The notes under the pieces were generated by a model that saw nothing but the letters and a program-made list of their open reading frames with translations, had not been told where the DNA came from and ran no database searches. Shown piece after piece: positions 1 to 64,000 of a DNA stretch of 64,000 nucleotides. A program made the translations under genes and the position numbers. The number at the start of each line of letters is the position of its first letter. Position 1 is the first letter of the stretch. Source of the stretch: Levilactobacillus angrenensis (GTDB taxonomy: Bacteria; Bacillota; Bacilli; Lactobacillales; Lactobacillaceae); assembly GCF_003946085.1 (NCBI RefSeq), contig NZ_RHOB01000001.1, forward strand, positions 62,001 to 126,000, written 5' to 3'.

Positions 1-816
1 GTGGCGACTGTGGGCAAACAGCGTCCAGGTCGCGTGAGGCAAGGCATCCACCATGGTCTTGGCGACTAGTGGCGTGCACAAGTCATTGGTGCCGCTGGTC
101 ACCAGTGTGGGCGTTGTGACCCCGGTCAATTTGGCCGTGTAATCATAGTCGCTGAGCGTGCCCGTGGGAAAATACTCGTTAGGACCCCACGCCACATTGT
201 ACGCGGTCGTGCCCGCCTGCTTGGTTCGCCGTAAAAATTCGGGTGAGTCCGCCGTGACCGGTCCCGCCGCGTGCGCCAGCATGTAGCGGTCGTTGGCTGC
301 CAAGTAAGCCGGCGTGGTAAAATCGCCACTAGCTTCGGCCTGGGCGATGGCGGCTTGATCGGCCGGAGCCATGAATTTGATCAGCCGGTGTTGTTCCTGC
401 CGCCACAGGGCCGCCGACGATAACGTACTGGCCAAGATCAGGCTCTGAATTCCCGCTGGTTGCTGGTCACACAGGTAAATGATGGCCAGCATGCCACCCC
501 AGGACTGACCTAACAAATGGACCCGCTTCAAGCTCAAGTATTGGCGTAACGCTGTCAGTTCCGCCACCCAGGTCTCTGCGCGCCACAAGCTAGGGTCGTC
601 GGGCATGCTCGAGCGGCCACAGCCCAACTGATCATACATCACAACTGGCCGACCCGTTTGTGCCACCAGTTGGTCAAATCCTTCGAAATAGTTATGCGTC
701 GACCCCGGTCCCCCATGTAACAGGAGTAAGGGCGTCGGCCCGGCCGTCAAATCTCCAACGACGCGGTAGTACGTTTGATACTGCCGAAACGGCATAAACC
801 CTTCGTGAACTTGCAT
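1..816 (-). CDS. pepI: Proline iminopeptidase, alpha/beta hydrolase (3' end off the window)
   Basis: Cytoplasmic serine peptidase that removes N-terminal proline from peptides. The frame is open from an ATG at 816 to the window edge (272 codons), so the C-terminus is missing. Near the N-terminus is the oxyanion-loop motif LLLLHGGPGSTHNY, then DQLGCGRS, the nucleophile elbow GQSWGG (catalytic Ser), a SGTNDLCTP segment that supplies the likely catalytic Asp, and HSRH at the edge, likely the catalytic His. These are the signatures of the PepI/Pip S33 family, which is usually about 290-300 residues, so only some 20-30 residues are lost. The ATG lies one base after the stop of the upstream MarR gene (TAA-C-ATG), so the two are co-transcribed and probably translationally coupled. 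Family assignment is secure; the exact substrate preference is inferred. Confidence 0.93.
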   Translation of the reverse strand, partial: MQVHEGFMPFRQYQTYYRVVGDLTAGPTPLLLLHGGPGSTHNYFEGFDQLVAQTGRPVVMYDQLGCGRSSMPDDPSLWRAETWVAELTALRQYLSLKRVHLLGQSWGGMLAIIYLCDQQPAGIQSLILASTLSSAALWRQEQHRLIKFMAPADQAAIAQAEASGDFTTPAYLAANDRYMLAHAAGPVTADSPEFLRRTKQAGTTAYNVAWGPNEYFPTGTLSDYDYTAKLTGVTTPTLVTSGTNDLCTPLVAKTMVDALPHATWTLFAHSRH

Positions 817-817
817 G

Positions 818-1249
818 TTAACCCCCCAATCCGCGTTGCGCTGTCGTCAGCAGTGTTAGTAACTCGCGTTGCTGAGCGGTGTTCAGCTCCACGGTCAGCT
901 GCTGGTAAACATCGGCGCGTGCCCGGTCGAAGGCGGCAACGACGCGTTGGCCGCTCACGGTCAAATACAGTTGTTTGTTACGGGTGTTGTCGGTAGGGAC
1001 CCGGCGAACGATGTATCCCGCCATTTCTAGCTTTTTTAAAAAGGCCGAGACCGTGGCCGCTCGCCGTTGCATAACGTCCACAATATCGCGTTGAATCAAC
1101 CCTGGTCGCTCATCGATCAATTGTAAAACGACCGCCTGTTGCGGCGTCACTGCCGCGTCATCGGCCAACTCGGCCGCAATTTGCCGTTGTTCGGCGAGAA
1201 AAATCTCCCGAATCCGTGTGCTAATCGCCTGACTGCTTTCCGTTGCCAT
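818..1249 (-). CDS. MarR-family transcriptional regulator
   Basis: Small winged-helix DNA-binding protein of about 143 residues. The wHTH core reads AAVTPQQAVVLQLIDERPGLIQRDIVDVMQ followed by RRAATVSAFLKKLEMAGYIVRR and the wing DNTRNKQLYLT, typical of MarR proteins. I chose the ATG at 1249 because AGGTGA precedes it at a good distance; an in-frame GTG at 1258 overlaps that ribosome binding site. The gene is immediately upstream of pepI, which it probably co-regulates, and two perfect palindromes upstream (see 1272-1313) are candidate autoregulatory operators. The ligand is unknown. Confidence 0.9.
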   Translation of the reverse strand: MATESSQAISTRIREIFLAEQRQIAAELADDAAVTPQQAVVLQLIDERPGLIQRDIVDVMQRRAATVSAFLKKLEMAGYIVRRVPTDNTRNKQLYLTVSGQRVVAAFDRARADVYQQLTVELNTAQQRELLTLLTTAQRGLGG

Positions 1250-1271
1250 TGGGATCACCTCGCCTTTAGTT

Positions 1272-1313
1272 TACCAAAGTATTTGGTGGAAATACAATTA
1301 GCTGAACTAATTG
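1272..1313. promoter_or_regulatory. Two palindromes, candidate MarR operators
   Basis: ACCAAA-GTA-TTTGGT (1272-1286) and CAATTAG-CTGAA-CTAATTG (1295-1313) are perfect inverted repeats just upstream of the MarR gene. MarR dimers bind such palindromes and commonly autoregulate; the function is inferred from position. The stretch from here to the repeat at 1613 contains no recognisable gene. Confidence 0.5.
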
Positions 1314-1612
1314 ATTAGCAGCTGATAAAATCAGCTATAGCTAGGCTAACTGTTAGATTAACTAACTATATAAAAAGGGAGGTGCTTGACAGCCAACAAC
1401 TCACTGACTTAATCTCCAAGTAAAAAAAATTCGAGACTGATCCGACGCTACCTATACCCAGCAGAACCAAACGGTCGTCCTGGCCAAAACTGTTTAATTA
1501 TCGTTTGAACGCCACGTAATGACTGTGTCCAGTTCTTTTCGCAAGTCTGCTTCGAGTCCACCAAATCGCATTTTAGCATTCGTAAGTAGGTTGGGAACAA
1601 AATTAAAAACTA

Positions 1613-1781
1613 GGGTCTGGGACAAAACATCCCAGCCCCATTTTGCGCCAACTTTAAATGGCCGAAACGTGCGCCAAAAGGCAGCCGGTTCCGCTTAAAA
1701 CTGATAACCAAACAATCCAAACCCGAGATTATTCGGTTATCAGCCTTAATGCTCGCCGGCTAACCGCCATTTGTCCCACTC
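1613..1781 (+). repeat. Intergenic repeat R1, copy A
   Basis: Begins GGGTCTGGGACAAAA and ends TTTGTCCCACTC, so the ends are roughly inverted copies of each other. The body contains TTTAAATGGCCGAAAC, GGCAGCCGGTTCCGCTTAAA and GCTCGCCGGCTAACCGCC, which recur at 10236-10332/10966-10992 and, inverted, at 24894-25069. It has no plausible coding frame. Internal inverted segments (GATAACC...GGTTATC) suggest a folded transcript or terminator-like role. Confidence 0.8.
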
Positions 1782-1811
1782 TTTAGTTCTATGCCATCTT
1801 GCTGTAGCAAC

Positions 1812-2063
1812 CTATTTTCGTTGCCTGGCCATTAGGTACCAATCACCAAGTATATTTACCGCAACTAAGAGCGTTACGGCTTGCCAGGTAATCTTAACCT
1901 GGGTGAGTAAAATGATGCTCGTGTAGAGAAAAATCATCGTCGCATTTAACCAAACACTAGTAAATAGATTGAGGTGAGACTGGTAAAAGGCGTTAATTCT
2001 TGCCTTGTAGACCCATAAGAGCAGCACTAGCAAAAGCGGCCAGGCATTGTTGATATTCATCAC
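1812..2063 (-). CDS. Small membrane protein of unknown function
   Basis: An 83-residue protein with hydrophobic segments at about residues 7-18, 36-53 and 62-74, ending in basic residues (ARQRK), so probably three short membrane passes. The start is GTG 2063 (or the adjacent ATG 2060), preceded by GGGAGG at 7-10 nt. It stands alone between the R1 repeat and the rsgA terminator. I recognise no family. Confidence 0.65.
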   Translation of the reverse strand: MMNINNAWPLLLVLLLWVYKARINAFYQSHLNLFTSVWLNATMIFLYTSIILLTQVKITWQAVTLLVAVNILGDWYLMARQRK

Positions 2064-2277
2064 ATTACTGCCTCCCTCGCCACTATGCTAGATGGACGAT
2101 TAGTCGTGCCAGCCAGCATAGTTATATCCGCGAGCTTCGTTAACAGCCATCTGAGCTAATTATCAGTCGTTTTTAGTTCATCGTCGATACTATTATCCTT
2201 ATAACCTTTTTAATAAATACATATTAATTTTATAATAACCAATCTATCCACGAAGCCTAAAATTCAAGAAGAAATTC

Positions 2278-2328
2278 AAAAAGTCACCAGACGCTTTCAT
2301 GAAATCGGAAAGCGGCCGGTGACTTTTT
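2278..2328 (-). terminator. Bidirectional terminator hairpin
   Basis: AAAAAGTCACC at 2278 pairs with GGTGACTTTTT ending at 2328, with CGCTTTC/GAAAGCG pairing inside. It lies just after the rsgA-like gene on the minus strand. The stretch 2064-2277 holds no gene that I can see. Confidence 0.85.
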
Positions 2329-2375
2329 GATTGATGGTGATGATTCCTCAGAAAGTTCTGCTACCCCATAACGAT

Positions 2376-2391
2376 TGTTCCACATGAAACA
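2376..2391. other. parS: parS-like site 1 (ParB/Spo0J)
   Basis: TGTTCCACATGAAACA, one mismatch to the parS consensus TGTTNCACGTGAAACA. It directly abuts the stop codon of the rsgA-like gene. It is one of seven such sites in the window. Confidence 0.75.
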
Positions 2392-3456
2392 TTAGCGGCG
2401 CTTCTCCCGCTTTACGTGGTCCATAACCTGCTTCATTGCCCGCTTGCTCCCAAAGGCCCGGGCAATCTTGGCATTTTCCCGTTCACGCGCATTCATCCCA
2501 TTGTAGGCCAATTCGCGCTGCAGCTTCTGGTAACTGGCCAGACGCTCTGCCTCCAGTTGGCCCGTGGCTAAAGCAGCCTGGACGGCACACCCCGGTTCCG
2601 TTTGGTGGGTACAATTGCGGAACTTGCAGTGACTGGCCAGAGCCGTGATGTCGGCGAAGGCCTGGTCTAAATTACCGCCCTGAACCTGAAGTTCGCGCAT
2701 GCCGGGGGTGTCGATCACCACCCCACCCGCTGGCAAACGCAAAAGTTCACGAGCGGTCGTGGCGTGACGACCCTTGTCATCATCGGCGCGAATCGCGCGG
2801 GTGGCTAGCTGGTCACTTCCCAATAGCTGGTTGATCAGTGTGGATTTGCCCACGCCTGAAGACCCGATGAACGACACCGTCTGATTGCCCGTCACATAAG
2901 CCTTCAACGAAGCAATCCCGGCACCAGTCTGTGCAGAGCACGTCAGCACGTCTACGCCCAATGTCACCGGCGCCAGTTCCGCCAACTTAGCCGCCACATT
3001 GGCACACAAGTCAGCCTTCGTCAGCACCACGACCGGCACGGCACCGCTATCCCACGCCATCGTTAGGTAACGCTCGATCCGTCGCACGTTGAAATTCGCA
3101 TTCAGCGACATACAAATGAAAATGGTATCGACGTTGGCGGCAATCACTTGACCGCCTGCTTGGCCGACCGCACCCCGAATCAGGACGCTTTGGCGCGGCA
3201 AGATTCGCTGAATCATCGCCGGCGACTGGGTGGCGGTCACTGCGACCCAGTCCCCCACCGCGGGAAAATCAGTCGGTTGCCGTAACTCATGGCTGAGTCG
3301 ACCAGCCACCTGTGCGGGTCGACTGCCCTGCGTTGTCATGACTTGATACAGCTCACGGTGTTGCGCCGTGACTCGGGCTAACATTTGTCCGGACACGGTT
3401 TTTGCTTGGGTAACGAGGTCAGCGGTGGCGCCAAACGCTTGTAAATCAATGGTCAA
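2392..3456 (-). CDS. rsgA: RsgA-type circularly permuted ribosome-associated GTPase
   Basis: GTPase that acts in late 30S subunit maturation. The G motifs come in the permuted order typical of the YjeQ/RsgA family: G4 (VVLTKADL, about residue 142), then G1 GSSGVGKST (about 198), then G3 DTPGMREL. A C-terminal zinc knuckle follows (Cys-x4-Cys-x-His-x5-Cys, in CKFRNCTHQTEPGC). At 354 residues it is longer than the usual 290-300, with a basic tail ending KREKRR, so it may be a paralogue rather than the sole RsgA. The start is TTG 3456 with AAAGGA upstream; no ATG suits better. A structured leader precedes it (3523-3731). Confidence 0.9.
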   Translation of the reverse strand: MTIDLQAFGATADLVTQAKTVSGQMLARVTAQHRELYQVMTTQGSRPAQVAGRLSHELRQPTDFPAVGDWVAVTATQSPAMIQRILPRQSVLIRGAVGQAGGQVIAANVDTIFICMSLNANFNVRRIERYLTMAWDSGAVPVVVLTKADLCANVAAKLAELAPVTLGVDVLTCSAQTGAGIASLKAYVTGNQTVSFIGSSGVGKSTLINQLLGSDQLATRAIRADDDKGRHATTARELLRLPAGGVVIDTPGMRELQVQGGNLDQAFADITALASHCKFRNCTHQTEPGCAVQAALATGQLEAERLASYQKLQRELAYNGMNARERENAKIARAFGSKRAMKQVMDHVKREKRR

Positions 3457-3522
3457 TTTAATCGGTTCCTTTCATCAATGACGGTCCCCGAAAGGTTAAC
3501 GAATGCTGGTAATTTTGGGTCA

Positions 3523-3567
3523 CAAAAAGAGCGTAGCCGAAACCACGCCCGAGATTTTTGGGCGCTC
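3523..3567 (-). terminator. Terminator-like hairpin in the rsgA leader
   Basis: On the minus strand GAGCG...CGCTC closes a stem containing GCCC/GGGC and is followed by TTTTTG. It lies between a good promoter (3702-3731) and rsgA, so it could be an attenuator of rsgA or the terminator of the upstream gene at 3743-5704. Confidence 0.55.
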
Positions 3568-3701
3568 GACTGTCAGCGATTCATTCTAACCATTACGGGC
3601 ACACTAAACACAGCGGAAATTTTTCCACTTTTTTAGCATCCTGCGTAACGCTTAGCAAACGACTGACATCGAGCAACCCTCCGATTCATTTAATTGCCAT
3701 T

Positions 3702-3731
3702 AGATTACCATGGTCATACACCGGTTGTCAA
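3702..3731 (-). promoter_or_regulatory. Predicted promoter of rsgA
   Basis: TTGACA (3726-3731) and TAATCT (3702-3707) on the minus strand, 18-bp spacer. Downstream, GGAGGG precedes a five-codon frame ATG TCA GTC GTT TGC TAA (3652-3669), possibly a leader peptide. Confidence 0.5.
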
Positions 3732-3742
3732 CACGGACCGCC

Positions 3743-5704
3743 CTAGCCCAGTGATCGCAACGCCGCGGGAGAATACGCATAATCAACGTGCGCCATACCT
3801 GGCACCTCGTCCCACGGCACGGGATAGCCGGCACCGTGAGCACAAAACACAGAATCCGGCGTGTTCGGTAAGTCCGCCACCGGGGCGTAGTCTTGCGCGG
3901 CCACGATTTCCGCCTGATTGTGACACGGCCGGTAGCCGTCAACCAAGCATTCCAGTTGCCCCTTACCGTGCGTATACGCCTGCACCTCTTGGGTGTAGTC
4001 TTGCATCTCGGCGACTGGCGCCGTCCCGGTCAGCACGACCATGCCATCCGCGCTGGTCGTCCCATCGGGCGTGTCAAATTGCCCATGCATCCGCTGGATA
4101 TCGTTCATCGCTCGCCCAACCTGGTCCTGGCCAATTTCCAATCGGAATTGATACCAGGGCTCCAGTAATTGGCAGGCCTGTTTTTGGCGTAACATCATCA
4201 GGCCTTGCCGAACTGCGCGCCAGGTTGCTTCGCGGAAATCGCCGCCGACCGAATGGACGATGCTGGCGCGGCCGGTGACCAGCGTGATCTTCACGTCGGT
4301 CAACGGCGCCCCGACCAAAACGCCCAACTGTTCCTTGGCCCGGAGATTGGTGAGGACTTGATGTTGCCAATTTTTCCCCAGTACCTCTAGTGAGCAGTCC
4401 GCAGCAAACGTCAGCCCGCTGCCCCGTGGCGTGGGTTCCAGCAACAGATGGACCTCCGCGTAATGCCGCAGCGGTTCGAAATGCCCGACCCCTTCCACCG
4501 GCTGCGTGATGGTTTCTTTGTAGAGAATGCTACCAGCACCAAAGCCCAGCGTTAGGTGGAATCGGTCGCGCAATAATTGCTGTAAAATCTCCAGTTGTAC
4601 GCTGCCCATGATTTGGACGCGAATCTCTTGCAGCTGGTTGGACCAGGTCACGTGCAGTTGCGGGTCTTCGTCTTCAAGTTCTTGGAGAACCGTCAGGCAA
4701 CGATGAATGTCGTTATCGCCAGGATCCACCGTGTAGGTCAAGACCGGTTGAATCTCCGGCGTTCGACCAGCGGCCTGTTGTCCCAATCCTTGCCCCGGAT
4801 GCGTGTCCGTTAAATTCGGAATGGCACAGACTTCTCCCGCCACGACTTGGGGGTGCACCGTAAATTTGGACCCGTTATAGACCCGTAGCTGATTAACCTT
4901 TTGCTCCCCCAAGATGACGTCCTTGTTAGCCAAGACACCGCCGGTCAAGCGCACCCAAGTCAAGCGCTCGTCCTGGTCATGAGAAATTTTAAAGACCTTA
5001 GCCCCAAATTCGTCGGGATAGTTATTCTCTTGCGTCCAATAAGACAATCCAGACAAGAAATCGTCAACGCCGTCTAATTTTAAAGCTACGCCAAAGAAAC
5101 ACGGGAAGACCTGGCGCTGGTGAATCAGTTGCCGGACTGTCTTGTCAGCCAGCTCTCCCGTCTCCAGGTAGTCGGCCAAGACATCATCGTCTTGCATGGC
5201 TACATTTTCCGTCGCCTCCGCGGATAAGTTTGTCCCTTCAAAGGCAATACAGCCTGGCGAAAAGGTCGTTTGTAGCTGTGATAAGACGCGGTCCCGGTCG
5301 GCCGTTACGGCGTCCATTTTATTGACGAAGACGACCGTGGGCACCTGGTAGTGCTCCAGTAAGCGCCACAGTGTGCGGGTGTAGCCCTGAATGCCGTCGG
5401 TGGCCGATACCACTAAGATGGCATAGTCCAAGACACTGAGGACCTGTTCCGTTTGCGAGGCAAAGTCCACGTGTCCTGGGGTATCCAACAAAGTCAGCTG
5501 TAGGTTCTCGTAGGTCAGGCTCGCCTGATGCGAGAAAATAGTGATTCCACGCTGTTTTTCTAAGTCGTCGGGATCCAAGAACGCATCCCCGTTATCGACG
5601 CGACCCAACTGCCGGACCGCGCCGGATTGGTACAAAAGCGCCTCCGATAGCGTGGTCTTGCCGGCATCCACGTGGGCAACGATTCCCGCTACGATGTGTT
5701 TCAT
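3743..5704 (-). CDS. TetM-like translational GTPase (EF-G paralogue)
   Basis: Ribosome-associated GTPase of the EF-G/ribosomal-protection superfamily, about 653 residues. The N-terminal G domain has G1 AHVDAGKTT, the switch-I region ending RGITIFS, G3 DTPGHVDF and G4 VNKMD; domains II to V follow, including a domain-IV-like segment with VGGDFREATWRAVRQGL. It resembles chromosomal TetM-like proteins common in lactobacilli, whose function is unsettled; it should not be read as acquired tetracycline resistance. The start is ATG 5704 (GTG 5707 is adjacent), with GGGAG upstream. It lies 48 nt below the stop of the next gene and may be transcribed with it. Confidence 0.87.
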   Translation of the reverse strand: MKHIVAGIVAHVDAGKTTLSEALLYQSGAVRQLGRVDNGDAFLDPDDLEKQRGITIFSHQASLTYENLQLTLLDTPGHVDFASQTEQVLSVLDYAILVVSATDGIQGYTRTLWRLLEHYQVPTVVFVNKMDAVTADRDRVLSQLQTTFSPGCIAFEGTNLSAEATENVAMQDDDVLADYLETGELADKTVRQLIHQRQVFPCFFGVALKLDGVDDFLSGLSYWTQENNYPDEFGAKVFKISHDQDERLTWVRLTGGVLANKDVILGEQKVNQLRVYNGSKFTVHPQVVAGEVCAIPNLTDTHPGQGLGQQAAGRTPEIQPVLTYTVDPGDNDIHRCLTVLQELEDEDPQLHVTWSNQLQEIRVQIMGSVQLEILQQLLRDRFHLTLGFGAGSILYKETITQPVEGVGHFEPLRHYAEVHLLLEPTPRGSGLTFAADCSLEVLGKNWQHQVLTNLRAKEQLGVLVGAPLTDVKITLVTGRASIVHSVGGDFREATWRAVRQGLMMLRQKQACQLLEPWYQFRLEIGQDQVGRAMNDIQRMHGQFDTPDGTTSADGMVVLTGTAPVAEMQDYTQEVQAYTHGKGQLECLVDGYRPCHNQAEIVAAQDYAPVADLPNTPDSVFCAHGAGYPVPWDEVPGMAHVDYAYSPAALRSLG

Positions 5705-5752
5705 CACTCCATGACTCCCTTCCTACATCGTTTTAGTTCATGCCTAATATTT

Positions 5753-7297
5753 CTAGCGCTTTTTCCGTCGCTGACGTTTCCGCGCAGCCTTCATTGAAAT
5801 AACATTCCCCTGCCGGTGTTTAACCACTGGTTGGAAGGTCGCAATATTCCGTTTTCCCGCTTCAGCAGAGAGATAGCCGTCGTCAACCAACATCCGCATT
5901 AGCGCCGTCAACAAGGCCAGTACTTGTTGTGGCTCATAGCCATCTTGACGAATCCATTGGGCAAAGTCTTCCCAAATAACTGCCGGACACTCATCAATCG
6001 CGACTAGTTGTTGACTGTACAACATGTCAGCGAGTTGCGCCAAAACGTCCATCAGTTTAAACGCCCCCTGCCACGAGTCGCCGGTTAACGGGTACCGGGT
6101 CCGTAATAACCATAAACGTAGCCCAAAGAAAATGCTCTTGCCGTGGGCCATTCTGGCATCCGCCTGGCGCCAACGCCGACCACTTACCTCAGTGACATGG
6201 GGTTTCGTTAAATAGTTCTCTTGCGGATCCGTATCAAAATTAACTGCCAGATCGGTCATCAGATCGTCATCAGCTAACAGGGCTTGGAATTCTTCAGCCG
6301 TGAAATCTGTCCCATCCGGGAGACGCGCACCCCCTTCATAGGCGCTGTCCAGACCTCTTTGGGCATTTACCTTATCCATAAAGGCTTGGACTGCAGCATC
6401 ATCATCGGGTTCGATGCCTTCAGACCGCATCTGTATAATTGCTTGTTTGGCTGGGCCAAAATTGTTAGGGTCCTGAGCTTGAGCAACTGCTTTGGGTGCG
6501 ATGGCGTTTAAGTAGCGCTGATAATTTTCAGCGCGGTTGGCATTCAACCACCCTTGTTCGGCCGCAAAAGTCATGACGTGGCCAATGACTGGAATAACCG
6601 CCCCGATTTCTGCTGCTGTCAAATCTAAATTTGACACAAAATAGCCACATAAGACGCTAGATAAGACTTTCTTCGTCCAGCTCTTAGGGGTCTTGCGATA
6701 CGTGTCATAGGCTTGTTCGCTCAGCTGTTCAACGGCTAACTCTAACGTATCCCGGGTTAGTCCAGGATTGCGGTCTTTACGCCAACCTGGACTTTTTAGA
6801 TAAGCCGCGACCCACTTGGCTGTGTACCGTTGAATGTTGTTTGCTGTATACTCTTGCCACGCTGGCAAGCTAGGGCCACCAGTTTCATCAAAGTCACGCC
6901 CCCTCGTGGCTGCCAGATTCTTTTCCTTCAGCTGGTCATCAAGCATCTGTTCATAACGGTCTAGGGCTGCGACTAAGGCCGCTGTCTGAATCTTAGTGGT
7001 CCCGGTCTCAGCTAGATAATGCAGAAAACGCTTGATAACGTTAAAACTAAAAATTGTGAATCCATCAGCTCCTGGCATATTCTTCAGGTCAGGCATTTCC
7101 ATAAAATCCGCTAAGGCTGGTAACACTGTCTGTACTGTCCACTGATGAAAATTCGCTGATTTGCCACTGTCGTCAATACCCGAAAGATATAGTTCCAACG
7201 TTCGTTCGACCGCGTCACGAGGAAATTCAGCCAAATCACGATAATCTGCCGAATTCTGAAATCCTAACCAAAGGGCTTTTTCTACTTCATTTGCCAC
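5753..7297 (-). CDS. Conserved protein of unknown function, about 514 residues
   Basis: A mostly helical, acidic, soluble-looking protein with a strongly basic C-terminus (last 14 residues rich in Lys/Arg, ending KRQRRKKR). I see no signal peptide, membrane segment or catalytic motif. I chose GTG 7297 (MANEVEKALWLG) because GGGAGG lies 8 nt upstream; the frame extends back to ATG 7327, but that start has no ribosome binding site. The basic tail could bind nucleic acid or the ribosome, which would fit the adjacent translational GTPase, but this is speculation. I do not recognise the family. Confidence 0.75.
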   Translation of the reverse strand: MANEVEKALWLGFQNSADYRDLAEFPRDAVERTLELYLSGIDDSGKSANFHQWTVQTVLPALADFMEMPDLKNMPGADGFTIFSFNVIKRFLHYLAETGTTKIQTAALVAALDRYEQMLDDQLKEKNLAATRGRDFDETGGPSLPAWQEYTANNIQRYTAKWVAAYLKSPGWRKDRNPGLTRDTLELAVEQLSEQAYDTYRKTPKSWTKKVLSSVLCGYFVSNLDLTAAEIGAVIPVIGHVMTFAAEQGWLNANRAENYQRYLNAIAPKAVAQAQDPNNFGPAKQAIIQMRSEGIEPDDDAAVQAFMDKVNAQRGLDSAYEGGARLPDGTDFTAEEFQALLADDDLMTDLAVNFDTDPQENYLTKPHVTEVSGRRWRQADARMAHGKSIFFGLRLWLLRTRYPLTGDSWQGAFKLMDVLAQLADMLYSQQLVAIDECPAVIWEDFAQWIRQDGYEPQQVLALLTALMRMLVDDGYLSAEAGKRNIATFQPVVKHRQGNVISMKAARKRQRRKKR

Positions 7298-7360
7298 TAG
7301 TGATGCCTCCCTATTCTGGTGTACCATGGGTCAATTTTACCGTACCCACGCGGAGAATGC

Positions 7361-7403
7361 ACCTGGTGACGATGTTTCTAGCTGATTTTCAGCTTTCAAC
7401 CAT
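7361..7403. repeat. Remnant of the right end of element E
   Basis: The sequence containing TGGTGAC, TTCTAGCTGAT and CTTTCAACC resembles the last 45 bp of the mobile element at 16871-17510 at roughly three quarters of positions. It is probably a decayed fragment or solo end. Confidence 0.5.
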
Positions 7404-7429
7404 GACTTCATTGGCCCTGCCATCCCCAC

Positions 7430-7930
7430 TTATCTCGTCTTGAATTGCCGAGCTAATTTTTTCGTTGCGTAATATTGGTAATTGACCCGTTTACCATTGG
7501 CTGAAACTTCCTGTACAACTTTGACTTTCTTGCCTTTGCGCTTAATCGTTGCGTGTCGATAATAGCCAGCTAATGGCAAAGTGATTTGGTTTGTCCACGG
7601 CTCGACCCGAATCAAGCCCTTCTTCTTCGTCGCGTACACCCAGTCCATGTGCTTCTTCGTTTCCTTGACCGGTAGCTTTCGCGCGTGCAATGGACTGCCC
7701 ACGAAGTTTTTAGTCATGTTGGCGAGGAAGTAAAATTTGTGCTTCGTGAAGCGCACGCCATTGTAATAGTGATATCCCCCGACCTTGCCGACATCTTGAT
7801 ACCAAGTTCCGCGCAACGCCCGCGGAAATGTTGCCAAAGACGTCTTGTGTTTTGCTTGAGCCGTCACGGGACTCATGGCTCCTGTCGCGCCAACCAGCAG
7901 GGCCAGCGCTACCCAGTTTGTCAGTTTCAT
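7430..7930 (-). CDS. Small secreted protein, ALRGTW family (member 1)
   Basis: A 166-residue protein with a Sec signal peptide (MKLTNWVALALLVGATGAMS, cleavage likely after AQA, about residue 26). The mature part starts with the family motif FPRALRGTWY, followed by a Lys- and aromatic-rich beta-type sequence of about 130 residues. The start ATG 7930 has GGAGG 7 nt upstream. It is most like the gene at 17577-18062 (shared features: LHARKLP/LHAEKLP, WVYA/WIYAKK, TLPL, ATKKLARQF/PSKKIAGHF). No enzyme motif is visible; export to the surface or medium is inferred. Five relatives lie in this window. Confidence 0.85.
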   Translation of the reverse strand: MKLTNWVALALLVGATGAMSPVTAQAKHKTSLATFPRALRGTWYQDVGKVGGYHYYNGVRFTKHKFYFLANMTKNFVGSPLHARKLPVKETKKHMDWVYATKKKGLIRVEPWTNQITLPLAGYYRHATIKRKGKKVKVVQEVSANGKRVNYQYYATKKLARQFKTR

Positions 7931-8042
7931 CAGAATGCCTCCAAATAAGTTGATTTGCTAGGCAGGACCCACAGACAGCCGGCCTAGTTGCGTTTAGCAT
8001 ACCGGTTCGCTGGCGTCGGGTCAACGCTATTTATGATTAAAA

Positions 8043-8069
8043 AATGACCGACAACTGGTGTCGGTCATT
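8043..8069 (-). terminator. Terminator of the Ig-like surface protein gene
   Basis: Stem AATGACCGACA / TGTCGGTCATT with A/T runs on both sides, just after the stop at 8089. Confidence 0.8.
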
Positions 8070-8088
8070 TGCTTGAATTTCGCTGATT

Positions 8089-10047
8089 TTAGGATGGTGC
8101 CGAGGTAATCGTCCAGTCTAGCGTGGAGGTGTAGTTTCCTGGATAGATGGCTTGGCTAGCGAGAACTAGCTGTAACTCTTGTCCGCGATTAGCATTTAAC
8201 GAACCCACTTTAATGCCCGCCCCAGCCGACAAGACGACTTGATTCGTATCTGTCAGTTGCTTGACCGTACTCCCGTTGGCGTAACTCAGCTTAGCTGTCA
8301 ACGTATGCGTCCCGTCCGAAAACGGGGTCGCCTGCCGCAAGGAAATGGTCGTCGCAGTCTTGTCTCTTCGGTCATCCGTCACTGCCAGTAGGTCATCACC
8401 GCCCAAAACCTGACCTTCAATAACTTGATCGACATTGGCATAAGATAACGAGCCAAACGTGACATCCCCTGCTTGTGCTGTCAAAGTATTAGAGGAGAAG
8501 TGCAGATTGATGTCCGGACTAGTATAAGTATCAAAATGATCATCCTTCGCTGTACCCAGAACCGAGTTGGTCCCCTGTGATGCCTCCCCACTTAGACTAG
8601 ACGCATCAGTGTTGAACGCTTCCATTTGCAAATTCGTCGTAAAGTCAGTATCCGTATCCACTAATGATTTAAAATCCACTTCATATGAATGCGAGTGATT
8701 GCTACTGAAATCAATTGCCTTTCTAGTAACCAAATAATACGAATCACCTATCTTCATTGGTGCCTGAATATCCGATGTGCCATTATCAACTTTGATGGCT
8801 GTATCGGAGCAATAAGCCGGTACTTTGATGAAAAGCAGTCCCGCCTTCATCTTCGTATCAGGGTTCGTATCCGTAATCGTCCCAGTGATTTTAACCGTAT
8901 CCCCACTGACAATGTTTGTCAGTACGTGCGCCGTATTTCCAGTATTATCAGTTGTGTCCGTGGCCGTACCCGTAATAGCAACCTTGGGGGTGTCACTATA
9001 ACTGACATTGAGCTGAGCGCTATTCGTCGTAATCGTCTTCGAGTTGATTCCTGACTTAATCGTGATGTCAGCATAGTAGTGTGCCTTATTGTCAGCCGAA
9101 GTCGTTGTTGGTGTAGTATACGTTAAGCTAGTTCCACTAGCGACTTTAGTAGCCGTACTGCTACCGGCCGCTTTTTTGTACCAAGTCACAGCGGCTGGTG
9201 TAGTCGGAAACTTCCCCTGAACTGTGAAGGTTGCTGTCTTACCTGAGTCTACCGTCTGATCATCTAGCCCGCCACCAACTTTGATGGACACCGAAGAACT
9301 CTTAGTCGTGCCATCCTCATTCGTAATGGTACCGGTAATATTTACGGTACCCGATTTACCATCGCTATTCGCAGTCACAATCCCTGAATTTTTATCAACC
9401 GTAGCCAGACTAGGATCACTACTAGTCCAAGTGACGTCACCGGTCGCACTTGTCGGGGCTGTCGTCGCATGAACCGTCGTCGTTCCTGCTTCATCCTGAT
9501 TGCTGTATAAATAGTGATCATCTGCCGTAACGGTAATCCCTGTGGCATTGATTGGACTCCCCAAGGCAGTAACCGCAGCGACTCGTGAATAGTAATATTC
9601 ATCCGGTAACAGCGGCGGAACAAACAGGTAATACCCGAAAGATTCTTGATAATAAATAGTTCCTGGCTTAGTCGGCGTAACACTCAATGTCGAGCTTGTT
9701 GCGCCTTTAATGGCTGTCCAAGTAGCACCGTTATTTGTCGATTGATACCATTGAAAATGATTATAAGAAAGACCATTGAAGAACGTATCCAAGAAAGAGT
9801 AACCGACTGCAGTCGTTAACTTCTTGGTTGTCCCCACGGTTGTGTACGTATCCTGTGGTTGCGTCCGAAATCCTGTATTCGAATACCAAAACAAAAAGCT
9901 GCTCGGATCTTGGGTTGGCGTTCCATATCCCGTGACTGTCGCGGCCTGAGCGACGACTGGTGTTGCGCTAATCCCATTAAATAGTCCAATTGCTACCAAC
10001 AACGTCAAAATCCCCACGAGTAGTCGACCCAATTTCTTACCCGCCAT
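8089..10047 (-). CDS. Large secreted Ig-like protein with WxL-like C-terminus (paralogue 1)
   Basis: A 652-residue exported protein. Signal peptide at residues 1-35 (MAGKKLGRLLVGILTLLVAI, cleavage after AQA). Then a region with the stretch FQWYQSTNNGATWT, a bacterial Ig-like (BIG2) domain (VTWTSSDPSLATVDKNSGIV, about residues 205-225), an Ig-like segment with VTWYKK, and a C-terminal domain ending YTSTLDWTITSAPS. That ending resembles the YxxxLxWxL motif of WxL cell-wall-binding domains, but with WTI in place of WxL and no clear first WxL. There is no LPXTG, so attachment is probably non-covalent. ATG 10047 has AAAGGAGAGG upstream. It is a paralogue of 12509-14422 and the genes may be an ancient duplication. 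Confidence 0.85.
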   Translation of the reverse strand: MAGKKLGRLLVGILTLLVAIGLFNGISATPVVAQAATVTGYGTPTQDPSSFLFWYSNTGFRTQPQDTYTTVGTTKKLTTAVGYSFLDTFFNGLSYNHFQWYQSTNNGATWTAIKGATSSTLSVTPTKPGTIYYQESFGYYLFVPPLLPDEYYYSRVAAVTALGSPINATGITVTADDHYLYSNQDEAGTTTVHATTAPTSATGDVTWTSSDPSLATVDKNSGIVTANSDGKSGTVNITGTITNEDGTTKSSSVSIKVGGGLDDQTVDSGKTATFTVQGKFPTTPAAVTWYKKAAGSSTATKVASGTSLTYTTPTTTSADNKAHYYADITIKSGINSKTITTNSAQLNVSYSDTPKVAITGTATDTTDNTGNTAHVLTNIVSGDTVKITGTITDTNPDTKMKAGLLFIKVPAYCSDTAIKVDNGTSDIQAPMKIGDSYYLVTRKAIDFSSNHSHSYEVDFKSLVDTDTDFTTNLQMEAFNTDASSLSGEASQGTNSVLGTAKDDHFDTYTSPDINLHFSSNTLTAQAGDVTFGSLSYANVDQVIEGQVLGGDDLLAVTDDRRDKTATTISLRQATPFSDGTHTLTAKLSYANGSTVKQLTDTNQVVLSAGAGIKVGSLNANRGQELQLVLASQAIYPGNYTSTLDWTITSAPS

Positions 10048-10235
10048 AGCGTCCTCTCCTTTTAAAACCGACCAGCTAGGCCCTGCCAGCTACAGTCGCG
10101 CACGACCAAACAACGTGACAACTAGCCGCTAACCTAATGCTATAACTCAGCTGATGCGCTCATTTTACTGAGACTGATTCACTAATGACCGGCCACCCTT
10201 AGGCCCACGTTGCGGCCATTTAAAGTCGACGCAAG

Positions 10236-10332
10236 CGGGTCTGGGACAAAACCGCCCAAACTCTTTTTGTGCACCAACTTTAAATGGCTGAAACCTCGCC
10301 AAAAGGCAGCTGGTTCCGCTTAAAACTGATAA
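10236..10332 (+). repeat. Intergenic repeat R1, copy B (left part)
   Basis: GGGTCTGGGACAAAA through GCAGCTGGTTCCGCTTAAAA matches copy A, then stops at the mobile element starting at 10333. Before it, 10201-10235 resembles the TTTAAA-TTGACGC part of copy C. Confidence 0.8.
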
Positions 10333-10965
10333 CTGAAGGTTGAAATTAGCATTAACCCGATAGTCCCTGGAACGACAGTGTTCTGTCCGCTAAAATTAGT
10401 GAAACCAGGAGCCTGCGGTAGCCAGAGATTCCACCTGCTATGGGGGACACCTCCAGCCTGAGGGGCGGTCTTCCGGTTCGCTTGAAAGCCCGGCAAAGTT
10501 CGCCAGGCTCCCAAGTCGCCCCACGCTGTAGGCTGAGAAAAGGCCTCAGCCAACACCGTCGACACAGCTGGCTCCACCTCTGGCTGCCTCCGGCGAGTTG
10601 ATGTTTATCAGCACCATTGTGAAGACTAGTCGCTAGATCAGCCGCCACCTGGGGCTAAGCCGACTTTTGCTGGCAAACACTCTTGTAGCCGAGAGTCCGC
10701 CAAATATGGGTTCAGCCGTGGGAGTTGCCTTAGCGGCGCGGTTTATGCCGCTAAGGCAACTGGCGTCTTTGAGACGCGGGCTTCGGCTCAAAGCGAGGCC
10801 GAGACCGCTTCTCAGGCTCGGTCCGGTCCGCCCACCGCGTTCCAACCCATAGTTGGCGGACGGTAGGCGGCCAGTTCGAACTACGAAGCTGTGAACGATC
10901 AATTTTTACATCATGAGTCGCATGGTGACAATATTTCTAGCTAATATTTATCTTTCAACCTTTAG
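10333..10965 (-). mobile_element. Element E, copy 1: non-autonomous element with structured core
   Basis: 633 bp bounded by imperfect 13-bp inverted repeats (CTGAAGGTTGAAA left, TTTCAACCTTTAG right) and flanked by direct CTGATAA(C). It is about 85% identical by eye to the copy at 16871-17510. There is no transposase. The core contains a 14-bp hairpin (10724-10737 with 10747-10760), GCGTCT-TTG-AGACGC (10763-10777), GGCTGAG/CTCAGCC (about 10530-10550) and a long-range 18-nt pairing (10695-10712 with 10844-10861). A minus-strand frame beginning GTG GAG CCA (about 10577), with GGAGG 9 nt upstream, stays open in all three copies but changes amino acids freely, so coding is doubtful. It interrupts an R1 repeat. 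The strand given is that of this frame. Confidence 0.8.
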
Positions 10966-10992
10966 CTGATAACCGCCTTTTGTCCCACTCTC
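10966..10992 (+). repeat. Intergenic repeat R1, copy B (right part)
   Basis: CTGATAACCGCCTTTTGTCCCACTC is represented here as the right end of R1, resuming after the inserted element; about 50 bp of R1 present in copies A and C is missing. Confidence 0.75.
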
Positions 10993-11125
10993 ATCTGAGC
11001 TGGCCGATTAAGTTACTTATTCAGGAATCACTCTCACTAATTTTATTATAGTTTTTATTTCTGCGGAATATCATTTTGGGGTTAAATTATTTTAACTATT
11101 CATGCATAAGGCCACGATTATTCTT

Positions 11126-11168
11126 CAAAAAAACAGACAGCCCCACCATTTGTGAAGACTGCCTGCCT
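11126..11168 (-). terminator. Terminator of the MFS transporter gene
   Basis: On the minus strand CAGGCAG pairs with CTGTCTG, followed by seven T. The stretch 10993-11125 is AT-rich without a gene. Confidence 0.7.
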
Positions 11169-11176
11169 CGCTATCC

Positions 11177-12313
11177 TTATCCTGCTCGCCGACTTAGCCC
11201 CAGTGCCAACCCAATATACACTAGCGAGACAGCTGTCAGCACCCAAAACATGCCCTGGTAAGCCACTAATTCGACGACCCCACCTAAGAGCACGGCCCCC
11301 AACCCCATGCCCAGGTCATAGGCGTTGAGAAACATGCCAGTCGCCGTGTCACGGTTAGCGGGCGTCGTGATCTTGAAGACCCACGCCTGCAACGTCGGGT
11401 AAATAGCCCCGTCCGCGACACCGTAGAAGACCCCTGCCAGCAGCAATACCCAATTACGGTCGATCACCGCGATGAGCGCCATGCCGACCGTCAACAACAC
11501 CGTGCTCAGTAGCAGAATCAACCGGGGTCCCCGGTGATCAAAGGTCCGACCGACGATAGGCCGAATCACCACGCCCGCAATCGCCGCAATAAAGAAGAAG
11601 CCCGAGATGCCGGTCAACTGCCGCAGTTGCGCATAAATGGGGGTGAAGGTCATGACCCCACTCATCAAGACACCCAGGATAAAGACCAATCCACACTGCG
11701 GTAGAAATTGCCGATCAAAGACCGGTGCAGCTTGGTGCGTCTTCACCGGAATCACCGCTGGTTGACGGGTCCCCAGAATCGCCAATCCCGCCGCCAATAA
11801 GATGCCCACACAGGCCGTGAAGAAGGCGGTAAAGCCATAGTGATGCACGACACCCAAGGCCAGCAACGGCGCCAATGAGGCGGTCACCATGGTCCCGATT
11901 CCAAAGTAGCCCATCCCCTCGCCAATTTTTTGGCTAGGCAATTCTGCGGCGGCCGAGGTGGCAAAATAAGTCGTGGTCAGGCCGTGCCCCAGACCATTGA
12001 ACAACCGCAACCCCACCAACAGGCCAAAGCCACTCAGCAGTGGGTAGCCGATGGCCGCCAACAGATACAACAGGATACCGCCCAATAATAGCCCCCGCTT
12101 GCTGAATTTCGCAGAGAACCATGGCACGAACAGCCGGGTCACCAATGAGGCAAACATGATGGCGCCCACAAAGATGCCAATTTGCCCCGGTGACAGCCCT
12201 AACCGCTTGCCATACAGCGGCAACACGGGCACCTGCATGTTGTAGACCATGAATAACAGGGCGTTGCCCACCAAAATTAAAATAAAATTACGACTCCAAT
12301 ACGATTGTTGCAC
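11177..12313 (-). CDS. MFS transporter, drug/metabolite efflux type
   Basis: A 378-residue integral membrane protein with about 12 hydrophobic helices, short for the family. The N-terminal half has the DHA1-like start (NFILILVGNALLFMVYNMQV) and a loop-2/3 region FSAKFSKRGLLLGG replacing the usual motif A; the second half has a related loop (GRTFDHRGPRL). The start is GTG 12313 with GGGGAGG 6 nt upstream. It probably exports a small compound by proton antiport; the substrate is unknown. The gene is preceded by a leader with a strong intrinsic terminator (12333-12440), so it is likely controlled by attenuation or a riboswitch. Confidence 0.87.
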   Translation of the reverse strand: MQQSYWSRNFILILVGNALLFMVYNMQVPVLPLYGKRLGLSPGQIGIFVGAIMFASLVTRLFVPWFSAKFSKRGLLLGGILLYLLAAIGYPLLSGFGLLVGLRLFNGLGHGLTTTYFATSAAAELPSQKIGEGMGYFGIGTMVTASLAPLLALGVVHHYGFTAFFTACVGILLAAGLAILGTRQPAVIPVKTHQAAPVFDRQFLPQCGLVFILGVLMSGVMTFTPIYAQLRQLTGISGFFFIAAIAGVVIRPIVGRTFDHRGPRLILLLSTVLLTVGMALIAVIDRNWVLLLAGVFYGVADGAIYPTLQAWVFKITTPANRDTATGMFLNAYDLGMGLGAVLLGGVVELVAYQGMFWVLTAVSLVYIGLALGLSRRAG

Positions 12314-12332
12314 CTAAATTCCTCCCCTAGGA

Positions 12333-12440
12333 AAACAAAAAGGGCCAGATAAGATCACTGAAGCAATCTTATCTGGCCGTAACCCTCCGATGCGCTGCCG
12401 CACCTTGTCTAACATTTAAGTCTTCCGATAGTCTATTAAG
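12333..12440 (-). promoter_or_regulatory. Leader RNA with intrinsic terminator before the MFS gene
   Basis: On the minus strand a 13-bp perfect stem (12366-12378 with 12343-12355, GGCCAGATAAGAT/ATCTTATCTGGCC) is followed by CCTTTTTGTTTT and then the MFS ribosome binding site. Upstream, GGTGCGGCAGCGCATCGGAG could form alternative pairings. This layout is that of a cis-regulated leader (riboswitch or attenuator). I could not assign a known class. Confidence 0.65.
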
Positions 12441-12492
12441 TTAGTTAAAAGTGTAGCGCACCGACCGGTCAGAGTGCAAGCAAAAGTTGCTT

Positions 12493-12508
12493 TGTTTCAC
12501 GTGAAACA
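12493..12508. other. parS: parS site 2 (perfect)
   Basis: TGTTTCACGTGAAACA, exact match to the ParB-binding palindrome; it abuts the stop codon of the Ig-like protein gene at 12509. Confidence 0.9.
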
Positions 12509-14422
12509 TTAGCCTTGCGGGGCCGAAATAAAGGTCCACTGCAGCGTTGCCTGATAGTGCCCCGGGTAAATCGCAGACGGGGCCAAGCGAAAATCCAAGT
12601 GTTGGCCGTGGCCCGGTCCCAGTGACGGCACCGATTGGCCGGCCGCAACCGTCGCAACGGATTGGGCCGCCGTACCCAACAGCAAGCGCTGACCTTGCCC
12701 ATTGTCGTAATGTAGGACGGCCGTCAGTTGGCGGTCACCAGCTTGAAAGGCCGTGACCTGCTGGAGGTCGATTTGCGTGGCGGCTTTTTCCCGCCGATTA
12801 TCCACCACCGCTAACAGGTCGCCCGTCCCCTGTGCGGCCACGTCTTGACCAAATTCATCTGGCCCCACGGTTCCAAAATCTACCGATTGTGCGGTCGCTT
12901 GCAGGTTGCCATCGGAAAAATTCAACGTAAGCGGCTCCCCCTGGTAGGTCCCCAAAATATGATTAGCGGCATCGCTCCCCACTAGTTGTACGCGCGTCGT
13001 GTAGTGTAAGGACGTGGTTTGTTGCGAAGTGAAGGTCACGACAAACGCATGCCACAGGGCATCTCCCTTAAAATCTAGGCCGCTTGCGATGAAGTCTACC
13101 GCGGTCCCATCTGTAGTCGGCCGCTGATAGGCTTGCACCTCCTTACCATTGATTTTGATGGTCACCTTTTGTGCACTCCGCGGCAGCCGCACGATGAAGT
13201 CCCCGTCGGTCAATCGAGAATAACTGTTTTGATCCATGATGATTCCGGAGATTTGACAACGGTCACCGGGAATCACGTTGCTTAACGCTGTCGTCGTGTT
13301 CCCACTACTAGCGGTCAAGTTCGCAATCCGATTATCCACCGCCACTTGTGGGTCTTGGCTGGGATTCACGGTCAGTTTGGCCCGATTAGTCGTAATCGTT
13401 TGGGTCTGCGGCTTTTCCTGTTCATCGAACATCGTCACTGTGACCTCGGCATAAAATTGCGACTGGTCGTCTGCCTGCGTCGTCGCTGGCGTGGTGTACG
13501 TCAGGCTCTGGTTCTTGGCCACCACGGTGTCCGCCCCCTGAGGCGTCACCTTGTGCCAAGTCACGGTATCGGGGGCCTGTTTTCCCGCACCGGAAATGGT
13601 AAAGGTCGCCGGTTGATTCTCATCAACGGTTTGGTCCGTCAATCCCCCACCAATCTCGATGGTCGTACTGGCCGTCACATCGGCACGGTCGTGGTTCTTT
13701 AAAGTCCCGGTCACCGTGACCCGACCCGCTTTACCAGCCATATTGGCCGTCACCTTCCCTGTGGCCGCATCCACGGTCGCCAGGCTATCGTCACTACTGC
13801 GCCAGCTCAAATTACCCGTTGCGTTGGCGGGGGTCGGGATCCCGTGAACGTAAGTTGTGGCCGCGACCTGCTGGTTGTTATACAGGTAATCACTGTCGCT
13901 GGTAACTTTCAAATCGGTCGCATCCACGGGCGTTGGTAACGTTTTAACCTGAGCGACGCGAGAATAGTATGTCGCCGTGACTAACGGGAGTGGAAAAAGG
14001 GTGTAATACTGAAAGGATTGTTGGTAGTAAATAGTTCCCACTTTGTCTGATGAAAGGGTGAGATCGGCATCAGTTCCCTTCCCGACCTTCTGCCAGCTTT
14101 TACCAGCATCCGTCGATTGGTACCATTGAAAATGGTCTTTGGCCATAACCGACACGAGGGTCCACATCGAGTGGGCAGTATCAGTCGTTAAGATTTTAGT
14201 TTCGGGTGAGTTCAAATAGGTGTAGCGGTCATCCGGTTGTAGGCTAAAGCCCGTATTCAAGTAAAAGCCAAACAGGCCAAACGGCGCTGGACTGGGCGTT
14301 CCTCTACCGGGGACCGTGACAGTTGGCGCGGCGTGCACAGTCGCCGGGCACAACTGGTTAAGCCCCACCATCACTAACATGATTCCCAAGATTATCCCAA
14401 CACACCGCATTCTCCGCCCCAT
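12509..14422 (-). CDS. Large secreted Ig-like protein with WxL-like C-terminus (paralogue 2)
   Basis: A 637-residue exported protein, colinear with the one at 8089-10047. The signal peptide ends VHA (about residue 32). The segment HFQWYQSTDAGKSW, the BIG2-like stretch LSWRSSDDSLATVDAATGKV, VTWHKV and a C-terminal domain ending YQATLQWTFISAPQG all correspond to the paralogue. The final motif reads WTF instead of the WxL consensus. ATG 14422 is preceded by AAGGAAG at 7 nt. It is more GC-rich in wobble positions than its paralogue. It probably sits on the cell wall; ligand unknown. Confidence 0.85.
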   Translation of the reverse strand: MGRRMRCVGIILGIMLVMVGLNQLCPATVHAAPTVTVPGRGTPSPAPFGLFGFYLNTGFSLQPDDRYTYLNSPETKILTTDTAHSMWTLVSVMAKDHFQWYQSTDAGKSWQKVGKGTDADLTLSSDKVGTIYYQQSFQYYTLFPLPLVTATYYSRVAQVKTLPTPVDATDLKVTSDSDYLYNNQQVAATTYVHGIPTPANATGNLSWRSSDDSLATVDAATGKVTANMAGKAGRVTVTGTLKNHDRADVTASTTIEIGGGLTDQTVDENQPATFTISGAGKQAPDTVTWHKVTPQGADTVVAKNQSLTYTTPATTQADDQSQFYAEVTVTMFDEQEKPQTQTITTNRAKLTVNPSQDPQVAVDNRIANLTASSGNTTTALSNVIPGDRCQISGIIMDQNSYSRLTDGDFIVRLPRSAQKVTIKINGKEVQAYQRPTTDGTAVDFIASGLDFKGDALWHAFVVTFTSQQTTSLHYTTRVQLVGSDAANHILGTYQGEPLTLNFSDGNLQATAQSVDFGTVGPDEFGQDVAAQGTGDLLAVVDNRREKAATQIDLQQVTAFQAGDRQLTAVLHYDNGQGQRLLLGTAAQSVATVAAGQSVPSLGPGHGQHLDFRLAPSAIYPGHYQATLQWTFISAPQG

Positions 14423-14665
14423 TGCTGGTCTTCCTTTCTGAATAATTAATTCTAACCCATCGTTTTACTGGATTAGAAGTAAATATGGTTAATTGGTTTT
14501 AGCTTACGTTTAGTCTATCTCTGAACTATTTAGTCTTCAGAAAGACTGTCGCCTTGCTCATCGCCAAGCACCACTCATTTGCCCCCATTATAGTCATCTC
14601 GCGGGGTAAGTGCTACCGTCACATATAAATATTTCAAATAATAGACCATTAACCGTTTTACCATC

Positions 14666-14705
14666 AAAAAAGGCACTGCGCCCACGAATCGTGGCGACGC
14701 AATGT
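14666..14705 (-). terminator. Terminator of the EAL gene
   Basis: On the minus strand TTGCG...CGCAG encloses CCACGATTCGTGG and is followed by TTTTTT. The stretch 14423-14665 shows no gene. Confidence 0.75.
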
Positions 14706-14723
14706 CATTTTGAGTAACTCAGT

Positions 14724-15416
14724 TTAAGCGGAAAACGTATCGCCTGGTAGCTTCAACAGTCGCGGCTTACTGAAGTAATAGCCCTGCTTGAGCCTGATCC
14801 CCAGGTGGCGGCTCAGTTGACTGTCCGCAGCGGTTTCGATGCCTTCTAAAACCAGCCGTAAGCCATATTCCTGGGTGATGGCTCGCCAAAAATGGATTTT
14901 TTCCTGAATTTTAGGATCGCTGAAATCCTCCGCAAAATTTTGTAACGCAAATTTAACTTCGGAGACCAGTGGCAATAATTCCTGAATACTTGTGAAATAA
15001 TTATCACCAGTACCCACGTCATCCAGAGACAGTTCCATCCCCTGATCGAGGAACTTTTTTAACTGTGGCATCAGTTCCTGGACCGGATACTGTTGCGGTC
15101 CGTCGTCTTCCGTTAGCTCGACGACCAGCCGAGTGGGATAAATCTGTTCTTGGCTTTTCATAATCGCTGAGGCAATTGACGTCGTCATTAATTGCTCACG
15201 GTTGACGTTTACTGAACAATATCGTACTTTAGGCGATAAAACTTTCGTCGTTTCCACTAACAGGTCAGCAACAATTTGTGAGTCGATGGCCGAAAATGAT
15301 GCTGGTAAACGCCAACCGTCAGGGGTCAATTGCTTCATCAACAATTCATAACCGAAAACCGTCTTCGTTTCCGTATTAATCTGTGGTTGCACAAAATACC
15401 GATAGATTGGTTCCAA
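14724..15416 (-). CDS. EAL-domain protein, possible c-di-GMP phosphodiesterase
   Basis: A stand-alone EAL domain of 230 residues with no sensor or GGDEF partner. Signature residues are kept: GYELLMK (the EAL position, Glu present but ELL, with Lys for the usual Arg), VNVN (Asn), VELTEDD (Glu), LSLDDVGTG (the Asp pair), VKF (Lys), LEGIET (Glu) and KQGYYFSKP (Gln). Catalysis is therefore possible. The start is TTG 15416, preceded by GAGGGGG. It is divergent from the NADH oxidase gene. c-di-GMP signalling is uncommon in lactobacilli, so it could also be a ligand-binding relic. Confidence 0.85.
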   Translation of the reverse strand: MEPIYRYFVQPQINTETKTVFGYELLMKQLTPDGWRLPASFSAIDSQIVADLLVETTKVLSPKVRYCSVNVNREQLMTTSIASAIMKSQEQIYPTRLVVELTEDDGPQQYPVQELMPQLKKFLDQGMELSLDDVGTGDNYFTSIQELLPLVSEVKFALQNFAEDFSDPKIQEKIHFWRAITQEYGLRLVLEGIETAADSQLSRHLGIRLKQGYYFSKPRLLKLPGDTFSA

Positions 15417-15502
15417 AAAATACTACCCCCTCATAAACAGTTTGCATTGCTTTATCTTATAGAACAGTATACTATAATGAAGTCAATTAGTAATAGAAAG
15501 AA

Positions 15503-16870
15503 ATGATTAATGTTATGAAAGTCGTCGTCATCGGCTGTACCCACGCGGGCATCGCGGCGGTAAAGCAAATTTTAACGTATTATCCAGAGGCAGACATCAC
15601 GGTCTACGAACGGCAAAACACGATTTCGTACTTGTCTTGCGCAACCTATCTACATATCGAAGGAACCGTCGCTGCCCTGGCCGATGCGCGATACGCCGAG
15701 CCGCAGGACTTTATTAAGCGCGGCGTGCACTTGGCTACGAACCACGATGTTATCCGCATCAACGCGGCTGCGCACTGCTTGCTGGTGCAGGACCTCCTCA
15801 CGAAAAAAATCAGCCGAACCAGTTATGACAAACTGATTGTGGCCACCGGGTCAGTCACAGCCATCCCGGCTATTTCTGGGGTGGAGAATCCCAAGGTGTT
15901 GTTGTGTAAGACCTACGACGAAGCCCACGACCTGTGCGCCTACGCGGCGGACCAGCAAAGCGTCGCCATTGTCGGGGGCGGTTATATCGGTGTCGAACTA
16001 GCGGAAGGCTATGCCACAGCTGGCTACCAAGTCCTGCTGATTCAAAAACCGGCTCACCTACTCAACGGCTACGTGGAACCGGCGATTGGTGATAAGATCT
16101 TACGACTACTGACCAGTAAGGGCGTGAAAGTCTTGACTGACACAGTGGTCACCTCATTTCAAGACGCGCCAGACGATCAACTGCTGATCACTACCGACCA
16201 GGACAGCTACCACGTCGATATGGCCGCCATTAGCGCTGGCATGTTGCCACAGACCGACCTGTTGGCAGGACAAGTGGAAATGGCCAAGAATGGCGCCATT
16301 TTGGTGGATGATTACCTCCAGACGTCGGACCCCGATATCTTCGCCGCGGGCGATGCGGCCATGAGCCACAACAATCCCACGGACGACAGCGTTTATGCGC
16401 CACTGGCCTCTAACGCGGTGCGGCAAGGTACAGTTGCCGGCATCAACGTCGGTGACCGCCGACTCCGAATGCTGGGCACCCAGGTGACGACGGGCATGAA
16501 AATTTTCGAGCACACCATGGCCTGCACCGGTTTGACGGTCGCGGCGGCTCAAGCGGCAGATTTGAACGTCGGTCACGTCGAATACACGGGCACCTACCGG
16601 CCCAACTTCATGCCGGCCCCCCACCCCATCACGGTGGAGCTGGTGTATGACCGGAACAATCGCAAGATTCTCGGCGCCCAGCTACTCTGCGCCCATGACA
16701 TTTCTCAGGCGGCCAATACCGTCTCGGCACTGATTCAAAACGGCGGGACCATCGATCAGCTGGCCTTAATGGACATGCTGTTCTCGCCTAATTTCAACGA
16801 ACCGTTCAATTACCTGAACTTGGCGGGCCAAATGGCCGTGGAACAGGAAAACGGGTATTGGCGAAGTTAA
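15503..16870 (+). CDS. nox: NADH oxidase / CoA-disulfide reductase family flavoprotein
   Basis: A 455-residue FAD/NAD(P)-dependent enzyme that probably reduces O2 to water with NADH. N-terminal FAD motif VVVIGCTHAG, redox cysteine in SYLSCATY (the conserved SxxSC position), ATG motif IVATGS, second Rossmann fold AIVGGGYIGVELAE for NAD, and DIFAAGDAA closing the FAD site; a C-terminal dimerisation domain follows. ATG 15515 (MKVVVIG) fits the family N-terminus as well as ATG 15503; ribosome binding sites are weak for both. The TAA stop is part of the duplicated target site of element E, so the insertion left the reading frame intact but replaced everything downstream. Confidence 0.9.
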   Translation: MINVMKVVVIGCTHAGIAAVKQILTYYPEADITVYERQNTISYLSCATYLHIEGTVAALADARYAEPQDFIKRGVHLATNHDVIRINAAAHCLLVQDLLTKKISRTSYDKLIVATGSVTAIPAISGVENPKVLLCKTYDEAHDLCAYAADQQSVAIVGGGYIGVELAEGYATAGYQVLLIQKPAHLLNGYVEPAIGDKILRLLTSKGVKVLTDTVVTSFQDAPDDQLLITTDQDSYHVDMAAISAGMLPQTDLLAGQVEMAKNGAILVDDYLQTSDPDIFAAGDAAMSHNNPTDDSVYAPLASNAVRQGTVAGINVGDRRLRMLGTQVTTGMKIFEHTMACTGLTVAAAQAADLNVGHVEYTGTYRPNFMPAPHPITVELVYDRNNRKILGAQLLCAHDISQAANTVSALIQNGGTIDQLALMDMLFSPNFNEPFNYLNLAGQMAVEQENGYWRS

Positions 16871-17510
16871 CTGAAGGTTGAAAGTAGCATTAACGCAATA
16901 GTCCCTGGAACGACAGTGTTCTGGCCGCTAAAATTAGTGAAACCAGGAGCCTGTGTCAGCCAGAGATTCCGCCTGCTATGGGGGACACCTCCAGCCTGAG
17001 AAGCGGTCTTCCGGTTCGCTTGAAAGTCTGGCAAAGTTCGCCAGTCTCTCAAGTCGCCCCACGCTGTAGGCTGAGAAAAGACCTCAGCCAACACCGTCGA
17101 CACAGCTGGCTCCACCTCTGTCTGCCTCCGGCGAGTTGGCGATAATCAGCAATCTTGTCTTAATTAAAGACTAGTTGTCAAATCAGCCGTTACCTGGAGC
17201 TAAGCCAACTTTCGCTAGCACGTACACTTGTAGCCGAGAGTCCACCAAATATGGGTTCAGCCGTGGGAGTTGTCTAAGCGGCACGGTTCATGCCGCTTAG
17301 ACAACTGGCGTCTTTGAGACGCGATTTCCGGCTCAAAGCGAGGCCGAGACCGCTTCTCAGGCTCGGTCCGGTCCGCCCACCGCGTTCCAACCCATAGTTG
17401 GCGGACGGTAGGCGGCCAGTCCTCACTAGGATGCTATAAACGACTAATTTTTACGTCATCAGTCGCGTGGTGACAGTGCTTCTAGCTGATATTTATCTTT
17501 CAACCTTCAG
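16871..17510 (-). mobile_element. Element E, copy 2, with target-site duplication
   Basis: 640 bp with perfect 13-bp terminal inverted repeats (CTGAAGGTTGAAA/TTTCAACCTTCAG) and flanking GAAGTTAA at 16863-16870 and 17511-17518 (GAAGTTAAC if the first C is counted as target). It has the same structural core as copy 1. The main hairpin (17269-17282 with 17292-17305) differs from copy 1 at two positions on each arm, both compensated. No transposase; the open GTG frame (about 17115 to 16867) is present as in copy 1. Confidence 0.88.
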
Positions 17511-17539
17511 GAAGTTAACTAAAAAAACTAGCGTATGAC

Positions 17540-17574
17540 AAAAAGCGTTGGGCGATCTCGGCCCAACGCTTTTT
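17540..17574 (-). terminator. Terminator
   Basis: AAAAAGCGTTGGG / CCCAACGCTTTTT, perfect stem, just downstream of the secreted protein gene; works in both directions and may also have served nox before the insertion. Confidence 0.9.
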
Positions 17575-17576
17575 GG

Positions 17577-18062
17577 TTACCGGTTAAAATGACCAGCGAT
17601 TTTCTTGCTGGGATAGTAAGTGGCATTAACGTGGCTTCCAGAGACGGTCTGGAGCACCTTGATGTGATGGTGCCGATACGTCTTCGTGCGTACACGATAT
17701 GTCGCTTCCAACGGTAGGGTGACGGAGCGGGCCCACAGGCCAATGTGAATGCCGCCGTGTTGTTTCTTGGCGTAGATCCAGGGCTTAGTACTGTTTTTTA
17801 ATGGCAATTTCTCTGCGTGCAAATGGAACTTGGTAAACTCCGTATTCGTGTCATAGCGCATCCACGCCGTCTTGGCTTTAAACTTGATGGCGTTACCCCG
17901 CTTCCCCGCTGAGGTGTACCAGCTGTGGCGGAAAGCCTTGGGAAAGGTCTTCAGCGTGTGCTTAGCCTTAGCCTGAGCTGGTGTAGTTGGTGTAGCCAGT
18001 GTACTGGTGACGCCTAGACCAGTGATAGCTGTGGTAATCGCGATAAACTTAGTTAATTTCAT
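17577..18062 (-). CDS. Small secreted protein, ALRGTW family (member 2)
   Basis: A 161-residue exported protein. ATG 18062 has AAGGAGA 8 nt upstream; the frame is open further upstream but without a suitable start. Signal peptide MKLTKFIAITTAITGLGVTS ending near AQA, then the family motif as a variant, FPKAFRHSWY, and a basic, aromatic-rich mature chain. It is closest to member 1 at 7430-7930. No catalytic motif. Function unknown. Confidence 0.85.
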   Translation of the reverse strand: MKLTKFIAITTAITGLGVTSTLATPTTPAQAKAKHTLKTFPKAFRHSWYTSAGKRGNAIKFKAKTAWMRYDTNTEFTKFHLHAEKLPLKNSTKPWIYAKKQHGGIHIGLWARSVTLPLEATYRVRTKTYRHHHIKVLQTVSGSHVNATYYPSKKIAGHFNR

Positions 18063-18181
18063 GGTGTGGTTCTCCTTAGTAGTATTTAGAATGGCGGCAT
18101 TTGACCGCCACAGCTCCATCCTACAATACCGGCATGACACATAATGGCACTCGAAAAAATTCGAATTTGTATGACCAACGC

Positions 18182-18213
18182 AAAAAAGTACGTCACCATC
18201 ACTAGTGCGTACT
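18182..18213 (-). terminator. Terminator after the acetyltransferase gene
   Basis: On the minus strand AGTACG-CAC...GTG-CGTACT followed by TTTTT. Confidence 0.7.
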
Positions 18214-18225
18214 CTGTACGGTCCC

Positions 18226-18843
18226 TTATTTTTCAAATAACGCCGGGTCAATCTGCCGATCCTTGAAGTAAAATTTCCGGTCATGCTCCCCGACCTGGCG
18301 GAGTACGCGGCACGGATCACCAACCGCCACCACGTTGTCAGGTAAATCCTTGGTGACGACGCTGCCAGCACCGACGACCGTGTTATCGCCAATCGTCACG
18401 CCTGGGAGCACGATGACGCCGGCACCCAGCCAGCAGTTTCGGCCGATATGAATCGGCATGTTGTACTGATAGTTACGTGCCCGCAATTCCGCGTTGATGG
18501 GATGGCCGGCCGTGGCCAGCGTTACATTTGGTCCAATCATGGTGTGATCACCCACGTAGATATGGGTATCGTCGACCAGCGTCAAATTAAAATTCGCATA
18601 GATATTATTGCCAAAATGGACGTGGTGCCCCCCAAAATTCGCATGAAACGGTGGTTCGATGTAGCAGTTTTCGCCTAACTCAGCGAAGAGTTCTCGCAGG
18701 ATTTTCTGCTGCTGCGCTGGCTGGCTCGGTCGCGTCTGGTTGTAATCGAACAGTCGGTCTAAGTAGCGTTTTTGCTCGACTTCAATGGCGGGGTCGTCTG
18801 GTAGATACAGGTCACCAGTATGCAATTTGTCGCGGTTAGTCAT
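18226..18843 (-). CDS. Maltose/galactoside O-acetyltransferase family (left-handed beta-helix)
   Basis: A 205-residue acetyl-CoA-dependent sugar O-acetyltransferase. An N-terminal Mac domain (LHTGDLYLPDDPAI) is followed by hexapeptide repeats (about residues 75-180; for example IGRNCWLGAGVIVLPGVTIG) and the conserved GHP in LATAGHPI that carries the catalytic His. ATG 18843 has AAAGGA 8 nt upstream. It resembles Maa/LacA; the acceptor sugar cannot be told from sequence. It stands alone with its own terminator. Confidence 0.9.
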   Translation of the reverse strand: MTNRDKLHTGDLYLPDDPAIEVEQKRYLDRLFDYNQTRPSQPAQQQKILRELFAELGENCYIEPPFHANFGGHHVHFGNNIYANFNLTLVDDTHIYVGDHTMIGPNVTLATAGHPINAELRARNYQYNMPIHIGRNCWLGAGVIVLPGVTIGDNTVVGAGSVVTKDLPDNVVAVGDPCRVLRQVGEHDRKFYFKDRQIDPALFEK

Positions 18844-18911
18844 AGGTCGGATCCTTTCTGGATTTGATTTTGATACCGCTATCATAGCATACTTTTTTCT
18901 GGCGGAAAATT

Positions 18912-18927
18912 TGTTTCACGTGGAACA
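18912..18927. other. parS: parS site 3
   Basis: TGTTTCACGTGGAACA; its complement TGTTCCACGTGAAACA fits the consensus TGTTNCACGTGAAACA exactly. It is upstream of the acetyltransferase gene. The stretch 18928-19151 shows no other feature. Confidence 0.85.
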
Positions 18928-19151
18928 TCCTGTAAGAGACCAGTACATATCATTTACAGAATGTTTTTCCCAAAAGTTTTTAAAATTACTAGGCAAAATT
19001 ATTACCGATTTTTGCTTTCAAGAAACGTACTATGTATAGTGGCCACTAATAAAGACACAGAGGGATCTGCCTTGTTAGCTGAGCGTCCTTTTGATTTGAA
19101 CCTGACCCACACTCGGATTAAATTGCCATCCGGGCACTTTAAAAATAGTTT

Positions 19152-19637
19152 TTATTTCCAGTATAAGTAAGTAATCTTTTTTCCTCCAATCGGATAAAGA
19201 GCCAAGGCCTTCTTCCCGCTATGGCGCACTGGCTTCAGCGTCATATAGGCTGCATATGGCAACTTACTCTTCGGAACTTTATTCCCACCTGGGTAGACAT
19301 CGTACGTCTTATGTTTTTTATCGTAGTACATCCCACCAATTTCTTTCTTAGAAAAGTTGATGGTCTTGCTCTTCTTGTGACCACCCTTGAAATCCATCTT
19401 CATCGAGTAAGAATGCTTTTTAAACCGGTAAGTCCAGCGAACTTTAATTCCCTTCTTGTACTTGCCATAGCTTTTTTCTTGCCAAGTCCCTCGTAAAGCT
19501 TTGGGCATGGTCTTGTACTGGCGAAAGCCCGGGTTTACATTGCTTTTTGCCGCATCAGCTGTGCTAGCTGTCGCCGCAACGGCACCAGTCACACCTAGCG
19601 TCACCGCAACGGCCATAACAAATCTCTTCAATTGCAT
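19152..19637 (-). CDS. Small secreted protein, ALRGTW family (member 3)
   Basis: A 161-residue exported protein with a signal peptide of about 29 residues (MQLKRFVMAVAVTLGVTGAV...). Mature part begins with MPKALRGTWQEK, followed by KVRWTYRFKKHSYSMKMDFKGG, SKTINFSKKEI and an ending KKITYLYWK, which are nearly colinear with the gene at 22022-22504. ATG 19637 has GGGAGG 8 nt upstream. Very basic. Function unknown. Confidence 0.87.
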   Translation of the reverse strand: MQLKRFVMAVAVTLGVTGAVAATASTADAAKSNVNPGFRQYKTMPKALRGTWQEKSYGKYKKGIKVRWTYRFKKHSYSMKMDFKGGHKKSKTINFSKKEIGGMYYDKKHKTYDVYPGGNKVPKSKLPYAAYMTLKPVRHSGKKALALYPIGGKKITYLYWK

Positions 19638-19740
19638 TATGTATACCTCCCATTAACTGCATTTAATTCAACAGCTACACTATCACTGCACCACAATATT
19701 AATACACTAATTGCAAAAACGAGTTTGCCGCCCGCCTAGA

Positions 19741-20160
19741 TTAGTCTTTCTTATCCGTAAAACTTACTTGATTTTCCTGACACCACTCGATCGCCTGCTG
19801 ACGAGTAGCGGCATCCTTAAAGTCATACCACTTTTGTGTGAGTCCAAATCTTTCAAGCACGTCGCGAAAACGTCGGAACGCCCCGTGACCGTTGATAGCA
19901 CGGGTCAATCGCTGGGTTTCTTGGCCAACTGGTAAACCATCAATAAAGTCGATCATTTTTTGATAATCGTTAATTTCATAGGGGCTGGGCTGCCTTAAGT
20001 ACTGATCAGAATTTTCTTCGATTTCATCGGCCACGGCTTCATAGTCCGCCATACCCTCTACTACCAGCTCAACTTTCTCCGTCTTTTTGCTGTAGTAGTA
20101 GGTCATCTCATCATCAGTACACGCAATAGCTTCTATAACGTCACCTAGTTTTACTTGCAT
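19741..20160 (-). CDS. UPF0158 family protein
   Basis: A 139-residue cytoplasmic protein. The C-terminal part (GHGAFRRFRDVLERFGL then WYDFKDAATRQQAIEWCQEN) matches the conserved signature of the UPF0158 (PF03682) family, which has no known biochemical function. ATG 20160 has GGAGGG 5 nt upstream. It appears monocistronic. The stretch 20161-20400 holds no gene that I can recognise. Confidence 0.85.
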   Translation of the reverse strand: MQVKLGDVIEAIACTDDEMTYYYSKKTEKVELVVEGMADYEAVADEIEENSDQYLRQPSPYEINDYQKMIDFIDGLPVGQETQRLTRAINGHGAFRRFRDVLERFGLTQKWYDFKDAATRQQAIEWCQENQVSFTDKKD

Positions 20161-20402
20161 AAAATCCCTCCACTACCCGTTTTGGTACTAATTTCCTTAT
20201 CCTCACAAGAAAATCACCACCACAACGCAAGTTCATTTTCCCCAGATTAGGTCTTTCTTTAGCCCAACTCCGCTGACCTCTTTAGCATACAGTAGCTCTC
20301 CCCGCAGTACAACTGAGCACCCGCCGTTTTCAAAATTAGCCATTTCAAAAATTATGAAAGCCTCTTCTCCAAATCTAAATCACGCATCCCCACTATAACT
20401 GC

Positions 20403-20459
20403 TATAATTAAAGCTTGTATAGGCGCCGGCATCGCCTACAACTCAACTGATTAGGAGTT
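20403..20459 (+). promoter_or_regulatory. Predicted -10 and leader hairpin of the DUF2075 gene
   Basis: TATAAT at 20403-20408, followed by the inverted repeat TAGGCG-CCGGCAT-CGCCTA in the transcribed leader, then the ribosome binding site TTAGGAG. No clear -35 box. Confidence 0.5.
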
Positions 20460-20464
20460 TACTT

Positions 20465-21631
20465 ATGAATAAAATCTTACAAGAACAATTTTTCGTCAAG
20501 GACCTCTCCGATGATCAAAAGCGCGTCATCAATAACTTGAACGCGTACATCAAGCAAGGCCTCACGGGCGACACCTCTTCCGTGGCCATCATCGAAGGGG
20601 CGGCGGGGACCGGGAAGTCTGTCGTGCTGATGGAACTGGTCCGCAAATACATGACCGACAAGCACTACCGCACCTCGTTAGTCGTGAACCATCCTGAACT
20701 TTACAAGGCCTATCGTGACCTCGCTGCATCGATTCCCAACATGAAGGCGGGCGAGATTCGGCGGCCCACATCCCTGATCAACTACGCCCAAAAGAATCAT
20801 AAAAAATACGATATCATCTTCGTCGACGAAGCGCATTTGCTCTATTCCAAATCCGAACCGTACGCGCACTACCGCGGCCAAAACCAGTTGACTGACCTGA
20901 TGGCATTGGCCAAGGTCGTCGTGGTCGTTTACGATTTCGACCAGGTTTTCCAATCCAAGATGTACTGGGACAAGGACCTGCTTTACAAGACCATCGGCAA
21001 TCACCCCCACGAACTCTTCAGCATGAATTTCCAGTACCGGATGGTCGCCAGCGACGAACAGGTGGCTTGGATGGACGACTTGACTGCTGAAAAGCCACTG
21101 CGGACCTTCCCCGACAACAGCCAGTTTGAATTTAAAATGTTTGATACAGCCGGCGAACTCTTTGAAAACATCAAGAAACGCAACAAGGAAGTCGGCATGA
21201 GTCGGGTCGTTGCCACTTCGGGCTTCCCACGAATTGATGGCCGCCACAACGTTGAAATGGACTCATTTAGCCTCCCGTGGGATGAGTGGGATCCGCAACG
21301 CACCCACTGGGCCAAGCGCGAAGGTTCCATCACTCAGGTGGGGACCATTTACACGCTACAGGGCTTTGACTTGAACTACGTCGGCATGATCATCGGCCCC
21401 TCATTTGGCTATGACCAGCAAACTGATACGATGACCATTATTCCGGAAAAATACTCGCACAAGGAAATCTTCAAGAAGCGTAAGGACAAGCACTTCACCC
21501 GTGACGAGTACAAGACCTTCATCGCCAATGTCTTGAACGTACTGATGAAGCGCGGGAAATATGGACTGTACCTGACGGCTTATGATGACGCGCTACGGCA
21601 ACGATTGCTGGAATTAAACCACGGTGAATAA
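20465..21631 (+). CDS. DUF2075 P-loop ATPase/helicase-like protein
   Basis: A 388-residue protein with Walker A EGAAGTGKS (about residue 41), Walker B IIFVDEAHLL (about 117), a motif-III-like VVVVYDFDQVF and a late QVGTIYTLQGFDLNYVG segment typical of superfamily I helicase-like DUF2075 proteins (PF09848). ATG 20465 has TAGGAG upstream. The protein is complete and ends before a strong terminator. Such proteins occur both alone and beside defence genes; no defence partner is seen here. Nucleic-acid translocation or remodelling is inferred from the family. Confidence 0.85.
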   Translation: MNKILQEQFFVKDLSDDQKRVINNLNAYIKQGLTGDTSSVAIIEGAAGTGKSVVLMELVRKYMTDKHYRTSLVVNHPELYKAYRDLAASIPNMKAGEIRRPTSLINYAQKNHKKYDIIFVDEAHLLYSKSEPYAHYRGQNQLTDLMALAKVVVVVYDFDQVFQSKMYWDKDLLYKTIGNHPHELFSMNFQYRMVASDEQVAWMDDLTAEKPLRTFPDNSQFEFKMFDTAGELFENIKKRNKEVGMSRVVATSGFPRIDGRHNVEMDSFSLPWDEWDPQRTHWAKREGSITQVGTIYTLQGFDLNYVGMIIGPSFGYDQQTDTMTIIPEKYSHKEIFKKRKDKHFTRDEYKTFIANVLNVLMKRGKYGLYLTAYDDALRQRLLELNHGE

Positions 21632-21647
21632 TACTACTGAAACATTA

Positions 21648-21673
21648 AAGGACCCAGAATTTGGGTCCTTTTT
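21648..21673 (+). terminator. Terminator of the DUF2075 gene
   Basis: AAAGGACCCA / TGGGTCCTTTTT, perfect stem with T run. Confidence 0.92.
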
Positions 21674-21682
21674 CATTCGGAT

Positions 21683-21975
21683 TTAAAAATGCCAAACAAA
21701 CCAATCGCACCATTCCCCAAGCCCTTGAACATCATCTGGTGACTTCTCTAGGGCCGCTTTCATGGCATCGTATTTTTGATTTCCTTCCGATGGCGACGCA
21801 AACGCCGTATCGAAGAAGTCCCATATAGCCCGCAAGTAATTGCAGCCTCCGTCCGCTTTCTTTCCAACGTAATTCGCCCCACACCAGGCCATTCCTCGTC
21901 TCGAATGATAACGCCACCTTCTGTCCCCAGCTGTCCAATTGCTTCACCGTTTTTAGCCGGCACCCACTCTACCAT
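21683..21975 (-). pseudogene. Frameshifted small gene
   Basis: From ATG 21975 (GGAGAGG upstream) the frame reads MVEWVPAKNGEAIGQL and continues through a family-like core GRITLE...AITCGLYG, then becomes nonsensical. Another frame picks up at the same point with DFFDTAFASPSEG, KYDAMKAALEKS and ends EWCDWFVWHF at 21683. Adding one base at the GGG run (plus-strand CCC at 21820-21822) would join them into a protein of about 97 residues. The reconstructed core resembles small proteins with an ITCGIYG motif that I recall from other bacteria, but I cannot name a function. It is either a recent pseudogene or a sequencing error in a homopolymer. Confidence 0.65.
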
Positions 21976-22002
21976 GAGCAACGCCTCTCCTTAACTCTAA
22001 AA

Positions 22003-22018
22003 TGTTCCACATGAAACA
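22003..22018. other. parS: parS-like site 4
   Basis: TGTTCCACATGAAACA, one mismatch to consensus and identical to site 1; four bases from the stop codon of the gene at 22022. Confidence 0.75.
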
Positions 22019-22021
22019 AGC

Positions 22022-22504
22022 CTACCGTCGATACAAATAAGTGATATGCTTACCGGCAATCGGATAAGACTTGATGACCCGCTTCCCATGCTTCCGGGTA
22101 GGCTTCAGAGTCAGAATTGAGGCGTACGCGCGCTTACTATCAGCCGCGGCGGTTGGGTAAATTTCATACCGCTTCGTCTTGTAACGGTAGTCGATATCCC
22201 GAATTTCTTTCTTCAAGAAATGGATGGTTTTGGACTTCCTTTTGCCTTGAAAGTCGACCTTCATCGTATAAGAATGTTTCTTAAACGTATAAGTCCAGCG
22301 CACTTTTTTCTTACTTTCGCTGTTATATTCCGTGTATCCCTTGGTCCGCCAAGTTCCCCGCAGCACTTTCGGAATAGCATGGTAAGTCTTGTAGTACCGA
22401 CTGTTGTCAGTCGCCGCACTAGCCGGTTGGGCAACTGCTGTGACGGCACCACCGGCTACCCCCAAGCTCACTCCTAACGCAATAACTAAATGATTCAGTT
22501 TCAT
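22022..22504 (-). CDS. Small secreted protein, ALRGTW family (member 4)
   Basis: A 160-residue exported protein. ATG 22504 has GGAGGAG 6 nt upstream; the open frame further upstream lacks a start with a binding site. Signal peptide MKLNHLVIALGVSLGVAGGA ending near ASA, then IPKVLRGTWRTK and the basic beta-rich body KVRWTYTFKKHSYTMKVDFQ, ending KHITYLYRR. It is a close paralogue of member 3 (19152-19637), 2.4 kb away, pointing to local duplication. Function unknown. Confidence 0.87.
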   Translation of the reverse strand: MKLNHLVIALGVSLGVAGGAVTAVAQPASAATDNSRYYKTYHAIPKVLRGTWRTKGYTEYNSESKKKVRWTYTFKKHSYTMKVDFQGKRKSKTIHFLKKEIRDIDYRYKTKRYEIYPTAAADSKRAYASILTLKPTRKHGKRVIKSYPIAGKHITYLYRR

Positions 22505-22628
22505 GACGTCTCCTCCATCAGAATATGTATTTAGTTTCCAATTGAAGTATACCACCCGGTTAACCATTTTACACGATAAATACCTCAACAGCTAGCCACT
22601 CTTTAGCCAAATTAGCGTAGACCCGACT

Positions 22629-22676
22629 AAAAAATCCGACAATCGCTAGGTCTTTCCGCCTCCCGATTGCCGGACT
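22629..22676 (-). terminator. Terminator of the DJ-1-like gene
   Basis: On the minus strand TCCGGCAATCG pairs with CGATTGTCGGA, followed by TTTTTT. Confidence 0.8.
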
Positions 22677-22683
22677 ATTCTGC

Positions 22684-23376
22684 TTAAGCTAGTGCTTGAA
22701 TCAACAGCCGCGCCACTGCCTTCGCTGAAAAGGGATTCTGTCCCGTGATCAGCCGGTCATCTTGAACGGCGTATGCCTTGTACGCGCGCTTCTTCATGAA
22801 GGTTGCGCCCCGCTTCTGCGCTTCCTCCTGATTGAAGAATGGCACCACCGAACGTTTGCCAGCTAAGACTTCTTCGGCCTTAGTAAATCCCGTCACGCAG
22901 CGATTGGCAATCAAATACTCGCCTGAGGCTGTCCGAATATTCAGCAGGCCCGCGATACCGTGGCAAACTGCTGTCACGTAACCACCATGACCGTAGATGG
23001 CCGCGGCAATCGTCTGTAGCGCCTCATCATCGGGAAAGTCCCACATCACCCCGTGGCCGCCAGCATAGTAAATCGCCACATAATCAGCCGGAATCACTTG
23101 GGCGGGCCGCAACGAGTTCATCAAAGCCCGTTGTTGAAAATCCGCGGTTTCGTAAACGGTCATGATCTCCTCATCCGTATACTTCATGCTTCGCGGATCA
23201 AGCGGGACGAACCCACCCTGGGGACTGACATAATCCACCTGATAGCCCGCTTGCTGGACCAGCAAAGCAAACTCAGTGGCTTCGCCCAACCACAAACCGG
23301 TGGGGTCAGTCGTTTGCCCATAGCGGGTAGTGTTCGTTAATACGATCAGAATTTTCTTTAGATTTTTTGGTTGCAT
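22684..23376 (-). CDS. DJ-1/PfpI superfamily protein (Hsp31-like)
   Basis: A 230-residue cytoplasmic protein of the class I glutamine amidotransferase-like fold. The nucleophile elbow is VTAVCHGIAG (Cys, then His), with YYAGGHGVMWDFPDD before it and an N-terminal GLWLGEATEF that supplies the conserved Glu. This combination marks the Hsp31-like branch, which includes glyoxalase III or deglycase-type enzymes and stress chaperones. ATG 23376 has GGAGAC upstream and overlaps the ArsR gene by 19 nt, so the two form an operon and the regulator probably controls it in response to stress or reactive carbonyls (inferred). Confidence 0.9.
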   Translation of the reverse strand: MQPKNLKKILIVLTNTTRYGQTTDPTGLWLGEATEFALLVQQAGYQVDYVSPQGGFVPLDPRSMKYTDEEIMTVYETADFQQRALMNSLRPAQVIPADYVAIYYAGGHGVMWDFPDDEALQTIAAAIYGHGGYVTAVCHGIAGLLNIRTASGEYLIANRCVTGFTKAEEVLAGKRSVVPFFNQEEAQKRGATFMKKRAYKAYAVQDDRLITGQNPFSAKAVARLLIQALA

Positions 23377-23705
23377 GTCATCGTCTCCGTTACGTGGTCT
23401 AAGAGGGTCTTCAACTGGTCAATCGCCTTCGTCTGGTGCGTGAGATAATAAAAATTTTTGGTGCCTTCTCGCCGGTAATCGACGAGCTGAACATCCTTTA
23501 AGATTTTTAAATGGTGGGAGACCGCTGGCCGCGACAGGCCCGTGACCCCTACTAAGTCAGTAACTTGAAGTCCCCGATAAATTACTTGGGGATCCAGCAA
23601 CGCCACAATAATGGCCTGGCGTTTCTGGTCACCCAAGGCCACGAGAAAGTCGCTTGATTTCGTGAATTCGTGCTTTAGTTTGGTTAAATTTGACAATTCC
23701 GTCAC
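23358..23705 (-). CDS. ArsR-family transcriptional regulator
   Basis: A 115-residue winged-helix repressor. HTH: LQVTDLVGVTGLSRPAVSHHLKILKDVQLVDYRREGTKNFYYLT. No conserved metal-binding CxC in helix 3; the single Cys is near the C-terminus. The start is GTG 23705 or TTG 23696; AAAGGTGA suits the latter. It overlaps the DJ-1-like gene and faces the oxidoreductase at 23869. GTTTA-gaccat-TAAAC (23720-23735) in the shared intergenic region is a candidate operator, so it may control both directions. Confidence 0.9.
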   Translation of the reverse strand: MTELSNLTKLKHEFTKSSDFLVALGDQKRQAIIVALLDPQVIYRGLQVTDLVGVTGLSRPAVSHHLKILKDVQLVDYRREGTKNFYYLTHQTKAIDQLKTLLDHVTETMTCNQKI

Positions 23706-23792
23706 CTTTCCGTTCGTTTGTTTAGACCATTAAACCATTTTAAACTAACGCTGTCAACTGCAGTGAATCAGCATTTATAACAAACTATTTTG

Positions 23793-23821
23793 TTGACATT
23801 TTTAAATCAAATCAGTACTAT
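23793..23821 (+). promoter_or_regulatory. Predicted promoter of the oxidoreductase gene
   Basis: TTGACA (23793-23798), 17-bp spacer, TACTAT (23816-23821); 47 bp before the start codon. Confidence 0.75.
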
Positions 23822-23868
23822 GCTACCTAAGCGTTGAAAAAAATAAACCAAAGGAAGTTACGACTTTT

Positions 23869-24879
23869 ATGCCAAACACCATGCAAGCAGCGGTGATTCA
23901 CCGCTATGGCCAAACATCCCCCGTCCTCGAAACTGTCCCCCGCCCAGCGCTTCGCCCAACCGATGTTCTGGTTAAAATTAAGGCCGCCAGCATCAACCCG
24001 GTTGATTTAAAAATCATGGCTGGCGAGCTAAAACTCCTTTTGTCCTATCGGATGCCCCTAATCGTCGGCAGCGACTTTGCTGGCGAAATCGTCGCCGTGG
24101 GGGCTCAAGTCACCCAATTTCAGGTTGGTGACGCCGTCTATGGCCGCCCCCGAAAGAACCGTATCGGGACCTTCGCGGAATACATTGCCATTGACCCCGA
24201 CGACATTGCCTTAAAACCACAAAATCTCACCTTTGCGGAAGCGGCCGCCATTCCGTTAGTTGGTCTGACGAGCTACCAGGCACTCCATGACCTGTTGAAC
24301 GTGCAACCTGGCCAACGCATCCTGATCCAGGCTGGTGCTGGCGGCATTGGCACGATTGCTATCCAGTTAGCCAAACATTTGGGTGCTCAGGTCGCCACGA
24401 CCACGATCCCTCGCAACTTCGAGTTGGTTCGTGCGTTAGGTGCCGACCGGATTATCGATTATCATCAAGAAGATTTTGCAGCAGTCTTGACGGATTACGA
24501 CGCTGTCTTCGATACGCTAGGCGGTCAAAGTCTAGAATCCGCCTTTTCAGTAGTCAAACCCGGCGGTCAAATCATCAGTATTTCTGGTCGCCCAAACGCA
24601 CGCTTCGCCAAAGCCTATGGCCTTCCCCGCTGGAAACAGGTCTTGTTTCACCTGGCCACGCATCGTTTGTCGCGCTTGGAAAAACAGCGTGGTGTCCATT
24701 ACCAATTTCTCTTCATGTCACCGAGCGGGCAGGAGCTGGCGCAACTCACCAGACTGATTGAAGCGGGCCAGTTGCATCCAGTTCTCGACCGGACCTTTCC
24801 CCTCCAGGAATTGGACCAAGCCTTGACTTACTCTAGGAATGGTCATGCTCAAGGAAAAATCATCATCCAAATTGCTTAA
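23869..24879 (+). CDS. Zinc-independent MDR oxidoreductase (quinone oxidoreductase-like)
   Basis: A 336-residue NADP(H)-dependent reductase of the medium-chain family. GroES-like N-terminal domain (PTDVLVKIKAASINPVDLKI, GSDFAGEIVAVG), then the Rossmann fold with QAGAGGIGTIAIQLAKHLGAQV (first GAGGIG motif at about residue 160). The zinc-ligand cysteines of alcohol dehydrogenases are absent. ATG 23869 has AAAGGAAG upstream. Divergent from the ArsR/DJ-1 pair, suggesting a joint response to quinones, aldehydes or oxidative stress (inferred). Confidence 0.9.
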   Translation: MPNTMQAAVIHRYGQTSPVLETVPRPALRPTDVLVKIKAASINPVDLKIMAGELKLLLSYRMPLIVGSDFAGEIVAVGAQVTQFQVGDAVYGRPRKNRIGTFAEYIAIDPDDIALKPQNLTFAEAAAIPLVGLTSYQALHDLLNVQPGQRILIQAGAGGIGTIAIQLAKHLGAQVATTTIPRNFELVRALGADRIIDYHQEDFAAVLTDYDAVFDTLGGQSLESAFSVVKPGGQIISISGRPNARFAKAYGLPRWKQVLFHLATHRLSRLEKQRGVHYQFLFMSPSGQELAQLTRLIEAGQLHPVLDRTFPLQELDQALTYSRNGHAQGKIIIQIA

Positions 24880-24893
24880 ATCTCCATTAGCGA

Positions 24894-25069
24894 GAGTGGG
24901 ACAAAAGGCGGTTAGCCGGCGAGCATTAAGGCTGATCACCGAATAATCCCGGGCTTGGGTTGTTGGGTGATCAGTTTTAAGCGGAACCGGCTGCCTTTTG
25001 ACGCCCGTTTCGGCCATTTAAAATTGACGCCAAAGGGGTCTGGGATGTGTTGTCTCAGACCCCTTTTGA
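24894..25069 (-). repeat. Intergenic repeat R1, copy C (inverted), ending in a terminator
   Basis: GAGTGGGACAAAAGGCGGTT to the TCAGACCCC region is the reverse of copy A, with GCGGAACCGGCTGCC and TTTCGGCCATTTAAA. The last part, AAAGGGGTCTG...CAGACCCCTTTT (25033-25069), is a strong hairpin that can terminate the oxidoreductase gene. Confidence 0.85.
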
Positions 25070-25088
25070 TTTCGGCCGGCTAGCCAAG

Positions 25089-25127
25089 AAAAATCCACTC
25101 GCTCAGCACGCCCAAGCTAGTGGATTC
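25089..25127 (-). terminator. Terminator of the LPXTG adhesin gene
   Basis: On the minus strand AATCCACT pairs with AGTGGATT followed by TTTC. Confidence 0.75.
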
Positions 25128-25136
25128 GTTAACTTT

Positions 25137-27713
25137 TCATTGTCGTTTGAACCAGCGGACGCCAGCCAAGCTGCTGATTACGGCGAGTAAGGCCGTCCCC
25201 ACCAGCGCTGAGTACTGACGGTCCCCCGTCTGCGGCAGCGCGGTTGCCGGCCGCGGTGTTGCCTTAGTGGCAGGCCGCACGCGACTCGCTCGGCTGTGAA
25301 CCGCTAGTCGCTGGCGAGTGACCCGTGGCGCTTTGCGTGGTGCTGTCGGCGATGGCGTTTTTTGCCGGGCTATGACTTCATCTGGCTCATCGGTCACCAT
25401 CGCGGCGAGGCCATTGCTCAAAATCGCCGGTGCACTCCCCTGTTGGGCCAAAACGGCCGTTGGGTTCGGCGACTCAGGTTGCGGTAGCGGCGGCAACGTT
25501 GGCTCACTGGTGTCAGGCCGCTTATCGTCGCCCTTATCCGGGAGCTTCACCGTCTCATCATGGTAAATGTAAGATACGTCTTGCGCAGCCGCGGTAAACG
25601 TCCCCGTCGCATTGGCTGGCAGCGCGGTCAATTTGTAATTATCAAACACCAAACTCTGCGTCGCGTAGGCCGTCCCCACGGCTCCCGTCAAGACTTGGTC
25701 ATCCGTTAATTTGACACCATTTTCATCCTGATAGTGTACCGTGACCTGGCCATTTTCGACCGGTGTTCCAGGATCAACGGGTGTCACTGGCGGCTTCACC
25801 GGCTCGCCCGTGCTCTGGTAGTAAACATAAATATCATCATTGTAGTCCTGAATCGTCCCGCTCAGCGTTTGATCGGTCAGCGTGCCACTGCCAGTGACGT
25901 GGTCATAGATGTAGCCGGCAATCGTTGGCAAATCAACCTGCCAGGCCGTCCCAATTGTGCCAGATTCCTTGACTAGCTTTTGGCCGATGGGCTGGCCATT
26001 TTCGTCGACGAGGTAGATTTTCTGTAGCGGGCTGAAGAGTAGCGTGATATTTTGGGCGTCGTCAGTGTAGGTGACAGTCGAACTTTCAGTTGTATCAGTC
26101 AAGTCCGGGATGTATTTTGCTGGCTTTTCGTAAGTAAACCCGCGACGCTCCAGGTCCGCGATTGACGCCTGAACGGATGGGTCATCTAGCACGTCTAAAG
26201 TCGTGCCGGGCTGACCATTAAGAATCACGAACGGTGCGATTTTGGATGCACTCACATCACCACCATCTAGTTGAAATGCCACCGTGACAGCATCGACACC
26301 CTCCTGCAGGGTATACGGAATGATGATTTTCCCCGAAAACTGTACATTACTCGGCACCGCCGGTTGTATCAAATCATTATGTCGATCAATATCCCAGTGT
26401 AGGATTAACTTACCCATCTGACCTGGAGTTGCCGTAAAGTTTTTCCACACATACCAATTTCCCGCACCAATCATATAGCCGGAACCATCTGCTTGCGGAT
26501 CTTCCATCAGAAATTCATTAAATTTAAAATTATCGTAGGCAACCGACCAGGTGGATAGCGTTTTTGTTGTTGAATTTATGATAACTGGGTCCAAGGTCCA
26601 AGTTTGATTGTCTGCAGAAATCATATGAAACGGCTGCCAATTAAGACCCAATAGCGGCATAATATCAAAGATATGATTATTACCAAATGTAAAGAATCCT
26701 GGTGCTGCGGTGATGTTCCGCAATGGCGAAACGTCAGAAATATCATTATCTGACAGCGTGACAGTTGAGAGATTAACCATTTTCGACATGAAAGCTAAAT
26801 CTTTTAGCTGATTGTGCGACAAATCTATGCTGGTGAGATTGGTCAAATTGGCTAATGGTGCCGTATCCGCATCAGTTAACTGATTATATTTCAGCGTTAG
26901 TGCTTTTAATTGCGTCAATTCTTTTATGGCCGATAAGTCCGTTAGTTGCCCATTTGAGCTAGGATTCCCCCACTTTCGACTCGCATCGGCGTTAGGAAAA
27001 ATAATTAATTTTTGTAAGTCTTTGGCATACGCCAAACCAGCCAGTGACTTGGTATTCGCCACTGCGTTGTAAAATGCTTGATCATTTTCTTGCTTAGCAA
27101 TTGCCGCCCCCGAACTCAAATCAATCTCCGTCAGCTGTGCCAATAAATCCGGCGTAATCTGCGAAACATCGGTTACCGCCGGATTGCCCTGTTGAATTGC
27201 AAATAAAACGATTTGTTGGAAATTCTTATCTGGTATGAGGTCATCAACCGTTGTTGGCGCCGCCACTTCAGCCTTGGCCATCCGTAACGTTGGTGCTTTG
27301 GGCGCTGACGCTGGGGGAGCCGGTTGAAATTTGTCGGTGGTCGCTGACACTGGGGCAGGTGGCTCTTCTGCTGCTGGCGCTTCTTTGGTAGAATCCGCCG
27401 TGGTACTCTCAACTTCTGGCTTGGTCACCGGTTTCCCAGGATCACCGGAAGAGGCGTCGTCGCTACTTGTCACTGAACTAGCTGGTGCGCCCGACTCCTC
27501 ACTATTCTGTTCGACGGATGAGCTGCGCTGCTTAAGTGAAACTTGTTGGTCCTGGGATTGCTCACTAGCCATCTGACCGGCATCATCCCCAGATTCCGAT
27601 GATTCAGCGCTATCGGCTCGGGCTGTGGTCGCCAAGCCCACTGTCCCAACCGTCAGTGCCACCGCACTCGTTAAAAGCAGTCGTCTTTGTTCATTTCGCT
27701 GCGTTAATTTCAT
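25137..27713 (-). CDS. LPXTG cell-wall adhesin with leucine-rich repeats and MucBP domains
   Basis: An 858-residue surface protein. Signal peptide at 1-34 (MKLTQRNEQRRLLLTSAVAL, ending ARA); a Ser/Glu/Pro-rich stalk to about 145; internalin-type leucine-rich repeats at about 220-355 (LKALTLKYNQLTDADTAPLA, LTSIDLSHNQLKDLAF, LSTVTLSDNDISDVSPL); a beta-type region; two MucBP-like domains (YLVDENGQPIGQ about 590, VTVHYQDENGVKL about 655); a linker; sortase signal LPQTG, hydrophobic helix and KRQ tail. I chose ATG 27713 with GGGGGG 8 nt upstream over the TTG at 27719. It is probably linked to peptidoglycan by sortase A and binds mucus or host/plant polymers. Confidence 0.93.
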   Translation of the reverse strand: MKLTQRNEQRRLLLTSAVALTVGTVGLATTARADSAESSESGDDAGQMASEQSQDQQVSLKQRSSSVEQNSEESGAPASSVTSSDDASSGDPGKPVTKPEVESTTADSTKEAPAAEEPPAPVSATTDKFQPAPPASAPKAPTLRMAKAEVAAPTTVDDLIPDKNFQQIVLFAIQQGNPAVTDVSQITPDLLAQLTEIDLSSGAAIAKQENDQAFYNAVANTKSLAGLAYAKDLQKLIIFPNADASRKWGNPSSNGQLTDLSAIKELTQLKALTLKYNQLTDADTAPLANLTNLTSIDLSHNQLKDLAFMSKMVNLSTVTLSDNDISDVSPLRNITAAPGFFTFGNNHIFDIMPLLGLNWQPFHMISADNQTWTLDPVIINSTTKTLSTWSVAYDNFKFNEFLMEDPQADGSGYMIGAGNWYVWKNFTATPGQMGKLILHWDIDRHNDLIQPAVPSNVQFSGKIIIPYTLQEGVDAVTVAFQLDGGDVSASKIAPFVILNGQPGTTLDVLDDPSVQASIADLERRGFTYEKPAKYIPDLTDTTESSTVTYTDDAQNITLLFSPLQKIYLVDENGQPIGQKLVKESGTIGTAWQVDLPTIAGYIYDHVTGSGTLTDQTLSGTIQDYNDDIYVYYQSTGEPVKPPVTPVDPGTPVENGQVTVHYQDENGVKLTDDQVLTGAVGTAYATQSLVFDNYKLTALPANATGTFTAAAQDVSYIYHDETVKLPDKGDDKRPDTSEPTLPPLPQPESPNPTAVLAQQGSAPAILSNGLAAMVTDEPDEVIARQKTPSPTAPRKAPRVTRQRLAVHSRASRVRPATKATPRPATALPQTGDRQYSALVGTALLAVISSLAGVRWFKRQ

Positions 27714-27968
27714 ATCCAAATCCCCCCAAAAATTTAGGAAATCCTTCGCGTTATGACTTTTGTCAAAATATATCGTCTAATCATGTTCAATGTATCACAA
27801 TTAACCGTTTTACTCAATCACATGAACTTGTTCTATGATTACAAATTCCACACAGAAATAATAAACCCTTTATCAAAGTACTTTTCAGGTGATTACTGAA
27901 CGTAAAGTCAGCGTAACAACGCCTGATACGCCGTCACTTAACTCCCTAGCATTTGACGACCTCGTATC

Positions 27969-28056
27969 GCACCCGCAACTTATAATTATTTTCTTAAGTC
28001 ACGAAGATAGGGGTTACAACTTCCCATTAAGATTCGTTAGTAAGTGTATCGGCCCT
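27969..28056. repeat. Short intergenic repeat R2, copy 1
   Basis: Shares CGCACC, AATTATT, TTCTTAAG, GGTTACAA and AAGATTCGTTAGTAAG in the same order with 33312-33392, roughly 70% overall. Both copies lie beside a terminator of a minus-strand gene. The rest of 27714-28085 shows no gene. Confidence 0.6.
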
Positions 28057-28085
28057 TTTTAACCTGTCGCCTAGCTAGATTTACG

Positions 28086-28134
28086 CAAAAATAGACGACC
28101 CCCTCAGCAAATCCCCGCTAAGCAAGTCGTCTAC
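28086..28134 (-). terminator. Terminator of the beta-xylosidase gene
   Basis: On the minus strand TAGACGAC pairs with GTCGTCTA, followed by TTTTT. Confidence 0.85.
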
Positions 28135-28163
28135 AATAATTTTTCTAATCTACTGTTCTGTGG

Positions 28164-29786
28164 TTAGTCTGGCAATTCTTGATAGTCGAAGTGGTCGAAC
28201 GTCGCAACTTCTTCGTAACCAGCGTAATCCACTGCTGCCAAGCCGACGAAGGCGCCGGTGAAGAACCCACCAGATGTCTGGAGTACGTAGTCATCAGACA
28301 AAATTGCCGCATCCAGTTCAACCGGGACCGTTTCCCAATTTTGACCGTCAAATGAGTACTGATACGTGTAAGATTCCTTACGCACCTTCACTCTAAACCA
28401 GACAGACTCTGCGTCCGCTGGAATCGCGATAGCCTGGTCTTTCAGGAAGGACGTGTAGTGATTGTTGTCGTTTTGAGCCACCTCAATCACGCGACCTTTT
28501 TGCTCATCGTTGGTGATGAAAATCCAGCTGTAATGCTTGTCGTTGTAGAAATTGACCAAGCCGGCCATTTGCTGGTAACTAAACGGCTCGAATTTCACCT
28601 GCGTTTCGGCATCAAAATTAAACGCTTGCCAGCGACGCGCCACCAGTGAGACATCAAATGTACTAGACAGAGACTGTTGCCCCACCAGCTTCAATTCACC
28701 GTTGCCGACGGTTCCCAGCTTAGGTGTAAATGGTTGCCGGAGCGTATTCCAGTTTAAGTCCAGCGTTGATTGCGCGAACGTATCGTGTTGGGAGTGGTCC
28801 TTAGGTGCATCCGTTAAAATGGCATCCTTAGGCGCCTCAACTTCTACTTGACCACCATGACCGCCAACGACCCGTGGCCAACCTTCATCATCCCATTCGA
28901 CCTTTTGAATCGACGTCTCCCGGCCTAGCGTACTCCAGCCTCGTGGATCATGACTAGATTCTGTGGCGTGGTTCCATGGCCGCGCAACTAGCGAGGCGTA
29001 GTACCACTCACCGCCTGGGGTGGAGGTCAACGCGCCATGACCTTGCTTTTGCAAGTAAAAGTCCGGCGTATCGATATTGGTAATGAACGGACCGTCTGGT
29101 TCTCCCTCAAAGGATAGCTCGTCCAGGGTCTTGGAACGCGCCACGATTTCTTGATGCGTGAAGACAGTCCCGCCCTCAGCAGCGAACAAGTAGTAGTAGC
29201 CATTAATTTGATACAGATGTGGACCTTCAACTAGTTTAACGTCGTCGCCATTAAAAATATTCCGGGCTGTTTCTGGCTTTAACTGCATCGTGTCCAAATC
29301 AAATTCCGTTAAGGTGATACCGTTAAACGGATGATGGTACTCGCGGTGATCCCAGGTCTGTTGGACCAGGTATTTACGGCCGTCTTCATCATGGAATAAG
29401 GATGAATCAAATCCCACGCCATTAAGCTTAATCGGGTCTGTCCAAGGGCCACGAATGTCAGTCGCCGTGGTCAAGTAGTTGGTCATGTCCTTGAAAGGCC
29501 CGTCCGTAATTTTCACGTCGGTGTACACCAGCCAGAACTTGCCATCCGCATAGGATAAGTCTGGCGCCCAAATCCCACCAGATGCCGGATTTCCTTTCAT
29601 ATCCAGCAAGGTCGTCGTGGATAGTGGTGATGGTAACAGATTCCAGTGAACCAGGTCCTTGGATTCATGCAACCGTACGCCAGGGAACCATTCAAAGGTC
29701 GAGTTGGCAATGTAGTAGGTGTCTTTGACCCGAATCATGCTGGGATCGGCGTTAAAACCAGGTAAAACAGGATTTTGAATTTTCAT
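28164..29786 (-). CDS. xynB: Beta-xylosidase, glycoside hydrolase family 43
   Basis: A 540-residue intracellular enzyme that releases xylose from xylo-oligosaccharides. The five-bladed GH43 propeller starts with PVLPGFNADPSMIRV (catalytic base Asp at about 14), has SGGIWAPDLSY, GFDSSLFHDEDG (pKa-modulating Asp at about 126) and LVEGPHLYQ (general acid Glu at about 186). A C-terminal beta-sandwich of about 200 residues follows, as in the SXA-type subfamily. No signal peptide. ATG 29786 has GAAAGGAAG upstream. It lies 28 nt below the transporter gene, so the two form an operon importing and cleaving pentosides. Some family members also release arabinose. Confidence 0.93.
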   Translation of the reverse strand: MKIQNPVLPGFNADPSMIRVKDTYYIANSTFEWFPGVRLHESKDLVHWNLLPSPLSTTTLLDMKGNPASGGIWAPDLSYADGKFWLVYTDVKITDGPFKDMTNYLTTATDIRGPWTDPIKLNGVGFDSSLFHDEDGRKYLVQQTWDHREYHHPFNGITLTEFDLDTMQLKPETARNIFNGDDVKLVEGPHLYQINGYYYLFAAEGGTVFTHQEIVARSKTLDELSFEGEPDGPFITNIDTPDFYLQKQGHGALTSTPGGEWYYASLVARPWNHATESSHDPRGWSTLGRETSIQKVEWDDEGWPRVVGGHGGQVEVEAPKDAILTDAPKDHSQHDTFAQSTLDLNWNTLRQPFTPKLGTVGNGELKLVGQQSLSSTFDVSLVARRWQAFNFDAETQVKFEPFSYQQMAGLVNFYNDKHYSWIFITNDEQKGRVIEVAQNDNNHYTSFLKDQAIAIPADAESVWFRVKVRKESYTYQYSFDGQNWETVPVELDAAILSDDYVLQTSGGFFTGAFVGLAAVDYAGYEEVATFDHFDYQELPD

Positions 29787-29814
29787 CAGAGATCTTCCTT
29801 TCGTATCAAGTCAT

Positions 29815-31293
29815 TTAGTCCATTTCAGCTTTCCGTGCAGCTGTTAGCTCCTCGTTCATTCGGTTCACTTCTTCATCAGTCAACGTGTAGCGACTCATGA
29901 TAACCATTGCAACGATTGCTAAGATAATTGGCAGCCAGATCATCGACCATTGAATCCCCATCAAAGCACCAGCACTTTGCGTTGCCTTGGTACCATCAAA
30001 TTTGAAGAAGGCATTGATGTAACCCGGGATAATCCCGCCTAGTGCCAACCCAATCTTAAAGAACAAGCCCATGATGGCGTTGATGATACCAGCTACCCGC
30101 TTCTTGGACGTGTATTCGCCGTAAGAGACCACTTCTGGGACTAGCGACCACATGTACCCGGTAGCAGCGGTAATCCCCCATTGCATCAGGAAACGACCCG
30201 TGTAACCAAGGGCAACGCTATTCTTGAAGGCTGGGAACGACCAAACCCACAGAATTAGGGTCCCGATGATAAACAACGTCAGAAAGGCATAGAAAAATTG
30301 ACGTTTCCCAATTTTTTTACGGATGATTGGCCATAAGAAGACCAAGAAAATCCCTGGAATTGAACCAATCAAGTTGATAGAGGCCATCCATTCGGAGTGA
30401 CCAATGCTGTATTGCATGTAAAATGGCCAAACCGTGTTCCCGAAGAACATGAAGGTGAACCCAATCAGGAAGAACAATCCTAGAACCTGAAGTGGCTTGT
30501 TTTGCTTGAATTCCAGCCAAAGATCGGAATATTTCACGGCATCGGATTCCTTTTGCGTCGGCAAAACGCGTTCCTTGATACCAAAGTAAGTGGCCATTAA
30601 CATGATGAAGCCGATGATCATGTAGATTGCCATCACCATGAAGTACGCGCCGCCGGCCTTTGGTGAGGTATAGTCACCTAAGTTCATGTGAATGCCGAAG
30701 AAGCCGATATCTTTTGATTGCGGATTTGGTGACGCCATCTGTACAAATAATGGCAGGAATGTGTAAACTAGTAAATTACCGATGTTGGCTTCCGTCATCC
30801 GGACGGTCGTCAACGTTGAAATCTCATCATTATCCCGGGTTAAGGAAGCGTTCAACGCACCATAGGGGATGTTCACAAATGAGTAAATCAGCGCAGTGGC
30901 AAGATAGGCAATGAAGGCGTAAAAGACGTTACCGCGGACGGCATCGATTGGTAAAAAGAGCAGTGCGGCCATAATGGTCAGCGGAATCCCGCCGTAGATC
31001 AAGTACGGACGGTATTTACCCTTCTTAAAGCTGTGCTTGTCGACAAAAGCGCCGACCCACGGATCCCAGAAAACGTTGACCCAGCGGACTACCAGGAAAA
31101 TGGTGGCCCCAACTGCAGCGGAAATCCCATAAACAGTGGTCAGGTAAAATAAGAGCATGGACCCAACTGTACCAAAAATTAAATTTTGCGCGAGATCACC
31201 AGCACCATAACTAATTCGTTCACGCCAAGAAAGTTTGGCAAATTCGTCAGTAGCTTGAGTCTCTGTGGCAGTAGCCTGTGTATTGGCGGCCAT
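29815..31293 (-). CDS. GPH-family pentoside:cation symporter
   Basis: A 492-residue membrane protein with 12 predicted helices. Family features: KLSWRERISYGAGDLAQNLI at the N-terminus, VVRWVNVFWDPWVGAFVDKH and KGKYRPYLIYGGIPL in the first half (the usual GPH motif around loop 2-3), and PEVVSYGEYTSKKRVAGI in the second. It resembles XynT/XylP xyloside permeases and probably brings in xylobiose or isoprimeverose-like sugars for the adjacent GH43 enzyme. ATG 31293 follows AAGGGG. A cre site (31417-31431) and the AraC regulator are upstream. Confidence 0.92.
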   Translation of the reverse strand: MAANTQATATETQATDEFAKLSWRERISYGAGDLAQNLIFGTVGSMLLFYLTTVYGISAAVGATIFLVVRWVNVFWDPWVGAFVDKHSFKKGKYRPYLIYGGIPLTIMAALLFLPIDAVRGNVFYAFIAYLATALIYSFVNIPYGALNASLTRDNDEISTLTTVRMTEANIGNLLVYTFLPLFVQMASPNPQSKDIGFFGIHMNLGDYTSPKAGGAYFMVMAIYMIIGFIMLMATYFGIKERVLPTQKESDAVKYSDLWLEFKQNKPLQVLGLFFLIGFTFMFFGNTVWPFYMQYSIGHSEWMASINLIGSIPGIFLVFLWPIIRKKIGKRQFFYAFLTLFIIGTLILWVWSFPAFKNSVALGYTGRFLMQWGITAATGYMWSLVPEVVSYGEYTSKKRVAGIINAIMGLFFKIGLALGGIIPGYINAFFKFDGTKATQSAGALMGIQWSMIWLPIILAIVAMVIMSRYTLTDEEVNRMNEELTAARKAEMD

Positions 31294-31416
31294 GTGCGAG
31301 AACCCCTTTCAATTTGGGAAATAAGTATTTGGTAGCCGAAACTACCAATAGATTGTCCAGTGAGTCGTTGGCCGACGCCTCACGCATTTCTCCGTTAGCT
31401 AACTTACAGCTTGAAT

Positions 31417-31431
31417 TGTATCCGCTTTCAT
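31417..31431. promoter_or_regulatory. Catabolite-responsive element (cre)
   Basis: On the minus strand ATGAAAGCGGATACA fits the consensus WTGNAANCGNWNNCW. It is about 125 bp upstream of the symporter start, so CcpA is likely to repress or modulate the pentoside operon. Confidence 0.75.
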
Positions 31432-31496
31432 AAAGGGGCGCTATCTTCTTTCATGACCGTTTTTAGTCAAATCCTGACCTTGTGGGTAAAACAAAT

Positions 31497-31522
31497 CCCC
31501 GCCAAATCAACACTTAGCGGGG
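31497..31522 (-). terminator. Terminator of the AraC gene
   Basis: CCCCGC / GCGGGG stem downstream of the stop at 31547, followed on the minus strand by ATTTGTTTT. Confidence 0.65.
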
Positions 31523-31546
31523 AAACTTATCTTTTTGTGACCGAAA

Positions 31547-32452
31547 CTATTCAAAATAACCACTTTCCTTGACCGTTCGGACCCGCCGCTTTTGCTTCAA
31601 CTGCCGCTGATAGCGACTTGGTGTACTGCCCGACCACTTCTTGAATTGCTTACTAAAATTAGAAACGCTACTGGCTCCCATAAGGTAGGAAATATCCTCA
31701 ATTGTATAGTCTGGTGACCCCAATAAACGCTTGGCTTTGTTATACTTTTGACTCTCGATGTAATGAAGCGGCGTCACACCGTAAACCTTTTTAAAAATCC
31801 GGTGTCCGTAACCGCTACTGACGCCGACCTGCTGGCAAATTGTGGCAAACGAAAAGGACGGAATTTCTTTTTTCAAAATATATTGTTTGATCAACGAGGC
31901 CATTTGACGACTCGTCTTAGCTTCACTTTCGCTGTAATGCCCTGTTTTTTGCTGCGTCAAGGTCTGCAGATTGGTGGAAATGGCGTAAAAAAAGTTGAGC
32001 ACGGCAATCTGAATCTGCAAATTGACCTGTTCTTTAGTCAAAGACCGGTCAGCACTGACCGTAACGATGGCTGTCGCTGCCGCCAGCGCTGCTTTGGCAA
32101 TGGGATGTTCAGCGGGAATCACCGCATTGACGACACTGCTAAGCATTTCCGATTTGAGTTCAAGACTTTCAATACTGAAATGAAAACAGATGTAAGTCAT
32201 ACTGGCCTCTTCACTAGTATTTTTATTGGTATGCAAGGTCCCCGGGGAAATAATCATGACTTCTCCGGCCCCGTAGTCGAAGGCGCCACTCCCCTTAATT
32301 TCTGTGGTTTGTCGTCCCTCAACGACACACATCAACTCAAACGCTTGGTGTTTTTGCTCAAAAAACTGCCACCCGCCTGGTACGGTTCGTTGATGTCCCC
32401 CAAATAAATAGAGGCTCGAGTCCACGACTGGAATCGGTATAAATGGCTTCAA
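31547..32452 (-). CDS. AraC-family regulator of the pentoside operon
   Basis: A 301-residue activator. N-terminal cupin sugar-binding domain (QKHQAFELMCVVEGRQTTEI... GEVMIISPGTLHTNK), C-terminal double HTH (FSFATICQQVGVSSGYGHRIFKKVYGVTP and IEDISYLMGASSVSNFSKQFKKWSGSTPSRYQ). The start is TTG 32452 with AAGGAGGG 7 nt upstream. It reads in the same direction as the symporter and xylosidase genes but is separated by a terminator and cre site, so it probably acts on the promoter in 31294-31420. Inducer likely a xyloside (inferred). Confidence 0.92.
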   Translation of the reverse strand: MKPFIPIPVVDSSLYLFGGHQRTVPGGWQFFEQKHQAFELMCVVEGRQTTEIKGSGAFDYGAGEVMIISPGTLHTNKNTSEEASMTYICFHFSIESLELKSEMLSSVVNAVIPAEHPIAKAALAAATAIVTVSADRSLTKEQVNLQIQIAVLNFFYAISTNLQTLTQQKTGHYSESEAKTSRQMASLIKQYILKKEIPSFSFATICQQVGVSSGYGHRIFKKVYGVTPLHYIESQKYNKAKRLLGSPDYTIEDISYLMGASSVSNFSKQFKKWSGSTPSRYQRQLKQKRRVRTVKESGYFE

Positions 32453-32650
32453 CTTTGGTCCCTCCTTACGTGACTACCTAATACAATGGTGAAAGCGGTT
32501 TACTATCCAGCTACTATTATAACGAATTAGTTGTCTAAAGCAACTAACCCGCTTGGTGAAAATTAATCGTTACAAGGAATAACTCAGGTCGTTATTCATT
32601 TGAGCGCCTAATTATTGCTTGTATACTAAACGACAAAGGGGGAATCATTC

Positions 32651-33214
32651 ATGAAACAGCGGCCTATAAAAACTGGCTTAATTGCTTTCTTTGCTGTCAT
32701 CGGATTCATTGGATTGGCCAATACTTCTGCTGACGCGAAGGTCGTTTGGACATTTGGTAATTCCGATAAATCAATCCAAACAGCACCTAAAGCCCTGCGT
32801 GGCACCTGGTACGGCTATCAATCTTCTTACGATAAGCACCCCAGTAAACTCATCATCAACAAAAAATCCTTCACCGTCGCAACCACAGCCGGTAAACGGA
32901 CCCTAAAGTACGCAAAATCCTGGAAGACTGCTTCTAAAAGGAAAAAGCTGCCCAATGTCGATTTACGAAAATCCCGCTACCATTGGTATTACTTTGCCAT
33001 TAATTTGAAACGAAACTGGGATCCACTAGCGTCACAAATCTGGTATGGCCAGGTTCTCCCCGTTAAGTACGGCCATCAAAAAGCCTTGGCCTACGTGCCC
33101 GTTGTCAGTGAAAAGGCCAGTCGCGTCACGCTATTGACTAAGAAAAAATACAAGCACCCGATTTACAAATCGGCCAAGCATATGACCGTGATTAATTTCT
33201 ATGGTGGTAAATGA
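32651..33214 (+). CDS. Small secreted protein, ALRGTW family (member 5)
   Basis: A 187-residue exported protein. Signal peptide at about 1-29 (ending SADA), then the family motif APKALRGTWYGYQ, then a basic body with WYYFAINLKRNW and repeated aromatic residues. ATG 32651 has AAGGGGG upstream. It is on the plus strand, unlike the other members, and diverges from the AraC gene. A terminator follows. Function unknown. Confidence 0.85.
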   Translation: MKQRPIKTGLIAFFAVIGFIGLANTSADAKVVWTFGNSDKSIQTAPKALRGTWYGYQSSYDKHPSKLIINKKSFTVATTAGKRTLKYAKSWKTASKRKKLPNVDLRKSRYHWYYFAINLKRNWDPLASQIWYGQVLPVKYGHQKALAYVPVVSEKASRVTLLTKKKYKHPIYKSAKHMTVINFYGGK

Positions 33215-33235
33215 TTTGATTACCGCCGTAAAACA

Positions 33236-33270
33236 AAGGAGCATTGCCAGTGATCGGTCAATGCTCCTTT
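33236..33270 (+). terminator. Terminator
   Basis: AAAGGAGCATTG / CAATGCTCCTTT, perfect 12-bp stem, 22 nt after the secreted protein stop. Confidence 0.9.
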
Positions 33271-33311
33271 ATTATGACAAAAGACGCTCAACTCACTTCA
33301 CCAATAACCGC

Positions 33312-33392
33312 ACCATTTTACAAATTATTTCTTAAGACTTAACACCTACTGGTTACAAATTCCCCGCAAGATTCGTTAGTAAGGATATAGGA
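33312..33392. repeat. Short intergenic repeat R2, copy 2
   Basis: Same order of blocks as copy 1 at 27969-28056 (TTCTTAAG, GGTTACAA, AAGATTCGTTAGTAAG). Confidence 0.6.
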
Positions 33393-33420
33393 TCCGATCA
33401 CGCGACACAGGCACGACAAA

Positions 33421-33465
33421 AAAATAGCGCCAACCGCTGACACTCCCAGTCGGTTGACGCTATTT
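33421..33465 (-). terminator. Terminator
   Basis: AAATAGCG-CAACCG / CGGTTGACGCTATTT, long stem with A and T runs, placed between convergent genes. Confidence 0.88.
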
Positions 33466-33502
33466 CTAAAATTATGAACGCGACTTCAAGCAACTCACGC
33501 CA

Positions 33503-34372
33503 CTAATCCTCAATCTCACTACCAAAACAAATCGGCGTGTAGTAGGTAACACCGCCAACCGTGTAGAGGCTATCAAACACGTACACCTCGCCACGATCAT
33601 CGTCATAGTAGCTTAGGTCCTGCGGCTGGTGCAGATTCTTAAGGGCCAGGCGGTACTGATAAGCGCCTTTCTTACCCACGCGCGTCGTCTTGATACCAGT
33701 TCCGGTCATTTTCGAACTCAGGTACAGGTAACGCGTGGCACCCTTGACCCGCGTTTTCTTGATTTTAGCCTGATGCAGCGGCTTACCCGCAAAGGCCGCG
33801 TCGGTCTGAACTTTAGCATTCCGCGCAATCAGCTCTACGTAGCCGTTAGTTGTGATCCGAAAGACCCGCTTTTTCTGATTATCCCCCTGCAAGGTGGCCT
33901 TGGCGCCGCCTAAATAGAGATCACCAGAACTGTAGGCTGGCATGTAAACCGGCCGTTTCACCTTTTTTAGGTGCTTCAATGCGTAAGAAACGGTGCCACC
34001 AGCCACATAGCCCTTTTTAGCGCCAGCATTAAGCAATTTTTCATTCAAATTGCCCTGACCAAATGTCAATTCGTTTCCCCACTTACCGTGTGCGAGTTGG
34101 TGTTTCGGCACAATCCACCCCGCCACAATGGTACCCTTAGGCAGTTTGATGGCCTTGGTGTATTGCCGCTTGCCATCTTTAGCTCGGTAATACGTCACGT
34201 GTGCCTTAACCGCCCGCGTCGCCCGGTAGTAAGTATCAATATTTAAATAAGAGCGGCTGACGGTGGTCCCCCCGATATTGACCGTCGCGTCCGCGTGAGC
34301 CGTCGTCTGGCTAGTACCGCCAATTAAGAGTGCTGCTAAGCCAATCAAGCCGGCTAAAAGCTGTTTTTTCAT
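33503..34372 (-). CDS. Secreted basic protein of unknown function
   Basis: A 289-residue exported protein. ATG 34372 (MKKQLLAGLIGLAALLIGGT, cleavage near AHA) has AAGGA 8 nt upstream; the ORF extends 14 codons further but those starts lack a binding site. The mature part shows several loosely repeated beta-type segments (ATRAVKAHVTYYRAKDGK, GTRYLYLSSKMTGTGIKTTR-like blocks) and ends with the acidic ICFGSEIED. It has no ALRGTW motif, although it lies between two members of that family. Cell-surface or free location cannot be decided; no anchor seen. Confidence 0.8.
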   Translation of the reverse strand: MKKQLLAGLIGLAALLIGGTSQTTAHADATVNIGGTTVSRSYLNIDTYYRATRAVKAHVTYYRAKDGKRQYTKAIKLPKGTIVAGWIVPKHQLAHGKWGNELTFGQGNLNEKLLNAGAKKGYVAGGTVSYALKHLKKVKRPVYMPAYSSGDLYLGGAKATLQGDNQKKRVFRITTNGYVELIARNAKVQTDAAFAGKPLHQAKIKKTRVKGATRYLYLSSKMTGTGIKTTRVGKKGAYQYRLALKNLHQPQDLSYYDDDRGEVYVFDSLYTVGGVTYYTPICFGSEIED

Positions 34373-34469
34373 GTTCCTCATCCTTCCCAATCTTAAGCTT
34401 ACGATACCACTCACGGTGAAAGGACGTCAATGACTGGTGGGTTGGCTAGAATAACAATCGCCACGACGC

Positions 34470-34500
34470 AAAAGCGCCCTGGACAACGAAGTCCAAGGCG
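34470..34500 (-). terminator. Terminator of the small secreted protein gene
   Basis: CGCC-TGGAC / GTCCA-GGCG stem, followed on the minus strand by CTTTTG. Confidence 0.75.
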
Positions 34501-34544
34501 TAGTCATTGAATTAGCGATTAATAATTAGATTAATGATTAGTTT

Positions 34545-34952
34545 CTATTTGTGGAACCAGCCAAGGTACGCGTAACTACTGGACCACGAGTTCTTATAAG
34601 TCACTTTACCGGACTTCTTCATCAGCTTCATATGAGAATTCTTTTTCGTTAACATGCCGCCGTTATGATACGTCCCTTTAATCTTATAGGTACTGGCCCC
34701 CACTTTCCGGTATTTCAGGTTAGACCAGTCCTCAGATGCCCATCCCGGACGACCAATACTCATTGACTTAGATTTGATGTTGAAATTAATAGTGACTTTT
34801 GAACCCCGATCACGGTAACTACGCTTCCAATTACCTCGAAGAGCTTTAGGCGTTCCTTTATGCCAAGTAGCTGCGTTCGCTGTGGTTGAAACCGTCCCAC
34901 CTAACGTTACTGCTACCAATCCTACCATTGATGCTTTTACCAACTTGTTCAT
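34545..34952 (-). CDS. Small secreted protein, ALRGTW family (member 6)
   Basis: A 135-residue exported protein, the shortest member. Signal peptide at about 1-28 (ending ANA), then TPKALRGNWKRS, with Asn in place of Thr, and a basic body with GWASEDWSNLKYRKVG. ATG 34952 (GTG 34955 adjacent) has GGAGGGG 6-9 nt upstream. Function unknown. The stretch 34953-35274 contains an imperfect hairpin (35183-35220) and a 13-bp match to the end of element E (35074-35086) but no gene. Confidence 0.85.
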   Translation of the reverse strand: MNKLVKASMVGLVAVTLGGTVSTTANAATWHKGTPKALRGNWKRSYRDRGSKVTINFNIKSKSMSIGRPGWASEDWSNLKYRKVGASTYKIKGTYHNGGMLTKKNSHMKLMKKSGKVTYKNSWSSSYAYLGWFHK

Positions 34953-35274
34953 CACTTATGTCCCCTCCACCTTTTAACGTTGACTAATCATCTTTCACCC
35001 ATACCTTAACGGATTTACCTGGTACTGTAAATAAACTTCGTCCTTATACTCTGCACGTAGAATGCATGCTTACTTTCAACCTTTAGCCACAATTAATTCA
35101 ATCGTCAAAAAAGAGACCTATTTCTCAAATGGTACTTCCAAAGTCACCTTAACTCATTTGTCTGGGAGTAGCGTTTTCCCCTTTAGGTAGACAAGCAAAC
35201 ATCAAAAGTTTGTTTACCTAGAGAGGAGTTTTTCTATAACCTTTTACTTAGCAATCAATCCCACGAAAACCCCA

Positions 35275-35754
35275 TCACTTATGATACGGACTCCCCTCAT
35301 TAATCATAAACGCCCGATAAACCTGCTCCGTCAACACTAGCCGCATCAACTGGTGAGGCAGCGTGAAGCGGCCAAATGAGATCTGGGTGTCCGCGCGCTT
35401 CAGGACGGCCGGTGTGAGGCCCAGGGAGCCGCCAATGACGAACGTGATGTCTGAGTGGCCGTAGGTGGTCAGGTCTTTGATTTCCTTGGCGAACTCCTCC
35501 GACGAGCGCTCCTTGCCTAGGATGGCCAGCGCGTAGACGTATTCGCGGTCCTTGATCTTACTTAAGATGCGTTCCCCCTCCGCAGCCATGACCTGGTCCA
35601 TTTCAGCTTGCGAAAGATTTTCCGGGGCCTTTTCATCGGGGACCTCGACGATTGAAAATTTGCAAAACCGTGACAGCCGCTTAGCGTATTCCGCGATGCC
35701 TTGCTTAAAATACTTTTCCTTCAACTTACCCACAACGACGAATTTGATGTTCAT
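35275..35754 (-). CDS. rlmH: 23S rRNA pseudouridine1915-N3 methyltransferase
   Basis: A 159-residue SPOUT methyltransferase that modifies pseudouridine 1915 in helix 69 of 23S rRNA. Family-typical sequence from [15 protein letters not shown] to the C-terminal knot [41 protein letters not shown]. Length is exactly as expected. It follows htrA at the end of the conserved Wal region; DnaA boxes lie in its upstream gap. Confidence 0.97.
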
Positions 35755-35775
35755 AATTCCGCTCCTTTACACAGG

Positions 35776-36102
35776 TTGTCCACAAAGTTATCCACAGGTG
35801 CATAATTTGTTTTCCTAGATATTGGGGGTCCTTCTGGCCGACCCCCCACATTTATTTTTTCGTAAAATGTCAATATAAAATTAGTTATCCACCGGTCCAC
35901 GGCAAAACGTCCGTTCGGGCTATCCGCTTACAAACCGCATGGTTATCAGGTTCTGACACCCTAATCACACCAAAATCTTTTTCTATCCACAGTTATCCCC
36001 ACTGCCTGTGGATAACTTTTACACCGGTTCCATTGCCGGTCTCTTCCTGTTCATAACTTTTCCACTTCCTATTGTACCCTTTTATCCCCCAAGTTATCCA
36101 CA
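35776..36102. other. DnaA-box cluster
   Basis: Perfect TTATCCACA at 35788-35796 and 36094-36102 and its complement at 36007-36015; one-mismatch boxes at 35776-35784, 35885-35893, 35983-35991 and 35993-36001. They fill the gap between rlmH and htrA, which holds no gene. A GGGGGTC/GACCCCC hairpin (35823-35847) lies within. Candidate DnaA titration or regulatory site; not necessarily an origin. Confidence 0.75.
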
Positions 36103-36245
36103 GCTTTTTTCGCCATCAGTTTTGACCCTGAATTACCGCCCGATGTCGCTGACTTTTCGTTCGTGAAAGTTACCAGCGGGCACGTTTTCATTTCGCCTAA
36201 TCTCCTCCTAAACTTCGGCTTTTCATCAAATAGCTTACCATAGAC

Positions 36246-36280
36246 AAAAAGCGCCCGCTGGAAAAATCCGCGGACGCTTT
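36246..36280 (-). terminator. Terminator of htrA
   Basis: AAAAAGCG-CCGC / GCGG-CGCTTT stem right after the htrA stop codon. Confidence 0.85.
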
Positions 36281-36293
36281 CATTTTCGATAAC

Positions 36294-37634
36294 TTATGAT
36301 TCTGAGGTCGCTGACGTACTGCTCCGTAATTGTGATGAGGTTTCGGTCAGTTTGATGTTGCCGGTCTTCTTCTTACCGTTGTGGTAGTAGGTCACGGAGA
36401 CCGTATCATTTAATTTGTACTTGTACAGGATGTCCCGTAGCGTGGATTGATCAGAAATCTGGTGACCACCCAAGGCCGTGATGACATCGTACTTGGTCAG
36501 GCCGGCCTTCTTCGCTGGTGACCCGGCGCTAGCGCTCATGACCACGACCCCGCTTTCCACACTAGATGGCAGCTTCAAAATCGATTTCTGTTGGGCACTG
36601 GAAACGTTGGCCAGGTCCACATAGGTGATTCCTAATGCGGGCCGCACGACTTTCCCGTTCTTGACTAACTGATTGATGATGTTGACGACTTCGTTCGATG
36701 GAATGGCAAAGCCCATCCCCTCAACACTAGTCCCTTCCGCATCACTGGCAATCTTCGACGAGGTGATCCCGACGACTTGGCCGCCGACGTTGATCAACGC
36801 CCCACCAGAGTTCCCCGGGTTGATGGCGGCATCGGTCTGGATGACCGTGGCGTTCCCCGTTTGCGTGCCGGAGGAGTTGGTCGTTTCAATCGTCCGCTTC
36901 TTGGCGGAGATGATACCTTCCGTCAGTGACGTTGCGTACTGGCTACCCAGCGGCGACCCAATGGCCAACGCGGTTTCGCCGACCTTAACGTTGTCGGAAT
37001 TCCCAAATGACGCCACGGTCTTCAAGTCCGCACCATTGACCTTCAAGACGGCCAAGTCGGTGACGGAATCTTTCCCGACCAATTTGGCCTGGAGTTGCTT
37101 ACCCGAACTGGTGACGACCCGTAGTGCGGACGAACCGGACACCACGTGGTTGTTGGTCACGATGTAAGCCGTGTTGCCACTCTTCTTGTAGACGACCCCG
37201 GACCCTTCGGAAGCTTCTTCCAATTCTGACTTCGACTTGGAACTCGAACCAGAAGACTCTTGCCCGAACAGCTGGCCTAAAGTACTACTACTGCTATTTT
37301 GCTTTTGTAAATTGATCACGGAAACCATGGCACCCTTGACCTTGTTGAAGGCCTTGGTCGATTGGGTAGACACATTGACCGTCACATTAGACGTCGACGC
37401 GTTGCCACTCTTGTTGCTGCCAGTTGGCACCGCCGTATCGTTGATGCCACTGTTATTGAGGTAGTTGATACCGCCGTAAGCGGCACCCCCACCTAACAGA
37501 CCGGCGACCAGCGCCGTCACTGCCACCTTGGTTAAGGTCAGGCCACCCCGCTTTTTAGGTGCCGGAGTAGGCGTTGGAGTTGCTTGGTTATCGTCATTCA
37601 AATTATTATTTTGATTATTATTGTTGTCCATCAC
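36294..37634 (-). CDS. htrA: HtrA/DegP-like membrane-anchored serine protease
   Basis: A 446-residue surface quality-control protease. Asn-rich N-terminus, one membrane helix at about 30-55, Ser/Thr/Asn-rich linker, trypsin-like domain with the triad His (TNNHVVSG, about 165), Asp (VTDLAVLKV, about 193) and Ser (NPGNSGGAL, about 275), then one PDZ domain (from about 340). The start is GTG 37634 or ATG 37631. GGGAGGG lies 18 nt away, but a GCGC-GTTA-GCGC hairpin between may shorten the spacing. Separated from walJ by 156 bp. Confidence 0.95.
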   Translation of the reverse strand: MMDNNNNQNNNLNDDNQATPTPTPAPKKRGGLTLTKVAVTALVAGLLGGGAAYGGINYLNNSGINDTAVPTGSNKSGNASTSNVTVNVSTQSTKAFNKVKGAMVSVINLQKQNSSSSTLGQLFGQESSGSSSKSKSELEEASEGSGVVYKKSGNTAYIVTNNHVVSGSSALRVVTSSGKQLQAKLVGKDSVTDLAVLKVNGADLKTVASFGNSDNVKVGETALAIGSPLGSQYATSLTEGIISAKKRTIETTNSSGTQTGNATVIQTDAAINPGNSGGALINVGGQVVGITSSKIASDAEGTSVEGMGFAIPSNEVVNIINQLVKNGKVVRPALGITYVDLANVSSAQQKSILKLPSSVESGVVVMSASAGSPAKKAGLTKYDVITALGGHQISDQSTLRDILYKYKLNDTVSVTYYHNGKKKTGNIKLTETSSQLRSSTSATSES

Positions 37635-37790
37635 ATTGCGCTAACGCGCGAACCCTCCCATTCATCGGTCAGTGGTTTAGCCCGCCGACCGGTCGTTTTA
37701 ATAGCTTTTATACTAACGACTGAGTATGAATTTTTCTTGATGATTCGGTGCTGAAGTCCTAAAGTTTACCAAAACTTATACTGCCGCAAC

Positions 37791-38618
37791 CTACAAAGCG
37801 ACTAAAGGTGTGGCCTCTTCCGGATTGGTATCGATCAACTGGAAATCATGGCCGACACCAAAATCGCGGTTCTCCATCATGGAAGCGACGGTCAAATGGC
37901 ACAGCGACTGCATGTTGTTGTGCAGACTCCGGTGCCCCAGGTAGATTTTCTTGGTGCGGTTCCCCAAGACATCCATCAAGGCGTCGGCGCCTTCTTCATT
38001 GGACAAATGCCCCTTGTCACCGAGAATGCGTTGCTTCAGTGGCCAAGAATACTCGCCCATCCGCAGCATTTCCACATCGTGATTGCATTCCAACAAGTAG
38101 GCGTCGGCGTCCTTGATGACCCCTTCGACGTGCTCGGACACGTAACCCGTGTCGGTCAGGATCACAAACGTTTTACCATGGTAGTGAATCGCGTAAAATT
38201 GCGGTTCGGCCGCATCGTGGGAAACGGCAAAACTCTCGACGTCAATGTCGCCAAAGGTTTGAACCGTGTCTGGCGCAAAGATGTGCTTTTGGGCCAGGTC
38301 AACTTTGCCAATCTTACCAGCCATCGCGTCCCAGGTCCCGGCATTGGCGTGAACGTTCAACTGTTCATACCGCCGCGCCAAGATCCCCACGGCCTGACGG
38401 TGATCCGAGTGTTCATGGGTGACCAGTAAATCATTGACGTCGCTCATGCTACGATTGATATCGCCCATTAATTTTTCAATTTTCTTGCCGCTGAGCCCCG
38501 CATCAATCATGATCCGTTCGTTGGGACTCTCCACGTAGGCCACATTGCCCGTACTTCCGCTCGATAAAATGCTAATGCGCAAGTCATCTGCTACTGCTGT
38601 ATCCGTTCGCAAATCCAA
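37791..38618 (-). CDS. walJ: WalJ/YycJ metallo-beta-lactamase-fold protein
   Basis: A 275-residue cytoplasmic metallo-hydrolase conserved next to WalRK. Metal-binding motif THEHSDH (about 67-73); further His/Asp ligands in FAVSHDAAEP and LTDTGYVSEH. The start is TTG 38618 with AAGGAGAGG upstream. Related YycJ proteins are 5'-3' exonuclease-like and linked to coordination of cell division and DNA metabolism. Here it is cut off from yycI by a copy of element E, so it needs its own promoter or read-through. Confidence 0.93.
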   Translation of the reverse strand: MDLRTDTAVADDLRISILSSGSTGNVAYVESPNERIMIDAGLSGKKIEKLMGDINRSMSDVNDLLVTHEHSDHRQAVGILARRYEQLNVHANAGTWDAMAGKIGKVDLAQKHIFAPDTVQTFGDIDVESFAVSHDAAEPQFYAIHYHGKTFVILTDTGYVSEHVEGVIKDADAYLLECNHDVEMLRMGEYSWPLKQRILGDKGHLSNEEGADALMDVLGNRTKKIYLGHRSLHNNMQSLCHLTVASMMENRDFGVGHDFQLIDTNPEEATPLVAL

Positions 38619-38774
38619 TTCGACCTCTCCTTAAATTCAATACCGTTATCATACCGCATTTCACCGGTCTTGTAACTAATATTAATCGGTTAATGCTAAG
38701 GGTTACTTTACTGCGCCAACAGAAACTGGCTAAGCGCATTACCATAACGCCATTCATAACGATAAAACTAGTTA

Positions 38775-39197
38775 CTAAAGGTTGAAAGATGAAAATTAGC
38801 TAGAACCATTGTCACCATGCAACTGATGGTACAAAAATTAGTCGTTTACAGCTTCGTAGCGAGAACTGGTCGCCTACCGTCCGCCAAGCGTACTAGTAAC
38901 AATTGGTCTAGCCCCAGGTAGCGGCTGATTTGACAACTGTCTATAATTAACACAATGTCGCTGACAATCACCACCCCGCCGGAGGCAGCCAGGGTGGAGC
39001 CAGCTGTGGCGACGGTGTTGGCTGAGGTTTTGTCTCAGCCTACAGCGTGGGACGACTTTGGAGACTTGCGATTTTGGCAAGGCTTCAAAGCGAACCGGAA
39101 GCCCGTTTCTCAGGCTGGAGGTGTTCCCCATAGCAGGCGGAATCCCTGGCTGACGCAGGCTCCTGGTTTCGCTAATCTTAGTGGGCAAAACGGCGTT
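38775..39197 (+). mobile_element. Element E, copy 3 (inverted, truncated and internally deleted)
   Basis: Starts with CTAAAGGTTGAAAGAT, the right terminal repeat of element E, and runs in the opposite orientation to copies 1 and 2. About 225 bp of the structured core is missing between CGTCCGCCAA and TAGCCCCAGGT, and the last 65 or so bp with the other terminal repeat is absent. The hairpin GGCTGAG/CTCAGCC and the GTG frame region (VEPAV...) are retained. It lies between walJ and yycI. Confidence 0.8.
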
Positions 39198-39203
39198 ACA
39201 AAT

Positions 39204-39226
39204 AAAAAGACGGCTCACGGCCGCCT
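39204..39226 (-). terminator. Terminator of yycI
   Basis: AGGCGGC-CGTGA-GCCGTC followed by TTTTT on the minus strand. Confidence 0.85.
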
Positions 39227-39249
39227 CTTCGCTGCTATTTATTTAGGTT

Positions 39250-40107
39250 TTAATCACTAGTGCTGGAAGTCCCGCTCACGGTCTTCACGTTGCTATCCTT
39301 GGTCAGGATGGCCCCAGTGAAGGCGTTAACGTGTTTCAGCTGAAGGACGCCAGCGTTGTTGCCGCTATTGGCCTTGACGGCGATGACCCAAGTTGGGATG
39401 TAGACGCTACTGTTCTTCAATGTGAAGTAACGGGTATAGGCCAGCTTGGTCCAAACGATCTTCGTGTTATTGGCAATCTGGTTATATTGATACAACCAGA
39501 TCAAGGCCTTACGCTCCGAAATCGTCTCCGTCTTTTCTCGCAACGTCGCGACATTGGCCAAATAGCCTTGCTCGTAACCCGTGACTTGGCCGTCATTGGT
39601 CAGGCTGAAACGAATTTCACCATATCGCGAATAAATCTGCCCATCCGTGACGTGTTGCGTGTAGACCACCGTGTTGCTGCTGGACAACTGCTGATTGTAA
39701 TAGTAGTTTGTCCCGTTTAAGATCAGTGCCCCGTTGTTGACCACAGTATCCAGCGTCTTGTCCGGATGCTTCGGGTCCACCCCGGTGATCGGGGTCTTAA
39801 ACGTCGAAGCAATCGTGCCATCCGTATGATACCGAACGGTTTGATCACTCAGACTCGTCAGACTACTCTTAATGCTATCGTCGTTGCTGGTGGAAATGTA
39901 GTAGCCCTCGCCGACCTTTTTAGAGGGCGTGCTGAAGGTAATGTCGTCCGCTCGCATTTCCTTGATGATGGTGGTATCGCTATCGGCCGAACGGGCTGAA
40001 GTGGTATCGGTCTCACCGGATGTATCGCGCTGAAAGGCTGCGAACAAGAAGATATCAATGACAATGAACGCGACTAGAAATAACCACTCGATGCGGCGAA
40101 AATCCAT
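39250..40107 (-). CDS. yycI: WalRK accessory protein YycI
   Basis: A 285-residue membrane-anchored extracytoplasmic protein that, with YycH, modulates WalK. Starts MDFRRIEWLFLVAFIVIDIFL (one membrane helix at about 7-24); C-terminal YycI/YycH-type repeats (VWTKLAYTRYFTLKNSSVYIPTWVIAVK). ATG 40107 has AGGAGGG upstream and it lies 27 nt after yycH. It ends with a terminator, so in this strain the operon stops here rather than running into walJ. Confidence 0.93.
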   Translation of the reverse strand: MDFRRIEWLFLVAFIVIDIFLFAAFQRDTSGETDTTSARSADSDTTIIKEMRADDITFSTPSKKVGEGYYISTSNDDSIKSSLTSLSDQTVRYHTDGTIASTFKTPITGVDPKHPDKTLDTVVNNGALILNGTNYYYNQQLSSSNTVVYTQHVTDGQIYSRYGEIRFSLTNDGQVTGYEQGYLANVATLREKTETISERKALIWLYQYNQIANNTKIVWTKLAYTRYFTLKNSSVYIPTWVIAVKANSGNNAGVLQLKHVNAFTGAILTKDSNVKTVSGTSSTSD

Positions 40108-40134
40108 GCCAGACCGCCCTCCTTTTTGACCGGT

Positions 40135-41439
40135 TTATTGCTGCTGCTTCAACAGTTGGTTATAGGTTTTCCACCCAGCTCCCCGGTAGTAAACGTACCA
40201 GGTTGGCGTCAGGTTGACCACCTTATCCGAGGAGGACGAGGCCAGCCACTGATAACCCAACTGTACCGTAACGATTTTCTTTTGACTGTAGCCGGCTGCC
40301 GTGAGCTGGTCAATGACCCGCTGTGTGCTCGGCAGGCTCTCAGCTTTTTTGTCCGTCGGTACTGGCACTTGCAGACTGTACAGCGAGAAATTATAGCGCC
40401 GGACCCCTTGCGACAGCATTTGAATCCGCGCCGCACCATAATTACTTTGATTGAAGATCGGGAACCCTTCAACAAAGCTACGGTAGGTCACGGTCGAGTT
40501 GCCCTTGTTGTACCCGTAATAACGCAGGTTCTCCATCGGAATCCCGATCGATTTGACCGCATTGTAGCTCGCCGTAAGGGCCTGACTAAAGGTAAACGAC
40601 GACTGTAGCGCACTGTAGTCTTCGTACAAGGCCGTTCCCCGTTTGTTGTACACGGTCAACTGCCGCGAAGCCCCGTCGCTATAAATCGTGTTATCTTTAT
40701 TCTTCTTGGCCGACACATTGGTCGACTCCCCTTTGTTCAACAAGCGCGTCGTGAAATAATCCGTCGACTGGTGGTTGACCAAATAACTGTAGGCTTGCAC
40801 CGTCACGGTATTGGTGACGTACGGCATGGCCGAGTCATTTAGCCACTGCATCTTCACGTTGATACGAAAGAGATTTTCTTTTAGAATCTTACGGATTGCG
40901 CCCAAATCACGCTTGCGCACGGTCACGCGGTAGACCTTTTGGCCCTTGTCATCCAATAGATACAACGCCTTGGTGTTGTCCAGTGGAATCATGATTCGCG
41001 AGAACTCAGTCGACACCCGCGCCAACCGACTGCCGAACACGGTATTGAACAATTTCACATTGACCGGCGCCGAGTAGGACAGCAACAGGCTGTTCTTGGT
41101 CGTTAGGTAGCGCAGATAATCGGCTTGTGAACTGGTCCGTAACCGCCGAATGCCACCCAGGTCCCATTTCGACAGGGCCTCGCGTACTTCCGTCGTCAGG
41201 TTAACTTTCCGGTTGTTCAGCAGTTCCTGATTGCCGTTGGCGTCAGTAGACACGACCTGCGTTGGCAAATACACATCCTTTTGCGGCCGCGTATTGAGTT
41301 CGGTCGTGGGCGTGTTGGAACTACGCTGCCGGCTCCGCTCGTATTGCGCGGGGTTCGTCCAGATCATAGCCGATAACGCCACACTGACTGCCACGGCTAG
41401 GGTCAACCCTAGTGGTAGAAATGCTTTAGTTATCTTCAT
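40135..41439 (-). CDS. yycH: WalRK accessory protein YycH
   Basis: A 434-residue protein with one N-terminal membrane helix (MKITKAFLPLGLTLAVAVSV) and an extracytoplasmic domain; forms a complex with YycI and WalK. ATG 41439 has GGAGG 9 nt upstream and overlaps the last 14 nt of walK; upstream codons in the same frame are within walK. C-terminal LTPTWYVYYRGAGWKTYN matches the family end. Negative or positive modulation of WalK varies between species. Confidence 0.93.
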   Translation of the reverse strand: MKITKAFLPLGLTLAVAVSVALSAMIWTNPAQYERSRQRSSNTPTTELNTRPQKDVYLPTQVVSTDANGNQELLNNRKVNLTTEVREALSKWDLGGIRRLRTSSQADYLRYLTTKNSLLLSYSAPVNVKLFNTVFGSRLARVSTEFSRIMIPLDNTKALYLLDDKGQKVYRVTVRKRDLGAIRKILKENLFRINVKMQWLNDSAMPYVTNTVTVQAYSYLVNHQSTDYFTTRLLNKGESTNVSAKKNKDNTIYSDGASRQLTVYNKRGTALYEDYSALQSSFTFSQALTASYNAVKSIGIPMENLRYYGYNKGNSTVTYRSFVEGFPIFNQSNYGAARIQMLSQGVRRYNFSLYSLQVPVPTDKKAESLPSTQRVIDQLTAAGYSQKKIVTVQLGYQWLASSSSDKVVNLTPTWYVYYRGAGWKTYNQLLKQQQ

Positions 41440-43282
41440 CCCAGAGATCCTCCTCATCATACGGCTTATAAGGCAAGGAAATGTAGAACGTGGACCCGCG
41501 GCCTTCACGACTATCGACCCAGATTCGGCCGCCCAACATTTGGACGACTTCCTTAGAAATCGCTAGCCCCAGACCAGTCCCACCTTGGGCCCGTGAACGG
41601 GCTTTATCAACGCGGTAGAAGCGGTCAAAGATTCGCGGAATATCTGCGCGCGGAATCCCCAACCCTTGGTCAGAGACGCTCAAAATCACGTTGTTGTGGG
41701 TCTCCAATAAGCGCGCCGTGACGACGCCCCCATCTGGCGAGTATTTAATCGCGTTATTCATCAGGTTATCCAAGACTTGCGTAAAGCGGTCCGTGTCGAT
41801 TTCGACCCAGAGATCCCGCTTGGTGAAGTCTCGTTTGATGGTGTAAGTCTTTTCTGGCTTGTCGTCTTGCTTCAACATCATGTCAAAGCGGTCCAAGACA
41901 TAATTGAATAATTCATTCAAATTGACCATTTCCAGGTCAACCTTTTGCGTTCCGGAATCCATTCGCGACAGCGTCAACAGGTCGTTGATCATCCGAATCA
42001 TCCGGTCCGTTTCTTCCTGGGTGACCTTCAAGAACCGTGGCGCCACCTCAGGATCCTTCCAAGCCCCTTCGGACAAGGATTCGATGTAGGCCCGCACACT
42101 GGTCAACGGCGTCCGCAATTCATGGGACACGTTGGACACGAATTCCTTACGGTCCTGGTCGATCTTCTGTTGTTCCGTGACGTCATGCAAGACACAGACC
42201 AGACCAGAAATAAAGCCAGACTCCCGTTGAATCAAGGAGAAGTAAGCTTGTAAGATCAGGTCATGTTCCTTAGTCGAAAAGTCCAAGACCAAGTCGTCGG
42301 GGTCTTCCAGCAATTCACGCAACGTATAGTCGTCCCGAATATCTAGGAGATCCAAAATGGACTTGCCCACGGCATCGTCGGGTTCATGATCCAGAAAGCT
42401 ACTAGCCGTTTCGTTAATGATAGTCACGTTACCACGGCGGTCGGTCGCAATCACCCCATCGGTCATGTGCGCCATGACGGAATCTAGCCGCCGTCGCTCG
42501 GACTCAGTGGATTCTTGCGCCTCTTCCACCCGCACAGACAGGTTGTTCACGGCACTAGCCAGTTGTCCCAGCTCATCGTTACCGTAAACGTGGACGTGCC
42601 CGGAGTAATCCCCGCGGGCGATACGCAACGTTTGTTTCTTCATTTCATCGATTGGCCGGGTTATTGCCCGGGAAATAATGATGGCCATGACCAGTCCCAA
42701 AATAATTGCCACAAACATCGCGGAGACGTAGATCAGCGTGATTTGGTTAATGTTTTGGTAGACCGAGTCTAGACTCGAGCGCATGTAAATAACCCCGACT
42801 AACTCGCTGTTATTTCCCTGGGTCCAAATCAACCGTGTAATCGTAGTGTAGTAGCGACTGTTGTTCTGCGAATTATAAGTCGTCCGCACGACATCACGGT
42901 TATTGTAGATGGCGTTCTTGATGTTGTTATCCGTGGTTTTCTGGCCCACGATTCCCTGGTTATCGACTTCATTGGTCCCACGAATGGTCCCCTTGTTGTC
43001 GATCACCCGAATCTGGGCGTTATTGGTGTTATTGATTTCAGACAGCGTTGACTTGATCTGCTTATCACTCTTCGTGGTATTGGTCGTCGTCAACTCATCA
43101 GACAAGCGATTCACGATATAGGTCTGCACGACCTGTTGGGCTTTAAACGTATTTAAGTTTTGCCGCTCCAACTGGCGGACAAACACGGCGCCAACGATCT
43201 CCAGCGTTAAAAGTAGGAGTAGCGCGAAGACCAGCGCGATTTTAAAGTGAATCGACTGGAAAAATTTTATTTTACTATTCAC
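41426..43282 (-). CDS. walK: Sensor histidine kinase WalK
   Basis: A 618-residue membrane kinase of the essential WalRK system that governs cell-wall turnover. Two membrane helices (about 12-33 and 182-205) flank an extracellular sensor; then HAMP (about 205-260), PAS (about 265-370, MTDGVIATDRRGNVTIIN), HisKA with FVSNVSHELRTPLTS (phospho-His at about 388), and HATPase_c with NLMNNAIKYSPDGG, DQGLGI and GGTGLGLAISKEV. The start codon at 43282 is weakly served (44 nt after walR). Complete and typical. Confidence 0.97.
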   Translation of the reverse strand: MNSKIKFFQSIHFKIALVFALLLLLTLEIVGAVFVRQLERQNLNTFKAQQVVQTYIVNRLSDELTTTNTTKSDKQIKSTLSEINNTNNAQIRVIDNKGTIRGTNEVDNQGIVGQKTTDNNIKNAIYNNRDVVRTTYNSQNNSRYYTTITRLIWTQGNNSELVGVIYMRSSLDSVYQNINQITLIYVSAMFVAIILGLVMAIIISRAITRPIDEMKKQTLRIARGDYSGHVHVYGNDELGQLASAVNNLSVRVEEAQESTESERRRLDSVMAHMTDGVIATDRRGNVTIINETASSFLDHEPDDAVGKSILDLLDIRDDYTLRELLEDPDDLVLDFSTKEHDLILQAYFSLIQRESGFISGLVCVLHDVTEQQKIDQDRKEFVSNVSHELRTPLTSVRAYIESLSEGAWKDPEVAPRFLKVTQEETDRMIRMINDLLTLSRMDSGTQKVDLEMVNLNELFNYVLDRFDMMLKQDDKPEKTYTIKRDFTKRDLWVEIDTDRFTQVLDNLMNNAIKYSPDGGVVTARLLETHNNVILSVSDQGLGIPRADIPRIFDRFYRVDKARSRAQGGTGLGLAISKEVVQMLGGRIWVDSREGRGSTFYISLPYKPYDEEDLWDEDN

Positions 43283-43326
43283 GAAGTCACATACTCCTCA
43301 ATGCGAGATTTAGCGTTGCCGCTAGC

Positions 43327-44043
43327 TTAAGCTTGGTCGGAATCTGGGTTGCGTAGGTAGTAACCGACACCCCGGCGTGTGACCAACCAGGTTGGGTGGC
43401 TGGGAGCATCTTCAATCTTTTCCCGCAGCCGCCGGACCGTCACATCGACCGTCCGCACATCGCCGAAGTAATCGTAACCCCACACCGTTTGTAACAAGTG
43501 TTCCCGGGTCATGACTTGGCCAATGTGTTGGGCCAGGTAGTGTAAAAGTTCAAATTCCCGGTGAGTCAACTCAATGTTGGCCCCCCGCTTAGAAACGGAA
43601 TAGGCTTCCGGATGAATCGTCAGGTCACCAATCTCAATGTCTTGGTTTTCTGGCTCTTCAGGTTGGGCGTGTGCCGCGGTATTTTGCCGCCGCAAGTTTG
43701 CCTTGACCCGGGCAACCAATTCCCGGTTCGAGAAGGGTTTGGTGACGTAATCATCGGCCCCTAATTCCAGACCCAAGACCTTATCCAATTCAGAGTCCTT
43801 GGCCGTGACCATGATGATTGGCATGTCGTGCTTCTTACGAATCTCGCGGGCAACTTCCAGCCCGTCGACCTTAGGCAACATGAGATCCAAGATCACCAGA
43901 TCGGGGTTCCCCTCTTCCACCTGTTGAATGGCGGCTTCACCGTCGTAGGCTACATCAACTTCGTAGCCCTCTTTTTCCAAATTAAACTTCATAATATCTG
44001 TAATAGGCTTTTCATCATCGACAACGAGAATTTTCTTAGGCAT
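43327..44043 (-). CDS. walR: Response regulator WalR
   Basis: A 238-residue OmpR/PhoB-type regulator. Receiver domain [17 protein letters not shown] with the phospho-acceptor Asp in LVILDLMLP (about 53), Lys in [15 protein letters not shown], and winged HTH with [15 protein letters not shown] and [23 protein letters not shown] 44043 has AAGGAGG upstream; the longer open frame upstream is not used. First gene of the wal operon, with a long structured leader. Confidence 0.98.
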
Positions 44044-44313
44044 AGTAAAAATTTCCTCCTTAAGGGAAATACAAGCGAATCCGGTAATTGCAGGATTACC
44101 GGCAGGCCGGCCATTGGGTGTCACTTTACCACCGTCAATGGGGCCACTCCAGTTAGTGTTTTCAGTTTTATTTCATCGTTTAAAGTCAAGGAATAGTGGG
44201 GAACTCTTAGTTGTCCCCCGTGGTACTCAGGGGCGTTGCCCGGCCTGATAAGGTTCCAGTGCCGTTTCGCGCAACGCTACTTGAATTATAACACATCATG
44301 AAGTTTCTTTCAG
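44044..44313 (-). promoter_or_regulatory. Promoter and structured leader of the wal operon
   Basis: On the minus strand CTGAAA (44308-44313), 17-bp spacer, TATAAT (44285-44290). The transcript would have about 235 nt before walR and fold into several stems: GCGTTGC/GCAACGC (44271-44277 with 44233-44239), a CCCC/GGGG stem, and CCGGTAAT-CCTGCA-ATTACCGG (about 44077-44103) near the ribosome binding site. I know no riboswitch class that fits. Confidence 0.6.
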
Positions 44314-44959
44314 TCCTAGTCCACCAAGGATTTAAGGTTGTTTTAACCCGGTATTTCCCGGGAAATACTGGTTGTTTATGAACAAATAGCTTGCTTATGT
44401 TAATTATCTTTGCTGATTTTCATGAAAGTCTGCGGTTATTTCTCAGGTTGCGTTCGATTCTTACATTTTAGCGGCAATTCTTTTGCAATTACGTAACGTG
44501 ATTTTAACGAGTTTTTTTGACTGGCTGGGAAGTAAATCGTGCCTGGAAATTTTGGGTTGGGAAATATTTTGGCAGATTGCCTGGAACCGGCTCGTGATTT
44601 TAACGTCTCTCTTTTTAATCAGTTAATTCTGATAACCCCCGAATTTTGTGTTCCTCATTTTCAGCGACTGCGCAGCGGAAAAATATTTTCAGCGCAAAAT
44701 CTACCAGCAGACGGGCCAATTCCCTGAAAAAGTCCCCAAATTAGGGAATTTCAAAAAAATCTCAACTTTTTTTGCCCCTCGGTCAGCCGCCAGTAGGCCC
44801 AAATCACCGTGAACGAGCCTTTTTTCAAAAAAAGTTGAAAAAATTTTTGTCCCTCACAAAAATAATGATAATCCGCGTGAAACCGGGATTTCTCACCCCA
44901 AAAAATTGATAAAATACCCAGTTTTTTTGAATAAAAATCAACTTTTTTCGCAAAAGGGG
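44314..44959. other. Gene-free AT-rich stretch
   Basis: Long runs of T and A, several short inverted repeats; no frame with a ribosome binding site and no RNA gene that I can recognise. It separates the leftward wal operon from the rightward tRNA-Lys. Confidence 0.6.
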
Positions 44960-44988
44960 TTGCGCACCCCCTGCCCGCATGATATGAT
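44960..44988 (+). promoter_or_regulatory. Promoter of tRNA-Lys
   Basis: TTGCGC (44960-44965), 17-bp spacer, TATGAT (44983-44988), 48 bp before the tRNA. Confidence 0.7.
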
Positions 44989-45036
44989 AGTTCTCGTTGA
45001 TATGGAAGACATACAACAGCAACAAATCAATCACAT

Positions 45037-45109
45037 GGGCAGTTAGCTCAGCTGGCAGAGCAACGGACTCTTAATCCGTGGGTCCAGGGTTCGATCCCCT
45101 GACTGCCCA
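45037..45109 (+). tRNA. tRNA-Lys (anticodon CTT)
   Basis: A 73-nt cloverleaf: acceptor GGGCAGT/ACTGCCC, D arm AGCTCAGCTGGCAGAGC, anticodon stem ACGGA-CTCTTAA-TCCGT with anticodon CTT, T arm with GGTTCGATCC, discriminator A. CCA is not encoded. No integrase or att-like duplication follows. Confidence 0.98.
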
Positions 45110-45118
45110 TCACTTACT

Positions 45119-45161
45119 AATCAGCTTTCACGAAGTTAACTTCGTGGTTGCTGATTTTTTT
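45119..45161 (+). terminator. Terminator of tRNA-Lys
   Basis: AATCAGC-CACGAAGTT / AACTTCGTG-GCTGATT then a run of T. Confidence 0.92.
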
Positions 45162-45287
45162 GTATCATTAGGTAATAAATATCCGCTACATTTAATATCT
45201 ATTCATAACGGGCCTTGGCAACGATGTGTCCAGCTATCTGCTATCTATAGGAGAAACGCTACGGAAAACTTGTCGAGGTGAGTCGTT

Positions 45288-45959
45288 TTGGAACAGCAAC
45301 AGCAGAAGAATCGGATGTCTTATCGGGTCGTAGCGTTGATCATCGGCCTAGTGTTAAATGCGTTTGGCAATGCCTTGAGCGTCGCCGCTAACGCCGGTAG
45401 TGGAATTTGGACCGCCGCGGCCGTCAACATCGCCTATTGGATTCACGGCAACGTGGGGGTCATCTTACTGATTGTGGGGATCTGCAGCGCGCTATTGAAC
45501 CAGCTGCTGATTCATCAGGTCGATATTCCCCGCTTCGTGGGGGAAGTCGTCTTCATTTCCTGTTTCAGCTACTTTATTGATATTTTTGTGGCAATGTTTA
45601 CCAAATGGGGTATCCCCGCACTGGGGATCGGGTGGCGCATGCTTCTCAGTATCTTAGGGGTCACGATCTTCGCCTGCTCGATTTCGATTTACCAGCGGGC
45701 CAACCTCATCATGCACCCCAACGATGACACGTCCAACATCCTGCGATTCATGTACCTAGGCGGCCGGGCCACGGCGTCACAGTTCGTTGACTTCATCCCA
45801 CCGATCGTCATGATTGCCATTTGCTACCTATTTACCCGACAGATCTATTCCGTAAACGTCGGCACGCTGTACTCTATCCTCTTCAACGGGGTCATCATTG
45901 CCGCCTCGGATAAGCACATCATGCCGCATCTGTACCACAACTTTCGGGTCTCTCATTAA
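45288..45959 (+). CDS. YczE/YitT-like membrane protein
   Basis: A 223-residue integral membrane protein with five or six hydrophobic helices. N-terminal VVALIIGLVLNAFGNALSVAANAGSGIWTAAA is typical of the YczE family, whose members are of unknown transport or sensing function. The start is TTG 45288 with GAGGTGA upstream. Monocistronic, followed by its own terminator. Confidence 0.82.
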   Translation: MEQQQQKNRMSYRVVALIIGLVLNAFGNALSVAANAGSGIWTAAAVNIAYWIHGNVGVILLIVGICSALLNQLLIHQVDIPRFVGEVVFISCFSYFIDIFVAMFTKWGIPALGIGWRMLLSILGVTIFACSISIYQRANLIMHPNDDTSNILRFMYLGGRATASQFVDFIPPIVMIAICYLFTRQIYSVNVGTLYSILFNGVIIAASDKHIMPHLYHNFRVSH

Positions 45960-45968
45960 GATAATTGT

Positions 45969-46003
45969 AACCGGCATTCTCGCTATGAGGATGCCGGTTT
46001 TTT
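45969..46003 (+). terminator. Terminator of the YczE-like gene
   Basis: AACCGGCAT / ATGCCGGTT stem followed by T run. Confidence 0.92.
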
Positions 46004-46152
46004 AGTGAAAGTGGTGTCAAAATTAAATTTGTGAAGCGCTGAATCCCTTGGCGCTCTAAGGAATTCCGCTACAAAATTATTTATAAGCGATTTCACTAGC
46101 TTTCTGGATTAAATTCCCGTATTCTAGCAAAATAAGGGAGGAATCACTAGCC

Positions 46153-46464
46153 ATGAATGAAGTTGAATTGACGCACGACGCCCTAATCTTAGAGGCGCTC
46201 AACGTGCTTGCCCAAAAGTCACGCATCACCCCCAGCGCCCTGTTACTTTTAAATTTCCCATTCACCGACGCCCAACTGACCGGTCTCGATCAATTCCTGA
46301 ATCGAAGTCTCTTCCAGCGCCAGGCGCTATCCGCGCAAGACGTTGCGGAACAACTCCACCAGTTACGTCCGGAAATGTCGGCCAACGACTACCATTTCCT
46401 GGCACAAGACCTTATCAAGGCTTGGCAAAAGGAAGACCGCTACCACGGCCTGGTTTTCGCCTAG
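46153..46464 (+). CDS. Small soluble protein of unknown function
   Basis: A 103-residue acidic helical protein. ATG 46153 has AGGGAGG 9 nt upstream. No signal peptide or membrane segment; regular Leu/Ala spacing suggests an alpha-helical bundle. Unrecognised family. It precedes the secreted metalloprotease by 117 bp, but no functional link can be inferred. Confidence 0.75.
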   Translation: MNEVELTHDALILEALNVLAQKSRITPSALLLLNFPFTDAQLTGLDQFLNRSLFQRQALSAQDVAEQLHQLRPEMSANDYHFLAQDLIKAWQKEDRYHGLVFA

Positions 46465-46581
46465 GCTGGACAACCTGCTGATCAGAGACTAAACTTACCT
46501 AATAAGTGGGCTGAACTATTTAACAATCTTTATTTTAAACGACTGGTTCATCCCAACTGAATTGGGAAAGGATCCGTCAGC

Positions 46582-47583
46582 ATGCACAAAACACTCATAC
46601 TTCTCACCGGCTGTCTCGTCCTCCTAGGGGGCATTTCTGCCCAGGGGGCTACCAAGAACCCCACGCCGGCTAATAAGTACCGTTACGCCGCCAAGAAGGC
46701 CGCCTATTACAATAAATCGACCAGCAAGTACTACCGGTCGATCTGGACCACGGCGCGCAAGACCTGGAATCAGTCCAAGGCCTTCACCTGGTCAGCCACC
46801 AAGAATAAAAAGTCCCGCTCCTTTACCACCACCGTGGCGAAAAACTCGGGCATCTGGACTAACGCGACCGGGATGGCCTATAACGGACTGGCCTTTGACA
46901 AACAGGGCCACCAGACCGGCGCAGCCATGTATCTCAATCGTACCGTATTGAAGAAATACCGTTATACCAAAAAGCAACGCACGCACGTGGCCATTCACGA
47001 AATGGGGCACGCTTTGGGGCTCAGCCACAACAACGCCGGCTCAATCAGCGTCATGAACCCGTCTAACCGCGTCCATAGTCTGCGCAACGTTGACATCAAG
47101 GGGGCCAAGAAGGTCTACACCACCCCCATCAGTCCAGCCAAAGCGCTAGCGACCGCGGCGAAACCCAGCCTCACCGTTGACCATCTAAAAGATTACTCCA
47201 ACAATATCAGCGGCGTTGAACGTCTGGTCCACGATGCGGGCACCATCGTCGAGGGCACGATTATCAAAAGCGTGCCTCATCACCGCGCGCCAAAGAACTA
47301 TTACACGACGCAAACCATCCGCATTGCCGATAAGTTCAAGGGCCAAACCGGCCAGACACTGACCTTTACGCAAGGGGGCACGCCACAGATGGCAGTTACC
47401 GATAGTGTGGTCCTGCATCCGGGCGAAGACGTCGTGGTCATGTTGGGCCGCACCGCTGCCGGAAAATACTATGCTATCAACGACGGTCAGGGCCTGTTTC
47501 TCGACACGCATACCAGTAACGGTCATGAACTCTTTGAACACGTTTCCGACCACGTGTTGTACACAGAAGATATGTTGCACTAG
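46582..47583 (+). CDS. Secreted metzincin-type zinc metalloprotease
   Basis: A 333-residue exported protein. Signal peptide MHKTLILLTGCLVLLGGISA (about 1-23). A matrixin-like catalytic domain follows with the zinc site HEMGHALGLSH (HExxHxxGxxH, about 137-147) and a Met-turn candidate VMNPSN. The second half (from about 200) is a separate domain of unknown function. ATG 46582 has GGAAAGGA upstream. No anchor, so it is likely released or held by charge. Substrate unknown; related lactobacillar proteins are annotated M10/M57-type peptidases. Confidence 0.88.
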   Translation: MHKTLILLTGCLVLLGGISAQGATKNPTPANKYRYAAKKAAYYNKSTSKYYRSIWTTARKTWNQSKAFTWSATKNKKSRSFTTTVAKNSGIWTNATGMAYNGLAFDKQGHQTGAAMYLNRTVLKKYRYTKKQRTHVAIHEMGHALGLSHNNAGSISVMNPSNRVHSLRNVDIKGAKKVYTTPISPAKALATAAKPSLTVDHLKDYSNNISGVERLVHDAGTIVEGTIIKSVPHHRAPKNYYTTQTIRIADKFKGQTGQTLTFTQGGTPQMAVTDSVVLHPGEDVVVMLGRTAAGKYYAINDGQGLFLDTHTSNGHELFEHVSDHVLYTEDMLH

Positions 47584-47586
47584 TCC

Positions 47587-47626
47587 AAAAAGCAGCCGCT
47601 CCGGCAAAACCCAGAACGACTGCTTT
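47587..47626 (+). terminator. Terminator of the metalloprotease gene
   Basis: AAAGCAG / CTGCTTT with an internal bulged stem; T run weak. Confidence 0.6.
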
Positions 47627-47638
47627 CGTTTACGCAAA

Positions 47639-47875
47639 TTATTTGTGCCAGTACTGCCAAGCGGCTTCAATCAGGTCAATCACCGCAAACAACGCAATGA
47701 ATCCGACGATGGCCTCCCCGAATAAGACGCCATAATCGAGCCAAAACAGTTCGCCTAAGGTGACGAGGTCCACGACCCCTTTCACCAGAAAAACCGGTAC
47801 TAACAAACACAAGAAAACCCCTAACAAATCCGCCGTTTGGACGATCTGTTCCTTTAACAAGCGTTGAAACTGCAT
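47639..47875 (-). CDS. Small membrane protein of unknown function
   Basis: A 78-residue protein with two hydrophobic helices (about 17-40 and 50-68). ATG 47875 has GGAGG 7 nt upstream. It faces the metalloprotease gene convergently. No family recognised. Confidence 0.7.
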   Translation of the reverse strand: MQFQRLLKEQIVQTADLLGVFLCLLVPVFLVKGVVDLVTLGELFWLDYGVLFGEAIVGFIALFAVIDLIEAAWQYWHK

Positions 47876-48023
47876 CCCCGCGCCTCCTCTAGACTCGTAC
47901 CGCTGGCCCCAATTTAGCGCCTTCCCCGCGCTATCCCCAAAATTAAGTGGTCAAATCATTCTTTGTCTATGAGTATACACTCGTTTAATCTGTAAACACC
48001 AGCCCGACTATTCGCTTCGTTCT

Positions 48024-48059
48024 AAAAAAGCCGTTCCGCCCAATCGCGAAACGACTTTT
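48024..48059 (-). terminator. Terminator of oppA
   Basis: On the minus strand AAGTCGTTTCGC pairs with GCGGAACGGCTT, followed by TTTT. Confidence 0.85.
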
Positions 48060-48071
48060 CTCTACATGAGT

Positions 48072-49682
48072 CTATTTCCAGTAGGCATACTTGTACTGAG
48101 CGTCACTCATCATGGTGTACTTCAGCCCACCCACGGAATCGGAAACCAAGTGTGCTTTGGCTTGTTGGTACAGTGGTACGAGGCCGGCTTGCTTGGTCAC
48201 ATAGGTGTCTGCTTGCTTCAGCAGGTCCCACCGTTGTTGGGTCGTGTGATTAGCCGTGTCATCAGCTTGCTTCATCAGGTTGGTGAAATGAGCATTATCC
48301 CACTTGGTAAAGTTCACGGAACTGGTCCCGTCAGCCATTTGCAAGAAGTCAGCGGGGTCCCGCCAGTCAGTCGTCCACCCGTCGAGGTCGATATCAAAGT
48401 TTCCCGCGGCCCCCTTGGCAATCTGTTGGGCCAGTGGCATGGACTTGATGGTGATCGACAGCCCCGGCATGTACTTTTGGGCTTGTTGTTGCAGGTATTG
48501 GGCAACGTGCTTTTGTTCATCAGTGTCTGCCGTCAACAGTTCCAAACTAGCTTTCTTGATGCCCAATTCTTGCTTGGCTTGATTCCACAATTGCGTCGCC
48601 TTCTTGGGATTGTAGCTCAAGAGGTTGCCGACGTCTGCGGTAAAGTCTTTGCCCGTCGTTGGGTCGTCGCCATCACCGGTCGGAATCAGACTCTTGGCCG
48701 CGGCCGACCCATCTTGGAGCACATTTTTAGTCAATGCTTGCCGGTCGACCACGTAGGAGAAGGCTTGCCGAACCTTGGTGTTATGCGTCACGGTCTTCTT
48801 ATCGTTAAATTCCAAGAACCGCATCGAACTGTTCAGCGTCGTCTTCAGCTCGGGATTGTTGGCGTTTTGTTTGATGTACTGACCAGACAGGACCGTTTCT
48901 TGGACCTTACCGGACTTGAATAAGTTGGCGGAGGTCCCGGGATCCTTGACCACTTGCACATTGACCTTGGCGATCTTCACGCTCTTAGCGTTCCAGTAAT
49001 GTGGGTTCTTCACGTAAGACCAGCTATCAGCCGAGCCGCTCCAGCCTACCAACTTGTAAGGTCCTTCCGACATGGTCTTAGCAGCGCTAGTCCCGTACTG
49101 ACTGCCATATTGCTTGAAGAGGTCCGTCTTCATCGGGTAAGCTGCCGTCGCTAAGATATCAGGCAACCAGGGTTGGGGTTGCGACAAGGTCAACTGTAAG
49201 GTCTGCTTATCCAGTGCCTTAGCGCCCAACGCGGACGGTGCCTTCTTGCCGGCTTGGACCGCATCATAATTCTTTAAATATTTCAGCTTGTTGGCAACTT
49301 GCGACTTCGACTTGGGATTGACCTGCCAATCAAAGGAGGTCACAAAGTCTTGGGCCGTGACCGCATCACCGTTAGCCCATTTGGCACTCTTCTTGATCTT
49401 AAACGTATAGACCGTGCCGTTATGGGTCGGCTTGACCACCTTTTCAGCCACGCCGGCCACAACCTTGCCGTTCTTATCCAGTGTGTAGAGCCCCTCTTCG
49501 GTCTGAGCAATCAGACTGGAACTGTTACTGTCACCCGAAATGGCTGGGTCAGCCGTTGCTGGATTGCCTACCATCGTGACATTCAACGCCTTGTCATCAC
49601 TACTTTGGGCCTGCGTCGTGCCACAACCAGCCAATGCGGTGATGGCCATGAATCCCAATCCTAATCCTAAAAGTTTTTTCAT
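48072..49682 (-). CDS. oppA: Oligopeptide ABC transporter substrate-binding lipoprotein
   Basis: A 536-residue lipoprotein that delivers peptides to an Opp permease. Lipobox LAGC (Cys 20) after MKKLLGLGLGFMAITA; SBP_bac_5 features YTFKIKKSAKWANGDAVTAQDFVTSF and a C-terminal LVPLYQQAKAHLV. ATG 49682 has GAGGGG upstream. No permease or ATPase genes are adjacent, so it is an orphan receptor that must use a transporter encoded elsewhere. It is preceded by a T-box riboswitch (49717-49957), which ties its expression to amino-acid starvation. Confidence 0.94.
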   Translation of the reverse strand: MKKLLGLGLGFMAITALAGCGTTQAQSSDDKALNVTMVGNPATADPAISGDSNSSSLIAQTEEGLYTLDKNGKVVAGVAEKVVKPTHNGTVYTFKIKKSAKWANGDAVTAQDFVTSFDWQVNPKSKSQVANKLKYLKNYDAVQAGKKAPSALGAKALDKQTLQLTLSQPQPWLPDILATAAYPMKTDLFKQYGSQYGTSAAKTMSEGPYKLVGWSGSADSWSYVKNPHYWNAKSVKIAKVNVQVVKDPGTSANLFKSGKVQETVLSGQYIKQNANNPELKTTLNSSMRFLEFNDKKTVTHNTKVRQAFSYVVDRQALTKNVLQDGSAAAKSLIPTGDGDDPTTGKDFTADVGNLLSYNPKKATQLWNQAKQELGIKKASLELLTADTDEQKHVAQYLQQQAQKYMPGLSITIKSMPLAQQIAKGAAGNFDIDLDGWTTDWRDPADFLQMADGTSSVNFTKWDNAHFTNLMKQADDTANHTTQQRWDLLKQADTYVTKQAGLVPLYQQAKAHLVSDSVGGLKYTMMSDAQYKYAYWK

Positions 49683-49716
49683 ATTGTTTACCCCTCAATT
49701 TTGTCGGCGCCTCATC

Positions 49717-49957
49717 AAAAAAGTCGCCCGTCCTCGTCGACCATCTCTGGCCAACAAGGGCGAACGACTCGCGGTACCACCTTGTTTTATCTCTCAGCGT
49801 GCTTGTGCACCGTGCGGTAATGGGCACGACCCAGGCGCAGCTAGTCATTTCACCGCGCCGACTTCCAGATGCGCTTCACCCGTACGTTTGATCCGGCTCT
49901 CATCATTCCGGACTCGCTGAGCAAACAGTAGCGGGTTACTCCTTCTGGCAACGTCTT
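49717..49957 (-). promoter_or_regulatory. T-box riboswitch, probable arginine specifier
   Basis: T-box sequence AGGTGGTACCGCG at 49770-49782 (minus strand). Stem I has CCAGA/TCTGG and ACCCG/CGGGT enclosing the specifier loop, AGGAGTA on one side and GAAGCGCA on the other. By the GAA-N-XXX-A pattern the specifier is CGC (49871-49873), arginine. Terminator stem AGTCG...CGACT followed by TTTTTT at 49717-49769. Uncharged tRNA would block termination and raise oppA expression. Confidence 0.85.
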
Positions 49958-50049
49958 CTTGATTGATATTAAATTTATCATCATTCATTTTATTTGTCAA
50001 TTCTTTTATAAACATTCATTTTTATGTATATTTTCTGAATAATCGCGTA

Positions 50050-50088
50050 AAAAAAGGACCATCCCGCGTCACCGTAGGATCGTCCTCT
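50050..50088 (-). terminator. Terminator
   Basis: On the minus strand AGGAC-GATCC pairs with GGAT-GTCCT, followed by a T run; after the small exported protein gene. Confidence 0.85.
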
Positions 50089-50131
50089 TGTATATTTGCT
50101 GCAAACCGCTGTAAATTGGCCCGCAAATTTT

Positions 50132-50401
50132 TTATTTATGCATGTCTTGTTGCCGATGGCCCTGTGTCACGGTCGTCGTTTGCCGACTCACCGTTTTACC
50201 GGCCTGACTCGTTGTCGTTTGCGTCTTGACTGCCACGTGCCCCTTGCCAGTGGTATCCAATTGCACGGCCGTCTGCCCAGAAGCCGGTTGGACGACCGAA
50301 TCCGTCACAGTGGACTGACTTTGCGGTACCTGACTGAAGAGCAAGCCCCCAGCTACTAGGCCCAGCAAAATGCCACTGATTCCCCTTGTTTTTTTTGTCA
50401 T
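50132..50401 (-). CDS. Small exported or membrane-anchored protein
   Basis: An 89-residue protein with an N-terminal hydrophobic segment (about 9-24) and a Thr/Gln/Val-rich, low-complexity remainder with a basic end (GHRQQDMHK). ATG 50401 has AGGGGA upstream. No homology recognised. It reads in the same direction as the MFS gene at 50475, 73 bp away, and could be co-transcribed. Confidence 0.7.
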   Translation of the reverse strand: MTKKTRGISGILLGLVAGGLLFSQVPQSQSTVTDSVVQPASGQTAVQLDTTGKGHVAVKTQTTTSQAGKTVSRQTTTVTQGHRQQDMHK

Positions 50402-50474
50402 GTGCTGTCCCCTGATTTCCCTTTTGTGCGTAATACTTCCTCTTAGTCAATTATACACCCAAAAGGCAAATAAC

Positions 50475-51650
50475 CTACTTATAAATTTCCACATTCTGAC
50501 GGTTGCTGGTAATCACCAGCCCATTGGCCCCTAAAATCACCAGGTTGGCTACCGCAGCGATGATAAACAACAGGGTGTAGGACCCATGATCGATGACCAA
50601 GCCCCCGAACAGTGGCCCAAACGCCTTGCCCACACTGGCCCAGGCGTTGGCCATGCCTTGGTATTTGCCTTTGACCGCGTGCGGCGTCAGACTGTTGACG
50701 ATGGCCGGAATCGCTGGAAAGGCTGTGGCCTCGCCCATTGTCAAGATGACCATTGCCAGGACAAAATGCCCGTAGTCTTTGGCAAAAATCAGCGTCGCAA
50801 AGGACAGCGCCACGAAGAAGATCCCCGCATAGACCTGCAGGTACAGGTTGCTAAAGAAATTGGCCAACCAATTGAGCACGGCTTGAAAGACCACGATCAG
50901 CCCGGCATTGATGGTCCACAACAGACTGTATTCCCGCATTGGAATGCCCATTCCCGTCATATACACGGACAAGTTCGAGACCCACTGTTCATACATCACC
51001 CAGATAATGACCAGCGAAATGAAAAACGTCAGCATGATCCGTTGGTTCGGCCGCGGAATCGTCACCACCTGCGTCTTCTGGGTCACGACCTGACGGTGCA
51101 TCACGGCCGGCGCGTGGTAACAGGTCACCACGACCGTTAAGAAGCACACAAACAGGCTAGCCGCAATCACGAACAGCAAAGTCACGCTCACACTATACAC
51201 GAAGCCCACCAGTGCCGTCCCCAAGACGACCCCCAAATTTTGCGCAAAGTAGAGCATGTTAAAAATATAGCGCCCATCACGACTGTGAATCGTTGTCCCC
51301 AGTGAGTTGACCATCGTCAGGGTCCAACCGGAAGCCAGGCCCAAAAAGATCAACGAGATGGGAAACGCCGGCCAGCCGTGATGAAAGATCAAGCTCACCA
51401 GCGTGACCAGTGAGATCGTGACGCCACCCACAATCAGATAAAAGGGATTGTAGCGGTCGAAGAGCCGCCCCCCAATCACGCTACCTACCACGTTGGCTGA
51501 AGAATACAATAGGAGGATAATGCCGACCGCGGTCAACGAGGCCCCCAATCGGTTATGCATGTAAATCGTCGTCAAGGGCCAAATAAAACTCATCCCGATA
51601 CTACTGAACAAGGCGCCTAGCAGTAACCAGCGGAGTCGAATTTCGCGCAT
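50475..51650 (-). CDS. MFS transporter, multidrug-efflux type
   Basis: A 391-residue, 12-helix transporter. Motif A variant GGRLFDRYNPFYLIVGG after helix 2; SGWTLTMVNSLGTTI and GEATAFPAIPAIVNSLTP are typical of the DHA1 group including YttB/MdtG-like proteins. ATG 51650 has AAGGCGG upstream. Divergent from the flavoprotein gene at 51792. Substrate unknown. Confidence 0.9.
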   Translation of the reverse strand: MREIRLRWLLLGALFSSIGMSFIWPLTTIYMHNRLGASLTAVGIILLLYSSANVVGSVIGGRLFDRYNPFYLIVGGVTISLVTLVSLIFHHGWPAFPISLIFLGLASGWTLTMVNSLGTTIHSRDGRYIFNMLYFAQNLGVVLGTALVGFVYSVSVTLLFVIAASLFVCFLTVVVTCYHAPAVMHRQVVTQKTQVVTIPRPNQRIMLTFFISLVIIWVMYEQWVSNLSVYMTGMGIPMREYSLLWTINAGLIVVFQAVLNWLANFFSNLYLQVYAGIFFVALSFATLIFAKDYGHFVLAMVILTMGEATAFPAIPAIVNSLTPHAVKGKYQGMANAWASVGKAFGPLFGGLVIDHGSYTLLFIIAAVANLVILGANGLVITSNRQNVEIYK

Positions 51651-51791
51651 AAGCCGCCTTCTCTCTAAAATTAAAATTCAATTAGATTAATCTTAACATA
51701 TTTCACCATGCCAACACTATCCCTTCGCGACGAGTTAATTGCTTTTTTACAACCACGTCTCGTAAACTAACAATGAGAGGAGCCCTTAACG

Positions 51792-52322
51792 ATGACAATT
51801 TTACTGATCAATGGCAGTCCCCGTAAACACGGCAACACCGCAACGCTCGGGGAACGCTTCTTACATGACTATCCCCACACGACCATCCACCTCGCTGACC
51901 ACCCGTTGCACTTTGTCCAGGACCACCGTGACACGGCTTTACCGCAACGTGATACGACGGATGACTACGAGCAGTTGATGACGACCTTTGCGCAAGCCGA
52001 CGATATCGTCTTGGGCACGCCGGTCTACTGGTACGGCATGACCGGCCAGCTCAAGGTCTTCATGGACCGCTGGTTTGACAGCTACACCAACGACTTTGAC
52101 TTTGCTGGCAAACGCGTTTACCTGTTAGTCGTTGGTGCCGATGCGCCTCAGACCAAGGCCCTCGGTATCACCCAAGCGGTCCAACACTCTTGTGAGTGGT
52201 TGAAAATGACCTTTCAGGGGACCGCGACAGTGACGGCTGACGGTCCTGGCGATGTCGCCGCCATGACGGACCTCCCTGGGAGCTATTGGCAACTAGCCGC
52301 CAAGCTCCACGCCCAGGTCTAA
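51792..52322 (+). CDS. NAD(P)H-dependent FMN reductase (flavodoxin-like)
   Basis: A 176-residue flavoprotein. FMN phosphate loop INGSPRKHGNT (residues 6-16), flavin-ring loop PVYWYGMTGQLKVFMDRW typical of the NADPH-dependent FMN reductase family. ATG 51792 has GAGAGGAG upstream. Divergent from the MFS transporter. It may reduce quinones or nitro compounds; substrate unknown. A perfect parS follows two bases after its stop. Confidence 0.9.
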   Translation: MTILLINGSPRKHGNTATLGERFLHDYPHTTIHLADHPLHFVQDHRDTALPQRDTTDDYEQLMTTFAQADDIVLGTPVYWYGMTGQLKVFMDRWFDSYTNDFDFAGKRVYLLVVGADAPQTKALGITQAVQHSCEWLKMTFQGTATVTADGPGDVAAMTDLPGSYWQLAAKLHAQV

Positions 52323-52324
52323 TG

Positions 52325-52340
52325 TGTTTCACGTGAAACA
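52325..52340. other. parS: parS site 5 (perfect)
   Basis: TGTTTCACGTGAAACA, exact match, two bases after a stop codon. Confidence 0.92.
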
Positions 52341-52385
52341 AAAATGCTCGTGACCACCGCAATTGGGCGGCTCACGAGCATTTTT
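52341..52385. terminator. Bidirectional terminator
   Basis: AAAATGCTCGTGA / TCACGAGCATTTTT between convergent genes. Confidence 0.92.
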
Positions 52386-52395
52386 CTATTAAATT

Positions 52396-53532
52396 TTAAA
52401 CGGTATAGTTTTCATCCATGATGAGTACAGGCTTAATGACCTCACCGCTGGTAGACGCTTGGTCCGCCGCATTGATGTCGGCAAATTTAAAGGTCTTTTC
52501 CAGCTTATCAAATGGATACAGGCCCTTTTGCCAAAAGGCAATCAGTTTCTTGATCTCAATTTGTGGGACCGCGTTGCCCATCAAGACTCCGACCACGGAT
52601 TTTTGCGTGGCAACCAGGTCATTGAATGGCACCAGGTCCAGTTCCTTTTGGGAAACGGCCAGTGGCGCGAAGACCCCATTGATGCCCATCGCCTCGACGG
52701 CTTGCTTCATCACTGCGGATAAGCCGGTCGTGTCGACCGCATAGTCCACACCCTTGCCAGCCGTGAGGTCCTTGATGGCTGCCACAGCGTCGACTTCTTT
52801 GGAGTTGACCGTGGCCGTCGCCCCGATTTCTTTAGACATGGCCAACCGTTCTGGCACGATATCTACGGAAATAATTTGGGAACAGCCGGAGATCTTGGCG
52901 GCCATCAATGCGGCCGACCCAACGGCCCCCGTCCCAAAGATGGCTATCGTCGAATTCGGTTCTGGCTTCAAGGTATTGAAGACCGTTCCCGACCCCGTCA
53001 CGAAGCCACAACCCAGTGGGCCGACCTTCCGGAGATCAACGTCCTTGCCCACGACCGTGACGTTACTTTCTTGAACCAACGTGGTCGTACTGAAGGAAGC
53101 CTGGTTAAACATACTCCCCAGGCCCTTGCTGGTGTCCGCCGTGTCCGTGAAGACGGGCTTGCCATTCGGCCGCTTGCCACTGCCCATGTTCAAAGGCACC
53201 CACTGCTCACAGGAAGCAGGTTGCCCGGCCAAACAGTGATCACACGTGCCGTCATAAGCGTACGACAATACCACGTGGTCGCCCACGGCCACACCGCTCA
53301 CCGCGGAGCCAACCTTTTCCACGATACCAGCACCTTCGTGGCCCAGGACGATGGGTAATGGTAAATCGCCGGCATCGCCGACCCGCACGGCTTCGTCACT
53401 GTGACAAATTCCGCTCGCAACAATGTGGACCAAAACCTCCTTAGGCCCTGGTTGGTCGTCCACCAACACATTTTTTACAACGAAGGGATCGTTTCGTTTT
53501 TCAACAACTGCTGCTTGCACTTCTTTTGCCAT
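52396..53532 (-). CDS. Zinc-dependent alcohol dehydrogenase (aryl-alcohol type)
   Basis: A 378-residue NAD-dependent dehydrogenase of the medium-chain family. Catalytic zinc ligands in SGICHSDEA and GHEGAGIV plus LGCGFVTG; structural zinc region CDHCLAGQPASC, which shows three Cys close together and so may lack one canonical ligand. Rossmann motif FGTGAVGSAALMA. ATG 53532 has AGGAG upstream; the frame extends back to GTG 53553 without a suitable binding site. It resembles benzyl/aryl-alcohol dehydrogenases. Monocistronic. Confidence 0.9.
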   Translation of the reverse strand: MAKEVQAAVVEKRNDPFVVKNVLVDDQPGPKEVLVHIVASGICHSDEAVRVGDAGDLPLPIVLGHEGAGIVEKVGSAVSGVAVGDHVVLSYAYDGTCDHCLAGQPASCEQWVPLNMGSGKRPNGKPVFTDTADTSKGLGSMFNQASFSTTTLVQESNVTVVGKDVDLRKVGPLGCGFVTGSGTVFNTLKPEPNSTIAIFGTGAVGSAALMAAKISGCSQIISVDIVPERLAMSKEIGATATVNSKEVDAVAAIKDLTAGKGVDYAVDTTGLSAVMKQAVEAMGINGVFAPLAVSQKELDLVPFNDLVATQKSVVGVLMGNAVPQIEIKKLIAFWQKGLYPFDKLEKTFKFADINAADQASTSGEVIKPVLIMDENYTV

Positions 53533-53633
53533 TTGTTCGCCACTCCTTTTCACTTTTGGTAACGCTTACATCATAACGGATTTTATGCACAAACGTCAAG
53601 AACTATTTTTGTCATATGTGCCTTTACGCGCAT

Positions 53634-53664
53634 AAAAAAACCACCGCTCGGGGAAAGCGATGGT
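53634..53664 (-). terminator. Terminator pointing left
   Basis: On the minus strand ACCATCGCT pairs with AGCGGTGGT, followed by seven T. No minus-strand gene is seen just upstream of it. Confidence 0.7.
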
Positions 53665-53677
53665 CATCGGAGTAGGG

Positions 53678-53716
53678 GTAACGTCATTATATAAGAATGA
53701 CGTTAACTATTTTTTC
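53678..53716 (+). terminator. Hairpin with T run before a small ORF
   Basis: AACGTCATT-ATATAAG-AATGACGTT followed by AACTATTTTTT; a plus-strand terminator or attenuator. Confidence 0.65.
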
Positions 53717-53740
53717 ATTATTCCAGGGGAGGAGGAGTAC

Positions 53741-53860
53741 ATGAAAAAAGATTGTTAATCTTTGGTAGAAGCAACCGATTGGTTAACTTCTATGCTTCAT
53801 ATACTAATGGGAAAATATGATGAAACTGTGAACTTTCTGGCACACTCTTATGAATTTTAA
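53741..53860 (+). pseudogene. Small ORF with an in-frame stop at codon 6
   Basis: A very strong ribosome binding site (GGGGAGGAGGAG) precedes ATG AAA AAA GAT TGT TAA. The same frame then stays open for 33 more sense codons, reading SLVEATDWLTSMLHILMGKY and DETVNFLAHSYEF before TAA at 53858. It could be a broken small gene, a leader peptide, or a chance frame. I do not recognise the peptide. The remaining sequence to the dnaB terminator has no gene. Confidence 0.4.
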
Positions 53861-54003
53861 ATATGTGTACTATTGAATTCATTATAACCTTAGTGCCCCA
53901 AGGGTTTTGGTACGCAAGTAATTTTAACAAACTCCCCATTTTTCCCCGGAAATTTCGCTGATTTTTGACACTTATGCAGCCGTAAGCGGTTTATTCAAAA
54001 TTT

Positions 54004-54044
54004 TATACAAAAAAAGAGTTTGGCTCAGCCCGCCAAACTCTAAC
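54004..54044 (-). terminator. Terminator of dnaB
   Basis: AGAGTTTGGC / GCCAAACTCT perfect stem with T run on the minus strand. Confidence 0.93.
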
Positions 54045-54096
54045 TCGTCGAACCAGACGGCCGCGGACAGCCGTCTGGGCTTCCGCACGTTCTGCA

Positions 54097-55491
54097 TTAC
54101 TGTCCCGGTGTATAGGCCACCGAGGAAAACTTGTTAAATGACTTCACGAAAAGCAATTTGACCGTTCCCCGCGGACCCGACCGGTTCTTTTCAATAATGA
54201 CTTCGACTTCGCCGACATCTTGGTCGCCCTCTTCACGGGGGTCACTGTCGTTGTCGCCACCGCCGTCCTCGTCACCTTCTCGTTCGTAGTAGTCATCCCG
54301 ATACAGGAAGGACACGATGTCCGCATCTTGTTCGATCGAACCGGATTCCCGAATATCAGACAGCACGGGCCGCTTATCTTGTCGCTGTTCCACCCCCCGT
54401 GAGAGCTGGGACAACGCGATAACGGGCACGTGCAATTCCTTGGCCAACTTCTTCAACTGCCGCGAAATATCAGACACTTCTTGTTGCCGACTTTCGTGGT
54501 TGGTCCCTTCGATCAGCTGCAGGTAATCGATCACGATCAGGCCCAGGTTTCCTTTTTCCTTGGCTAATCGCCGACATTTGGCCCGAATCTCGGTAATCTT
54601 GTTACCGGCCGTATCGTCAATATAAATGCTGGCCTTGGCCAAACTGCCCATCGCCACGATCAGGTTTTGCCATTCCTCTTCGGATAGCTGCCCGGTTCGC
54701 AAATGATTGGCGTCGATGGAGCCTTCCGCACACAGCATCCGGTTGACCAGCGACTCGGCACTCATTTCCAAACTGAAAATGGCCACGGTCTTGTCCGTCT
54801 TGGTCCCGACATTTTGCGCAATGTTGAGGGCAAAGGCGGTCTTCCCGACGGCTGGCCGGGCGGCTAAAATCATCAGCTCGTCGTCATGCAAGCCGGTCGT
54901 CATCTTATCCAGCTCCGCGTACCCGGTCGATAACCCGGTGATCACGTCGCCTTGTTCCGATAATTTATTGATTTCTTCAAATGAACTGTTCAAGACATCG
55001 CGAATCGGCTTGAAGCCCGACTGGTTGCGCGTCTCCGCCACACCCATGATGTCGCGTTCGGCGTTGTCCAATAGGTCCGCTACGTCGCCATCCTGTTGAT
55101 AACCCTGCGTGGCAATGTTCGTCGCCGTTTGGATTAGTCGCCGTAAAATGGCTTTTTCTTGAACGATTTTTGCGTAGTACGTGGCGTTGGCCGCCGTGGG
55201 CACGGACCCTGCCAGTTCGGCAATATAGGTGACCCCGCCGACGTCGTCCAACTCATTTTTCGACGTTAACCGATCGGTGATGGTGACCACATCAATGGCT
55301 TCATCCCGGTCGTTTAAATCGATCATCGCTTGGAAAATAATCTGGTGTTCCCGGCGGTAAAAATCCTCTGGGGCCAGGTATTCCAGCGCATCCACCAACG
55401 CGTCGGTACTCAAAAAGATCGCCCCTAAGACGGCCTTTTCGGCGCTGAGGCTTTGTGGTGGTGTGTGATCTGTTAGAACGTTATTATCCAT
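54097..55491 (-). CDS. dnaB: Replicative DNA helicase DnaB
   Basis: A 464-residue hexameric helicase (DnaC of B. subtilis). N-terminal DnaB domain (PPQSLSAEKAVLGAIFL), RecA-like domain with Walker A AARPAVGKTAFALN (about 210), Walker B GLIVIDYLQLI, and the later DIRESGSIEQDADIV loop. ATG 55491 has AGAGG upstream. Follows rplI in the conserved gdpP-rplI-dnaB order. There is an acidic Glu/Asp/Gly-rich insert near residue 415, about 20 residues, otherwise normal. Confidence 0.98.
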   Translation of the reverse strand: MDNNVLTDHTPPQSLSAEKAVLGAIFLSTDALVDALEYLAPEDFYRREHQIIFQAMIDLNDRDEAIDVVTITDRLTSKNELDDVGGVTYIAELAGSVPTAANATYYAKIVQEKAILRRLIQTATNIATQGYQQDGDVADLLDNAERDIMGVAETRNQSGFKPIRDVLNSSFEEINKLSEQGDVITGLSTGYAELDKMTTGLHDDELMILAARPAVGKTAFALNIAQNVGTKTDKTVAIFSLEMSAESLVNRMLCAEGSIDANHLRTGQLSEEEWQNLIVAMGSLAKASIYIDDTAGNKITEIRAKCRRLAKEKGNLGLIVIDYLQLIEGTNHESRQQEVSDISRQLKKLAKELHVPVIALSQLSRGVEQRQDKRPVLSDIRESGSIEQDADIVSFLYRDDYYEREGDEDGGGDNDSDPREEGDQDVGEVEVIIEKNRSGPRGTVKLLFVKSFNKFSSVAYTPGQ

Positions 55492-55594
55492 GCTGTTTGA
55501 TTACCTCTTTAGAAAAATCACCGACAGAAACTAGACTTCCATTTTACCATGGAATGGGGTCACGAGCGAATCTAGTGCCTGGCTATTTTCGCGC

Positions 55595-55623
55595 AAAAAG
55601 GCCGCCCAGAACGGACGACCTTC
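55595..55623 (-). terminator. Terminator of rplI
   Basis: AAGGTCGTCC-GTTCT-GGGCGGCCTT then TTT on the minus strand, between rplI and dnaB. Confidence 0.85.
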
Positions 55624-55631
55624 CCTTGAAT

Positions 55632-56090
55632 TTATTTTTGCTTAGCCACGACGTGAACCCGAATCTTGGCAGTCACGTCACTGTGCAATTTCACTGGCAC
55701 GTTGGTGAAGCCTAAAGTCCGGATTGGTTCAGGCAGCTCAACTTTGCGTTTATCAATCTTTAAATCGAATTGCTTTTGTAAGGCTTGAACGATTTGCTTA
55801 CTAGGAATCGACCCAAACAACCGGTCGTCTTCCCCGGCCTTGGCCACGATTTCAACCACCGTTTTATCGGCTTCCAAATGCTTTTGCAATTCCTTAGCTT
55901 CGGCTAATTCTTCAGCTTCGCGGCGTTGTTCCGCTTTACGTTCGGCATTTAACTGACTCATGGCGGATTGGTTGGCTTCCTTAGCCAATCCCCGCTTGAT
56001 CAGGAAATTTTGGGCGTAGCCATCGGGAACATTCTTGATTTCCCCGCGCTTACCTTTACCGCGAACGTCTTTCACAAAAATAACTTTCAC
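55632..56090 (-). CDS. rplI: 50S ribosomal protein L9
   Basis: A 152-residue ribosomal protein. Signature [16 protein letters not shown] and central long helix ([20 protein letters not shown]). I chose GTG 56090 (MKVIFVKD) because GGAG lies 8 nt upstream and the length matches the family; an in-frame GTG 56099 would add three residues. Lies 69 nt after gdpP. Confidence 0.97.
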
Positions 56091-56159
56091 GTCGTTCACT
56101 CCTCACTTATTCCATATCTAAATATTATCCTACGCCACCTCACGCCCAGAAGCAATTAA

Positions 56160-58175
56160 CTAAGTGGTCGCCGGTTCGGGCTCGTTGGCGTGATTCAGGA
56201 TATCTAACAGTTCTTGCTTGACCTCGGCGACCGTCTTGTCACTGATCTGCGTGGCCGCGTTGGACAGGTGACCACCGCCGCCCATGGCTTCCATGGTCAG
56301 CTGCACGTTGATCTCACCCAGCGACCGCGCGGAAATGCCAACACGGCCGTCCGCCCGGCGCGTAATGACGAACGAGGCATCCACGCCCGACATATTCAAG
56401 AGGTCATCGGCCGCCTGCGCTGCCGTCACGGGATCGTAGGTCTGATCCTCTTCGCCGGTGATCAAGGCCATATCTTCATTAACGAACTCAACCATTTCAA
56501 TCAAATGATTGCGTTGCAGGTAACTATCCACATTTTCCTTCATGTATTGCTGCATTTCCACAGCATCGGCCCCGGCTGACCGCAAGTAACTGGCGGCGTC
56601 AAAGGTCCGGGTCCCGGTCCGCAACGAGAAGTGCTTGGTATCCACGAAGATCCCCGTCAACATGGCCGTGGCTTCCAGCTTGTTGATCGGTTCGCTTTCT
56701 TGGGACTGGTACTCAAACATTTCGGTAATCAACTCACACGTCGAGCTGGCATACGGTTCGATGTAGACCAGCAGTGGATTTTCAGGGAATTCCTCGCCCC
56801 GCCGGTGATGGTCAATGATCATGACCCGGTTTTCCAGGCGTTGATAAAGTTCCGCGGAAATCGAGATGGACGGCTTCGAGTGGTCGACCATCAAGAGCAT
56901 GCTCTGGTCGGTCGCCTTTTCCAAGGCCTCTGCTGGCGAAATGATGGCCGCATCCACGTCCGGATAGGCCTTCAAATTATCCAACAGCCGTTGCACGTCG
57001 GAGTGGACGGTCTCCTTGTCGAGCACAATCCAACAGGTCTTGTTGTTCATCTTGGCGATCCGACGAATCCCCAAGCAAGCGCCCAGCGAATCCATGTCCG
57101 GTTGCGTGTGCCCTTGCACGAAGATCTGGTCGGACTCGCTCATCAGTTCCTGGAGCGCCTGGGAAATCATCCGCGCCCGGACCCGCGTCCGTTTCTCCAT
57201 CGGGTTGGTCTTACCGCCGTAGTAGCGGGCCTCTTGGTCGGCCGCCTTAACGACGACTTGGTCCCCACCCCGACCAAGGGCCAGGTCCAAATTACTCTGG
57301 GCTTGATCGGCCAGTTTGTTCAGGTTGGCATCGCCATACGCAATCCCCATACTCAAGGTCAACGGGAAGTTTTGCTTCGACGTGCTCTCCCGAATCGTAT
57401 CAAGGATCTTGAACTTATCTGCCTCGATGGCCGCCAGTGACTTCGCATAGGCCAACACGAAGTAATGGTCGTCATCCAGTTGTTTCAGGTACATATCAAA
57501 TTGCTGGACCCAAGCGGACAACTCGTTGGTCACGTAATTACGTAGGTTAGAAATATCTTGGTCGGTCATCGACTGCGTAATTTCATCGTAGTTATCCAAG
57601 AAAATCTGGCCGATTGCAATCTTTTCATTATCGTATTGCTCTTGAATCAGCTGATAATGCGTGATGTCGTACAGGTAGACCGCGTGGAAATCCGGTTGGA
57701 CGTACAGCGTGAAGCGATAGTCTCGCCAACGCACGGTCGTCATGGTCTGCGGCTCTACTGAGGCTACTAACTTAGCCAGGTCCTCATCGACATCGTTGAG
57801 CGGTCGATTTAACACGTCAGTATCCCCAAAGTAGTGCTGCAGGTAAGGATTGACCCACTCAACCTGATCATTGTCGCCCAGAATCATGACACCCGGCGGC
57901 ATGCGGATCAGCGCCTCCTGCTCGCCTTGCTGGATGCGAAACGACAGGTCGGAAATGTACTGCGTGGTGTCGGCCCCGATTTCTGCCATGGTGTTAAAGA
58001 CCAATAGCATCGAGATGCCCACCAGCACTAAAATGACGAGGCCAAAAATCCAATTCAACAGAAACGACAGTACAATGCCGAGAATCGCCAACAGTGCCAT
58101 CAGCACCGCGATTCCCCGCAGCCGCCGGTTCTGTAAGAATTCAGGCACATTGGCTCGCGAAAATATTTTATTCAT
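56160..58175 (-). CDS. gdpP: Cyclic-di-AMP phosphodiesterase GdpP
   Basis: A 671-residue membrane enzyme that hydrolyses c-di-AMP. Two membrane helices (about 22-58), PAS-like domain (about 85-160), degenerate GGDEF domain (about 175-305), then DHH (GHTQPDMDSLGACLG, VDHSKP, IDHHRRGE) and DHHA1 domain with GGGGHLSNAA. ATG 58175 has GAGGAG upstream. First gene of the gdpP-rplI cluster; typical length. Confidence 0.97.
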   Translation of the reverse strand: MNKIFSRANVPEFLQNRRLRGIAVLMALLAILGIVLSFLLNWIFGLVILVLVGISMLLVFNTMAEIGADTTQYISDLSFRIQQGEQEALIRMPPGVMILGDNDQVEWVNPYLQHYFGDTDVLNRPLNDVDEDLAKLVASVEPQTMTTVRWRDYRFTLYVQPDFHAVYLYDITHYQLIQEQYDNEKIAIGQIFLDNYDEITQSMTDQDISNLRNYVTNELSAWVQQFDMYLKQLDDDHYFVLAYAKSLAAIEADKFKILDTIRESTSKQNFPLTLSMGIAYGDANLNKLADQAQSNLDLALGRGGDQVVVKAADQEARYYGGKTNPMEKRTRVRARMISQALQELMSESDQIFVQGHTQPDMDSLGACLGIRRIAKMNNKTCWIVLDKETVHSDVQRLLDNLKAYPDVDAAIISPAEALEKATDQSMLLMVDHSKPSISISAELYQRLENRVMIIDHHRRGEEFPENPLLVYIEPYASSTCELITEMFEYQSQESEPINKLEATAMLTGIFVDTKHFSLRTGTRTFDAASYLRSAGADAVEMQQYMKENVDSYLQRNHLIEMVEFVNEDMALITGEEDQTYDPVTAAQAADDLLNMSGVDASFVITRRADGRVGISARSLGEINVQLTMEAMGGGGHLSNAATQISDKTVAEVKQELLDILNHANEPEPATT

Positions 58176-58368
58176 ACTTGCTCCTCATCTGTTTCATCGA
58201 AAAAGTTATGGTTACCCGAGCGATTGCCGCCGGGTCAGAAAGTTACAAATAATACCTTTATTTTAGCACACTTCGGGGTCAGGACAAAACGTTGGCCTGG
58301 TTTAAAAACCGCGTCACGACGGGCTTGCTTGGAAATGTTACGGGACCTGATTTTCAGTCTAAAAGTGC

Positions 58369-58399
58369 TTGACCTTGACGCCACGACAACCCTTATAGT
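58369..58399 (+). promoter_or_regulatory. Promoter with 19-bp spacer (MerR type)
   Basis: TTGACC (58369-58374) and TATAGT (58394-58399) with a 19-bp spacer, the elongated spacing that MerR-family activators correct; likely autoregulated by the gene that follows. Confidence 0.7.
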
Positions 58400-58429
58400 A
58401 GGTTGTAAGCAAGACAGGAGGTGGTCACC

Positions 58430-59191
58430 TTGACCTACACGATTCAGGCGCTGGCTAGACTTGCCGGCGTCAGTCCCCGCACGCTACGCTACTACGACCA
58501 AATCGGCTTGGTGCCAGCCACTCGGAACCCCCACAACGGTTACCGGACATATTCGCCAGCCGCCGTGGATCGATTACAGCTGATTCGCTACTTTCAGTTG
58601 TTTGGCTTCACGCTAGCCCAGATTCAAGCACTCTTGGCGCAATCCCCTGAAGCACAAACGGCCGCCCTCACCGCACAACGCACCCAATTAGCCCAGCAAC
58701 GTGACCACCTCACGGCCCTGCTGACCACTTTAGACCGCACATTAGCGGCCAGAAACGGAGATCTGCCCATGACCGATTCAGAAAAATTTGCCGCATTCAA
58801 ACGCGAGCAGCTCACTACGAATGACCAGCAATTTGGCGACGAGGTTCGTCACCGGTACGGTGAAGCCACTTTTACCGCCAGTCAGCAAAAATTCGCTGCC
58901 CTTAGCGAAGCCGACTATCGCCGCATGCAGGCTACCGAGCAGCAGCTGTTGCAAGCCTTGAAAACCGTGACTCGTAGCGGCGATTTAACCAGCGCCACAG
59001 CCCACCGCGTTTACGATTTGCATCGCGAGTGGCTATGTTTCACGTGGAACAATTACTCAGCAGTTGCCCACCGTGGCTTGGCTCAACTGTATCTAACCGA
59101 TGACCGCTTCGCCCAGTATTATAATGAGCGGGTCGGCTTACCCAACGCGACCAAAACGCTGGTCGCCATCATTTTACAAGACGCCCACTAA
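58430..59191 (+). CDS. MerR-family regulator with TipAS-like effector domain
   Basis: A 253-residue activator. MerR HTH (LARLAGVSPRTLRYYDQIGLVPATRNPHNGYRTYS), coiled linker to about 125, then a TipAS-type domain (from about 145: KFAALSEADYRRMQ... WLCFTWNNYSAVAHRGLAQLY). The start is TTG 58430 with AGGAGG 8 nt upstream; a GTG at 58421 overlaps that site. TipAS domains bind thiopeptide-like or other antibiotics; the ligand here is unknown. It contains a parS site within the coding sequence. Confidence 0.9.
   Translation: MTYTIQALARLAGVSPRTLRYYDQIGLVPATRNPHNGYRTYSPAAVDRLQLIRYFQLFGFTLAQIQALLAQSPEAQTAALTAQRTQLAQQRDHLTALLTTLDRTLAARNGDLPMTDSEKFAAFKREQLTTNDQQFGDEVRHRYGEATFTASQQKFAALSEADYRRMQATEQQLLQALKTVTRSGDLTSATAHRVYDLHREWLCFTWNNYSAVAHRGLAQLYLTDDRFAQYYNERVGLPNATKTLVAIILQDAH
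59036..59051. other. parS: parS site 6, inside the MerR gene
   Basis: TGTTTCACGTGGAACA; the complement fits TGTTNCACGTGAAACA exactly. It encodes the Cys-Phe-Thr-Trp-Asn part of the protein. Confidence 0.85.
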
Positions 59192-59198
59192 CCGGTGA

Positions 59199-59214
59199 TG
59201 TTTCACATGAAACA
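59199..59214. other. parS: parS-like site 7
   Basis: TGTTTCACATGAAACA, one mismatch; eight bases after the MerR stop codon and 148 bp from site 6. Confidence 0.78.
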
Positions 59215-59227
59215 TTTTTGCCGTAAC

Positions 59228-59268
59228 AAAAAAAGGCCAACCACATCACTGTAGTTGGTCTCTTTTAT
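59228..59268 (-). terminator. Terminator of the rpsF-ssb-rpsR operon
   Basis: GACCAAC / GTTGGCC stem followed by TTTTTTT on the minus strand. Confidence 0.85.
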
Positions 59269-59276
59269 TTGAAGGA

Positions 59277-59516
59277 TTAACCTTCTTCACTGACGAAAGG
59301 CATTAAGCCCATAATCCGTGAACGCTTGATAGCGATAGTTAACTTACGTTGGTTCTTGGCACTAGTACCAGTAACCCGGCGAGGTAAGATCTTACCCCGT
59401 TCAGAGATGAACCGACGCAATAAGTCAGTATCTTTGTAATCAATGTATTCGATGTGGTTGGCTGCAATAAAGTCAACCTTACGACGGCGACGGCCGCCAC
59501 GACGTTGTCCTGCCAT
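59277..59516 (-). CDS. rpsR: 30S ribosomal protein S18
   Basis: A 79-residue ribosomal protein with the S18 signature [19 protein letters not shown] and [23 protein letters not shown] 59516 has GAGGAGGG upstream. Last gene of the operon; binds with S6. Confidence 0.98.
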
Positions 59517-59543
59517 AGGAAATTCCCTCCTCGTATTTAGAAA

Positions 59544-60116
59544 TTAGAACGGTAAATCATCATCGGAAATGTCAATTGAATCACCGGAGTTGGCAAACGG
59601 ATCGGCTGAGTTATTGTTCCCAGCATTCCCCTGATTGTTGTTTCCGGGATTAGGTGTCGTATTTTGAGTAGGACCAGACTGTGCTGGATTACCACTCGTG
59701 TACGGGTTGGCATTTTGATTCTGATTCTGCTGAGGAGCATTATTATTCATGGAACCGCCATTGTAGTTACCACCGGCGTTATTGTTCGCGTTGCGTGAAC
59801 GCGGTTCAAGGAACGAAAAGTCCTCGACAACAACTTCGGTAACGTAAACACGTTGGCCCTGTTGATTTTCGTAATTCCGGGTCTGGATGCGCCCTTCAAT
59901 TCCAACAAGGGAACCCTTGTGGAAGAAGTTGGCAAAGTTTTCCGCAGATTTGCGCCAAATGACACAACTTACGAAATCAGCTTCCCGTTCACCAGATTTG
60001 TTGGTGAACCGCCGATCAACGGCCAGCGTGAAGGTGGCAACAGCAGCACCGCCTTGGGTGTAGCGTAAGTCAACATCCCGTGTCAGTCGGCCAGTAAGTA
60101 CTACTCGGTTGATCAT
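59544..60116 (-). CDS. ssb: Single-stranded DNA-binding protein
   Basis: A 190-residue protein. OB fold at 1-110 ([37 protein letters not shown]), Asn/Gln-rich linker, acidic tip ending [10 protein letters not shown] that recruits partner proteins. ATG 60116 has AGAGGAG upstream. Between rpsF and rpsR, the usual order. Confidence 0.98.
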
Positions 60117-60152
60117 TGCTGAATAACTCCTCTCAAAAAGTTAAAGTTTAAA

Positions 60153-60449
60153 TTAGTCTTCGCGCTTAACGATCATGTGACGTAAGATGCTGTCATTGAT
60201 CTTGGATAAACGGTCGAATTCGTTTAAGGCTTCGTCATTAGTTGCGTTTAACGTGATAACGTGGTAGATACCTTCGTTAAAGCCACCAATTTCGTATGCG
60301 AACCGACGCTTTGACCAGTCTTTCGAGTTGATCAATTCTGCACCGTTGTCAGTCAGTAACTTGTCGAAGCGTTCAACCAAAGCGGTCTTTGCGGCATCGT
60401 CAAGGTCTGGACGAATGATGTAGGTGATTTCGTATTTAGTAGTTTCCAT
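60153..60449 (-). CDS. rpsF: 30S ribosomal protein S6
   Basis: A 98-residue protein. [18 protein letters not shown] start, [24 protein letters not shown] motif. ATG 60449 has AAGGAGG upstream. First gene of the operon; S6:S18 often autoregulate through the leader. Confidence 0.98.
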
Positions 60450-60569
60450 GAATGTTACACCTCCTTATGGACTTCAGGCCCCCGCTGCAATGCGGAAGCA
60501 AGGAGAGACACTAGCGTAAGCCAGATACTCACAAGCTAGTAGTATAGCATAGATTGATTGCTGAAGCAA
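60450..60569 (-). promoter_or_regulatory. Promoter and leader of rpsF operon (candidate S6:S18 leader)
   Basis: On the minus strand TTGCTT (60564-60569), 17-bp spacer, TATACT (60541-60546). The leader contains CCGC-ATTGCA-GCGG just before the ribosome binding site, similar in layout to S6:S18-binding leaders known in Firmicutes (assignment inferred). Confidence 0.65.
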
Positions 60570-60664
60570 ATCGGGGCCGACCGATGGGTTGCTTACTTAC
60601 GTTACATAGGTCAACTCCGTAAAAAATCCACGAATATTTTTTGCCAGACCAACTTTTTTTAAAA

Positions 60665-61462
60665 TTATTCTGGCTGGTCTGCCAACCGAAAGAACGCTGC
60701 TCGTTCCGGCTGTGTCATTTTCAGTGCCAGCGCCAATAACAGGTAACAATCTGGCAATAAATACGTACTCTGCTGTTGTTCGTCCCAGGCAATGGCTTCT
60801 CGTAAATACTGAATTGCTGCTTGTGGGCGGTTTAAGTTTAAAAGCGTTTGGGCGTATTGGTAAAAGACCAGTGTTAAATTTGCCGAAGCATCCCGTACGC
60901 GGCCCTGGCGCATAACGGTCACGGCGCGGTCAAACCCCGACAGGTCCGGGTCAGCCGACGCAAGGCCACTGACGCTATTTTCCGCCGCCAGTAATAGCAG
61001 GTCCAGCGAGCGGTAGATCTGGGGATACTGCGGTGTCATGAACATGAGTCCGGCCCGCAAATGCAGCTGGGCCGCCTCCACATCCCCAATTGCCGCCAAC
61101 GACCGTCCATAGTAATACAAGACGGCTTGGCGATCTGTGTCGGTCGTCAGCTGATGAAGCACATCACCAGCGGCCACATTAGCCACCAGTTGCCCGTAGG
61201 CCTGATGCTGCCACCAAGATTGTAGCTGCCGACTAAACGCTGGCAGACGGTGAATGGGGTAGCTCTGCGGCAGTGGTTGATTGCGCACGATGCCTAATTG
61301 CTGATACAGTTGCGTCAACTGTGCCACGCTCGGCGACTGCTGCCCCTGTTCAATTGCTGCCAACACATTCAGTGGACACAAACGCGTCGCCAAAGCGGCC
61401 AGCGCCACGCCTTGTTGTTGGCGACACTGATGTAAATAACTGCCGACAGATTCTCCCGTCAT
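60665..61462 (-). CDS. Xre-family regulator with TPR-like C-terminal domain
   Basis: A 265-residue protein. HTH at about 7-55 (SYLHQCRQQQGVALAALATR, LAAIEQGQQSPSVAQL), then helical repeats typical of RNPP/TPR regulators (about 70-260), with repeated Leu/Tyr/Ala positions. ATG 61462 has GGGGGAAGG upstream. Such regulators often bind peptide pheromones, but no peptide gene is seen here. An extended -10 (TGGTATAAT) at 61574-61582 on the minus strand could be its promoter. It lies just below the BspA-like surface protein gene and might control it. Confidence 0.85.
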   Translation of the reverse strand: MTGESVGSYLHQCRQQQGVALAALATRLCPLNVLAAIEQGQQSPSVAQLTQLYQQLGIVRNQPLPQSYPIHRLPAFSRQLQSWWQHQAYGQLVANVAAGDVLHQLTTDTDRQAVLYYYGRSLAAIGDVEAAQLHLRAGLMFMTPQYPQIYRSLDLLLLAAENSVSGLASADPDLSGFDRAVTVMRQGRVRDASANLTLVFYQYAQTLLNLNRPQAAIQYLREAIAWDEQQQSTYLLPDCYLLLALALKMTQPERAAFFRLADQPE

Positions 61463-61573
61463 CGTCCTTCCCCCTACTCTCGATTTAGTTGTTAATGCTA
61501 AGATACCAAACGGTAAAGAGAAAGTAAACAGATTAAATCATATACAATTATTTAAATATTTTAAACAATTTTG

Positions 61574-61582
61574 ATTATACCA
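61574..61582 (-). promoter_or_regulatory. Extended -10 promoter of the Xre/TPR gene
   Basis: TGGTATAAT on the minus strand in a very AT-rich gap; 110 bp before the start codon. No clear -35. Confidence 0.5.
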
Positions 61583-61675
61583 GGATTAATCAACGACCAT
61601 CCTATTCGATATAATATCATCACTAAACAGCTAAACTCGCAAAACGATTAGTCACTGTATAAATTACTTAAGTAT

Positions 61676-64000
61676 TTACCGTCGACGCCACCAATACCAT
61701 CCTAAGACTCCTAGCATCAGGCTGCCCCAAATCAGGGCTACCTGAGACAGCTGTTCACCCGTTGCGGGTAATTGTCGATTCGTGGGCTGAGCTGCTGTAG
61801 ACTGCGCTCGTGGGTGTCTTGCCGGTGAACCTGCTGACTGCCGCGGACGTTTTCGCTGTACTGGCTGGGAGATAGGTTTACCCGGCTGTTTTGGCGAATC
61901 AATCGTATCGGCAGAATTCCCCGTATGCACTGGTTGATCTGGCTGCGGTGTGACTTGTGCGGCTGCAGACCCAGATTTGCTGGGTTGTGTCGGTTTCGGC
62001 TGAGGGTTTGGGTTGAGGGTTGGTGCTGGGTTTGGCTCCGGATTTGGTCTCGGGGTTGGGCCCGGGTTGGGCCCCGGATTTGGTTCTGGGTTTGGCGCTG
62101 GGTTTGGCGCTGGATTTGGCCCTGGATTCGGTTCTGGGTTTGGCTCCGGATTCGGCTCCGGATTGGGTTCTGGTTTCGGCTCTGGACTTGGTTCTGGGCT
62201 TGGTTCTGGGCTTGGTTCCGGGTTGGGCCCTGGGTTCGGTTCCGGATTTGGTTCCGGATTTGGTTCCGGATTTGGCCCTGGATTCGGGCTCGGTTCTGGG
62301 CTCGGTTCTGGGTCAGGGTCAGGGTCAGGGTCAGGGTCAGGCCCCGGTGCAGGCGTCACCGGTAAGTGCCGATAATACAATTTGACAGACTGCCGCTCCT
62401 CTGTGAATTCCACGGACAGGTTGCCCGTGCTACTCCGCACAAACTCATATCCCGGAATCATCGGTGGCGTCAGGGAATAATTGGTACTGAGTTCTCCTCG
62501 TCTTACTTGTGACGGTGCCAGCGTCGCGTGCGTGGCCTGGTCTTCATAGTCAATCTGTATTTCAGACATCTGTGGCTTCCGTACATAGGTGTCCGCCACC
62601 GCCGGGCCATAGTTGTGCTCCAGGTCTGAAATTGACCACAGTCGTCCCTGAGGCTGGTCGATTGTCCCCGTACCTACAGCCTGCCACTGACTTTTGGCCC
62701 GACTAGCATTGTCGGAAACATCCAGCCCCACCGTATAATTATGCTGATCCAGCAAGATATCTTTTGCGCCCAAATGTAAGGTCTCCAGATTAGACATGTT
62801 GGCCAACATTTCCTCAGCCCGCCCATCCGTCCAAAAGAAGGGATCGTCAGAGCTGTAATCAAAGTGGGTCATGTCAAAACTAGAAATATCTAGATTTCTT
62901 ACGGCAGAATAATCAAACATTTTTTGCATACTGCCCGCATCATCTGTTTGCCATCCACGCACATTCAGTGTCGTCGTATGGGCTTTGCCAAACATCTGCT
63001 CAAAGTTTCTCACGTGGCGGACATCCCAATGCGATAAATCCAATGATTCCGCGCCCACATCACGAAACATCTGCTGCATCCGGGTCACGCGCCCAACGTC
63101 CCAATCCGTTAGCGCAAGGGTTTTGGCCGGCACAGACTGAAACATCATTTCCATGTCCGTGACGCGTCCCGTCTGCCAGCCGCTGACATTCAAGTAATTT
63201 AGGTACCGACACAGGCGAAACATTGATTCCATCGTGGTTACCGCGCCAACTTGCCACCGGTGTAGATCTAGTCGCTCCACGCCACTACCGCCAAACATGT
63301 CGTCCATTCTCGTAACCTGACGGGTATCCCAGTCTTCGATCCCCACTTGGGAGAGTTCCGGCGTACCATTAAACATGCCTCCCATGTTTGTAACTTGCCC
63401 CGTTTGCCAAGTACTGATTGCTAGATGCTGCAGGCTTTCCATCTCATCAAACGTATACGACATGTTCGTCACGTGGCTCACGTCCCAATGATCCAAATCC
63501 AATTGTTGAATTGCCGTCTTAGCAAACATGCCATTGATGAACTTTAAACTGGGCGTTTGCCAGTTTTCAACGTCCACTTCATACAGGGAACTATCCCCCC
63601 AAAACATATTCCACATACTGGTGACATGACTGACATCCCAAGCATCTAAATCCAAATATTCAAGCTGATGGTCCTCAGCGAACATGCTCATCATATTGGT
63701 GACATGACTGGTATCTAGCAGGTCTATTCCCCATATTCGCTCCAACTGATCTAAATTTTCAAATAAGCGGTCGCACATTGGCGGTAGCTGGACTGGTCCT
63801 AAAATCTGAATTTCTTGAATATTGGCTGAATACTTGCGCCAAGAAGGCTGGCTAGTCATTTTACCAGCCCCTATCTGAAGGACCCCATCGGCAAGCGTCC
63901 ATTTACTAGTGCCAGAATACCCCGAGGCTCGAATCCCCCACATTCTGGTCGTTGTCGTCACCGCATGACCATTTTTAACTGCCAACACGGGCTGATTATC
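61676..64000 (-). CDS. BspA-like LPXTG surface protein (5' end off the window)
   Basis: At least 774 residues, open to the window edge, so signal peptide and N-terminus are missing. Contains about a dozen BspA-type leucine-rich repeats (DUF285; recurring D-T-S/W-D-V-S-H-V-T-x-M-x-x-M-F) at about 75-400, a MucBP-like segment ([18 protein letters not shown]), then a proline-rich stalk of about 120 residues built from P-x dipeptides ([15 protein letters not shown]), and a sorting signal RQLPATGEQ with hydrophobic helix and WRRR tail. Probably anchored by sortase; a candidate adhesin. The long stalk is coded by a degenerate 6/12-bp repeat (about 62000-62345) prone to length change. Confidence 0.92.

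Follow-up and report, generated by a model that had tools for sequence, protein, structure and literature searches.

REP/BIME sequences are dispersed extragenic palindromes, often found at the 3′ ends of genes, and each forms one hairpin a few dozen bases long. The integron attC site folds into one imperfect hairpin in which R and L boxes pair. In two studies, attC sites are described as acting in the form of folded bottom-strand DNA (PMC2727003, PMC6393395). A third study presents OTH-22-1, an attC-like motif that was found by an RNA search and was judged by its authors to be structured single-stranded DNA; this motif has RYYYAAC at the 5′ end and is spread over several phyla (PMC8632094).

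The window analyzed here, a stretch of 64,000 nt from a Lactobacillaceae genome (assembly of 2.8 Mb in 62 contigs), contains an element, E, whose body consists of two diverged inverted copies, A (+) and B (−), of a branched unit of ~185 nt, U. Like REP/BIME, U is dispersed, extragenic, palindromic, present in many copies and often located at gene 3′ ends, but it is ~185 nt long and branched rather than a single short hairpin. With attC sites, U shares a fold that is kept while the stem sequences change and a placement behind genes; unlike them, it is branched, and its copies lie dispersed as single units or pairs instead of forming arrays. OTH-22-1 spans several phyla, whereas in the samples searched U stays within a single family. 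E itself resembles IS4-family MITEs: it has the same ends and duplication length as a full NF049925 insertion sequence (IS), no gene of its own, many copies and deletion derivatives. It differs from them in that its inside is better conserved than its ends and in that the two structured units it contains are found outside the MITE as well.

We conclude that U is a family-restricted, strongly selected folded unit that is undescribed as far as our literature searches reach; these searches, which covered few subscription journals, returned no description of E or U. The carrier E is ordinary in kind, with a plausible parent IS, and the interest of the locus rests on U and not on the MITE.

Element E is a multicopy element with two conserved internal domains

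The first-pass annotation of the window had described two full copies of E with terminal inverted repeats of 13 bp and direct flanking repeats. Both copies are present, at 633 and 640 bp (Table 1). Their ends, CTRAAGGTTGAAAG / CTTTCAACCTTYAG, show one mismatch in 13 bp in copy 1 and are perfect over 14 bp in copy 2, and the flanking repeats are CTGATAA and GAAGTTAA, respectively. The two copies belong to a larger set: the window contains a damaged third copy, and a search with copy 1 as the query found at least 40 copies in the genome (a lower bound, with 40 scored of 282 candidates), copy 1 included, the other 39 being 81–90% identical to it; one short fragment was found besides these. The end sequence CTRAAGGTTGAAAG has 83 exact occurrences, compared with none for a reversed control. 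Direct repeats at E copies are 7–8 bp long, with duplications at many copies, and Levilactobacillus suantsaiihabitans carries an E copy of 627 bp with an 8-bp duplication.

Table 1. Positions of element E, its ends and its U units within the window.
Feature	Position	Strand	Remarks
Element E, copy 1	10333–10965	+	633 bp
Copy 1, left terminal inverted repeat CTGAAGGTTGAAAT	10333–10346	+	
Copy 1, right terminal inverted repeat	10952–10965	−	reads CTAAAGGTTGAAAG on the minus strand
Copy 1, left target duplication CTGATAA	10326–10332		
Copy 1, right target duplication CTGATAA	10966–10972		
Unit U, copy A of copy 1	10408–10595	+	model R1, 181.5 bits; sequence in R1 seed
Unit U, copy B of copy 1	10687–10871	−	model R1, 77.5 bits; domain noted in the first-pass annotation
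Long-range stem closing B, 5′ arm	10695–10712	+	
Long-range stem closing B, 3′ arm	10844–10861	+	
Main covarying hairpin of B, GTTGCCTTAGCGGC / GCCGCTAAGGCAAC	10724–10760		
Element E, copy 2	16871–17510	+	640 bp; GAAGTTAA flanking both sides
Copy 2, direct repeats GAAGTTAA	16863–16870 and 17511–17518		
Unit A of copy 2	16946–17133	+	182.9 bits; in R1 seed as L005
Unit B of copy 2	17232–17416	−	71.5 bits
Element E, damaged third copy	38775–39225	−	one end at 38775–38788, other end unrecognizable; most of unit B gone; right limit guessed from the layout of copy 1
Unit A of damaged third copy	38977–39163	−	187.4 bits

The only open reading frame of at least 90 amino acids within copy 1 encodes 98 amino acids and runs antisense to A. 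Judged from its frames, copy 1 has no transposase gene, and the earlier description of E as MITE-like holds. Shorter forms with both ends, 277–496 bp long and with matching 7–9-bp flanks, were found in this genome at 10 of 30 loci examined (L212, L214, L215, L218, L219, L221, L222, L231, L234 and L237), and those inspected in sequence retain only parts of A and B; a 190-bp short form (L209) had no matching flanks.

The layout of E runs from one end through U in the plus orientation (A), a linker of ~90 nt and U in the minus orientation (B) to the other end. We describe E as two opposed U units flanking a linker because the covariance model R1 (see below) finds A and B on opposite strands; the reverse complement of B matches A at 61% over 165 columns. 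Domain B is the structured core that had been noted earlier, and it is real, whereas the homologous and equally conserved domain A had been overlooked. Across 40 copies, the most conserved parts of E are A and B, not the ends. The majority fraction is at least 0.91 in 16 of the 18 20-site segments of A and B (range of 0.82–0.99) and 0.65–0.87 in the ends and linker, the values for the ends being lowered by gaps where some copies are truncated.

U is a branched unit under selection for base pairing

In the predicted fold of U, a long stem closes the unit, two hairpins sit on a branch, and there is a fourth hairpin besides. For R1, we aligned 17 units of several genera, including unit A of copy 1; the model's E-values are rough owing to a short calibration. 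In this alignment, which was made without structure, 93.1% of 768 cells hold standard pairs, compared with 33.8–44.5% in a slid control in which partners were moved by 1–3 columns. The covariation score is 0.443 (at most 0.105 when slid), and both sides change in 30 of 46 pairs. A larger alignment drew on 97 chosen sources and comprises the best 150 of their 163 matches. Among its 148 distinct sequences, which were fitted to R1 and so lean toward the model, 96.2% of 6721 pair cells are standard (35.1–42.9% when slid), the covariation score is 0.610 (at most 0.098 when slid) and both sides change in 42 of 46 pairs. The selection on base pairing that had been proposed for E is supported, with strong covariation in these wider alignments.

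Domain B shows the same behavior on its own. The substitutions reported in its main hairpin are compensatory, and the stem goes on covarying in 25 B-type units, with one pair reading GC in 8, UA in 7 and CG in 7. When these 25 units, taken from several genomes, were aligned without structure, both sides changed in 31 of 52 predicted pairs. The 18-nt long-range pairing described earlier is likewise present, with one mismatch.

Searches of Rfam 15 at curated scores gave no match for the E copies in the window and none in 18 related loci, and a permissive search of positions 10201–11100 returned a best E-value of 0.26. On these grounds, we rejected a known RNA family for U, and the Rfam check proposed in the first-pass annotation likewise ends with no family matching E. 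At curated scores, the window's only match to Rfam is a tRNA gene (45037–45109, +). Two Lactiplantibacillus genomes (G038 and G099; loci L052 and L059) carry several copies of a shorter and more diverged U variant of ~150–161 nt that seems to be without one hairpin.

U is matched in ten genera of the Lactobacillaceae

The genera Levilactobacillus, Lactiplantibacillus and Companilactobacillus comprise bacteria of food and the gut, and one genome, that of the window, has at least 146 R1 matches, some of them partial (a lower bound, with 150 scored of 863 candidates). R1 matches were found in 95 of 397 Lactobacillaceae genomes, representing 10 of 40 genera; these and the following order- and phylum-wide counts come from searches with stricter filters, in which weak matches are lost. 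Named carriers include Levilactobacillus, Companilactobacillus, Lactiplantibacillus and Secundilactobacillus, and the window's own genus has matches in 24 of 25 listed genomes, this one included. An order-wide sample yielded matches in 9 of 295 genomes, all nine Lactobacillaceae, and a phylum-wide sample in 1 of 299, namely this genome; neither sample contained an R1 match outside the Lactobacillaceae. Pattern matches in Labrys, Phyllobacterium and one IMG/VR contig had no R1 match and were taken as chance. Four genomes of one genus (g24; loci L046, L049, L050 and L051) have a U copy scoring 83–85 bits, and in two of them (L046 and L049) U lies between the same two neighbors, an NADH-dehydrogenase-like gene and a short membrane-protein gene.

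E shares its ends with an IS4-family insertion sequence

The first-pass annotation knew of no named family with the ends of E. An IS with matching ends does exist, namely a 1.56-kb IS4-family element (NCBIfam NF049925) that shares the 14-bp ends of E and has complete relatives of 1.55–1.59 kb elsewhere in the family. The sequence CTAAAGGTTGAAAG is perfect at both ends of three IS copies in one genome (G042, 1562 bp) and of one copy in another (G020, 1554 bp), and their transposases score 501 and 471 bits, respectively, against NF049925 (cut-off of 250). The G042 copies have duplications of 8, 7 and 6 bp, and the G020 copy has no visible duplication. A sister species (G373) carries an intact IS with E-type ends and the 8-bp repeat CTGATTAA on both sides. 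The outermost 20–23 bp of E match these ISs at 90–95%, whereas the remainder of E does not, and a search with R1 found no U in five IS loci.

Five of 29 genomes of the genus score above the NF049925 cut-off, and among these five, only G373 has intact E-type IS ends; the IS copy in G135 has altered ends and a stop codon, and the ISs of three congeners have CTGAAACTTGAAAG-type ends. In the window's own genome, the IS4-type transposase survives only as a remnant on contig C30, where a lone E-type end adjoins the last part of the transposase. This remnant scores 146 bits against NF049925 over part of the model and 20.9 bits against Pfam DDE_Tnp_1, under its cut-off of 23. Because the congeners mostly have altered or other ends and this genome has a remnant only, present activity is doubtful. 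In the C30 remnant (L225, about 2040–2700), a transposase-like frame with an internal stop follows, and the region resembles nested insertion debris.

Companilactobacillus huachuanensis carries the same ends and perfect 8-bp duplications around one U (312, 317 and 321 bp) or two U (590 bp); such duplications were seen at four element pairs, and several other pairs were without them. E is most likely a non-autonomous passenger of an NF049925-type IS, and we strongly infer from these sequences that the corresponding transposase would move it in trans.

Three E or U queries had no match in the plasmids searched, an absence that is suggestive only, and one E/U query had none in the phages searched; the IS itself matched 30 plasmids. 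A plasmid or phage origin of E or U was rejected, the queries having given only one 80-nt plasmid piece. This piece, in Limosilactobacillus reuteri plasmid NZ_CP030091.1 (L318:100–202), was found by a Companilactobacillus MITE query and scores 22.7 bits against R1; it is the only plasmid trace of U and lies, truncated, near an IS30-family gene. We also considered U pairs as the ends of a larger transposon and dropped the idea after viewing the flanks of 43 pairs by eye, which revealed no duplication at the unit edges.

U also occurs without the ends of E, often behind genes

The structure had been described as a property of E. It is found in E, but U is matched in ten genera and occurs without the ends of E in three of them, Companilactobacillus, Lactiplantibacillus and Levilactobacillus. 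For some copies in the window's own genome, the alignment with E starts at the edge of A and stops at that of B (79–545 and 79–548 of copy 2), and these copies have no recognizable ends. Many U copies in Companilactobacillus and Lactiplantibacillus start sharply within unrelated 5′ flanks and have no terminal repeat. One genome, G312, which shares a locus with L. fabifermentans contigs, offers a close view of such copies: 14 chosen U copies are 82–95% identical to one reference copy, and TT directly precedes U in 14 of 15 copies, the reference included. By eye, the 3′ flanks of these copies are partly related, extending into a terminator-like hairpin in most. A same-direction frame ends 21–94 nt before the aligned start of U in 11 of 11 units inspected, taking as the neighbor the longest nearby open reading frame without regard to homology.

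The same definition of a neighbor underlies our wider counts, which draw on a list of 158 units that omits weaker matches, including most B-type units; 144 of them were kept for counting convergent frames and 121 for direction and terminators. End-less U shares its direction with the longest upstream frame in 21 of 23 Lactiplantibacillus units, 14 of which lie within 60 nt of the stop codon, in 27 of 37 Levilactobacillus units and in 15 of 28 Companilactobacillus units. Outside Lactiplantibacillus, the rule of position is weak. U lies between convergent frames in 51 of 144 units. Terminator-like hairpins follow end-less U in 9 of 24 Lactiplantibacillus, 5 of 39 Levilactobacillus and 7 of 30 Companilactobacillus units, compared with 9.7% of random stretches, and precede it in 5 of 24 Lactiplantibacillus units; inspection by eye also revealed some U copies that sit behind a terminator and not before it.

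We looked for ties between U and particular genes and saw none among the neighbors of 188 units. In the first 40 clusters, the largest shared protein cluster has 16 members and belongs to a broad ATPase-like family, and several shared clusters represent one locus seen in two genomes.

Two genes, which we take from their translations to be leuS and argS, allow the same site to be compared among Lactiplantibacillus genomes. U matches lie behind leuS in 5 of 21 genomes, and in six others a short terminator region is all that occupies this position. Behind argS, U lies between stop codon and terminator in G312 and ~190 nt behind the matched gene end in G273; none was found between stop codon and terminator in 15 forward-oriented loci, and four other reversed loci had no U match. 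This presence and absence points to insertions that are recent on the scale of the genus; with divergence of ~15%, the exact insertion joint is unreadable at these sites. The interval behind leuS ranges from about 64 bp to more than 1 kb among species (L268–L288) and looks like an insertion hot spot. One of the 15 forward argS loci (G360; L338, about 1960–2300) has a MITE-like end, CTAAAGTTTGAAAG, and a U match (2137–2293) behind the terminator; this end may represent another variant of the ends in Lactiplantibacillus.

Proposed role of U and the nature of the folded molecule

Our preferred reading, to which we assign a probability of roughly 0.6, is that E is an IS4-type non-autonomous carrier of U and that U is an extragenic structured unit acting in a REP/BIME-like manner. 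An IS4-type carrier would have picked up U units and would spread them, with the IS4-family transposase moving E in trans, and U would act where transcription units end, as a folded nucleic acid to which a putative protein binds. The Y1 transposase PF01797, the RAYT of REP/BIME, has no match in this genome and is present in 20 of 29 genomes of the genus. If U acts at gene ends, termination or message turnover would be affected at many loci. The relevant folded molecule may be the message in its 3′ part, DNA in single-stranded form or both.

Wobble pairs bear directly on the choice between RNA and DNA. In the 150 aligned U sequences, G-U (128) and A-C (121) are equally rare among 6810 cells, whereas six tRNAs from the same loci have 5 G-U and no A-C in 133 cells, a small control in which the tRNA finder itself favors pairs. 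The claim of the first-pass annotation that E carries a structured non-coding RNA is thus unproven: an RNA role of U is not supported because G-U is no commoner than A-C, and the lack of a G-U preference in the gene-sense strand speaks against a role at the level of the message. Two pairs run through UA, UG and CG, with 46 and 26 UG cells (72 in total) and no CA, as in RNA. When these two are left out, A-C exceeds G-U in the gene-sense strand by 61 to 31 in 70 sequences of less than 85% identity, a ratio of 1.97 (bootstrap of 1.3–3.1, with sequences treated as independent), and the same tendency appears in A and in B of this genome. This hints weakly at tolerance of wobble in the strand opposite to the gene, a further likeness to integron attC. 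The wobble result makes U a case in which selected folds of DNA might be distinguished from selected folds of RNA.

Both the equal rarity of G-U and A-C overall and the excess of A-C once the two UG-rich pairs are left out would fit a tentative but substantial alternative, in which U is folded single-stranded or cruciform DNA that serves as an attC-like or REP-like site for a recombinase, a transposase or a nucleoid protein and lies behind genes because insertion there does little harm. The sharp 5′ edges of end-less copies are also consistent with a DNA site. The two UG-rich pairs argue the other way, as do the gene-sense direction of Lactiplantibacillus units (21/23 and 11/11) and the absence of a Y1 (HUH) transposase match in this genome.

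We give slightly less weight to a reading of U as an RNA domain that is transcribed within 3′ untranslated regions and has a role in termination, in message stability or as a released small RNA. Such a domain would account for the location of U behind stop codons in gene sense and for the related terminator-like hairpins seen by eye after several Lactiplantibacillus copies; it would also suit the conservation of unpaired positions, which make up 15 of the 39 columns that reach a conservation of at least 90% among 70 diverse U sequences. It is at odds with the lack of a G-U excess, with the lack of gene specificity among the neighbors of 188 units and with the U copies inside E, which are not tied to genes. 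An argument from A-rich loops in the gene-sense strand was dropped, as base counts show no A richness (unpaired U positions are 33% C, 25% A, 22% T and 20% G). Fold energies of the two strands are uninformative: the antisense strand is lower in 142 of 150 U sequences, and shuffled sequences reproduce most of that gap.

It is improbable, in our judgment, that U is a self-mobile structured element of ~185 nt, comparable to a bacterial SINE, that has no terminal repeats, enters gene 3′ ends in the direction of transcription and was captured by IS4-type MITEs. Folding would be required of both an RNA (or one DNA strand) and its complement in the intermediate, and this would account for wobble pairs being unfavored on either strand. 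If U does move by itself, it would be a structured mobile element of a kind not known to us in bacteria.

Very little probability attaches to the proposal that the arms of U are matched by template switching or gene conversion at palindromes and not by selection on the fold. Almost exclusive Watson–Crick pairing, with G-U unfavored, is what such a process might leave, and many copies per genome permit conversion; however, the conserved columns include the 15 unpaired ones, among them both partners of an A-A mismatch in the fourth hairpin (each conserved at 90% or more), and the stems of U vary in sequence while the branching layout stays. Among 37 near-complete E copies, changes private to a single copy affect 93 of 13425 site-copies (0.69%) in A and B versus 135 of 8672 (1.56%) in the linker and flanks, with the lower rate in U in 25 copies and the higher in 12. 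The U units in E copies are, then, either constrained or kept alike by mutual conversion, and conversion could explain part of their conservation.

The notion that E is a plain MITE whose structured parts are long imperfect subterminal repeats for transposase binding also has very low probability. In its favor, each of A and B is an inverted copy of the other, and in this genome neighboring units separated by less than 600 bp are convergent in 21 of 21 pairs. Against it, U is found by itself in other genera, with none of these ends; in the autonomous ISs examined, the ends are present and U is not; and deletion forms without most of A or B carry target duplications, although these forms could have been shortened after insertion.
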